Part shown: piece after piece, positions 1-42,379 of the stretch | Numbering within the stretch: position 1 is the stretch's first letter | Layout of the letters: each line of letters begins with the position of its first letter | From: Chloroflexota bacterium | Lineage (GTDB): Bacteria; Chloroflexota; Ktedonobacteria; Ktedonobacterales; JACDGC01 | DNA length: 42,379 nucleotides | Assembly (NCBI GenBank): GCA_021778805.1 | Contig: JAJYBV010000022.1 | Span: 1 to 42,379, forward strand | Direction of reading: 5' to 3' | Made by a program: the position numbers and the translations under genes | The notes under the pieces: generated by a model | Told to the model about the DNA's origin: nothing | Seen by the model: the letters and a program-made list of their open reading frames with translations, nothing else | Database searches by the model: none

Positions 1-1
1 A

Positions 2-2425
2 AACACCACCGTCGGTAACTTCGACGGCGGCGGCCGCAGCTATTCATCCAACGCCTTAAGCGCCGCAGGGGTCAATTCCAACGCTGCGTTCACCTTCGAT
101 GGCGTTACCTTCACGTGGCCGACAGAAACTGCCGGTAGCAACGATAACTGGCGCACGGCCGGTCAAGTTGTTCCAATCAGCGGGTCCGGCGCTGATATTG
201 CTCTGTTAGGCGCTGCTTCCGGCGGGCAATCTACCGGTACGATTACAATAACCTATTCCGATGGAACCACCCAACAAGTAAGTGTTATCTTTAGTGACTG
301 GACGCTGAACGGCGGATCGGTAGCTCCGGCTTCCGGCGACTATATCGCCGCGTCTTTGCCATATCGCAACTCCGCTACGGGCAAAGATAACACCAAATCA
401 TATGTGTTTATGGCTTACGCCTCGCTGACATCCGGCAAAACCATTGCCAGCGTCACTTTGCCGGCTACAGTTACCGGCGGCGCAATGCATGTGTTTGCCA
501 TTGCCACCGGTTCGGTCAATGTTCCGCCAACAAATTTACCGGCGTATAACAGCGAGGGTACCAGCCCAGACACAAACACCACCGTCGGTAACTTCGACGG
601 CGGCGGCCGCAGCTATTCTATCAATGCGCTAAGTGCTGCAGGGATCAATTCCGGCGCATCTCTTACAGTAGACGGAATTTCCTTTGCATGGCCAACAGAA
701 GCGGCCGGCAGCCCTGATAACTGGTCTGCCGCAGGACAAGTCATCCCTGTTAGCGGGTCCGGCTCTGAGCTGGCGTTTTTAGGCGCTGCGATAGGCGGCA
801 AATCATCTGGTACGGTAACAATTACGTATACCGATGGCACAACACAAACCGCAACACTTGAATTTACCGACTGGGCTATTGGCGGCGGAGCTAGCGCCAT
901 TTTGCCGGATAACACGATTGCCGCATATATGACTTATAGAAATACCGCAACTGGGCCACAATATTTAGCGTTGTATTTGTTTATGGCATATATCCCTGTA
1001 ACTGCCGGTAAAACAGTAGCGTCGGTGACGCTGCCAACAACACTTACCGGCGGCGGTATGCATGTGTTTTCAGTATCCCAAGGCAACATGCCAAATGTGC
1101 CCGCAGCAGTTTCAAATCAATCTTTACAAACCTATCTTGGAAGCAACGCGCGTTCAAGTTATTTCCCGAATGAAACGCAATTTACTTCCACAGACTCTGT
1201 AAATCTTGCAATGCAGTGGGCAGCCAAAGCCGGCGGAGCAGCTAATGTGCAGCCGCTGGTTGTAAACAATGTGTTATATTGGGGCACTTGGGATGGTATT
1301 TTCCACGCTACAAACCTTTCCGGCGTAGATATTTGGACACAAAACCTAGGCACATTAACCGTTTCCACATGTGCGCCGCCATCTGCCGGCATTGCCGGAA
1401 CCGCAACCTATGGCTCGGTAAATGGAACAGCGGCGATTTTTGTTGGCGGAGGCGATGGCAATTTTTATGCTTTGAACGCCAGCACCGGCGCTATTCTTTG
1501 GAAAACAATGATTGCTCCTCCACCGGCAAATTTTATTTGGGATTCTCCGGCTGTATATAACGGCAGCGTTTATATCGGATTATCTTCATTTGGAGATTGC
1601 CCCGACAGCCAAGGCATGGTTGATAAATTAGATGTAAATACGGGAACTATTCAGTCGGTATTCGACACCGTACCTGCTACATGCACCGGCGGCGGGCTTT
1701 GGGGGTCACCGGCTATCGACACCGCAACCGGAATTATGTATATTGCCACCGGCAATCAAAATCTGGGAACGGGTCCCTGCACCGATGAACCATATGCGCA
1801 AGCAGTGGTGGCCATCAATACAACAAATATGTCAGCAGTGGGGTCCTGGCAAATAATGCCATCTACAGCAACAGGAGACAGCGATTTCGGATCTACCCCA
1901 ACCTTGTTTACTGCTACTATTAACGGAGCAGTTCGGCAATTAGTTGGAGTGGGCAATAAAAACGGTTTATATTACGCATTTGACCGAACCAATATTACTG
2001 CCGGCCCTCTTTGGACCACACAGGTAGCGATTGGCGGAGATTGCCCCGATTGCGGCAACGGAACCATATCACCCAGTGTATTTGACGGCAGCACGTTATA
2101 TATTGCTGCGGGGCAAGTTACTGTAAATGGGGTAACCTACAGCAGTAATCTTATGGCGGTAAATCCGGCAACAGGAGCAATAATCTGGAGAGATTATTTC
2201 TTCCAGGGATATATATTATCTGCTGTATCTGCCGTAAAAGGTGTGTTGTTTACAGGTGTGGGGAATTCGTTGGTGGCTGTAAACGCCACAAATGGCGCGC
2301 TATTGTATCAGTATATAGATACATCTACCGCGTATTCACTATTTTATGGCGCACCGACAATCGTAAATAATGTTGTTTACGCAACAAACTACGATGGAAC
2401 GCTCTATAGTTTCACCGTAAAATAA
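2..2425 (+). CDS. 5'-truncated protein: repeated ~190-aa extracellular domains followed by a PQQ-like/BamB-like beta-propeller
   Basis: Frame 2 is open from the window start into the 356..2425 ORF. N-terminal repeats (NTTVGNFDGGGRSYS...TITYSDGTTQ...DWTLNGG) recur about every 191 aa. The C-terminal half has propeller-like repeats (GTWDGIFHATNLSGVDIWTQNLG, GGDGNFYALNASTGAILWKT, LMAVNPATGAIIWRD). Confidence 0.8.
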   Translation, partial: NTTVGNFDGGGRSYSSNALSAAGVNSNAAFTFDGVTFTWPTETAGSNDNWRTAGQVVPISGSGADIALLGAASGGQSTGTITITYSDGTTQQVSVIFSDWTLNGGSVAPASGDYIAASLPYRNSATGKDNTKSYVFMAYASLTSGKTIASVTLPATVTGGAMHVFAIATGSVNVPPTNLPAYNSEGTSPDTNTTVGNFDGGGRSYSINALSAAGINSGASLTVDGISFAWPTEAAGSPDNWSAAGQVIPVSGSGSELAFLGAAIGGKSSGTVTITYTDGTTQTATLEFTDWAIGGGASAILPDNTIAAYMTYRNTATGPQYLALYLFMAYIPVTAGKTVASVTLPTTLTGGGMHVFSVSQGNMPNVPAAVSNQSLQTYLGSNARSSYFPNETQFTSTDSVNLAMQWAAKAGGAANVQPLVVNNVLYWGTWDGIFHATNLSGVDIWTQNLGTLTVSTCAPPSAGIAGTATYGSVNGTAAIFVGGGDGNFYALNASTGAILWKTMIAPPPANFIWDSPAVYNGSVYIGLSSFGDCPDSQGMVDKLDVNTGTIQSVFDTVPATCTGGGLWGSPAIDTATGIMYIATGNQNLGTGPCTDEPYAQAVVAINTTNMSAVGSWQIMPSTATGDSDFGSTPTLFTATINGAVRQLVGVGNKNGLYYAFDRTNITAGPLWTTQVAIGGDCPDCGNGTISPSVFDGSTLYIAAGQVTVNGVTYSSNLMAVNPATGAIIWRDYFFQGYILSAVSAVKGVLFTGVGNSLVAVNATNGALLYQYIDTSTAYSLFYGAPTIVNNVVYATNYDGTLYSFTVK

Positions 2426-2446
2426 AATTTCAGTGGTATAAAACCA

Positions 2447-2487
2447 ACGGAGTCCGAGGAAATTTTCCTTCGGACTCCGTTTTTTTA
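2447..2487 (+). terminator. Rho-independent terminator after the propeller gene
   Basis: acggagtccga...tcggactccgt stem followed by ttttttt. Confidence 0.85.
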
Positions 2488-2513
2488 TGCGGCAGAACGC
2501 TTTCAGAAGCGAA

Positions 2514-3776
2514 CTACGGCAATTGCTTCATATTCACCAATGTATTTAAAATACTATCGGAAGTAGTGATGGTTTTGGAATTGGCCTCAAAGCCACGTTC
2601 CGCAATAATCATATTTGAAAACTCACGGCTTAAATCGACGTTAGACATTTCAAGTGCGCCGGAAGTAACAGTACCGATACCATTTGTGCCGGGAACACCG
2701 GCAGCACCGATTGAACCGCCAAGGTTCATGGTAAATGTTTGCGTGCCCGAAGCCGGGGCCAGTGAAACACCACTTGGCAAGGTTAATGTCAGCGCGCCGT
2801 TAGCTGTAGTAAACGTGTATACCCCGCCTGCCAGCGATGAACTGGTTACCGGAACGGAAACACCGTTTACTGTTATAGTAGGTGTACCCGAAAGGCCTGC
2901 GGTTCCCATAGTAAAAGAAAGTGTTGCGCTGGTTACCGGGTAAGAATAAGGCAGCGTGCCTGTACTCAGCGCGCCGGAAAGGGTAGTTGGTGTAGTTGTC
3001 ATCGTCGCCGGAACAGACATTGTTGAAGGAAATGTAAGCGATGGTGAGTTTACCCCGCTATTGCCGGCAGAAATAACCGTTACCGCTGTGCCGCCGCCAA
3101 AATTAAGCACTGTAGCGTTGCTGATGTTTGAAACACCGGAGTTGAGCGTTGGAATATATAAACTGTTGCCTATTGCCTGCAGGCCGGTGGGGTTAGGGAA
3201 CTGCGCCAAAGCAATCTGCCCCAGTGTGGTAGTGGTGCCGCTGCTGCTAACGCCGGTTACAGTGCCATCCGGCGCTATACTATAGCTGGAATAAGAGCTG
3301 GGTATTGTAATAGGCGCTAACGGCGCATTGGTATTAATGGTCGGTGGGTTTCCCTGCGCTTGATAGCCAATAACAGCCATTCCGGTCGACGGATTAACCA
3401 GCGCGCCATTCGCGTCTAAATTAAATGATCCGTTGCGGGTGTAATACAGCCCGCTGTTGCCCTGCAGCACAAACATCCCATTACCCTGAATCATAAGATC
3501 GGTTGGTTTTCCGGTTGTTTCCGCACCGCCCTGTGAAAATATCGGCGATACCTGTGATACTTCAACACCTAAGCCAACTTGATTAGGGTCGGTGCCGCCG
3601 TTTGCCGCTGTTGGCGCGCCTGCGCCGCGAATTGTTTGGCTGAGCATAGTGTCAAATACGGTATTTGATGATTTAAATCCAATGGTGTCGGCGTTAGCAA
3701 TATTATTTGCAACAACATTCATCATCTGCTGAAATCCTTGCAAGCCCGTAATTGCGGTAAAAAGTGAACCAATCAT
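2514..3776 (-). CDS. flgE: Flagellar hook protein FlgE
   Basis: N-term MIGSLFTAITGLQGFQQMMNVVANNIANADTIGFKSS; C-term VDLSREFSNMIIAERGFEANSKTITTSDSILNTLVNMKQ, typical of FlgE/F/G; located next to flgD. Confidence 0.88.
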   Translation of the reverse strand: MIGSLFTAITGLQGFQQMMNVVANNIANADTIGFKSSNTVFDTMLSQTIRGAGAPTAANGGTDPNQVGLGVEVSQVSPIFSQGGAETTGKPTDLMIQGNGMFVLQGNSGLYYTRNGSFNLDANGALVNPSTGMAVIGYQAQGNPPTINTNAPLAPITIPSSYSSYSIAPDGTVTGVSSSGTTTTLGQIALAQFPNPTGLQAIGNSLYIPTLNSGVSNISNATVLNFGGGTAVTVISAGNSGVNSPSLTFPSTMSVPATMTTTPTTLSGALSTGTLPYSYPVTSATLSFTMGTAGLSGTPTITVNGVSVPVTSSSLAGGVYTFTTANGALTLTLPSGVSLAPASGTQTFTMNLGGSIGAAGVPGTNGIGTVTSGALEMSNVDLSREFSNMIIAERGFEANSKTITTSDSILNTLVNMKQLP

Positions 3777-4360
3777 GCGTTTCCTCCGTTAATTTGCGCC
3801 GCGCCGGTTGATGTTGGAGCGGTTGTTTGTGTTGTTGTGGTTTGTGTAGTCCCCGTAGATGTTCCACCGGAATTTGCGGCCGAACCGGATGATGAATTTG
3901 CCGAACCATCTGAACCGGCCGCGCCGGCAGTTCCGGAAGATCCCGCAGTTGTAGCGCCAGAATCAATGCCGGTTACATCCGCAACATTCATATTCTGGCC
4001 ATTGACAATCACGTTAATGGTAGATCCGTTTACTGAAACACCTGTTACTTGCCCGGTAACAGTTTGTGCATTGATGGAACCTGAAACGGTTTTACCAATA
4101 AGGTTATTTGCGTAATTTTGCTGCTGCGTCAGCATTAATTGCTGGGAAAATTCCGTTTGGTTCAGCTGCGCCAATTGGGTTACCATTTGCGAGCTGTCCA
4201 TCGGCTGTGTAGGGTCTTGATTTTGCATTTCCGCCACCAGAATTTGCAAAAACGTATTGATTCCAAGCTGATTGTTATTCATAAGCTGCGTAATCATCTG
4301 ACCGCCCGTGCTAGAGCCGGATGACGAAGAGCCTGAACTTGAACTTACAGGTAAACTCAT
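3773..4360 (-). CDS. flgD: Flagellar hook capping protein FlgD
   Basis: NQLGINTFLQILVAEMQNQDPTQPMDSSQMVTQLAQLNQTEFSQQL is a FlgD signature; 4-nt overlap with flgE. Confidence 0.9.
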   Translation of the reverse strand: MSLPVSSSSGSSSSGSSTGGQMITQLMNNNQLGINTFLQILVAEMQNQDPTQPMDSSQMVTQLAQLNQTEFSQQLMLTQQQNYANNLIGKTVSGSINAQTVTGQVTGVSVNGSTINVIVNGQNMNVADVTGIDSGATTAGSSGTAGAAGSDGSANSSSGSAANSGGTSTGTTQTTTTQTTAPTSTGAAQINGGNA

Positions 4361-4372
4361 AGCGCTGCTCCT

Positions 4373-5836
4373 TTATGCGTCGTAATCAATTGTTGAATAT
4401 ATGCGCGCGCCACGCGCCCGCGATTGCTGGATATCTGCCTTGACACCTGAAAATTCAGGTGTGGTATGATTTTGATTGGTTTGTGAAAATTGCTTTTCAG
4501 ACCGATTTCCTCCAAAAGATGTGTTACTGCCAAACGCATCCGTATGTTGCGCCGAAACATGCACCTGCGGTGTATGTGCGCTATATGGCGCCATAGCGTC
4601 GCGGATTGCTTGGGTGTGCGCCGAAATTGCCCCGGCAGCGGCAGACGGCGCGGCGATAGCGGCGATAAGCGTGCCTTGCGCGTCCTTGCGCATTGTGATA
4701 TGCACCAAACCCAAATCGGGCGGTGATATTTTAACGCGCATTTCTGTTTCAGCTCCATTTTGCAGCGCCGCCGCACGATTCATCATCATTTCGGGCAGCG
4801 CGCGCAGCGCTACCGTTTGTGCGCCGGCCGCGCTCTCACCGCTGTGTTGAACAGAAAACACCGAAGACGCGCCGCGGCTGTTTTCCACAGTAATCTTTCC
4901 GGGCGCAGGCTTATGATGTTCGGCGTTTCCGGATGATTGGCCAGACGTATTGGCTTCCATCGCAGTAAAGGAATTGCCGGACTGCGGCTGTAACTGAAGA
5001 TTTTCCATTATACTTTGAGCGCCAGATTTTGCGGCAAAAGATCCGCCAGGTTTCAGGGCATTTGCCGATTGAGCTGATGTTGCCGGCTGAAATAAGTTTG
5101 TGGACTGAACAGACTCAGTTAATGCCTGCGCAAAAGGTTTGCCTGCTGCAGCGCCGCCTAATCCAACGGGAAGTTTTGGCGCAACAGGTGTGGCGCTGTG
5201 ATTTACCAAAGGTTCCGCTAAGGATTTCAGCGCAACTTCCGCTTCTTGCGTTGGCTGAGCGCCATTGGCGGCGCTACTCCGGCTATTCGGCAGATCTTCC
5301 GGCAGTTTTATCGACGCTTGTGTTTCTTGCGCTGTCTTTGCAACTTCGGCAGAATTCCGGTTAACAGAATTTTGATTAGTCGGCAAAGTTTCCGATATCA
5401 TTGGCAATGCGACTCGCGGAGCTGTATCCGCAGATGCGCGCACAGCAGAAATTTCGCTGCGCGGCGCTGCAGCATACGGAACTGGCGCATTGCCGGCGGC
5501 GGTATTTTCAGCAGGTTTTAGCGCAAATGGTTTAACCGAAGCAACTGGCTCTTGATGGGTATGCTGGGCTGTTTCAGGATGGGTTTCGCGCTTTTTTTCC
5601 ATTTTTCGTTGATCAGATTTGCCGGAAACGAATGCGGTCTGCCCAAAATCAGCCAATTTTGTTTTCATCTTCAGCGCAGATTCCTGTGAATCGGCGTGAG
5701 GATTATGTTGCGATTGACTGGCGCTAATATTCCGCAAAGTATCAGAAAATGGAAATCCCTCTATGGTATCTTGCGCGGCAGCCGGGTGAGAATTTTGCGT
5801 AATTTCCGGCGGCAGCGCGGCAGGAATAGTAATCAT
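4373..5836 (-). CDS. fliK: Flagellar hook-length control protein FliK
   Basis: Low-complexity Ala/Ser/Gln-rich N-terminus; C-terminal Flg_hook-like EMRVKISPPDLGLVHITMRKDAQGTLIAAI; operon position. Confidence 0.82.
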   Translation of the reverse strand: MITIPAALPPEITQNSHPAAAQDTIEGFPFSDTLRNISASQSQHNPHADSQESALKMKTKLADFGQTAFVSGKSDQRKMEKKRETHPETAQHTHQEPVASVKPFALKPAENTAAGNAPVPYAAAPRSEISAVRASADTAPRVALPMISETLPTNQNSVNRNSAEVAKTAQETQASIKLPEDLPNSRSSAANGAQPTQEAEVALKSLAEPLVNHSATPVAPKLPVGLGGAAAGKPFAQALTESVQSTNLFQPATSAQSANALKPGGSFAAKSGAQSIMENLQLQPQSGNSFTAMEANTSGQSSGNAEHHKPAPGKITVENSRGASSVFSVQHSGESAAGAQTVALRALPEMMMNRAAALQNGAETEMRVKISPPDLGLVHITMRKDAQGTLIAAIAAPSAAAGAISAHTQAIRDAMAPYSAHTPQVHVSAQHTDAFGSNTSFGGNRSEKQFSQTNQNHTTPEFSGVKADIQQSRARGARIYSTIDYDA

Positions 5837-5854
5837 CAGAGCATCCTTTCTGAT

Positions 5855-6232
5855 TTAATTAATTGGAGCTAACGCGGTTGTCAGCATTGTGAATTTAGAG
5901 TTAATTAAATTCACTTCTGCCTGATAGGAAACCGATGTGCTGGTTAACTCCGTCATTTGCTGGTTAATATCCACATTATTTCCATCATTGCGCACTTGCA
6001 GATCATTCCTTGTGTATGGTTGTGGCAATTCAGCCGGCGCGGCAGCATTACTAAGGGGATTATTCATCACCTGCAGCAGCTGCTGTTCAAAGGCAATATC
6101 GTGGGTTAAATACCCCGGCGTATCAATATTAGCCAGATTATTTGAGATTAATTGCTGCCGCTGAGACAGGCCATTTAAACCGTATGTAAGCTGACTCATG
6201 GTTGCGTCAAATAAGCTCGGCGCTAATGTCAT
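5855..6232 (-). CDS. flgB: Flagellar basal-body rod protein FlgB
   Basis: LNGLSQRQQLISNNLANIDTPGYLTHDIAFEQQL ... GNNVDINQQMTELTSTSVSYQAEVNLINSKFTMLTTAL. Confidence 0.9.
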   Translation of the reverse strand: MTLAPSLFDATMSQLTYGLNGLSQRQQLISNNLANIDTPGYLTHDIAFEQQLLQVMNNPLSNAAAPAELPQPYTRNDLQVRNDGNNVDINQQMTELTSTSVSYQAEVNLINSKFTMLTTALAPIN

Positions 6233-6267
6233 ATGAGACCTCCTTTCTCATGTGCTTATTCTATTTG

Positions 6268-6723
6268 TTAAAGATGGGGATGGGATCTGCGGCTCCAGGT
6301 AATAAGTCCCATTTCGGTTAAACGATTATTTTCAGCGCGTTCTTCCTCTACCCGCGCATTCAGCGTAAACATTGATTTTAACCGTTCCATGGCTAATCGT
6401 TTCTGACTGGCATTAATACTTTCGCCGTGCGCATTTTCCGCCGAAGTTTGCGCCTGCTGCACCAAACGCTGTTTTTCAGCAATTTCGCGCCGTATTCGCT
6501 CAATTTCATATTGCGAAGCAACAATGGCAGAAATATCTATAGTTTCCGCTGATTTTAACGAATTCAGCTTGGTTTGCGCATCCAGCAATTTTTGTTCAGC
6601 TAATTTTTCCTGATTCTGCGTATTCTCTAAGCGGATTTGTTCAAGCGCATATGCGACCCTCAATCGCTCTTCAATTTGCAGCCGATAAGACAGCACATGG
6701 TCTAACGGAAAATGTTTAGCCAT
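6268..6723 (-). CDS. fliJ: Flagellar protein FliJ (coiled coil)
   Basis: Small coiled-coil protein of ~150 aa directly downstream of fliI; FliJ-like composition. Confidence 0.72.
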   Translation of the reverse strand: MAKHFPLDHVLSYRLQIEERLRVAYALEQIRLENTQNQEKLAEQKLLDAQTKLNSLKSAETIDISAIVASQYEIERIRREIAEKQRLVQQAQTSAENAHGESINASQKRLAMERLKSMFTLNARVEEERAENNRLTEMGLITWSRRSHPHL

Positions 6724-6786
6724 GAAAACAACCCCCTACATACAAAAAATAACAGCAAAATGGCAAACGCCAAAAAAGTACATGTA

Positions 6787-8103
6787 TCAATATTGAAAAA
6801 TTGCATCTAACTGCTCGATTGATTGTTCAAACGGTTCAAGAACACTAAATTCCTGCCGCTGAAACGCAATGATTCGAGATTGCAGCGCAATGGCGCGGTC
6901 GATAATTTGATTAGAGCCAATTTGGTAAGCGCCGATAGTTATCAAATCTTTATGTTTTTCATAGGTAGCCAGCGCATCGCGCAGCCGCCCGGCCAGCAGC
7001 ATATGGCGCGGTTCAGTAATATCCGGCATAACGCGGCTGATGCTGTGCAAAATATCGATGGAGGGAAAAATATTTTCCGCCGCCAAAGCGCGCGAAAGCA
7101 CGATATGGCCATCTAACACACCGCGCGCGGTATCAGCAATCGGTTCATTCATATCATCACCTTCAACTAAAACGGTATAAAAGGCCGAAATAACACCTAA
7201 AGGGGCGGCGCCGGCGCGTTCTATCAGCCGTGGAATCAGCGCAAAAACTGACGGTGTATAGCCGCGCAGCGCCGGCGGTTCGCCGGTTGCTAAGCCTATT
7301 TCGCGCTGCGCCATTGCAACACGAGTCAGCGAATCAAGCAGCAGCAGCACATGTTTGCCGGAATCTCTATATGCCTCGGCAACAGCAGTAGCCGTCCACG
7401 CAGCCTTCAGGCGCATTACCGCCGGCTGATCTGATGTGGCAATGACCAAAACCGAACGCGCCAGCCCATCTTTCCCAAGATTTTTTTCAATAAATTCCTG
7501 CGCTTCCCGCCCGCGTTCGCCGATTAATCCAATGACAATAATATCGGCTTGTGCGCCGCGGGCAATCATACCCAAAAGAGTCGATTTACCTACGCCGCTG
7601 CCGGAAAAAATGCCCATGCGCTGGCCTTTTCCGGCGGTGAGCGCGGCGTCTAACACACGCACACCTGTTGGAAGCGGGTTGGCGATACGCGGGCGTTCAA
7701 GCGGCATCGGCGCAGAGTTTTGCAAAGGAATGCGCTGTGCGCCAACTAACGGGCCTTTGCCGTCAATCGGCGAACCAAGCGCATCAATAACCCTTCCTAA
7801 CAGCGCCGGCCCCATAGGGATGGTTTGTCCGGAAGATACGCGCTGCACGTGTGCGCCGGGCCGAATGCCATGCAAAACGCCAAAAGGCATTAGCAAAATG
7901 GCGTCATTGCGAAACCCAACAACCTCGGTTAAAATCGGCGCTTCATCTGCCGATGCCTTCACATGGCAATAATCACCGATGCTGGCTTTCACCCCGCAAG
8001 CTTCAACCGCCAGGCCAATGGCGCTGCGCACTGTGCCCAGCGTTTCTACTGCCGGCGTTTTTTCCAGCGCAGCCTGATAATGCAATAAATCGATATTCAT
8101 CAT
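6787..8103 (-). CDS. fliI: Flagellum-specific ATPase FliI
   Basis: Walker A GIFSGSGVGKSTLLGMIAR; GERGREAQEFIEKNLG; LLLLDSLTRVAMAQREIGLATGEPP. Confidence 0.97.
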   Translation of the reverse strand: MMNIDLLHYQAALEKTPAVETLGTVRSAIGLAVEACGVKASIGDYCHVKASADEAPILTEVVGFRNDAILLMPFGVLHGIRPGAHVQRVSSGQTIPMGPALLGRVIDALGSPIDGKGPLVGAQRIPLQNSAPMPLERPRIANPLPTGVRVLDAALTAGKGQRMGIFSGSGVGKSTLLGMIARGAQADIIVIGLIGERGREAQEFIEKNLGKDGLARSVLVIATSDQPAVMRLKAAWTATAVAEAYRDSGKHVLLLLDSLTRVAMAQREIGLATGEPPALRGYTPSVFALIPRLIERAGAAPLGVISAFYTVLVEGDDMNEPIADTARGVLDGHIVLSRALAAENIFPSIDILHSISRVMPDITEPRHMLLAGRLRDALATYEKHKDLITIGAYQIGSNQIIDRAIALQSRIIAFQRQEFSVLEPFEQSIEQLDAIFQY

Positions 8104-8115
8104 AGTTTCCTCTCA

Positions 8116-8925
8116 TCAGGCTCCGGGATTTTGTACAGAGCGCTGCATATCGACTTCCAGAAACATATCGGAAACTTTTTTTGTCAGCGTTGCTAATCTG
8201 CCATCGATATAATTGGTATCCGATTCCACAATACAGTTGCCTTTTTCCAAGGTGAGATCTGGTATAAGGTGTGAATGCGCTGTATCCCAGCCATGTTCAA
8301 CCGCTATTTCATCCCAATATGGGTATAGCGTTTTAATGTCATCCGGGTTCAGTCGTATTTTTGCGGTTACCGAGTTTTCCAATTCTCCCAACAGCTTATT
8401 AATAAACCGAATAAACGTTTGCGGCTCGGCATGAAAAGCGTTTAACACAAGTGTAGAGGCAACCGCAACGCTTAATTGCGCTAAGGTAACCTGCGTATTA
8501 TGGATCGCTTCGCGCAGATCCATAACTGCGTTTTCGCTTAAGCGCCGCAAATCGGTTATCAGTGTATCCAGTTCTCTAAATATTTCCGCGCGGCCATCTG
8601 TTTTGCCTTGTTCAAAGCCTTCGCTAAAGCCTCGCTCAAAAGCTTGCCGATACGCCAACTCTTCAACTTCTTGAAAATGCGCTTTCATATAAGCCAGTTC
8701 TTTCTCAGTCTGCGCATACTTTTGTTGATATGCCTCTTCGATTTGCTGCAGCTGTACGGCCTTTTCATCCTCAGCTTGTTGAATTTTCTGAGTCAGAATT
8801 TGAATCGTTTGGGCAGGCGATTCAGATCCGGCCACAATATTCAGATTGTTTAACGAATCTGCCAGCGGCCGTATCGCTTTGCCTGGACGAAGAATCCACG
8901 ATCCTTTTGCAAAATGATCTGTCAT
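8116..8925 (-). CDS. fliH: Flagellar assembly protein FliH
   Basis: Position between fliG and fliI; E/Q-rich coiled coil; C-term IRLNPDDIKTL...DLTLEKGNCIVESDTNYIDGRLATLTKKV. Confidence 0.85.
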   Translation of the reverse strand: MTDHFAKGSWILRPGKAIRPLADSLNNLNIVAGSESPAQTIQILTQKIQQAEDEKAVQLQQIEEAYQQKYAQTEKELAYMKAHFQEVEELAYRQAFERGFSEGFEQGKTDGRAEIFRELDTLITDLRRLSENAVMDLREAIHNTQVTLAQLSVAVASTLVLNAFHAEPQTFIRFINKLLGELENSVTAKIRLNPDDIKTLYPYWDEIAVEHGWDTAHSHLIPDLTLEKGNCIVESDTNYIDGRLATLTKKVSDMFLEVDMQRSVQNPGA

Positions 8926-8954
8926 CGCCTGTTTTCCTTTCGGTTATTTTTACG

Positions 8955-9995
8955 CTACATCAATTCTTCATCGCTGCGCGAAATAACAATTTCTTCTTGA
9001 TCTTCCAGCCGGCGAATAGTATTTACGATACTGCGCTGCGCTCTGCTCACCTGATCCGAACGCATCGGCCCCATGGTGTCTAATTCATCGCGCATCATTT
9101 CTGCAGCGCGCGAAGACATATTGCGGTAGATGGTTACACGCACATCTTCTTTCACACCTCGCATCGCGCGGGCAAGTTCTTTCATATCTACCTCGCGGAT
9201 AATGCGCTGAATGGCTCTGTCTTCCAGCTTGGCAATATCTTCAAACACGAACATCTTCGAGCGGATTTGTTCAGCAATTTCCGGTACGGTTGCGTCAAGG
9301 TGATCCAACAGATTTTTTTCTGTCTGCCGATCGGAGCGCATCAGCACCTGCACCAGGAAATCAACGCCGCCGGAAGCGCCGCCGCCGCGGCTGATTGCGC
9401 CGGAAAGCCGCAGTTTCATCATTTCTTCCACATCGCGCACCAGTTCCGGCGGAGCAGCTTCCATAGTGGCTATGCGATAGGCAATTTCTGCCCTCGTGGA
9501 AGACTCCATTCTTTGCAAGATATTGGCGGCTAAATCGGGTGACATTTTGGCGATAACCAATGCAATAGTTTGCGGATGTTCTTCCAGAAGAAAATCCGCC
9601 AATTGATTGCGGTCTACATCGCGCAAAAATTGAAATGGCGCGTTATATCCACCTTGTGCGCTTAATCGCTTAATAATATCGTCGGCTGCGGAAGGGCCAA
9701 TTGCTCTGGCAAGAATCTGTCTTGCAACATCAATTCCGCCAACAGAACCGAAAGTAGCAATGCCGCTGCGCTCTAATCCTTCCTCGATAACGGCTACCGT
9801 TACCATGGGATCATAGCGTTTTAACTGCATCATTTCTGCAATAACCCGTTCTACAATATTGGGCGGCAACAGTTTCAGCACATCCGCCGATACTTCCGGC
9901 CCTAAATTTGCCAACAGGATCGCCGATTTTTGTTTGCCATTCGGCAGTTTCGTTGCAACCTGTGTATTTTGCGTATTAGCTAAAGACATAGACAT
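8955..9995 (-). CDS. fliG: Flagellar motor switch protein FliG
   Basis: EEHPQTIALVIAKMSPDLAANILQRM; FVFEDIAKLEDRAIQRIIREVDMKELARAMRG. Confidence 0.97.
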   Translation of the reverse strand: MSMSLANTQNTQVATKLPNGKQKSAILLANLGPEVSADVLKLLPPNIVERVIAEMMQLKRYDPMVTVAVIEEGLERSGIATFGSVGGIDVARQILARAIGPSAADDIIKRLSAQGGYNAPFQFLRDVDRNQLADFLLEEHPQTIALVIAKMSPDLAANILQRMESSTRAEIAYRIATMEAAPPELVRDVEEMMKLRLSGAISRGGGASGGVDFLVQVLMRSDRQTEKNLLDHLDATVPEIAEQIRSKMFVFEDIAKLEDRAIQRIIREVDMKELARAMRGVKEDVRVTIYRNMSSRAAEMMRDELDTMGPMRSDQVSRAQRSIVNTIRRLEDQEEIVISRSDEELM

Positions 9996-10010
9996 AGTTT
10001 ACTACCTCGG

Positions 10011-11696
10011 TTATCCTTCTTCGTACCAGCCGACAATAACATTTGCCAGCATTTCCGGATGTTCCCGCGCCAAATCCATTAAATTTTCTTTTAATGATTG
10101 CTGGCGGGCTTGTTCCGCTTCATCAATAACCATTTCATTGTATCGATGTTCAATTTGGCCGTTTGCCCCTATGGAAACTAACGATTTATCACCGGATGGC
10201 AGCGACGCCGCGCCGTTTGCAACCAGCATTTCCGATTCCGACAGCGGTTTGCCGTCTAAACCGATTGCAATGCGTTTGTCATCAACCAATGTAACCGTTG
10301 TGGTAGCTTTCGATTTTGTTTTTCGTGTTGCCCGGAAAGCAAATATCAACAGCGCGATGGCAACTATTGCTAAAGCAATGCCTTGCAGCATGATGGAAGT
10401 CATTTGATTTTGCTGCTGTGTTTGCAGCGCGCTTTGCGCCGCCGTATTAGCTGCATTGCTGAATGGCATGGCTGTTACAGTAATTTGGTCGCCGCGAGTA
10501 GTATCTAAACCGATTGCGTTTGCAACTGCAGATTGCACCGAAGCCAGGGTTGCCGGCGAATAGGTTCCATTTAATACAACGGCAACAGTCAGCCGCTGAA
10601 CAGACCCCGGAGCCTTAATTAAATGCTGCACCGTTTGTGTTACATCATAGGTTGTTTGACTTTGGTTCTGCACATATTGCGAGCCAGAAGCAGTCGTTCC
10701 GGCCGCAGCTGTTGGTGTTGGAACTAAGTTGCTGGCCGTGCCCGGAACACCTGAAGGGGTTACCGTGCCTTGCCCGTTGGAAGTAATGTTATTAATACTT
10801 TGCGAAGCAATTGCGCTTGGCGTTGGACTGTAGGTAGTGGTATCCTGCTGCAATTGATCCCAATTTAAGGATGCGTTTACCCGAACTACCGACTTGCCCG
10901 GACCCAAAATAGAATTTAACATGCTTTGCGCTTCAAGGCTTAATGTTTGTTCATATTGCTGCTGCACTTGCATAGATGTGCCATAGGTTGTGGCGCTTAC
11001 ACCGTTAGCAAGCGAAGAATCTAACACAATTTGCGACAAATTATTTCCATTAGAGTCCACCACGGTTACATTTTGCGGGGTTAACCCTTGCACCGAACTG
11101 GCCACTAAGTGCATAATTGCGCTTACTTGGGATGTTTGCAGTGTTGAACCCGGAGATAATTGCAGCATCACCGAGGCAGTTGCGCTATCTTGTGTAGATG
11201 TATACAGCGAGCTTTGCGGAAGCACAATACTTACACTGGCTTGCTGCACACCATTAATATTTTCGATCGTTCGCGTTAACTGGCCTTCCAGTGCGCGCTG
11301 ATAATCTACTTGCTGCAGAAAATCAGTCAGGCCAAGCGGGTTAGTTTTATCAAAGATTTCAAAACCAACCACGCCCTGACTGGGAAGTCCTTGGCCTGCA
11401 AGCATAAGGCGGGTAGAATCAACGACATTGGAAGGGACCATAATAACCGTGCCATTGCCGCTGATTTCATAAGGGATTTTCTGCCCTTTCAGCACATTAA
11501 CGATATTTGAAGCGTCTGTTGGCTGCAAATTACTAAATAACACATCATATTGTGTTTGCTGAGACCAAACCACAACACCAATAACCAACGCTATGGTAAT
11601 AACTGACCCTGCAATAAGCGCTATTTTTTGCGGATTGGTAATATGCTTCCACCATTCCCGCAGTTTATTCAACCAAAATGAAGGACCCTGCTGCAC
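10011..11696 (-). CDS. fliF: Flagellar MS-ring protein FliF
   Basis: YDVLFSNLQPTDASNIVNVLKGQKIPYEISGNGTVIMVPSNVVDSTRLMLAGQGLPSQGVVGFEIFD. Confidence 0.96.
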   Translation of the reverse strand: MQQGPSFWLNKLREWWKHITNPQKIALIAGSVITIALVIGVVVWSQQTQYDVLFSNLQPTDASNIVNVLKGQKIPYEISGNGTVIMVPSNVVDSTRLMLAGQGLPSQGVVGFEIFDKTNPLGLTDFLQQVDYQRALEGQLTRTIENINGVQQASVSIVLPQSSLYTSTQDSATASVMLQLSPGSTLQTSQVSAIMHLVASSVQGLTPQNVTVVDSNGNNLSQIVLDSSLANGVSATTYGTSMQVQQQYEQTLSLEAQSMLNSILGPGKSVVRVNASLNWDQLQQDTTTYSPTPSAIASQSINNITSNGQGTVTPSGVPGTASNLVPTPTAAAGTTASGSQYVQNQSQTTYDVTQTVQHLIKAPGSVQRLTVAVVLNGTYSPATLASVQSAVANAIGLDTTRGDQITVTAMPFSNAANTAAQSALQTQQQNQMTSIMLQGIALAIVAIALLIFAFRATRKTKSKATTTVTLVDDKRIAIGLDGKPLSESEMLVANGAASLPSGDKSLVSIGANGQIEHRYNEMVIDEAEQARQQSLKENLMDLAREHPEMLANVIVGWYEEG

Positions 11697-11723
11697 CGTT
11701 GTTTCCCCCTTTCACACTATTTT

Positions 11724-12056
11724 TCAGACCTGTAATTGCATCATTTGATTATATGCGTCGAGCACCTTATTGCGAACCTGCGTTGCAAGATCTAACGTAA
11801 CCGACGCTTGCGCCATAGCGATCATCACGCTATGAATATCGGTAGACTGCCCCGAAGCAAACTGCGACGCCAAGGTATTTGCCTGTTGATCGGTTGTATT
11901 TACCGCATTGAGCATCTGCCCGACCAAATTTGTAAAATCTTGAGCTGCGCTTGCCACATTGGAACCGGAGGAAGATCCGGCACCGGAACTGATAGACGGA
12001 ATTTGAATTGCCGTAATCGGGCTTAACCCAACTCCGCTGACTGCTGGTATATTCAC
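11724..12056 (-). CDS. fliE: Flagellar hook-basal body complex protein FliE
   Basis: DIHSVMIAMAQASVTLDLATQVRNKVLDAYNQMMQLQV C-terminal signature. Confidence 0.93.
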   Translation of the reverse strand: MNIPAVSGVGLSPITAIQIPSISSGAGSSSGSNVASAAQDFTNLVGQMLNAVNTTDQQANTLASQFASGQSTDIHSVMIAMAQASVTLDLATQVRNKVLDAYNQMMQLQV

Positions 12057-12153
12057 GTATTCCCTTACTTTCTATCGGCAAATAACACAAGAACATAAAT
12101 ATATCAATCAAATGGGGGATATATGTATGCCGCATTCGCCGATGTGTCATCCA

Positions 12154-12627
12154 TTACTTAATGGTAAGCGCTTGGTTTGCTGTTGTTTTTAATGAATTTA
12201 TAGCGGTTACATTAGCTGAATATGCGCGCGTAGCGCTCATCATATCCGACATTTCCGTTACCAAGTCTACATTGGGGTATCGCACATAACCGCTGGTGTT
12301 GGCTAACGGATTACGCGGATCATAGACAAGCCTTCCGGGTGTTGGGTCTTTATAGATAGAAATGACTTCAACACCGTTGGAAAGCGGCTGCTGCACACCA
12401 CCGGGATATGGAGTTGGCGGCGTCGGCGGCGAAAACGGAAACTGGGTATTTTCAATTGATTGAAACACAGCTTCAGCGCGCTGGTAAGGTCCGCCTTGTG
12501 GTGTTTGCGTAGTATTGATGTTTGCGATATTATCTGAAATGGTATTCATGCGAGTTTGTTCGGCAACCAAACCAGACGAAAGCATAGACATAGCATCAAA
12601 AAAACTCACTGGTATATCTCCTGCCAA
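12154..12627 (-). CDS. flgC: Flagellar basal-body rod protein FlgC
   Basis: SFFDAMSMLSSGLVAEQTRMNTISDNIANINTTQTPQGGPYQR; YVRYPNVDLVTEMSDMMSATRAYSANVTAINSLK. Confidence 0.93.
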   Translation of the reverse strand: MAGDIPVSFFDAMSMLSSGLVAEQTRMNTISDNIANINTTQTPQGGPYQRAEAVFQSIENTQFPFSPPTPPTPYPGGVQQPLSNGVEVISIYKDPTPGRLVYDPRNPLANTSGYVRYPNVDLVTEMSDMMSATRAYSANVTAINSLKTTANQALTIK

Positions 12628-12731
12628 TCAGACAAATCTTCCGTAACGTCTCATATGGCGTTTTTATGATAACAGAGAATATGCGAGATCCTTTAGGGGC
12701 AAATGTCCATAATTCCGTGTGCTAAATGCCA

Positions 12732-13544
12732 TTAAGCGCGGCGGCATTCATCCAATAATTGCCAAGACCTCAGGGAATGTTCAAAATGCGCGGTAAACAG
12801 CGCCCGCAAAATATGTTCCACATCACTGCGCACAGCGGGATCTATTCGCATAACCGGCAAGGAATTCCAATCGGTTCGTTGAATAAATCGAAGAATTTTT
12901 AGCACAATAAGCGGCAGAATGCGGGAAGAAAAGCGTAAGCATTGCGGGCAGAGCGCGCCGCCAAGCGCTGCATTAAAACCGTTATTTTCTGTTGGAAATA
13001 ATTCAGCGCCACAGTTGACACACGTGGTAAATTCGGGCCGATATCCAAACAAATCCATCAGCCGCAATTCAAAATAACGCAGGGCTGCCCAGCCTGTGCC
13101 ATTGGGTCCGCTTTCGGCGCGCTGTTCATGGCTTGGGGTCAGCCAAATTTCGGCGTCGCTATTCAGCCGGCGCAGTGTATCCAGCGTCAGCGCATAAATA
13201 GCGCGAAACTGATAGCCATCTTCCAGCGAGCGATCTATACATTCCACAACAGTCAGCCCAGCGGCGCCATGCCAAGGAGAATCACGCAGGAATTCAAATC
13301 GCTCTTTTACAACTGCTTGTGTCATAATATCCAGTTCGCGGCCGCGCGCAAACGCAAAATCCGAGCGCACCAAAACATCCGCCGAGCCGGCCAATGCGCT
13401 GGTTACTTTGCGAGACCCTTTCGCGGCCGCGCGAATTTTTCCGTATACCGGCGAAAAAATACTGACAATTCTATCTGCTTCGCCAACAGGCATATGGCGA
13501 AGGATAATACCTTCACTAGAGTAAGAACGCGGCTGGGATGGCAT
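12732..13544 (-). CDS. recO: DNA repair protein RecO
   Basis: RSYSSEGIILRHMPVGEADRIVSIFSPVYGKIRAAAKGSRKVTSALAG; Cys motif CVNCG...CPQC. Confidence 0.92.
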   Translation of the reverse strand: MPSQPRSYSSEGIILRHMPVGEADRIVSIFSPVYGKIRAAAKGSRKVTSALAGSADVLVRSDFAFARGRELDIMTQAVVKERFEFLRDSPWHGAAGLTVVECIDRSLEDGYQFRAIYALTLDTLRRLNSDAEIWLTPSHEQRAESGPNGTGWAALRYFELRLMDLFGYRPEFTTCVNCGAELFPTENNGFNAALGGALCPQCLRFSSRILPLIVLKILRFIQRTDWNSLPVMRIDPAVRSDVEHILRALFTAHFEHSLRSWQLLDECRRA

Positions 13545-13751
13545 AAATATGGGTAATGTACAAGCGCGGCCTGTGCATGCTTCCTTTTTTATTTATAGTT
13601 ATGCGCATGGAATATCCCGGAACTGCTTTCCGCAACGATACCTATGCGCCACATTAATATAATTATAAAGCAAATCCGCTGCGTTACGCCGCAATTTCAA
13701 AGAGCACGATTGTGTTCCGGCGCGTTAATGTATACCCTATAGCCGGCGCGC

Positions 13752-13780
13752 TTGACATCTTCCCTGTTTTGGGATATGAT
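13752..13780 (+). promoter_or_regulatory. Sigma70-type promoter for the tRNA pair
   Basis: TTGACA (13752) - 17 nt - TATGAT (13775), 12 nt before the tRNA. Confidence 0.8.
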
Positions 13781-13792
13781 GTTCATTGATAT

Positions 13793-13876
13793 GCCCACGT
13801 GGCGGAATGGTATACGCGGCAGTTTGAGGGGCTGTGCCTTAATCGGCGTGGAGGTTCGAGTCCTCTCGTGGGCACC
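13793..13876 (+). tRNA. tRNA-Leu(GAG)
   Basis: Acceptor GCCCACG/CGTGGGC, long variable arm (GCC TTAATC GGC), T arm GGAGG TTCGAGT CCTCT, anticodon loop TTGAGGG. Confidence 0.93.
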
Positions 13877-13926
13877 GGCATCCTGCAGTACATTGCAGGA
13901 TGTTTATTTTCTTAGCGCAAATTTGG

Positions 13927-14000
13927 GGGCGATTAGCTCAGTGGCAGAGCGGCGTCTTTACACGGCGAAGGTCACAGGTTCAAATCCTGTATCGCCCACC
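13927..14000 (+). tRNA. tRNA-Val(TAC)
   Basis: Acceptor GGGCGAT/ATCGCCC, GGTTCAAATCC T arm, anticodon loop TTTACAC. Confidence 0.93.
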
Positions 14001-14030
14001 TTTTTCTTTCCCCAAAGTTTACCAGTGTAT

Positions 14031-14060
14031 TTGACAAAACACAAAAGATGCAGTTATACT
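14031..14060 (+). promoter_or_regulatory. Candidate promoter upstream of secDF
   Basis: TTGACA - 18 nt - TATACT. Confidence 0.65.
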
Positions 14061-14180
14061 GCTCATAAGGGTTATAAGTCAATTTCCTGTTTTCCCCCCA
14101 ATATACAAGTAAATACAGAGCCAGACTTGTTGGTCTGACCTCACGTAGAGATTTTGTACGCCTCAGAGGAGTTTTGCTTT

Positions 14181-15617
14181 ATGCGCCGCGTTTTGGTGGT
14201 TCTGATGCTCGTGCTGTTAGCAGGTTTGGCAGTATATGTTGACACAGGGCATGCGATTAACATCGGATTTTTGGGATACAACAACAGTGATCAGCTCAAA
14301 GAAGGGCTAGATTTAAAAGGTGGTATCCAGTTTTTATTTCAGGCGGAATGCCCTGCCAACAATTCCAACTGCGACATTGCTTCCAGCATTGGCCCTACAA
14401 TTCAAAATATTCTAACCAGAATTAACGGCAGTTTAGGTGTCAGCGAAGCTATTGTAAACAGCCAATCGAATGGCTCAACCCAATATATATCTGTACAATT
14501 GCCTGGGGTAACAAACGACTCCCAAGCGCTTTCCCTCATCGGCACAACCGGCCAATTAAATTTTATTGATACCAGCGGGCAGCAGCTTCAGGTTGGTTCA
14601 ACGGTCACCAACGGGCAGTATCCCATTCGGTTTACCGGCCAGCAGCTGGACCCAACATCAATCAGTGTCAGCATTGGCACAACAAATCAATATCAAGTAA
14701 ATTTTGAATTTAATGCCGCTACACGCAACAGTTTTGCCACATATACCGGTAATAATATTGGAAAATACCTAACTATTACGCTGGATAACACAGTTATCGA
14801 ATCAGCTGTTATTCAAAGCCAGATAACCGGTTCAGGGGAAATTTCCGGCAGTTTCACACAAGCTTCTGCCAGTCAGCTCGCCTCATTTCTAAAATATGGC
14901 GCCTTACCTTTACAATTAACCAAAATTAGCGAACGGCAAATCGACGCTTCACTGGGATCTCAATCCATTTTCTATAGTGAACGCGCCGCGCTCATCGGCA
15001 TCGGGTTAGTTATATTCTTCATGCTGTTGTATTACCGCCTTCCGGGCTTCGTTGCCACAATTGCGCTGCTGTTATACGCGGCGCTGGTACTTATGGTCAT
15101 TCGAGTGCTGGGAGTTGTTTTAACGCTGGCAGGTATTGCCGGTGTCATCCTATCTATAGGAATGGCGGTGGACGCAAACATACTTATCTTTGAGCGTATA
15201 AAAGAGGAGCTGCGCGCCGGCAGAACCATGATGTCTGCCATTGAATTCGGCTGGAGCCGCGCATGGCCCTCTATCAGGGACTCAAACGCATCTACCATCA
15301 TCACGTGTTTAATTTTGTCAATATTTGGAAACAATTTCGGCGCCACTATTATTGTCGGTTTCGCAACCAACCTATTGATTGGTGTGCTTGTATCACTATT
15401 TACCGCAGTGGTTGTAACCCGAACATTGCTGAATGTGGTCATCCAATTTCCCGGTGTGTTATCGCACCCGGCTTTGTTTGGTGTGCCAGCGGGTGTAATT
15501 AGGCCGACAGGGTCTGCATTAAAGCGCAAAATCAGGCAAAATCAGCCTGCTCTTGCCGGCGCGGCTAACAACTTACTTCCTGCGTCTTCCGATGATGAAA
15601 CCGAGGGAGAAGAATAA
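14181..15617 (+). CDS. secD: Protein translocase subunit SecD
   Basis: GLDLKGGIQFLFQAEC; AGVILSIGMAVDANILIFERIKEELRAG; ATG 14181 preceded by GAGGAG. Confidence 0.96.
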   Translation: MRRVLVVLMLVLLAGLAVYVDTGHAINIGFLGYNNSDQLKEGLDLKGGIQFLFQAECPANNSNCDIASSIGPTIQNILTRINGSLGVSEAIVNSQSNGSTQYISVQLPGVTNDSQALSLIGTTGQLNFIDTSGQQLQVGSTVTNGQYPIRFTGQQLDPTSISVSIGTTNQYQVNFEFNAATRNSFATYTGNNIGKYLTITLDNTVIESAVIQSQITGSGEISGSFTQASASQLASFLKYGALPLQLTKISERQIDASLGSQSIFYSERAALIGIGLVIFFMLLYYRLPGFVATIALLLYAALVLMVIRVLGVVLTLAGIAGVILSIGMAVDANILIFERIKEELRAGRTMMSAIEFGWSRAWPSIRDSNASTIITCLILSIFGNNFGATIIVGFATNLLIGVLVSLFTAVVVTRTLLNVVIQFPGVLSHPALFGVPAGVIRPTGSALKRKIRQNQPALAGAANNLLPASSDDETEGEE

Positions 15618-15620
15618 AAC

Positions 15621-17069
15621 ATGTTTAACTTAACCGCTAAAAAATATCTTTTCTTTCTCATTTCCGGCATAATTATTGTGCCCGGGCTGATATCTTTGCT
15701 GTTTGTTGGCCATCTTAACTTGGGAATTGATTTTACCGGCGGATCTACGGTTGATCTGCGCTTTCAAAATACAATTTCCCGCGCACAAGCAGACCAAATT
15801 ACGGCGTACTTTACTTCGCAGGCGCATTCACGCGATACCAATGTATATTTATCTCAGCAAACCAACACAACCGGTGTGCAAGTTTTCTGGCTGGAATTCG
15901 ATCAGCCGGTTGATTCTGCTTTTCAGAAAACTATTTTAAACCGCTTAAACGGCCAGCCGTCCCTTGCAGTAGCCACCGCAATGAATCCATTGATAGGCGT
16001 ACAATATCAAGGAAAAACTGTTTCGTTTCTGCCGTTTTCTATCGCGCCAACCCAAAGCACCAGTGGCGGGCCGGCAATACAATTTACCGCCGCAGATATT
16101 CAAAAAGAAATAACTGCTTCTGCCCTTCCCACTACCGGACCGGTTCAACAAACAGGCGCAGCTGCCTCAACGACTCCAACCGCGACGGCAACAGCATCTA
16201 AAACAGCAACGGCTACCGCTACCGCGACAAAAACACCAACGGCTACCGCTACCGCGACGGCTTCAACAACAACTTCGGGCAGCAGCACAAAAGTACAGCT
16301 GCTAAATGTATTTAAGGGATCTACAAACCAAATTGTTACAGTGCAAACTCAAACATTTTTAAGCACTGCGCAGCTTACCAGCCTTGAAACACATTTACTG
16401 AACACCTATGGCCCGGTATTTCAGTCGCAAGTCAGCACTGTTGGACCTTCAATTGCTAACCAAACCACTTTTTACGCCATTTTGGCGGTTATAGCCGCTT
16501 CTGTTGCAATTATGGTGTATATTGGAATTGCTTTCAGCAACGTTGGCAGTTTAAATATGTCATTTAAATATGGCGCTTGCGCTATCATCGCCTTGCTGCA
16601 CGACGTGCTTGTTGTGCTGGGTATATGGTCTATTTTGGGATTCTTATTCCCGCAAGATTTTGTGGTAGATACATTGTTTGTTACCGCGGTCTTGACGGTG
16701 ATCGGTTTCTCGGTGCATGATACAATTGTTGTATTTGACAGAATCCGTGAAAATTCCCGCAAAAGCCGTTCGGAATCTTTCGAGCAGATTGTGAACGCCA
16801 GTTTGCTGCAAACCATGGCGCGTTCGCTGAACACATCATTTACTGTTGTAGTTACGCTTTCCGCGTTAGTGCTGTTTGCCGGAGGCTCTATCCGATCATT
16901 TACCTTAGCGCTGTTAATTGGCATTGTTTCAGGAACATACAGCTCCATTTTCAACGCCAGCATGTTTTTGGTAATGTGGGAAAATCGCGAATGGCGCAAC
17001 TGGGGCAAAGCTAAATCACAGGCGCTTACCCAAACTTCGCGAGGCGTTCGTGTTGCCGGCAACAAATAA
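15621..17069 (+). CDS. secF: Protein translocase subunit SecF with Thr/Ala-rich insertion
   Basis: LGIDFTGGSTVDLRF; GFSVHDTIVVFDRIRENSRKSRSESFEQIVNASLLQTMARSLNTS. Confidence 0.95.
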   Translation: MFNLTAKKYLFFLISGIIIVPGLISLLFVGHLNLGIDFTGGSTVDLRFQNTISRAQADQITAYFTSQAHSRDTNVYLSQQTNTTGVQVFWLEFDQPVDSAFQKTILNRLNGQPSLAVATAMNPLIGVQYQGKTVSFLPFSIAPTQSTSGGPAIQFTAADIQKEITASALPTTGPVQQTGAAASTTPTATATASKTATATATATKTPTATATATASTTTSGSSTKVQLLNVFKGSTNQIVTVQTQTFLSTAQLTSLETHLLNTYGPVFQSQVSTVGPSIANQTTFYAILAVIAASVAIMVYIGIAFSNVGSLNMSFKYGACAIIALLHDVLVVLGIWSILGFLFPQDFVVDTLFVTAVLTVIGFSVHDTIVVFDRIRENSRKSRSESFEQIVNASLLQTMARSLNTSFTVVVTLSALVLFAGGSIRSFTLALLIGIVSGTYSSIFNASMFLVMWENREWRNWGKAKSQALTQTSRGVRVAGNK

Positions 17070-17178
17070 GCTGATCAATACTGAACGTATGAAACTATGT
17101 TGCGCCGAACCAGCATGCATGATTCGGAAAAATCAGTAACATTTTCTTTCGGGTCGCCGGAAGAATACGATACATCAC

Positions 17179-17212
17179 GATGCGGCGCTGCAGGAAAGCG
17201 CCGCATCTTTGT
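17179..17212 (+). terminator. Hairpin/terminator-like element between secF and gatC
   Basis: gatgcggcgct-gcaggaa-agcgccgcatc perfect 11-bp stem followed by tttgtt. Confidence 0.7.
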
Positions 17213-17236
17213 TATAAAAGGACGGAAATTTTGTGT

Positions 17237-17524
17237 ATGGAACTTACCCGCGATGAAGTAATGCGAATCGCGCAGTTAGCGCGTATAAAACTGACAGAGG
17301 AAGAAGTGACATCGCTGGCTTCTCAGCTTTCCAACATTCTTGGCCACATTGCCGCTATGCAGGAAGTAGACACCAGCGGCGTTCCCATCAGCGCCAGTAT
17401 TTTGCCTGTTACCAATGTTATGCGGGAAGACGCCGCCGAACCATCGCTGCCTATCGATGAAGCGCTGGCTAATACACCGGAACGGGAAGATAATTTTGCT
17501 CGTGTAAAGGCGGTGCTGGAATAA
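17237..17524 (+). CDS. gatC: Asp-tRNA(Asn)/Glu-tRNA(Gln) amidotransferase subunit C
   Basis: [49 protein letters not shown]; the internal ATG at 17237 is the more plausible start because the ORF start at 17180 lies in the hairpin. Confidence 0.93.
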
Positions 17525-19053
17525 TGGCTGCTACCAAGAAAAAAACTCCTGAAACGGCTCCTTGGCAATGGACCATACACGAAGCCGCTGATCAATTGCG
17601 GCAAAAAAAGATTTCATCGGTTGAACTGACTCAAGCGCATTTCGAGCGCATTCGCGCAGTAGATTCCTCGGTTAAAGCGTTTTTAACTCTTTTAGAAGAC
17701 AGCGCACTGGCTGAAGCCCGCAATGCAGATGAAAAAATAGCAAAAGGCGGCAATCTTTCGCCGTTAACCGGCATTCCGCTGGGTATTAAAGACGTTGTTG
17801 TTACCAAAGGTATTCGCACAACCGCCGGTTCCCGTTTTCTGGAGCATTTTATTCCGCCGTATGACGCTACGGTTATGACCAAGCTGCGTTCTTCCGGCGC
17901 GGTTTTTTTGGGCAAATTAAATATGGATGAATTTGCCATGGGTTCTTCCACCGAAAACTCTGCCTATGGCCCTACGCACAACCCATGGGACCTTACACGT
18001 GTGCCCGGAGGCAGCAGCGGCGGATCTTCCGCATGTGTTGCGGCAGGCGAAGCTATGGGGTCGCTTGGCTCAGACACCGGAGGCTCTATCAGGCAGCCGG
18101 CAGCGCTCACCAACACAGTTGGATTAAAGCCAACCTACGGAAGAGTTTCCCGCTTTGGGCTTATTGCGTTTGCCTCTTCGTTAGACCAAATCGGCCCATT
18201 TGCCCGCGACGCGCGCGACTGCGCTTACCTGTTGGAAACAATCGCCGGATATGATCCTCACGACTCCACTTCGGTCAACGTTCCTGTTCCTAATTATGCT
18301 GCGGAATTAACGGGTGACATAAAAGACATGAAAATCGGTTTGCCAAAAGAATATTTTGTAGATGGCGCCGAACCCGGAGTTACCAAAGCGGTTGAAGAAG
18401 CAATTGCGGTTTACAAAAAATTAGGCGCGAAATTTGTAGATATTTCGCTGCCGCACACCAAATATGGGCTGCCATGCTACTACATTATTGCTCCGGCAGA
18501 GGCCAGCGCAAATTTATCGCGCTACGACGGCATAAAATACGGATTGTCGCTGCACGAAACAGCCAAAGATTTGGAAGATGTCTATAAATCTACCCGCGCC
18601 GAAGGCTTTGGCCCGGAAGTGCGGCGCCGTATTATGATTGGCGCTTATGCGCTTTCTTCCGGCTATTACGACGCATTTTATAAACGCGCACAGCAGGTTC
18701 GCACACTCATTAAAAAAGATTTTGATGATGCGTTTGGCAAATGCGATATCATTTTAACGCCAACATCACCCACAACCGCTTTCAAGATTGGTGATCGCAC
18801 CTCTGATCCATATTCTATGTATCTGGCGGATTTATTTACCATTCCGGCAAATTTGGCGGGAATATGCGGAATATCTATTCCGGGTGGATTCAGTGAAGGT
18901 TTGCCTGTGGGAGTACAGCTGCTGGGCAATACATTTGCGGAATCGGATATTTTACGCGCCGCAGACGCTTTTGAACGGGTAACCGATTTTCATACCCAAA
19001 TGGCGGATCTTTCTGCCTCGGCGGTAAAACCGAAGCGTAAAAAAAGCTCGTAG
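17524..19053 (+). CDS. gatA: Asp-tRNA(Asn)/Glu-tRNA(Gln) amidotransferase subunit A
   Basis: [66 protein letters not shown]. Confidence 0.97.
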
Positions 19054-19059
19054 TAAACA

Positions 19060-19480
19060 ACCACTGAGCTGAAGACTCAGTGGCTTCGGCCACGAAAGTC
19101 CAGGCCCAGTCCCGCAAGGGCACGTTCACCAGACTCGGTCAGGAGAAATCCTGGTTCCGTTCGGAAGGTCATGACACCTCCGGTTGACGCATCAGACCGG
19201 CAGTTCTGTCGTTTGCAGTTAAGAAGGGGTGGGGTAAGGCCCGGTGCTGCAAGCGTAAAAAGCTTTTTGAACATTGTCGAGATGAGGTCGGATTCCCTGT
19301 GCGGTCACAGCACAGAGATACGCATCACCTGCCTTCGGGCAGAGTATTTTGAATTGGCTGGCTCTCATCCAAAGCCAGTCCCCGCACGGGGAAAGAAGTC
19401 ATTCAACACTACATTGAAACACAAGGGTAAGGAACGGCGGTTATTCTTTACAGCCACAAGCAAAAGAAATAACCGCCCCA
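19060..19480 (+). ncRNA. Putative HEARO/omega-RNA-like structured RNA without an adjacent IscB/IsrB ORF
   Basis: Dense hairpins: ccactgag-ctgaaga-ctcagtgg; ccc-gcaa-ggg; cagga-gaaa-tcctg; ctgtgc-ggtcaca-gcacag; ctgcc-ttcg-ggcag; ctggct...agccag; cccc-gcac-gggg; terminal 10-bp stem ggcggttatt...aataaccgcc. The segment ccggttgacgcatcagaccggcag resembles, from memory, the ccaguugau...aucagauaagccag core of IscB omega-RNA. Boundaries approximate. Confidence 0.5.
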
Positions 19481-19589
19481 GCGCTTTGCATAAACACTTG
19501 CCACTCTGAGCAGAGATCCTCCAGATCAATAACAACATTGCCCGCAAAATTTTGCGTAAAGGAATACACTGTATAAGCATGGAGACGCT

Positions 19590-20141
19590 ATGGCAAAGAA
19601 ATTGTTGAAGAAAAAACCACCAAAGAAAAACCGAAAACAGAATAAAGCAGAATACGCGACATATTTTGCGCGGTTATTGCTGGTTTCTGCGATTGTATTC
19701 AGCGCAGTGCTGCTTTTTTCCGCAATTGCGCTGCGCGCGGGCAATACGGCAGTCAGTTCCGCGGGAATATTGAATATATTAGCGCCGGCAAACGCGCCAC
19801 CGGCAATCAACGCCATTACAGTGCAAAATCCTGCGGCGCCGCAAAACACGCCACCGGCAATCCCTGCATATACATTCGGCATGTGGGCATCAAATATGGC
19901 GCCGGCGATTGGGCAATCAACAACTATCTATGCCAGGGTAAGCCACAATATGGCGCCAATGCCCAACATTACGGTAACAATTACCGCACAAGGCGCGACC
20001 TATTCGGCGGTAACAGACGCCGACGGCATAGCAATGTTTACATTAGCGAGCAGCGTGCGCAGCATACCGGTATTTATTGCCGGAAAAGTAAATGTTGGCG
20101 GCGAAGTTTTAACGAACTCGACATTTTTCACACCATATTGA
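19590..20141 (+). CDS. Hypothetical single-pass membrane protein with Ig/carboxypeptidase-regulatory-like C-terminal domain
   Basis: Lys-rich N-terminus (MAKKLLKKKPPKKNRKQ), hydrophobic segment LLLVSAIVFSAVLLFSAIAL, then MPNITVTITAQGATYSAVTDADGIAMFTLA. Confidence 0.6.
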   Translation: MAKKLLKKKPPKKNRKQNKAEYATYFARLLLVSAIVFSAVLLFSAIALRAGNTAVSSAGILNILAPANAPPAINAITVQNPAAPQNTPPAIPAYTFGMWASNMAPAIGQSTTIYARVSHNMAPMPNITVTITAQGATYSAVTDADGIAMFTLASSVRSIPVFIAGKVNVGGEVLTNSTFFTPY

Positions 20142-20152
20142 TGAGCGCCAAA

Positions 20153-20542
20153 TCATAGATAGACATGATCACGAAAGAAATCACTAATTTCCTCGGGTAT
20201 AGAATTAATATTCATATAATCTACCGTGATTTCCGGCGGAATATTAAATTTTTGATTTCCTTTTGTCAGGATAATAAGGATATCAAAATTGTCACAATTA
20301 TTAGTTTTTATAGCGTCTATAATATCCTGCGCGGCAGGCGTTCCGTTTTTCCACCGGATTTCTTCGCTTATTACAGCAGCTTGAATTGCATTATTTTCCA
20401 TGAATGTTACCGCAAGTTCAGCTGAGCAAACAGTAAATTTTATTTTGCTTGCAGGCAATGGAAAAGCTTCACCTCGGCTGCTTGCTGCAAATCTTCCTAT
20501 AAATTCCATGTTGCGGTCAGTTACAACCAAAATATTCTTCAT
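20153..20542 (-). CDS. Small hypothetical protein, possibly degenerate receiver-like fold
   Basis: 129-aa ORF, MKNILVVTDRNMEFIGRF...AAVISEEIRWKNG...NFDILIILTKGNQKF; divergent from the STAND gene. Confidence 0.45.
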   Translation of the reverse strand: MKNILVVTDRNMEFIGRFAASSRGEAFPLPASKIKFTVCSAELAVTFMENNAIQAAVISEEIRWKNGTPAAQDIIDAIKTNNCDNFDILIILTKGNQKFNIPPEITVDYMNINSIPEEISDFFRDHVYL

Positions 20543-20727
20543 AACACATCCCTAAAAATGTACTGTTTATCCGATGGATCATTGTGATAAGTAATCTATA
20601 AATATGATAAAATACTTTTAGATTCGCGCCAATATCAAATATGTATCAAAATATGTGTCATGTGAAAAAAATTGCGGCGTATTCATAATAATACCGCAAA
20701 ATATGTTGCTATGGAAATTATTTTTTT

Positions 20728-23163
20728 ATGAACGCTAAACTTAAAAGCCTTGTAGGATCAAATATCAAACTTATCACCAAAAGAGAAACCTGTGGATATT
20801 CGCGAAAAAAACTTGCAACTCAAATTGCGCGATACCTTTATACCGACACTGCTGCTGCGATCGATGTGCAAGAAATCGGCAGGTGGGAACGCAATGAACA
20901 TCAGCCAAACATAGAATATAAAAAGGCGTTATGCGCTATTTTAAACGCAACACCCGAAGAATTGGGGTTCAGTTCCCGATCAAAAATAATGACAAGTGTT
21001 CCAGCGTATTTACCGATTGAGAAAAACTATACCGGCAGAAACAATTTGCGGACAATATTTCAGGAAAAATTAGCGGCAAATAAGAAGAAAACTATTTTAG
21101 CGGTGCATGGAGTTGGCGGGATTGGCAAATCAGCATTTATTGCTACAATTATACAAACGACTGCCGCTATACAAACAACTTTTTCCGATGGTGTTCTTTG
21201 GATAACGTGTGAAAATTTTACCGGCGCAAGAGGTTATAACAGATTTTTAAGGCATTTAGCTGATAAAATAAAGGCAGCAGATCCTTTAAGCGCAACGATT
21301 CAACAAATAAAACATACACTCCTGGTTTATTTTTCTAAGTTAAACCATTGTTTGATCATACTGGATGATATCAATCCTGATTTAGAGAAAAATCTTAAGG
21401 AAATATTTGAGTTGCTCTGCGCAGAAAAAAATACAACCCTCATCCTTATCTCCCGGCAAAAAATTAATAGCGCCGATAGATGCATATTCGATGTACCAAT
21501 GCCATCACTCACAAACGCTGAAGCAAACACGTTAATGGCCAGATTATTACAGGAGAAAACCAATGAAAGACCAGATTTACCTGAATGGAATATTATTCCA
21601 AATATCTGCCAAACAGTTGTAAATCATCCATTAACTATACACTTGCTCAGCGCATATTATTCAGAAAATAATATTTTAATCCAAAATGATTATCAAAATT
21701 TACAGCAATTATTTTCTCAAACCAAGGTAATGGACACTGGTCTAAAGCAGTGTTTTGAACGATATCACCGATTGCTGAGTGAATTTAAGCAATTTTTATT
21801 GGCGGCTTTGACCCTTTTAGACGGCAAATATATCGCCAAAGCAATCATTATTTCAATGGGGCAAGCGCTGGCCGAAGCTAAACACCATACCATAGATATG
21901 TCCCAAGAAATAGCGGAATTAATACAATCTTCAATCGTTACGGAGGCCGGTGATGATGATGTCACAATTCATGATATTTATCGGGAATACATTCTCAATA
22001 ATTTCCAAACAAAATTTTCACAAAAAGATCAAACGCTTATCTATAGCCTTTTAGCCAATGTTTTTGCAGATTATGCCATCCAATATCGTGAACATGTGTT
22101 TGATTTCCATGAAAATATGATTGGCAAGCAGGAAACTAATATTCATAACGCGCTTCAATGGGCGAATGAACAGCAAAACTATGCGCTCATCGGCAAAATA
22201 TGTTTAGGTATGTCTGGCTATTGGCGCACAAACGTCTTATCAGAAGAAAACATTACTTGGCAGAAATATATTCAATGGGGAATTGAAGCATACAATAAAC
22301 TGCTTCAGCCACTTCGCGCAGAAACTTCGGAATATCGATTCGTAATGATGGAAAAAGTCAGTATTCAAAATTTACATGCATGGTTCTATTTTAATCGCCG
22401 GGAACTTGATTCAGCCAAAGCTATATATACCGAAACAATACAAACCTTTCAAACGCTGCAGAATATACGCGGAATCTGCTCTACAAACATTGCGCTTTGT
22501 GAAACAGCTATGTCAAATGGCGATTGGAGCGCCGCAGCGCTATATGCCGCAACAGCCATTCAGCTGTTAGACGCTGAATTGAAGAAACCGGAAAACACCG
22601 AACGGCTAAAATTGCTGCGCAATAGAGGCGAGGCAGAAACAATGGAGGCTAAAATAGCTTGGTTCCATGAAGAATATGAAACTGCGATACAAAAATTGCA
22701 AAACGCAGAACAATTTTTTAAAGACAGCCAAAACGATTGGGGATTAGTTACTTGCTGGTCGCTGCTGGGACATATCTATTTAGATCTTCATCACGATGTG
22801 AAGATGGCTTTTCAATATGTTGCCAAAATGCAGCAAACAGATTTAAGAAATGACGATGATGTAGCTATTGATTGGGTTCTTTCAGCGAAAATTTTGGTAG
22901 AAAATAACCAATTGCGCAACGCAGAGCAGATATTATTGCGGTATATATCCGAACATAACAATATCGTATTTTATGAATATCTGGCAATTGCAAATTATAT
23001 TCTCGGAGTTATTTATTATAAGCAGCATAAACAACAAAAAGCCTGCGCGCACTTTCAAGAAGCAATTCAGCTGCGATCTGCGCATTTCGGGCCAATTACC
23101 AAAAATGCGCAGCGCTATATAGCGGAGATTTCCGGCGAGGAATCTATGATACATAGCAAATAG
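20728..23163 (+). CDS. HTH (XRE-like) - NB-ARC/STAND NTPase - TPR regulator
   Basis: HTH region SRKKLATQIARYLY...VQEIGRWERNEHQPNIEYKKALCAILNATPEELGF; Walker A AVHGVGGIGKSAFIA; Walker B-like CLIILDDINPD; LILISRQ; TPR-like C-terminus. Confidence 0.82.
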   Translation: MNAKLKSLVGSNIKLITKRETCGYSRKKLATQIARYLYTDTAAAIDVQEIGRWERNEHQPNIEYKKALCAILNATPEELGFSSRSKIMTSVPAYLPIEKNYTGRNNLRTIFQEKLAANKKKTILAVHGVGGIGKSAFIATIIQTTAAIQTTFSDGVLWITCENFTGARGYNRFLRHLADKIKAADPLSATIQQIKHTLLVYFSKLNHCLIILDDINPDLEKNLKEIFELLCAEKNTTLILISRQKINSADRCIFDVPMPSLTNAEANTLMARLLQEKTNERPDLPEWNIIPNICQTVVNHPLTIHLLSAYYSENNILIQNDYQNLQQLFSQTKVMDTGLKQCFERYHRLLSEFKQFLLAALTLLDGKYIAKAIIISMGQALAEAKHHTIDMSQEIAELIQSSIVTEAGDDDVTIHDIYREYILNNFQTKFSQKDQTLIYSLLANVFADYAIQYREHVFDFHENMIGKQETNIHNALQWANEQQNYALIGKICLGMSGYWRTNVLSEENITWQKYIQWGIEAYNKLLQPLRAETSEYRFVMMEKVSIQNLHAWFYFNRRELDSAKAIYTETIQTFQTLQNIRGICSTNIALCETAMSNGDWSAAALYAATAIQLLDAELKKPENTERLKLLRNRGEAETMEAKIAWFHEEYETAIQKLQNAEQFFKDSQNDWGLVTCWSLLGHIYLDLHHDVKMAFQYVAKMQQTDLRNDDDVAIDWVLSAKILVENNQLRNAEQILLRYISEHNNIVFYEYLAIANYILGVIYYKQHKQQKACAHFQEAIQLRSAHFGPITKNAQRYIAEISGEESMIHSK

Positions 23164-23232
23164 ATCGCATTCTACAGATTTGAATTTCGGCAAACAAGAT
23201 AATTTATTGCTTCGCGTGCGGGAATGACAAAC

Positions 23233-24204
23233 TTAGTGCTTGGCGGCAATTTTACCCGCTAAAAATGATAAAAGCGCCAAACAAGTTGCCTTCACAGTCA
23301 TATCGGCAACATCTTTTTGCGGATCTACCTCTACTACATCAATGCCAATGATATGCTGCTGCTGACCCAGCCAAAACAGCGCATCGAACATCTCCCAAGG
23401 GCTTAACCCGCCTGGTGAAGACGCCGGACATCCCGGAGCCGCTGAGCGTTCCAGCACATCCATATCAACGGTAATATAAACTCCGTGCGGCGATTGGGCC
23501 GCCTGCTGATATGCCAGCGTCGCACAGTCCATAATTCCTTTGCTGCGCACATCACGCATTGTATATATTCCAATGCCTTGAGAACGCGCCCAATCATTAT
23601 AGATTTTGGAATTAGAACAGCCGTGTATCCCTAATTGGGCAATATATTCGCCGCGCAATGCCCCGCGTTCAATAGCCCCGCGAATTGGCGTGCCATTGTT
23701 TGGGCCGTTTTCTAAAGTTCGCACATCATGATGCGCATCGAATTGCACCAAACCAAGCGGCCCACCAAAATGATGCGATAACGCGGAAAGTACCGGCCTG
23801 GTGATGGAGTGATCTCCTCCAAGAGTTACAATAAAATTAGCCGAATCCGCTACTGTGCTGATCGCCTGCTCAATATGGCTGTGGCTTTGCTCTGCGCTGA
23901 GAATATTCATTGCAATATCACCAATATCGCAAACGCTTAGCTCCTGTAATTGAATATCATAATCAGAATGATAAACAGAGAAATCCAGCAATACCCGCCG
24001 AATTGCCGACGGCGTTAAAAAAGCGCCGCTATGCGATAACGAAGAACGGGAAAACGGCGCGCCAATCATAACTGCGTCGAATGAGCGCAGCGCAGTTGTA
24101 CGGTCCCATTGCTGAACCCAATCTCCGGCTTTAGGATTGTTAGGATCCGGCGCAGGGGTGCGAAATACCGCGTTTGGCGGCAGAAGATATGGAATATCGG
24201 TCAT
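23233..24204 (-). CDS. Ureohydrolase (agmatinase/arginase family)
   Basis: GGDHSITRPVL; VQFDAHHDVRT; VYITVDMDVLERSAAPGCPASSPGGLSPWE; start taken at the internal ATG (MTDIPYLLPPNAVFRTP) with upstream GGGACC. Confidence 0.85.
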   Translation of the reverse strand: MTDIPYLLPPNAVFRTPAPDPNNPKAGDWVQQWDRTTALRSFDAVMIGAPFSRSSLSHSGAFLTPSAIRRVLLDFSVYHSDYDIQLQELSVCDIGDIAMNILSAEQSHSHIEQAISTVADSANFIVTLGGDHSITRPVLSALSHHFGGPLGLVQFDAHHDVRTLENGPNNGTPIRGAIERGALRGEYIAQLGIHGCSNSKIYNDWARSQGIGIYTMRDVRSKGIMDCATLAYQQAAQSPHGVYITVDMDVLERSAAPGCPASSPGGLSPWEMFDALFWLGQQQHIIGIDVVEVDPQKDVADMTVKATCLALLSFLAGKIAAKH

Positions 24205-24218
24205 GATACGGTCCCTTT

Positions 24219-24248
24219 TTGACAAAGATACGTTTGCACGCTTATACT
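24219..24248 (+). promoter_or_regulatory. Candidate promoter for hisS
   Basis: TTGACA - 18 nt - TATACT in the divergent intergenic region. Confidence 0.5.
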
Positions 24249-24371
24249 GAAAGATATTAACACACATTAAAAATGTAGTACAAAAGCAAGCCGGTACAGA
24301 GAAAAAATATCTTCTCGGCATTTTCAGTATACGATATTATCGCTACTTTCACGGATGGGATACAACAACCT

Positions 24372-25661
24372 ATGACTGCATATCGCGCCGTACAAGGCGT
24401 TAAAGATATTCTTCCTGAACAATCTGCCCTATGGGAGCATTTTGAAAAAATTATAAAAACAACGTGCGGCCTGTTTGGCTATCAGCGCATTGAAACACCG
24501 ATTTTTGAAGAAACCGGTGTGTACGCCCGCGGTGTCGGTGAAGGCACCGATATTGTAGAAAAAGAAATGTATACATTTAAAGACCGAGGGGATACTAGCT
24601 TAACATTAGAGCCTGAAGGCACCGCAGGCGTTGTGCGCGCATATATTGAACACGGCATGCAAATGAAACCGCAGCCGGTTAAATTATTTTATGTGCGCAC
24701 ACCAATTTTTCGCTACGAACGCCCGCAAAAAGGCCGGCTGCGGGAACACCATCAGTTCGGTTGCGAGGCTATCGGCGAAAGCGATCCGATGCTGGACGCA
24801 GAGTTAATATCGGTTATTTGGTCGGTGTATACTCGAATGGGTTTAACCAATCTTTCCATTCAATTGAACAGCATTGGCGATAAAGCTTGCAAACCGGGTT
24901 ATATGCAAAAATTAATAGAATATTATACCCCCCTGCAAGATGATTTATGCGCCGATTGCAAAGTTCGTTTCACAAAAAATCCCCTGCGGCTGTTAGACTG
25001 CAAAGAAGAACGCGATCAGCCAAAAATTGCGCACGCGCCTAAAATAGCGGAATATTTATGTGCCGATTGCGAGGAACATTTTGCGCTGCTGAAACAATAT
25101 CTGGAGGAAATGCACATACCATATACACTGAATCCGCTGCTGGTGCGTGGATTGGATTATTATACCCGCACCGTTTTCGAGCTGATTTCAGAAGATATCG
25201 GCGGCAGACAAAACGCTATCGGCGGCGGCGGCAGGTACGATGGGTTAATAGAATTGCTTGGCGGCAAGCCTACGCCCGCAATTGGCTTTGGCTCCGGTAT
25301 GGAACGAGCCATCGCATTGCTGGAACAACAAAAAGGCACAGAGATTGCCGAAAAACAGCCCGAAGTATACATTATTGCGTTAAACGCTATGGCAAAGCGC
25401 AAAGCGGCAGAGTTTGCTAACACGTTGCGCGAAAAAGATATCAAAACACTGCTGGGTTTTGGTTCGCGCAGTTTAAAAGCATTTATGAAAGCTGCAAACG
25501 CCAGTGGCGCGCAGTGGGCCGTTATCATCGGTGAAGAGGAAGCGCAAACAAATACCGTTGCGCTGCGCAATCTGCGCGCCGGCGCCGATGATGACCATAA
25601 ACAAGTTTCACTCAGCGTTGAAGAGGGCCTGCAAACTATTCTGCGCTCGGTTCAGCAATAA
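24372..25661 (+). CDS. hisS: Histidyl-tRNA synthetase
   Basis: VKDILPEQSALWEHFE; FRYERPQKGRLREHHQFGCEAIGE; LVRGLDYYTRTVFELI; GGGGRYDGLIELLGG. Confidence 0.97.
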   Translation: MTAYRAVQGVKDILPEQSALWEHFEKIIKTTCGLFGYQRIETPIFEETGVYARGVGEGTDIVEKEMYTFKDRGDTSLTLEPEGTAGVVRAYIEHGMQMKPQPVKLFYVRTPIFRYERPQKGRLREHHQFGCEAIGESDPMLDAELISVIWSVYTRMGLTNLSIQLNSIGDKACKPGYMQKLIEYYTPLQDDLCADCKVRFTKNPLRLLDCKEERDQPKIAHAPKIAEYLCADCEEHFALLKQYLEEMHIPYTLNPLLVRGLDYYTRTVFELISEDIGGRQNAIGGGGRYDGLIELLGGKPTPAIGFGSGMERAIALLEQQKGTEIAEKQPEVYIIALNAMAKRKAAEFANTLREKDIKTLLGFGSRSLKAFMKAANASGAQWAVIIGEEEAQTNTVALRNLRAGADDDHKQVSLSVEEGLQTILRSVQQ

Positions 25662-26634
25662 GGGTGAGATAACTGTCATATCTTTCCTCACTGATTTTGC
25701 CGGCTGCCACCGCGTCACGCACTGCGCAGAATTCCGCGGCGCCGTCGTGCGCACAGTCGGCGTATTTGCAATCATCAAGAAATGGCTGCAGGTCGCGGAA
25801 TGCGCCGGCAATTTCATCTGATGGCAGTTTCCAAAATTGCAAATCGCTTATGCCCGCCGAATCCGCAATCCATTTGCCTGATTCCATGCGAAACAGGCGA
25901 ACACCTGTGGTGGTTTGCCTGCCTTGCAGCGTGGCTTTGCTGATCTCGGCGGTTTTTTGCTGCGCGCCGGGCACAATAATATTGATGATGGAAGATTTTC
26001 CCACACCGGAAGGGCCGCAAATCAACGTCATATTGCCAAATGCGTCTGTCAGATTGGAAAAACCGCTATTCGTATAGGCGCTGCTTAAGATAACTTCATA
26101 GCCGATATTTTGATAGATATCAATCATTTTTTGCACATCCGAAGGAATATGCAAATCTATTTTATTAAAGCAGATTAGCGCCGGTATTTTATTATTTTCC
26201 GCCAGCGCCAAAAAACGATCCAGTAAATTAAAGTTGGGATAGGGATCGTTTACAGAGAAAATGACACAAACGGTGTCGAGGTTGGCAAGAAGAATTTTTT
26301 CATCAACAGATTCGGCTTTAGCGCGGGAAAATTTGCTGATCCTGGGCTGTACATCCTCGATAACACCGCTTTCTTTATCGATAACCGTAACTAAAACTCT
26401 GTCACCTACAGTAATATGATATCGATCTTGTGGCGCTTCATCCGGAGTTTCCTGCTGATTGTTCTTCAAAATGCGCCGCGCCGGAGCAGTAGCTTTGCCT
26501 TTGAAATCGAATATTTTCCCGCGTTTTAATTTTCCGCGAAGCACACATAACAGCAGAGAATTATCATCCATGGAAACAAGAAAATATTGGTGCGATTTTT
26601 CAACAATTATACCCTGCTGATATTCACGATTCAA
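25636..26634 (-). CDS. rsgA: Ribosome small subunit-dependent GTPase A
   Basis: Circularly permuted GTPase: FNKIDLH, LICGPSGVGKSSIINII, GRQTTTGVRLFRM, IADSAGISDLQFW, CKYADCAHDGAAEFCAV. Confidence 0.95.
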   Translation of the reverse strand: MNREYQQGIIVEKSHQYFLVSMDDNSLLLCVLRGKLKRGKIFDFKGKATAPARRILKNNQQETPDEAPQDRYHITVGDRVLVTVIDKESGVIEDVQPRISKFSRAKAESVDEKILLANLDTVCVIFSVNDPYPNFNLLDRFLALAENNKIPALICFNKIDLHIPSDVQKMIDIYQNIGYEVILSSAYTNSGFSNLTDAFGNMTLICGPSGVGKSSIINIIVPGAQQKTAEISKATLQGRQTTTGVRLFRMESGKWIADSAGISDLQFWKLPSDEIAGAFRDLQPFLDDCKYADCAHDGAAEFCAVRDAVAAGKISEERYDSYLTLIAEPSAE

Positions 26635-26735
26635 ATGTACTCATTCTCCGGCTTCTATAAATTGCGCCAATTTTCATTAGTGTATGCATTAGCCATAGTA
26701 TCCTTTATATCATACTACTTTCCGAGTTCAAACTG

Positions 26736-27354
26736 CTGAATAAATGAACTTTAATATTTTAATCAGGATGAAGTCCAACATAGCGGAGTAAATCCAGTGA
26801 CCCATAGTGCCTGTTATTGAACAAACACTGCACGGTACACATGGGTAGAGGTGGGGAAACAAACCACACGATTCATCGTGTGGTGTTCGTTTCGGGGCCA
26901 CCTTGCCATCTACACCGCTCCAAAGCACAAGCACCGCCCCAAATCGTTTGTTTGAAACCATACACTGCACGGTACACATTGAGGCAATGCAATCCGGTAG
27001 GGGCGCCCCTTGCGGTCGCCCTTGCTCTTCGGCTACCAATATTGCTTTGGGAATATTATTTAAAATAATAATTTTTGGGGGACACCCCAATCCCCGCGCA
27101 AGGGGCTATCGCCCCTTACGTATCCCCATGTGTACCGTGCGGTGATTTTTCATAAAAGAGATTTTGGGGACACCCCAAACCCCGCGCAAGGGGCATCCGC
27201 CCCTTACGTATCCCCATGTGTACCGTGCGGTGTTTGTTTATAAAAGATATTTTGGGGACACCCCAATCCCCGCGCAAGGGGCATCCGCCCCTTACGTATC
27301 CCTGATTACGTGGTATATTTTATCCCTCTTTCATTGTTAAAGATCATTATTCAG
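26736..27354 (+). repeat. Non-coding palindromic repeat element A (MITE-like) with three ~88-89 bp tandem units at 27075-27302
   Basis: Imperfect terminal inverted repeats ctgaataaatgaactttaa (26736) / ttaaagatcattattcag (27337). Units ttggggacaccccaa...ccccgcgcaaggggcatccgccccttacgtatcc start at 27075, 27164 and 27252. Core shared with element B. Confidence 0.7.
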
Positions 27355-27452
27355 ATGCGTAAAAAATATTTGCCCCATAGACCATTTGCAGGATCAGGTA
27401 TTATAGAAGAGGAAAATAATCACAATGATGCGCACAATAAGAGGTTTAAAAC

Positions 27453-28514
27453 ATGCCTGAAGAAGCGATGTCGCAAGAAGCAATCGATCGTCTTCTAAAC
27501 GAGATGAAAAGTGGAAAAGCGCTGCCGGAAGCTAGTAAAAGCGAATCAGAAAATAGCGCCGCAACCCGCGCTCAGAAAACTGCTCAGCGTACTTTAGAGA
27601 ATGAGCATTCGCATATTGTGCCCAGCGGATCGAAAAAAATCCGGGATTATGACTTCCGGCGCCCAAACCGTATATCGAAAGAGCATATGCGCGGTTTGCG
27701 GATGATCCACGAGAATTTTGCGCGTGATATTCCGCGCGCATGGGGATCATTGCTGCGCGCCGGCGGTCAAGTGAAAATAACTTCAATGGAACAGACGATA
27801 TATGAGGAATTTCGGAATCATTTATCGCCGCATTGCCTGTTGGGTGTAGTAAGCCTTCCGCCCCTGGAAGGTGAAATTGCGTTTTATATGGAACTGGAAA
27901 CCGCGTTTATCTTGATAGATCGACTATTAGGCGGGCCGGGATCTGAATTAAAGCGTACTCGCGAATTTACTACATTAGAGCTGAATTTGCTGAATAAAGT
28001 TATCGCTGCTTTGCTGCCATTTTTCCGTGAAGCTTGGCTGCCGGTATTATCATTAGAACCGCAAATTGATAGGATATTATCAAATGTTGAGTTTCTGCAA
28101 TTAACCGCGCTGAATGAATCCGTTTTGGTGACTATTTTCCAAGCGCGATATTTAAATACCGATATGGATATTTCTTTGTGCATACCATACACCATGATTG
28201 CGCCAATTTTAACACGGGTAAATTTAAACGAAAATCAGCAGGGCCATGTCGGTTCCGATGAATTGGATAAGCAGCGGATGCGGAAAATTGTCAATCATGT
28301 GCCATTTGATGTAACTGCCCGGTTAGGCAGCGCCCCTGTTCCAATCGCTGAATTAACCAAATTAAAGGTTAATGATATTATTCGGTTAGATATTCACGTT
28401 GATGGCGCCGCAGAAATTTTAGTCAACGGCAAAGCGCATTTTGCCGCTAAACCCGGCCTGTATAACGGCGCTTTGTCCATGCAGATATCTGATATAATCA
28501 AAAATATGGACTGA
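27453..28514 (+). CDS. fliM: Flagellar motor switch protein FliM
   Basis: MSQEAIDRLLNEM; IRDYDFRRPNRISKEHMRGLRMIHENFARDIPRAWGSLLR; ELETAFILIDRLLGGPG; C-terminal SpoA-like domain. Confidence 0.95.
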   Translation: MPEEAMSQEAIDRLLNEMKSGKALPEASKSESENSAATRAQKTAQRTLENEHSHIVPSGSKKIRDYDFRRPNRISKEHMRGLRMIHENFARDIPRAWGSLLRAGGQVKITSMEQTIYEEFRNHLSPHCLLGVVSLPPLEGEIAFYMELETAFILIDRLLGGPGSELKRTREFTTLELNLLNKVIAALLPFFREAWLPVLSLEPQIDRILSNVEFLQLTALNESVLVTIFQARYLNTDMDISLCIPYTMIAPILTRVNLNENQQGHVGSDELDKQRMRKIVNHVPFDVTARLGSAPVPIAELTKLKVNDIIRLDIHVDGAAEILVNGKAHFAAKPGLYNGALSMQISDIIKNMD

Positions 28515-28694
28515 ATAACTTTTTCATCGTATACTAATTACGCAAGTCTGCAATCTCACTGTTCATTGAGATTTTGCGCAGCGCAGCCTTTGCCGCGCTG
28601 TGGCAGACAATTGTTAAAAAACAAACTCCTCATTTTTAAAACTCAGATCATAAGATCGGTTGCTGCAATTTAACTTTGAAAGGTTCCATTACGA

Positions 28695-29903
28695 ATGAGT
28701 CAGCAAACAGTTCGGGGAAATCTCCTGATTGGCCAGTCAGGCGGCCCAACAGCGGTTATTAACGCCAGTTTAGTTGGCGCAGTGAAAGAAGCGCTGCGCA
28801 TTGACGCAATTAATACTGTTTACGGCGCAATCCATGGTGTTGAAGGTTTGCTGAACAGCAAGGTGATAGATATCGGCCATGAAACGCCAGACGCGCTGCA
28901 AACGATCATGCAAACCCCATCGGCGTATTTGGGTTCCTGCAGATATAAACTGCGGGAAGATGATCCGGAAAAAGCTGTAGAGATATTGAAAGCGCATAAT
29001 GTGCGCTATTTTTTATATATCGGCGGAAATGACTCGGCGGATACCGCGCACCGCATCGGTGCTGCTGCTGCGGCAATGGGATACGATCTGCGGGTAATCG
29101 GCGTACCAAAAACTATCGATAACGATTTACCGGTTACCGATCATTGCCCCGGATATGGCAGCGCCGCACGCGCAATTGCTATGGCCACACAGGAATCGGC
29201 CCTATGTTCACAAGCAATGCCAGACCATTACCCAGTGAAAATTATCGAGGTAATGGGCCGCTATGCCGGATGGCTGGCTTGCGCTTCCGCGTTGGGCAAA
29301 CATACGCCGGATGACGCGCCCCATCTAATTTATATTCCGGAACGCAAGTTGGATTATACTGCGTTTTTGCGCGATGTGCGTACTGTTGTGCGCCGCGTTG
29401 GCTATTGTGTGGCTGTGGTTTCGGAGCATTTAACCGATACACAGGGAAAAGGTGTTGGCGAGCAATATACACAAGGCACTGACTCTTTTGGGCACCCGTT
29501 AGTCGCCGGGGTAGCGCAAACATTGGTGGATTTGGTGAAATCCGAGCTGGGATTGCGGGCGCGGTTCGATAAACCCGGCGATTGGCAGCGTATGTCTAGC
29601 GCGCATTTCTCCAAAACCGATGTTGATGATGCGTATTTAGTTGGCAGAATGGCTGTGCGCTACGCTGTCCGCGGGGTAACTCAAAAAATGGTTACACTGC
29701 AGCGTGTGCCGGGGGATCGCTATGTATGCGAAACCGGTCTGGCAGATTTGGAAGAAATTGCCAACCAGCAGAAATTACTGCCCGATGAATTTTTAGATAA
29801 AGATGGCGCAATGGTGTCGCTAGCGTTTTATGACTATGCTTTGCCGCTCATTGGGGATCCATTGCCGAAGTATGCGCGTGTTCAGCCAAGGTATGTATGG
29901 TAA
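28695..29903 (+). CDS. 6-phosphofructokinase, PPi-dependent type
   Basis: GQSGGPTAVINASL; YIGGNDSADTA; GVPKTIDNDLPVTDHCPGYGSAAR. PKTIDND with D in the GGND motif indicates PPi rather than ATP dependence. Confidence 0.9.
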   Translation: MSQQTVRGNLLIGQSGGPTAVINASLVGAVKEALRIDAINTVYGAIHGVEGLLNSKVIDIGHETPDALQTIMQTPSAYLGSCRYKLREDDPEKAVEILKAHNVRYFLYIGGNDSADTAHRIGAAAAAMGYDLRVIGVPKTIDNDLPVTDHCPGYGSAARAIAMATQESALCSQAMPDHYPVKIIEVMGRYAGWLACASALGKHTPDDAPHLIYIPERKLDYTAFLRDVRTVVRRVGYCVAVVSEHLTDTQGKGVGEQYTQGTDSFGHPLVAGVAQTLVDLVKSELGLRARFDKPGDWQRMSSAHFSKTDVDDAYLVGRMAVRYAVRGVTQKMVTLQRVPGDRYVCETGLADLEEIANQQKLLPDEFLDKDGAMVSLAFYDYALPLIGDPLPKYARVQPRYVW

Positions 29904-30059
29904 ACTGATAATATGCCTTGTCAATTGCCAGCGCAACCATTTTTGAATAGCTGCGCCGACTCAGTTGCATTGCATACAAGCGCATCACACAATTTTTCCG
30001 CGATCATACAATAGATAAATCAGGGATATTTTATTGCGGAAGCACATACGGAGTATTAG

Positions 30060-31433
30060 ATGACAACAGATGACACAATTATGAAGGTTTTTGGCGCATA
30101 CGATATTCGAGGAGTATATCCCGATGCGCTAAATGAAGAAATTACTTATAAAGCCGCCAGAGGGCTGGTGGTTTATTTGGGCGCAAGCGCTGTGGCAGTT
30201 GGCCGGGATATGCGGTTATCGTCTCCGGCGCTGGCTGAAGCGGCGCTGCGTGGTATAACAGACCAAGGCGCACAGGCTATCGATTTAGGCATGACATCTA
30301 CAGATGAACTCTATTTTGCGGTTGGTAAATTTGGCTATCCGGCTGGAATCATGATTACTGCTTCGCACAACCCCGGGCAGTATAACGGATTAAAAATGTG
30401 CCGCGAAGAAGCTATTCCATTAAGCGATAAAAGCGGCTTGGAAGATATCCGCGACATTATTTTGAAAAATGAGTTTCCTACCCCGGCGCAAACCTTGCCC
30501 ATCCAGAAAGTGGATGTTTTAGACGCCTTTGCCGAACATGCGCTGCGTTTTGTCGATATCAGCAAAATTCGTCCGATGAAGATTGTTGCCGACGCCGGCA
30601 ATGGCATGGCTGGCATGGTGCTTCCCCGAGTTTTTGCTAAAATTCCGCAGTGCGAGCTGATCCCGCTGTATTTCGAGCTGGACGGGCATTTTCCACATCA
30701 CCCGGCAAGCCCGATAGAGCCAGAGAATATGGAAGATTTACAGCGCGCTGTGCGCAGCCATTCCGCAGATATCGGAGCGGCTTTTGATGGTGACGCAGAC
30801 AGGATGTTTATTACCGATGAAAAAGCTAACTTAATTGATGGCGCAACTGTTACCGCTATGGTTGCCACAAGTATGCTGCGCAAACACCCCGGTTCCACTA
30901 TTTTATATAACCTTATTTCATCGCGTGATGTTCCCGAAGCAATAGAACGCGCCGGCGGTAAAGCTGTGCGCACACGGGTTGGCCATTCATTCATTAAGCC
31001 GCAAATGCGTTCGGAAAACGCGATTTTCGGCGGCGAACATTCGGGGCATTTCTATTTCCGCGATAATTTTTACGCAGATTCGGGATTAATTGCGTTTTTG
31101 CATGTGCTGGAATTGTTAAGCGATGAGCATAAATCGGTTTCAGAATTGGCCGCGCCATTTCATACCCGCTTTTCTTCCGGTGAAATAAATACCCGTTTTG
31201 AATCTCAATCCGCAGTAAAAGCCAAGGTTCAGGAAATTGTGCAAACATTCGAAACGCAGCCCGGCGCATCGGTTGATATGCTGGATGGCGTTACGGTAAA
31301 TTTCCCCGATTGGTGGTTCAATGTTCGCGGATCAAACACCGAGCCGTTTTTACGGCTGAATGTTGAGGGCGATACTGCCGCAAAAATGGAGCATGGCCGC
31401 GATGAGGTTTTAGCGATTATCCGGGCAAAATAA
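30060..31433 (+). CDS. Phosphomannomutase/phosphoglucomutase family
   Basis: FGAYDIRGVYPDALNEE; GIMITASHNPGQYNGLKMC; AAFDGDADRMFITDE; GGEHSGHFYFRD; RGSNTEPFLRLNVEG. Confidence 0.95.
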   Translation: MTTDDTIMKVFGAYDIRGVYPDALNEEITYKAARGLVVYLGASAVAVGRDMRLSSPALAEAALRGITDQGAQAIDLGMTSTDELYFAVGKFGYPAGIMITASHNPGQYNGLKMCREEAIPLSDKSGLEDIRDIILKNEFPTPAQTLPIQKVDVLDAFAEHALRFVDISKIRPMKIVADAGNGMAGMVLPRVFAKIPQCELIPLYFELDGHFPHHPASPIEPENMEDLQRAVRSHSADIGAAFDGDADRMFITDEKANLIDGATVTAMVATSMLRKHPGSTILYNLISSRDVPEAIERAGGKAVRTRVGHSFIKPQMRSENAIFGGEHSGHFYFRDNFYADSGLIAFLHVLELLSDEHKSVSELAAPFHTRFSSGEINTRFESQSAVKAKVQEIVQTFETQPGASVDMLDGVTVNFPDWWFNVRGSNTEPFLRLNVEGDTAAKMEHGRDEVLAIIRAK

Positions 31434-31467
31434 CTTGCCCAAAGCATTCCATTTGCAAAGTTTTACT

Positions 31468-31496
31468 GAGGTTTGGAAATAGCCAAACCTCTTTTT
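31468..31496 (+). terminator. Rho-independent terminator after the phosphohexomutase gene
   Basis: gaggtttgg-aaatag-ccaaacctc followed by ttttt. Confidence 0.88.
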
Positions 31497-31531
31497 CATG
31501 TGCGTTTCTGTTTATGTTGCAATTTGCTGCG

Positions 31532-32047
31532 CTATTGCGCCTGGATGGTGAACGTATATAGAATAATGATACCCGAACACACATTGCCGGGTTTGCATAG
31601 CATTTGCCTGGTAAAATAAAGCTGAGATTCCCCGGCGCTTGGCGCAGAAAACCGCCAAATACAGGCGCTGCGCGTGGAATCGAAATAACCTGCCGGCTGC
31701 AGCAATTGCAAATTGCCGTTCTGACGGCTGAATTTCCAAACAGCGTTGGATGGCAGCACAAATTCCAAATCATTGCCCGCAGCAATAGTTTTTATCGAGT
31801 TCGCGTCTGCTGGCGCAATGGTAAGCGCAGCATTCCCCGGCCAATTTGGCTGTACGGCAGCGCCGGGGCATCCATTAAACGCAGCGGCGCCGGTAGTTGA
31901 AGGCTGTGTTGATGTGCGCGCACGCCCGATAAAAATGACACCGGAAACAATAATTGCCACTGCGACAATACCTGCTGCTGCGCCGGTAAAAGCGCCTTTC
32001 CGGGTTTTTAAAAAATTCAGAAAAGGTTGCATTGCTATAGTTTCCAT
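31532..32047 (-). CDS. Hypothetical membrane-anchored protein, possible chagasin-like (I42) fold
   Basis: One TM helix (GAAAGIVAVAIIVSGVIFIG), then an extracytoplasmic domain with GNDLEFVLPSNAVWKF...WRFSAPSAGESQLYFTRQML...YTFTIQAQ. Confidence 0.5.
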   Translation of the reverse strand: METIAMQPFLNFLKTRKGAFTGAAAGIVAVAIIVSGVIFIGRARTSTQPSTTGAAAFNGCPGAAVQPNWPGNAALTIAPADANSIKTIAAGNDLEFVLPSNAVWKFSRQNGNLQLLQPAGYFDSTRSACIWRFSAPSAGESQLYFTRQMLCKPGNVCSGIIILYTFTIQAQ

Positions 32048-32244
32048 TCCATTTGTTACAAATTTAGATGTTTTTATGCAAGTTAATAGAAAACCGCTGC
32101 ATTGGTTTTAAAGAACGCCTTTTGGGCAAAATGGGATCCAATATGTTGAAAAACATCCCCTACTATAGAGTACCGCATATAACCAGCGATTTGAACAGTC
32201 CATGAATGAGAGATAGATCACTGCGGATTGGAGATTTTTACTAC

Positions 32245-32770
32245 AAAAAAAAAGTAACTACTCAGGGGAGTAAAGCCAAGAATGGCTCTTCCAACAATAG
32301 CGTACCGCCCATCCACTTACGCCACGCTGTAGCGAAAGCGCCGCCATGAAGCGCTTGTTTAATATAAACACCGCGCGGTACACATGAGGCCATGCAATCC
32401 GGTAGGGGCGACCCTTGCGGTCGCCCTTGCTGCCCGGCAAACAATATTTTTCCTCGGAAAATAAAATAATAAGATTTTTTTTGGGGACGCCCCATACCCC
32501 GCGCAATGGGCTACCGCCCCTTACGAATCCCTAGGTGTACCGTGCGGTGGTTGTTTAAAATAAAATATTGTTTGGGGACACCCCAATCCCCGCGCAATGG
32601 GCTACCGCCCCTTACGAATCCCTGGGTGTACCGTGCGGTGGTTGTTTAAAATAAAATATTGTTTGGGGACACCCCAATCCCCGCGCAATGGGCTACCGCC
32701 CCTTACGAATCCCTGGGTTTTTTGTGTTCTGTGTATCTTATCAATATCCCCTAAGTAGTCAAAAAAAAAG
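32245..32770 (+). repeat. Non-coding palindromic repeat element B with three 91-bp tandem units and flanking 10-bp direct repeat
   Basis: aaaaaaaaag at 32245-32254 and 32761-32770; near-TIRs actactcagggg (32257) / cccctaagtagt (32748); units start at 32481, 32572 and 32663 (period exactly 91). Confidence 0.72.
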
Positions 32771-32800
32771 CGTTTACCGATTGAAACTTCGGTAAACGCA
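32761..32800 (-). terminator. Rho-independent terminator for the 32818..33213 gene (minus strand)
   Basis: gcgtttaccg...cggtaaacgc inverted repeat; adjacent A9 on + strand gives a U-tract on - strand. Confidence 0.85.
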
Positions 32801-32817
32801 ACTGTAAAACAACAGAT

Positions 32818-33213
32818 TTAAAATTCGTCGGATAAATATCTGGTCCAAATTAATACAACCGCCAGCCCGCCAACTAACGCAAAAAACGCGACAGTGCCGC
32901 CATAGTTGGGGTCGCTGAATTTAAAGAAGAAAAGAAGACCCAACCATAAAATTGAGCCGGAAATTGCTAAAGACAACCGGGATGATTCTGCTGTCGCAGG
33001 AATAAATACCTGCGCTAAAAGCCAAACTACGCCGAGAACAAGAATAGTTCCCCACTTAACGGCGCTTGCGCCGGTTGCGTCTAGAGAAAAAGTGTTTTGC
33101 AAAAATCCAGAAGATTCTGTATTAATAAATACAAACGCGCTCAGCCAGATAAACGCTAATATCGCGCTGATAAAAGGTTTGGCAGGTTTTACCGCAACCA
33201 CTGAAAAGCTCAC
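32818..33213 (-). CDS. Small multi-pass membrane protein, unknown function
   Basis: 131 aa, about four hydrophobic segments; followed by own terminator. Confidence 0.65.
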   Translation of the reverse strand: MSFSVVAVKPAKPFISAILAFIWLSAFVFINTESSGFLQNTFSLDATGASAVKWGTILVLGVVWLLAQVFIPATAESSRLSLAISGSILWLGLLFFFKFSDPNYGGTVAFFALVGGLAVVLIWTRYLSDEF

Positions 33214-33411
33214 TTTCTTGAACTTTTTTATGTAAAAAGTTCGTAGAATATATGGGATATCTTGGACTGCAGCGACTCGTTATGAGCATAGAAGTCCTTC
33301 TTCTATTATAGTACACGACTGAATAAAGGATACGCAATACCATGGGGAAATTTTCTGCGAAAAAAGTCACGAAATATGTCTGCATAGTATATTGGCGCCG
33401 GCGGCAGGGAA

Positions 33412-35169
33412 GTGATTCGATTGCATAACATCGATACTTACCCATATATTGTATCATTTGGCGATTGCGGCGCTATCATGCGGTTTGCTGGGGAGATTAG
33501 CGCCGCAGGGCATATGCGCGCTATTGCGCTGCTGCAAACATACGCCGAACATATGCCCGATGGCGTGTTAGATATTATTCCGGGTTATGTTTCACTCGGC
33601 GTATATTTCAATCCGCAAAAAATCTCCTTTGAAGCAATTGCGGAGGATATGCTTCGGCGCGCCGATACATTAATCTACAACAAACATCTGCCGCGCCGCG
33701 CGGTTACCATATCGGTACACTATGGCGGACGCGCAGGACCGGATCTTGCCGCGCTGGCGGAATCTGCCCATATTTCTGTGGAACAGGCTGTAGAACTGCA
33801 CGCTAATAGAGATTATACTGTTTATTTTCTGGGATTTATTGCAGGCTTTCCGTATTTAGGAGAGGTAGATCCAAAAATTCGCGCGCCGCGCCGAAGTACA
33901 CCCCGCAAACATATTCCGCGGGGATCCGTAGGTATCGCAGAGGCGCAAACCGGAATTTATTCCGTAAACAGTCCCGGAGGATGGAATATTATCGGCGCCA
34001 CATCGGCAGATGTGTTTAATCCGTTTCGCAATGCGCCATTTCTGCTGCTTCCGGGTGATACGGCGCGGTTTACCATTGCCGCTATCGATGCCGATATTGA
34101 TATAAACACAGATTTTTCGATAACCACTGCAACACCAGCAGAACAACGGCGTTGGGTTGCGCCGGATGGCGCTGTGGCATGCGCTATGGTGATTCATTCG
34201 GGGTCGCAAACCTGCGCACAAGGAGCAAGTAGACATAATGTAGGATTATTTGGCATATCACGCGGCGGCGCGGCAGATTTTTTTTCGCTGCGGGCCGGTA
34301 ACTTGGCGCTGGGCAATCCACCTGATGCCTGCGCGCTGGAATTTGCAGGGATGGGGCCAGAATTGAAATTTTTGCAGGCAATACAAATTATTGTAACCGG
34401 CGCCGCTGAAACTATGACAATTGATGGTTATACCCTTCCTGCCGGACGAAGCGTAACAATGCGCGCCGGACAGGTTTTGCGCGCCGGAGAGACAACACAT
34501 GGCGCGCGCGGTTATATTTGCTTTGCCGGAGGTATTGCCGGAGAAGATATATTAGGCGCAGATTCTACCGATATTCGCGGCGGTTTTGGCGGGATCGCTG
34601 GCAGGTATTTGCGCGCCGGTGATATTCTATCAGTTTGGCAAACGACAAAACAGACGGTGGATGCGCTTACTCGCATAAAAACGCCCAATCATAATCAATT
34701 GCTGCGTGTATTGCCTGGCCCAGATTTTGCAGCGCACAATCAATTAGTACAAGCGCTGAAAAAACAGACGTTTGTGGTTACTCAGCGTTCGGATCGTATG
34801 GGTATTAGTTTGGAAAGCGTGGGGCTGCCATTGCCGGAAGATCTGATTCCCCTTGGCATTATTTCAGAAATGACGCTGCCCGGGGCGCTGCAGATTCCTC
34901 CGGACGGCAAACCAATGCTGTTAGGCGCAGATTGCCAAACAACCGGAGGGTACTGTATTCCTTTAGCGGTTATCAGCGCCGATATATGGCGTATTGGGCA
35001 GCTTTGCCCGGGAATGACTGTACAATTTGCGTTGGTATCGCGCGCGGAATCGGCTGATGCGCTGCGGCAAATGCGCTTGGCGGAACAGGTGTATGCTGTA
35101 GAAGTATATGATACTTCACAGTTATTTTGTGGTTTTTTGGAAGGTGATTTGCATGAAGAAACGTTTTGA
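33412..35169 (+). CDS. Fused 5-oxoprolinase subunits PxpB-PxpC (KipI-KipA fusion)
   Basis: PxpB: FIAGFPYLGEVDPKIRAPRRSTPRKHIPRGSVGIAEAQTGIYSVNSPGGWNIIGAT; PxpC: GISRGGAADFFSLRAGNLALGNPPDACALEFAGMGPELKF...QRSDRMGISLES; start GTG. Confidence 0.93.
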   Translation: MIRLHNIDTYPYIVSFGDCGAIMRFAGEISAAGHMRAIALLQTYAEHMPDGVLDIIPGYVSLGVYFNPQKISFEAIAEDMLRRADTLIYNKHLPRRAVTISVHYGGRAGPDLAALAESAHISVEQAVELHANRDYTVYFLGFIAGFPYLGEVDPKIRAPRRSTPRKHIPRGSVGIAEAQTGIYSVNSPGGWNIIGATSADVFNPFRNAPFLLLPGDTARFTIAAIDADIDINTDFSITTATPAEQRRWVAPDGAVACAMVIHSGSQTCAQGASRHNVGLFGISRGGAADFFSLRAGNLALGNPPDACALEFAGMGPELKFLQAIQIIVTGAAETMTIDGYTLPAGRSVTMRAGQVLRAGETTHGARGYICFAGGIAGEDILGADSTDIRGGFGGIAGRYLRAGDILSVWQTTKQTVDALTRIKTPNHNQLLRVLPGPDFAAHNQLVQALKKQTFVVTQRSDRMGISLESVGLPLPEDLIPLGIISEMTLPGALQIPPDGKPMLLGADCQTTGGYCIPLAVISADIWRIGQLCPGMTVQFALVSRAESADALRQMRLAEQVYAVEVYDTSQLFCGFLEGDLHEETF

Positions 35170-35932
35170 TATGAACGCCGACGCCGGAGAATCTTTCGGT
35201 TTATGGCAAATCGGCGCCGACGCAGAGCTATTTCCGCATATTACTTCGGCAAATATTGCGTGTGGCGCTCACGCCGGGGATCCAACAGTCATGCGGAAAA
35301 CTATTGAATTAGCGGCATTGCATCAGGTCGCCATCGGCGCGCACCCCGGATATCCCGATTTACAGGGATTTGGCCGGCGAGCAATGACAATAGATCCGGA
35401 GGAAATACATGATATGGTGGTGACCCAAATTGGCGCATTGCAGGCAATGGCGCACATTTTTGGTATGCGGCTGCAGCATATGAAATTGCATGGCGCACTG
35501 TACAACACCGCCGCGCAAAATGCGGCAATTGCGCAGGCAGTTTGCCGCGCCGCGCTGAAACTAGATGCCGAACTGATAGTTGTGACGTTAGCGGGATCGG
35601 TAATGGCAAAGATATCGCAAGATATGGGGCTGCGAACAGCTGAAGAGTTATTTATAGACCGCGGTTATGCGGAGGACGGAACCTTGCTGCCGCGCAGCCA
35701 TCCTCACGCTATAGTAAGTGACGCAGTGGAGATCGATCACCGCGCAGAACTATTAACAACATCGGGTGTTATACAGACGGAAGGGGGATTATTATTGCCG
35801 CGTCATTGTGTTACATTGTGCGTACACAGCGATACACCAAACGCGGCAGCCATCGCGGCGCGCGCTAAACAAGCGTTTCGGCTGGCTGGCGCTGAAATTT
35901 GCCCAATGGCAGAGATTTTAGCATATCGGTAA
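35153..35932 (+). CDS. pxpA: 5-oxoprolinase subunit PxpA (LamB/YcsF family)
   Basis: DMNADAGESFGLWQIGADAELFPHITSANIACGAHAGDPTVM; MKLHGALYN; start MKKRF at 35153 overlapping the upstream gene. Confidence 0.94.
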   Translation: MKKRFDMNADAGESFGLWQIGADAELFPHITSANIACGAHAGDPTVMRKTIELAALHQVAIGAHPGYPDLQGFGRRAMTIDPEEIHDMVVTQIGALQAMAHIFGMRLQHMKLHGALYNTAAQNAAIAQAVCRAALKLDAELIVVTLAGSVMAKISQDMGLRTAEELFIDRGYAEDGTLLPRSHPHAIVSDAVEIDHRAELLTTSGVIQTEGGLLLPRHCVTLCVHSDTPNAAAIAARAKQAFRLAGAEICPMAEILAYR

Positions 35933-35938
35933 ATCATA

Positions 35939-36071
35939 GAATAAAGGCAAACTACTCAGGAAGTAAAGCCAGGAATGGCTATGCTAACAACAGCGCGTCT
36001 GCAACAGCCTGGGATTCGTAAGGGGTGGCGCCTGCCCCTTGCGCAGGGATCTTTACAAATTACGAATAAAG
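35939..36071 (+). repeat. Short/solo repeat element D related to element B
   Basis: aactactcaggaagtaaagccaggaatggct...aacaacagcg matches the element B left end (32256-32302); contains a variant ggattcgtaagggg...ccccttgcgcagg; flanked by gaataaag direct repeats (35939, 36064). Confidence 0.5.
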
Positions 36072-36226
36072 CTAGCGCAAATATTTTGAATATTTTACGG
36101 GATATGGCGCAGCAATTGCGTTGCAAGGTACAATATCTGTAAGCGCATTACTTTTGATATTCCACCATATTTGGTATATCGAATATTTTAGATAGTGCGC
36201 AAGATTTTCCCAAAAGGAGCTATTTT

Positions 36227-36904
36227 ATGGGATCACAAAAATTACCCCATGACATCATCAATGCGATGGATGTTAATGGAAAATATATATCGGGGTTAAC
36301 CCCGACTTCTATGTCTCCGTATGTTTTCGAGGATACTCCCCGCGGCACACAAGGCATGGATATTTTTACCCGATTAATGCGCGAGCGGATTATCTTTATT
36401 GGTACACCGATCGACGATCGCATTGCCAATAATGTTGTAGCGCAGTTACTCTATCTGCAAAGCGAAGATCCTACCCGCGATATTCAAATTTACATCAATA
36501 GCCCAGGGGGCAGCATTTACGCCGGTTTGGCAATTTATGACACAATGCAGCATATTCAACCGGATGTTTCAACCGTTTGTTTGGGTATGGCGATGAGCAT
36601 GGGGTCATTCTTGCTGGCGGCCGGGGCGCCCAAAAAACGCTTTGTTTTGCCAAATTCCACCATTCTTATTCATCAGCCATTAGGCGGCGCCGAAGGGCAG
36701 GCTACTGATATTGAAATTACCGCGCGCGAAATTGTGCGCTTGCGCTCGCGCATGTATGAACTGTATTCAGTTCATACCGGTAAAGCAGTTGAACAAATTG
36801 CTAAAGATTCGGACCGCAACTACTATCTTTCCGCCGAGGAAGCTGTTGCATACGGATTGGCAGATGAGGTATTAACAAAGACCGCAATCACAGAAAAGAA
36901 ATAA
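36227..36904 (+). CDS. clpP: ATP-dependent Clp protease proteolytic subunit ClpP
   Basis: RIIFIGTPIDDRIANNVVAQLLYLQSEDPTRDIQIYINSPGGSIYAGLAIYDTMQ; GMAMSMGSFLLAAGAP; ILIHQPLGGAEGQATD. Confidence 0.97.
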   Translation: MGSQKLPHDIINAMDVNGKYISGLTPTSMSPYVFEDTPRGTQGMDIFTRLMRERIIFIGTPIDDRIANNVVAQLLYLQSEDPTRDIQIYINSPGGSIYAGLAIYDTMQHIQPDVSTVCLGMAMSMGSFLLAAGAPKKRFVLPNSTILIHQPLGGAEGQATDIEITAREIVRLRSRMYELYSVHTGKAVEQIAKDSDRNYYLSAEEAVAYGLADEVLTKTAITEKK

Positions 36905-36931
36905 GCTGACTTTCAGCGCTTTTCCTGCATT

Positions 36932-36979
36932 ATCGGGCGTCGCTTGTGCTATTAGGCATCAGTTGGCGCCCGATTTTTA
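36932..36979 (+). terminator. Rho-independent terminator after clpP
   Basis: atcgggcg...cgcccgat stem followed by tttta. Confidence 0.75.
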
Positions 36980-37132
36980 TATTGCTGCCCCAAAAATCAA
37001 AAAAATAGCCTGCAAATTGCCATCAAACGGATCGATGGATTATACAGGCTGATTCATCCGGTTTAATCATACGGATATTATGAATTGCCGGTAAAAATGA
37101 GCGGCAATTCATAAATTTCGCAATATTTGTTT

Positions 37133-38698
37133 CTACGGAGCAGTAACTTGGAAGTTCGGCTCGGTAGTTTGCGCTATGCATGGAAGCGTCGGCGCGGTTG
37201 TAGGATTATCCCAAAACGTTTCTACCACACTGATAGAGCATTTATCCCCTTGAAAATCGGAGAGGAATACTCCATGACCGGTTCCTTTAAAAAATTCAAC
37301 AAAACTGTTTGGCAGCTCACTATGCACCAAATTGCCGTTTGCCGGCGGTGTAATAGGATCATATTCGCCTTCCATAATGAGGGTTGGAATATTGCTGGTA
37401 ACCGGCTGGAAAAAGTTTTGCGGTACCTTTGGAGTATTCCAAATAGCGCACGCTTGTATATATCCTTCCATGCTGATTTGCTGATCGGGGCGAATGGCCG
37501 CAGGGTATGCCTGTGATGCTTGATCGACCTGCTGGGTAGTGTCATTTTCCTCACTGCAAACGACCGAAAAATACACACCATAACTTGTAGAATTATCAAA
37601 AGTTAATCCGCCGAACAATTGGGATGTAAGTGAATTAACAGTGATGTTACCTTGGCTTACTTGGTTAATTACTGCCGGAATAAACTCAATGCCGGGTGTG
37701 TAATAGAATATTTGGTAGAGCAGCCCCACTAAAGAATCACCATTAAATAAAACCGTATAGGTATTGTTATCTACCGAATCGACTGTTTGAAAGGTGATAG
37801 GGTTCGCTTGCAGCTTGGCGTATAAACTGTATAACGTATTTGCCAAATTTGGATATGCAGCCGAACACGTTGCGTTGCTTGCGCAGCCTTGATATAATTG
37901 GTTAAATACCCGCGCTGTGCTGGTGGGAATGCTGGTAATGAAGTCAATTTGCGGCGGAATGGTTGAATCTAAAATAACGCTGTGAACACCCTGTGGAAAT
38001 GCCCGCATAATTTCCAGCGCTACCCGCGTGCCGTAAGAAACACCATAAACATCAGCTTGCTTATATCCTGTTGCAAAAATAAGATCGTGGATATCTGCGG
38101 CGTCGTTATAGGTAGTATAATCGGCAAGATTAATCCCTTCACCGGTTAACTGTGCCTTGCATTGCGTTAATGCTTGGTTTTGCAGCGTATTCCCCTGCTG
38201 AGCCGAAATGTTTTCATCCAAAGTGGAAGTTTGCAGCGCCGTTAATTGCGGACATGACAGATTCGGCTGCGAATACCCCGTGCCTCGCTGATCTACTAAT
38301 ATCATATCGCGATCGCCGATGATTGCCGGATCCTGCATCAGCAGCGGCGCAAAATCTTGAATAATCCGGCCGCCCGGCCCGCCCTGCAAAAAGATCATAG
38401 GGATAGGGCTTGGTTTTGCCGCCGTGGATTTGAATATTGCAACAGCGATTTTAATCATATTATTACTGTTTGGGTTTACCTGATCTGCCGGAACAGCGAC
38501 AAATCCGCAGATGACGGTTTTACCGTCGATAAAACTTCCGGTAACTTGAAATGGACACGCTGATTTTGTAAATACAACGCCTTTCGGCAAAACAACCGCC
38601 GACGTCGAAGATCCGGAAGATGTGGATGGGCCGCAGGAACTAATCGCCAGCGCACTAAACATAGCGATAACGGCAGCGATTTTAGTAAAACGATTCAT
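37133..38698 (-). CDS. Alpha/beta-hydrolase lipoprotein (TAP/proline iminopeptidase-like exported peptidase)
   Basis: Lipobox-like ALAISSC; LVDQRGTGYSQPNLSCPQL; GVSYGT nucleophile elbow; LIMEGEYDPITPP; GTGHGVF. Confidence 0.85.
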   Translation of the reverse strand: MNRFTKIAAVIAMFSALAISSCGPSTSSGSSTSAVVLPKGVVFTKSACPFQVTGSFIDGKTVICGFVAVPADQVNPNSNNMIKIAVAIFKSTAAKPSPIPMIFLQGGPGGRIIQDFAPLLMQDPAIIGDRDMILVDQRGTGYSQPNLSCPQLTALQTSTLDENISAQQGNTLQNQALTQCKAQLTGEGINLADYTTYNDAADIHDLIFATGYKQADVYGVSYGTRVALEIMRAFPQGVHSVILDSTIPPQIDFITSIPTSTARVFNQLYQGCASNATCSAAYPNLANTLYSLYAKLQANPITFQTVDSVDNNTYTVLFNGDSLVGLLYQIFYYTPGIEFIPAVINQVSQGNITVNSLTSQLFGGLTFDNSTSYGVYFSVVCSEENDTTQQVDQASQAYPAAIRPDQQISMEGYIQACAIWNTPKVPQNFFQPVTSNIPTLIMEGEYDPITPPANGNLVHSELPNSFVEFFKGTGHGVFLSDFQGDKCSISVVETFWDNPTTAPTLPCIAQTTEPNFQVTAP

Positions 38699-38775
38699 CT
38701 AAAATGGATAATCCTTTCAGAAAAGGAGGGATGCGTGTGTATCAACATCCCTCAGAATACAACTGATGGCGCAAA

Positions 38776-39903
38776 TTAATATTTAAAGTCTTCGGGCTTG
38801 GCTTCATGCAGAAATGCGGTGAGCAAAGCAATAGCAGCTTCTAAATCATCCAGCGAAAGCATTTCGTTTACCGTGTGCACATAGCGCGACGGCAGTGATA
38901 AGGTAGCGGAAATTGTGCCGCCACGCGCGCGTTGCATTGCCGCTGCGTCGGTTGTGCCGCCCGGCAGAATCTCCATTTGGAATGGAATCTCTTCCCGGCG
39001 AGCCAGTTCGCGCAACCCCTTCATCAATTTGTAATGCGCAATATGGCCGCCATCCATCACTTTGATTGCTACTCCGGATCCAATAGTGGTAACGGCGTCT
39101 TGTGGACTGGAGCCGGGCATCTCTACCGCTAACGTAGTATCCAGCGCAATAGTAATATCGGCGTCGGCAAAATAAGCCGCAGTTCCGGCGCCGCGCAAAC
39201 CAACTTCTTCTTGCACTGCGGCGCAAGTGTAAATAGTGGCCGATGTTTTCTTTAATCGTTTCAGTGTTTCTAACATGACAAACAAACCGGAGCGGTCATC
39301 CATCGCTTTACTGATAACGTTATCGCCTAATACCTCTAACCCGCGATCCATGGTAATAAAATCACCAATTTCAATCAATTCTTTAACCTTATCAGCCGAA
39401 AGGCCGGTATCCACAAAAAGATCGTTCAGCGTCGGCGCGCCTTCAGCTTTATCGCGCTGCAGATGAATTGGCTTGCGCGCAGGTGTCATTACGCCACGAT
39501 ACGAGCCGCTTTCGGTATGCACCCATACGCGCTGTGCAACTAATACACTGGGATCGTGTCCGCCAACCGGCTGCACCCGCAAATAGCCGTTTTCGTCGAT
39601 ATATTTTACTAAAAATCCGATTTCATCCATATGCGCGTCGATCATAATTTTAGTTTTGCCGGAGCCATGTTTAACGCCGATAACATTTCCCATTGAATCA
39701 ACTTTTATTTCGTCTACATATGGGCGCATTTCTTTAATAACTAATTCCCGAACTTGTTCTTCGCGACCGGATATTCCGGGTGTTTCGGTCAATCTTTTTA
39801 ATAAATCCAAATCAAAATTACGCTGCTTTGGCTGTGCTTCAGCTGCGTCTGCTTCTGTTTCAAAAACTGAATTTTTCTTGGAGTCTTTACCTGTTTTAGA
39901 CAT
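38776..39903 (-). CDS. M42 family metallo-aminopeptidase
   Basis: TPGISGREEQVRELV; MIDAHMDEIGFLVKYID; KAMDDRSGLF; AVQEEVGLRGA; PGGTTDAAAMQRARGG. Confidence 0.93.
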   Translation of the reverse strand: MSKTGKDSKKNSVFETEADAAEAQPKQRNFDLDLLKRLTETPGISGREEQVRELVIKEMRPYVDEIKVDSMGNVIGVKHGSGKTKIMIDAHMDEIGFLVKYIDENGYLRVQPVGGHDPSVLVAQRVWVHTESGSYRGVMTPARKPIHLQRDKAEGAPTLNDLFVDTGLSADKVKELIEIGDFITMDRGLEVLGDNVISKAMDDRSGLFVMLETLKRLKKTSATIYTCAAVQEEVGLRGAGTAAYFADADITIALDTTLAVEMPGSSPQDAVTTIGSGVAIKVMDGGHIAHYKLMKGLRELARREEIPFQMEILPGGTTDAAAMQRARGGTISATLSLPSRYVHTVNEMLSLDDLEAAIALLTAFLHEAKPEDFKY

Positions 39904-40137
39904 TATTGGTCTTCTTTCTTATCTCTGCGCGCATATACTGCGCGTTTGTTGTACTATAGTACAGTTTAACATATATAACATATATCGCTTTTGGTTTCAA
40001 TAGCAAAATCAACCCCAGGCAGTGGCAAATATGTGGCAATTTGTGAGTAATATCACACAGATGATTATGAAAATTCGGTATAGTATATAAAGCTAAATAA
40101 TCCGGCTGAAAATTCTTAAGAAAGTTGGCGCAGCCAT

Positions 40138-40401
40138 ATGGCATATATTATAACGTCGCCGTGTATAGCTGTAAAAGATGGCGCATGTGTAGACGCCTGC
40201 CCGGTAGACTGCATTCACCCCAATAAAAAGGACACTGATTTTGTGCGCTACCAGCAATTTTTTATTAATCCATTTACGTGTATAGATTGCGGCGCATGTG
40301 AGCCGGCCTGCCCTGTAATGGCAATTTTCGAAGAAGGTCTTGTTCCGGAAAGCGAGCAGCAAAGCATTGGTTTAAATCGGCAGTATTTTTTAAAAAGATA
40401 A
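40138..40401 (+). CDS. 4Fe-4S (7Fe-type) ferredoxin
   Basis: CVDACPVDCIH; CIDCGACEPACPVMAI. Confidence 0.92.
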   Translation: MAYIITSPCIAVKDGACVDACPVDCIHPNKKDTDFVRYQQFFINPFTCIDCGACEPACPVMAIFEEGLVPESEQQSIGLNRQYFLKR

Positions 40402-40591
40402 AAATACTCTCTAAAAAGCTTGCTTATGGTTTGCCGATATTTCAAAAGTTAGCTTAAAATATATCATATTGGTTTCTCTTTTTTAGTAAAATTTGCGGGA
40501 TGAAGCTGCTGGCGCCTATAAAAAGGCGCTGAACTCCGATAACCAAAACATACAAAATATGTAAAAAATGAATAGGAATTAAATATTCAAA

Positions 40592-41587
40592 ATGGATCCG
40601 CTCATTGATAGTTACGGCCGGCAGATAACGAGCATGCGAGTATCAATCACCGACAGATGTAATTTTCGCTGCCACTATTGTATGCCTGCGGATGGCTTGC
40701 CTTGGGTTCCCCGCGAAGACATACTTACCTATGAGGAAATTACCAGAATTGCCCGTATAACAGCGGCTATGGGAGTAAAAAAGATCCGCCTGACCGGAGG
40801 AGAGCCGCTGGCGCGCCGCGATCCGCATATTTTAGTAAAACAGCTGCGCGCGATCCCGCAAATTCAAAGCATTGGGCTGACGACTAACGGAACAAAACTG
40901 GATAAAGCAGCAGCAGATTTAGCCGCCGCCGGATTAACCAATTTAAATGTTAGCTTGGATTCTTTGGCGCAGCATAAATTTTTCCAAATTACCCGCCGTG
41001 ATGCGCTAGATCGTGTATTGAAGGGATTGGAAGCTGCAAAGCAATTTGCGCAGCTGCAGCCAATTAAAGTGAACGCCGTCGCCATGAAAGGGTTTACCGA
41101 AGAAGAAGTTATTCCCTTTGCGGAATTTTCCCGAACACAAGGCTTTATTGTCCGATGGATTGAGTTTATGCCGCTCGACGCAGATCAAATTTGGCGGAAA
41201 GAAGATATTTTAACCGGAGCCGAAATACTTGCAATTTTAGAAAAATACTATGGCGCGTTGATCCCTCTGCCGGCAACCTATTCGGCTGAAACCGCAAAAC
41301 GATATGGGTTCGCAGATGGTGTAGGTGAAGTGGGATTCATTAATCCAGTAAGTGAGCCTTTCTGCGCCAGCTGCGACCGCATTCGGTTAACTGCGGAAGG
41401 CGCACTGCGTACCTGCCTTTTCGCGCAAGAAGAAACTGATTTGCGCAGCATTATCCGCAATGGAGGCGCCGACGCTGATATTGAAACTGCAATTCGCGGC
41501 GCCGTGTTTAAGAAGGAGCTGAAACATTATATCGGTGATACAAAATTCCGCCGAACCAAACGCACTATGTCGATGATCGGCGGATAA
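40592..41587 (+). CDS. moaA: GTP 3',8-cyclase MoaA (radical SAM)
   Basis: RVSITDRCNFRCHYCMP; IRLTGGEPLARRD; C-terminal CASCDRIRLTAEGALRTCLF. Confidence 0.95.
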   Translation: MDPLIDSYGRQITSMRVSITDRCNFRCHYCMPADGLPWVPREDILTYEEITRIARITAAMGVKKIRLTGGEPLARRDPHILVKQLRAIPQIQSIGLTTNGTKLDKAAADLAAAGLTNLNVSLDSLAQHKFFQITRRDALDRVLKGLEAAKQFAQLQPIKVNAVAMKGFTEEEVIPFAEFSRTQGFIVRWIEFMPLDADQIWRKEDILTGAEILAILEKYYGALIPLPATYSAETAKRYGFADGVGEVGFINPVSEPFCASCDRIRLTAEGALRTCLFAQEETDLRSIIRNGGADADIETAIRGAVFKKELKHYIGDTKFRRTKRTMSMIGG

Positions 41588-41618
41588 TTTTTACAGGTAC
41601 ATTTGCTGAAACAAAATT

Positions 41619-41960
41619 TTATTCAAGCGGCAACCGGTTTCGATGCCAAGTGATAGTGCCGCCTGCAACATTTTTTACATTGGGAAAACCAGCCGAAAGC
41701 AGCATTTTCGATGCGGTAACGCTGCGATTTCCCGATTGGCAGATAACTAAAATCTCACGATCTTTAGGTAACGCCGCCATATGTTTGCGAAACTGCGTCA
41801 GCGGATAATTTTTGGAACCGCGGGCGTGCCCCGAACGAAATTCCCATTCTTCCCGAACATCTATAAATAGCGGCGCAGGACTGGTTTTCATGCGGTCTGC
41901 CGCATCCTGCACCGAAATTGATTCAACACCGCCGGATATAAGGTTATCAAAAAAACCCAT
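41619..41960 (-). CDS. Rhodanese-like domain protein
   Basis: PLFIDVREEWEFRSGHARGSKNYPL; ILVICQSGNRSVTASKML. Confidence 0.92.
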   Translation of the reverse strand: MGFFDNLISGGVESISVQDAADRMKTSPAPLFIDVREEWEFRSGHARGSKNYPLTQFRKHMAALPKDREILVICQSGNRSVTASKMLLSAGFPNVKNVAGGTITWHRNRLPLE

Positions 41961-42110
41961 GCTTTACTGCTCCTATACTGAAAAGGTGTGTATGTATGTA
42001 ATTGACCGGAGCCGCAGCGAAGTTGTTTGCGTCGCAGCGAAACATGCCGGACATAAAAAGTATTACAAAAATATATTACTATATAATAATATAATAAGTC
42101 AAGATTGAAG

Positions 42111-42379
42111 ATCAACAGAGCGGAGTACATTGAGTGCCCCATAGTGCCTGTTGTTGAACAACCGCCGCACGGTACCCATGGGTGGAGGTGGGGAGACAGG
42201 CCACACGATGATGAACTTTACTATTTTAATCAGGATGAAAACCAACAGAGCAGAGTACATTGAGTACCCCATAGCGCCTGTTGTTGAACAAACACTGACC
42301 GGCTATACACGGGTGGAGGTGGGGAAACAAGCCACACGATTCATCGTGTGGTGTTCGTTTTGTGGCCGCCCAACCACCT
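42111..42379 (+). repeat. Two partial copies of the element A left arm; second copy runs off the window
   Basis: cagagcggagtacattgagtgccccatagtgcctgttgttgaacaa (from 42111) and atgaactttactattttaatcaggatgaa...gtggtgttcg (from 42211) both match 26744-26900. Confidence 0.75.

Follow-up and report, generated by a model that had tools for sequence, protein, structure and literature searches.

The sequence that directly follows gatA in the 42,379-nt stretch of Chloroflexota DNA analysed here (hereafter the window) raises the question of what structured RNA it encodes, and how such an RNA came to lie there with no nuclease gene beside it. An initial annotation had likened it to the HEARO/ωRNA scaffold, citing hairpin motifs that are all found in the window sequence, and had proposed a covariance scan against HEARO, RNase P and intron models. 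That scan (cmscan) returned HEARO only: RF02033 matches the forward strand at 19053-19292 over the whole model (1-211 of 211) with 76.1 bits and an E value of 2.1e-15, beginning at the very base with which the gatA ORF (17524-19053) ends and so placing the RNA directly 3' of gatA as described. The curated gathering cut-off of the family is 83 bits, and a default scan therefore misses the locus; nearly identical copies elsewhere in the genome reach 84.0 and 89.9 bits, and the shortfall in the window is probably due to a lineage-specific 5' insertion together with a few changes. Over 447 nt, the stretch folds 3.5 standard deviations better than dinucleotide shuffles (z -3.5), with none of 100 shuffles folding as well, and an alignment of 30 sequences predicts 63 pairs, 21 of them changed on both sides. 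Covariance search and covarying alignment together support its assignment as a HEARO/ωRNA. Superficial motif likeness, such as gaaagtcc, might recall RNase P RNA, an intron or another structured RNA; given that HEARO is the sole match among 4227 Rfam families, even at E values up to 10, we regard such an identity as extremely improbable.

Around this core the element can be read base by base on the forward strand. Its predicted guide is the 17-nt sequence CGTAAAAAAAGCTCGTA (that is, cgtaaaaaaagctcgta) at 19036-19052, in the 3' end of gatA and directly 5' of the conserved left end. An IscB guide comprises the ~16-17 nt 5' of the scaffold (PMC9640706); the guide had been placed in gatA correctly to within a few bases, the exception being 'gtaaac', which belongs to the scaffold starting at G19053. 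The left terminus itself, GTAAAC (19053-19058), supplies the last base of the gatA stop codon: TA from gatA and G from the element make TAG, so that GatA retains the C-terminus (KSS) that it has in a same-genus relative. A subterminal hairpin, CCACTGAG-ctgaaga-CTCAGTGG (19061-19083), is kept in all copies and doubles as the 5' part of the ωRNA. Beyond the core lie a conserved hairpin (tccctgtgc...gcacagaga, 19297-19321; a covarying helix at alignment columns 300-308/360-368) and a terminator-like hairpin, ctgccttcgggcag (19329-19342), which with the following agtattttg probably forms the ωRNA 3' end (19329-19350). The joint ggggaaag/aagtc (19391-19396) marks the loss of iscB and most of tnpA, as comparison with contig C42 on the iscB side and with tnpA-type right ends reveals. 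It leads into a tnpA remnant reading E V I Q H Y I E T Q G stop (19395-19430); the Y1_Tnp frames of contigs C80, C101 and C123 close with these codons too, R replacing Q, and the TnpA of a related genome, brp13, ends alike. From 19478 to 19560 the sequence is native gatA downstream DNA.

When the ORFs of the window were read, no IscB, IsrB or TnpB gene was recognised, and genome searches with Pfam RRXRR and Y1_Tnp gave no match inside this window. The earlier statement that the window holds no IscB, IsrB, TnpA or TnpB ORF thus stands as regards recognisable genes, with the qualification that 11 final codons of a Y1-type tnpA survive, together with its stop. No sigma-70 promoter was found on the forward strand near the element. 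Elsewhere in the window, positions 20728-23163 encode an 811-aa protein with an NB-ARC domain (STAND-type NTPase) and a weak match to TPR, which may act in regulation or defence, and 2514-12627 on the reverse strand appears by eye to be a flagellar-like gene cluster (hook, FliI-, FliG- and FliF-like ORFs) in this relative of the Ktedonobacter order.

Related copies lie elsewhere in the genome. The assembly is a 3.25-Mb draft in 157 contigs from the same order as Ktedonobacter racemifer, fragmented at the very repeats considered here. A search with positions 19040-19600 recovered 23 left ends, the window copy and 22 others that are 97-99% identical and have differing flanks; most of the 22 lie where contigs end, as a repeat that interrupts assembly would. 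At the left boundary a variable flank changes sharply into GTGAAC in the 22 other copies and into GTAAAC in the window. On the right, other copies end in ...CCACGAAGCTAAAGACTTCGTGGTTTTCTCGCTCGGCCAG followed by TATAAA, with C49 reading TATCAATAAA and C109, C53 and C3 carrying small variants. Twenty right ends were counted, ten with a tnpA end and ten of deletion type, the window included; since assembly breaks inside the repeat, left and right ends were tallied separately, without copy-by-copy pairing.

Contig C42 holds an ωRNA 98% identical to that of the window and then, exactly where the window sequence departs, the start of iscB (MKSMVYVLSS..., Pfam RRXRR E 1e-22). The tnpA-type right ends lie on C80, C109, C101, C3, C123, C131, C98, C54, C133 and C53; a Y1_Tnp match is reported for five of them, and the other five have the same sequence. 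All ten deletion-type ends share a single joint, ggggaaag/aagtcatt, at which the ωRNA tail is fused to the last 11 tnpA codons. The suggestion that this is an element whose ORF was deleted is thereby upheld, and the search advocated for iscB or isrB and for copies with different 5' flanks has yielded both, in the iscB start of C42 and the 22 further left ends. The description as a standalone ωRNA is accurate in that iscB or isrB is absent directly downstream of the window ωRNA, in contrast to sister C42, and by definition we file it in that class, the form without an adjacent iscB; it is by no means isolated, belonging as it does to a dispersed ISC family of IS200/IS605 type. At the family level this is evident from the Y1 TnpA of sister right ends and of brp13, and the MITE-like character from an internal deletion common to several dispersed copies (ten right ends, one joint). 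The same genome also encodes, on contig C28 (L035:1492-2781), an intact 429-aa IscB (RRXRR and HNH) accompanied by a HEARO RNA of its own that is clearly different (117 bits), with no tnpA noticed beside the gene.

The family extends beyond this genome. In brp13 a complete homologue (L125) comprises left end, ωRNA, a 422-aa IscB (RRXRR and HNH), Y1 TnpA, right-end hairpin and TATAAA. When named genomes were scanned with a pattern, 43 related loci emerged, nearly all of them in Ktedonobacter racemifer, K. robiniae, Ktedonobacter sp. SOSP1-85, Tengunoibacter tsumagoiensis and brp13. These fall into two size classes, iscB-bearing elements of ~1.7-2.0 kb and iscB-less ones of ~383-440 bp; by tblastn and hand count, 23 of the 43 have IscB and 20 have none, figures that are not a census because the scan pattern favours the conserved core. 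The short forms of the relatives differ in internal sequence and lack the tnpA tail, and the deletion there was therefore probably independent of that in the lineage of the window. Two further loci merit mention: a related element with iscB (L070:233-506 and downstream) on a contig of 3.8 kb whose MAG carries the label Acidobacteria gp1, reflecting either horizontal transfer or mis-binning, and a standalone ωRNA with a ~17-nt tandem duplication in its core (L089:4727-5052).

Empty sites define the manner of insertion. In a same-genus genome (G001) whose GatA is 94% identical, gatA is followed directly, with no element, by downstream DNA homologous to that which resumes in the window at ~19478. 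Seven flank joints of short copies (six from relatives and one from contig C142) were used as joined queries, and six were found unbroken in other genomes. The aligned empty sites read left flank followed by (N)TAAA (ATAAA, GTAAA, CTAAA or similar) with zero duplication, the first T of TATAAA being mostly the element's own. The element family thus inserts just 5' of (N)TAAA without target duplication, a statement that holds for the family, the window's own right junction having been lost. This layout, with the guide to the left and the TAM to the right, is that expected for IscB.

Taken together, these findings make it very likely that the element behind gatA is a non-autonomous, MITE-like derivative of an ISC (IS200/IS605) transposon that was internally deleted, spread, and subsequently lost its right end at gatA. 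The parent would have had the order left end, ωRNA, iscB, tnpA, right end; the deletion took out iscB and nearly all of tnpA but spared the left end, the complete ωRNA together with its terminator and the region of the tnpA stop, as well as the right end in sister copies. It was this shortened form that spread, presumably by means of TnpA supplied in trans. Several points weigh against this reading: the HEARO score below the gathering cut-off, one additional broken pair in the window ωRNA compared with sister C57, and the fragmentation of the MAG at these repeats. Nor does the draft contain full iscB and tnpA genes of the family, holding only the first ~80 iscB codons, and we therefore infer a source of IscB and TnpA in trans. 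Inserting each time just 5' of (N)TAAA, every copy would acquire its flanking DNA as its guide, and IscB made elsewhere could use that guide to cut the matching empty site, so that the element is copied back. Retention by nuclease cutting of the empty site and copying back has been described for TnpB (PMC11870625); its extension to IscB acting in trans on short elements is our inference by analogy. The window copy entered gatA at its stop codon and, with its ωRNA left nearly intact, later lost its right end; any ωRNA made from it would come from the gatA transcript.

Whether the ωRNA is itself retained in the short elements bears on this proposal. Consensus pairs are kept to 99.0% in standalone and 98.3% in iscB-linked ωRNAs (Mann-Whitney p 0.50; left-end stem added), and 17 of 66 pairs are changed on both sides among standalone ωRNAs alone. 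The two classes are equal in pairing, a comparison that is no independent proof of the fold, the consensus having been drawn from the same sequences. By hand tally over five genomes, the ωRNA core is present in 52 of 61 left-end matches, and three of the nine core-less ones have a right end; these figures fit the ωRNA being retained, without proving selection because the left end overlaps the ωRNA. It is conceivable, if rather unlikely in our estimation, that the ωRNA is a mere passenger, the short elements spreading by their two TnpA-recognised ends and the RNA persisting by chance through that overlap. The dual use of the left-end hairpin would accord with such a history, as would the existence of elements with both ends and no ωRNA core (L142 and L150); against it, such elements are rare by the tally above, and the short forms of the window lineage and of Ktedonobacter, formed at different joints, both contain the whole ωRNA. 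The two core-less cases are a ~180-bp element with both ends in Ktedonobacter racemifer (L142:48-214) and, in Tengunoibacter, one of ~41 bp in which the left and right hairpins are fused (L150, complement).

The present state of the window copy is a separate matter. Its 10-bp stem is exact, ggcggttatt at 19437-19446 pairing with aataaccgcc at 19468-19477, but it is not the normal right end of the family, contrary to the suggestion that it could be the right end of an element. The palindrome region (19437-19477) is an aberrant end occupying the position of the canonical hairpin, CCACGAAG-ctaaaga-CTTCGTGG plus TATAAA, a hairpin that is present in the other 19 right ends. No other copy of the palindrome was found in seven genomes, and the idea that it belongs to a dispersed repeat was rejected on that ground; as to its source, we can only guess at a fold-back template switch. 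Having lost the right-end hairpin and TATAAA, the window copy is probably immobile. We would accord nearly an even chance to its being a dead relic, a decayed ISC derivative whose functionless ωRNA persists only because it is recent. The lost right end speaks for this, as do the GTAAAC terminus, the divergence from sister copies (4 of 299 ωRNA positions and 6 of 95 in the tail are changed, two of these six at the rearranged end) and a guide with no other near-perfect target in the draft. Conversely, the ωRNA fold is nearly intact, with 61 of 66 consensus pairs kept against 58 of 62 in sister C57; the one pair broken in addition to those of C57 is the third of the guide-adaptor stem, where A faces C. 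The standalone ωRNAs of related genera, moreover, are fully paired. Decay would concern present function only and is compatible with the internally deleted ISC origin that we favor. As to targets, the guide at 19036-19052 has one perfect match in the draft, which is itself, and two sites with two mismatches; at up to three mismatches there are 18 matches against 29 for a reversed control, hence no evident target in trans, and a second guide target was rejected on these counts. Mismatches in the TAM-proximal 14 positions abolish IscB cleavage (PMC9640706). That the copy has been domesticated, fixed behind gatA so that an ωRNA from gatA mRNA with its gatA guide would load IscB from other copies and act on gatA alleles or other DNA, strikes us as very unlikely.

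The principal interest of the locus lies in showing where a standalone ωRNA can originate, namely in an internal deletion of an ISC transposon that leaves both ends and the complete guide RNA in place. Nearly half of the 43 related loci in our core-favouring scan are short forms, with deletion joints that differ between genera, and for this IscB family the empty sites yield (N)TAAA as a natural insertion motif. It thus becomes testable whether a guide-only element can exploit the IscB and TnpA of its relatives.

Standalone ωRNAs were reportedly found together with IscB by Altae-Tran et al. in 2021. Compared with the HEARO family RF02033, the window RNA shares the full-length model match, the fold and, in a sister copy, an adjoining IscB gene, whereas it scores below the gathering threshold and carries an insertion in its 5' domain that the model lacks. 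With ISC elements of the order left end, ωRNA, iscB, tnpA, right end, such as that of brp13, it has in common the left end, the ωRNA and, at the family level, the subterminal hairpins and insertion 5' of (N)TAAA without target duplication; unlike them, the window copy lacks iscB and most of tnpA, and its right end is destroyed. Standalone ωRNAs able to function with IscB have already been found (PMC9581776). Our element resembles them in carrying an ωRNA with no adjacent iscB, and its close sequence relatives here include Ktedonobacter racemifer copies; it differs in that the short form is tied to a parent deletion, defined ends, empty sites and a tnpA remnant, and in the lost right end of the window copy. 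The kind is therefore already known from related bacteria, and it is its origin that is better resolved here.
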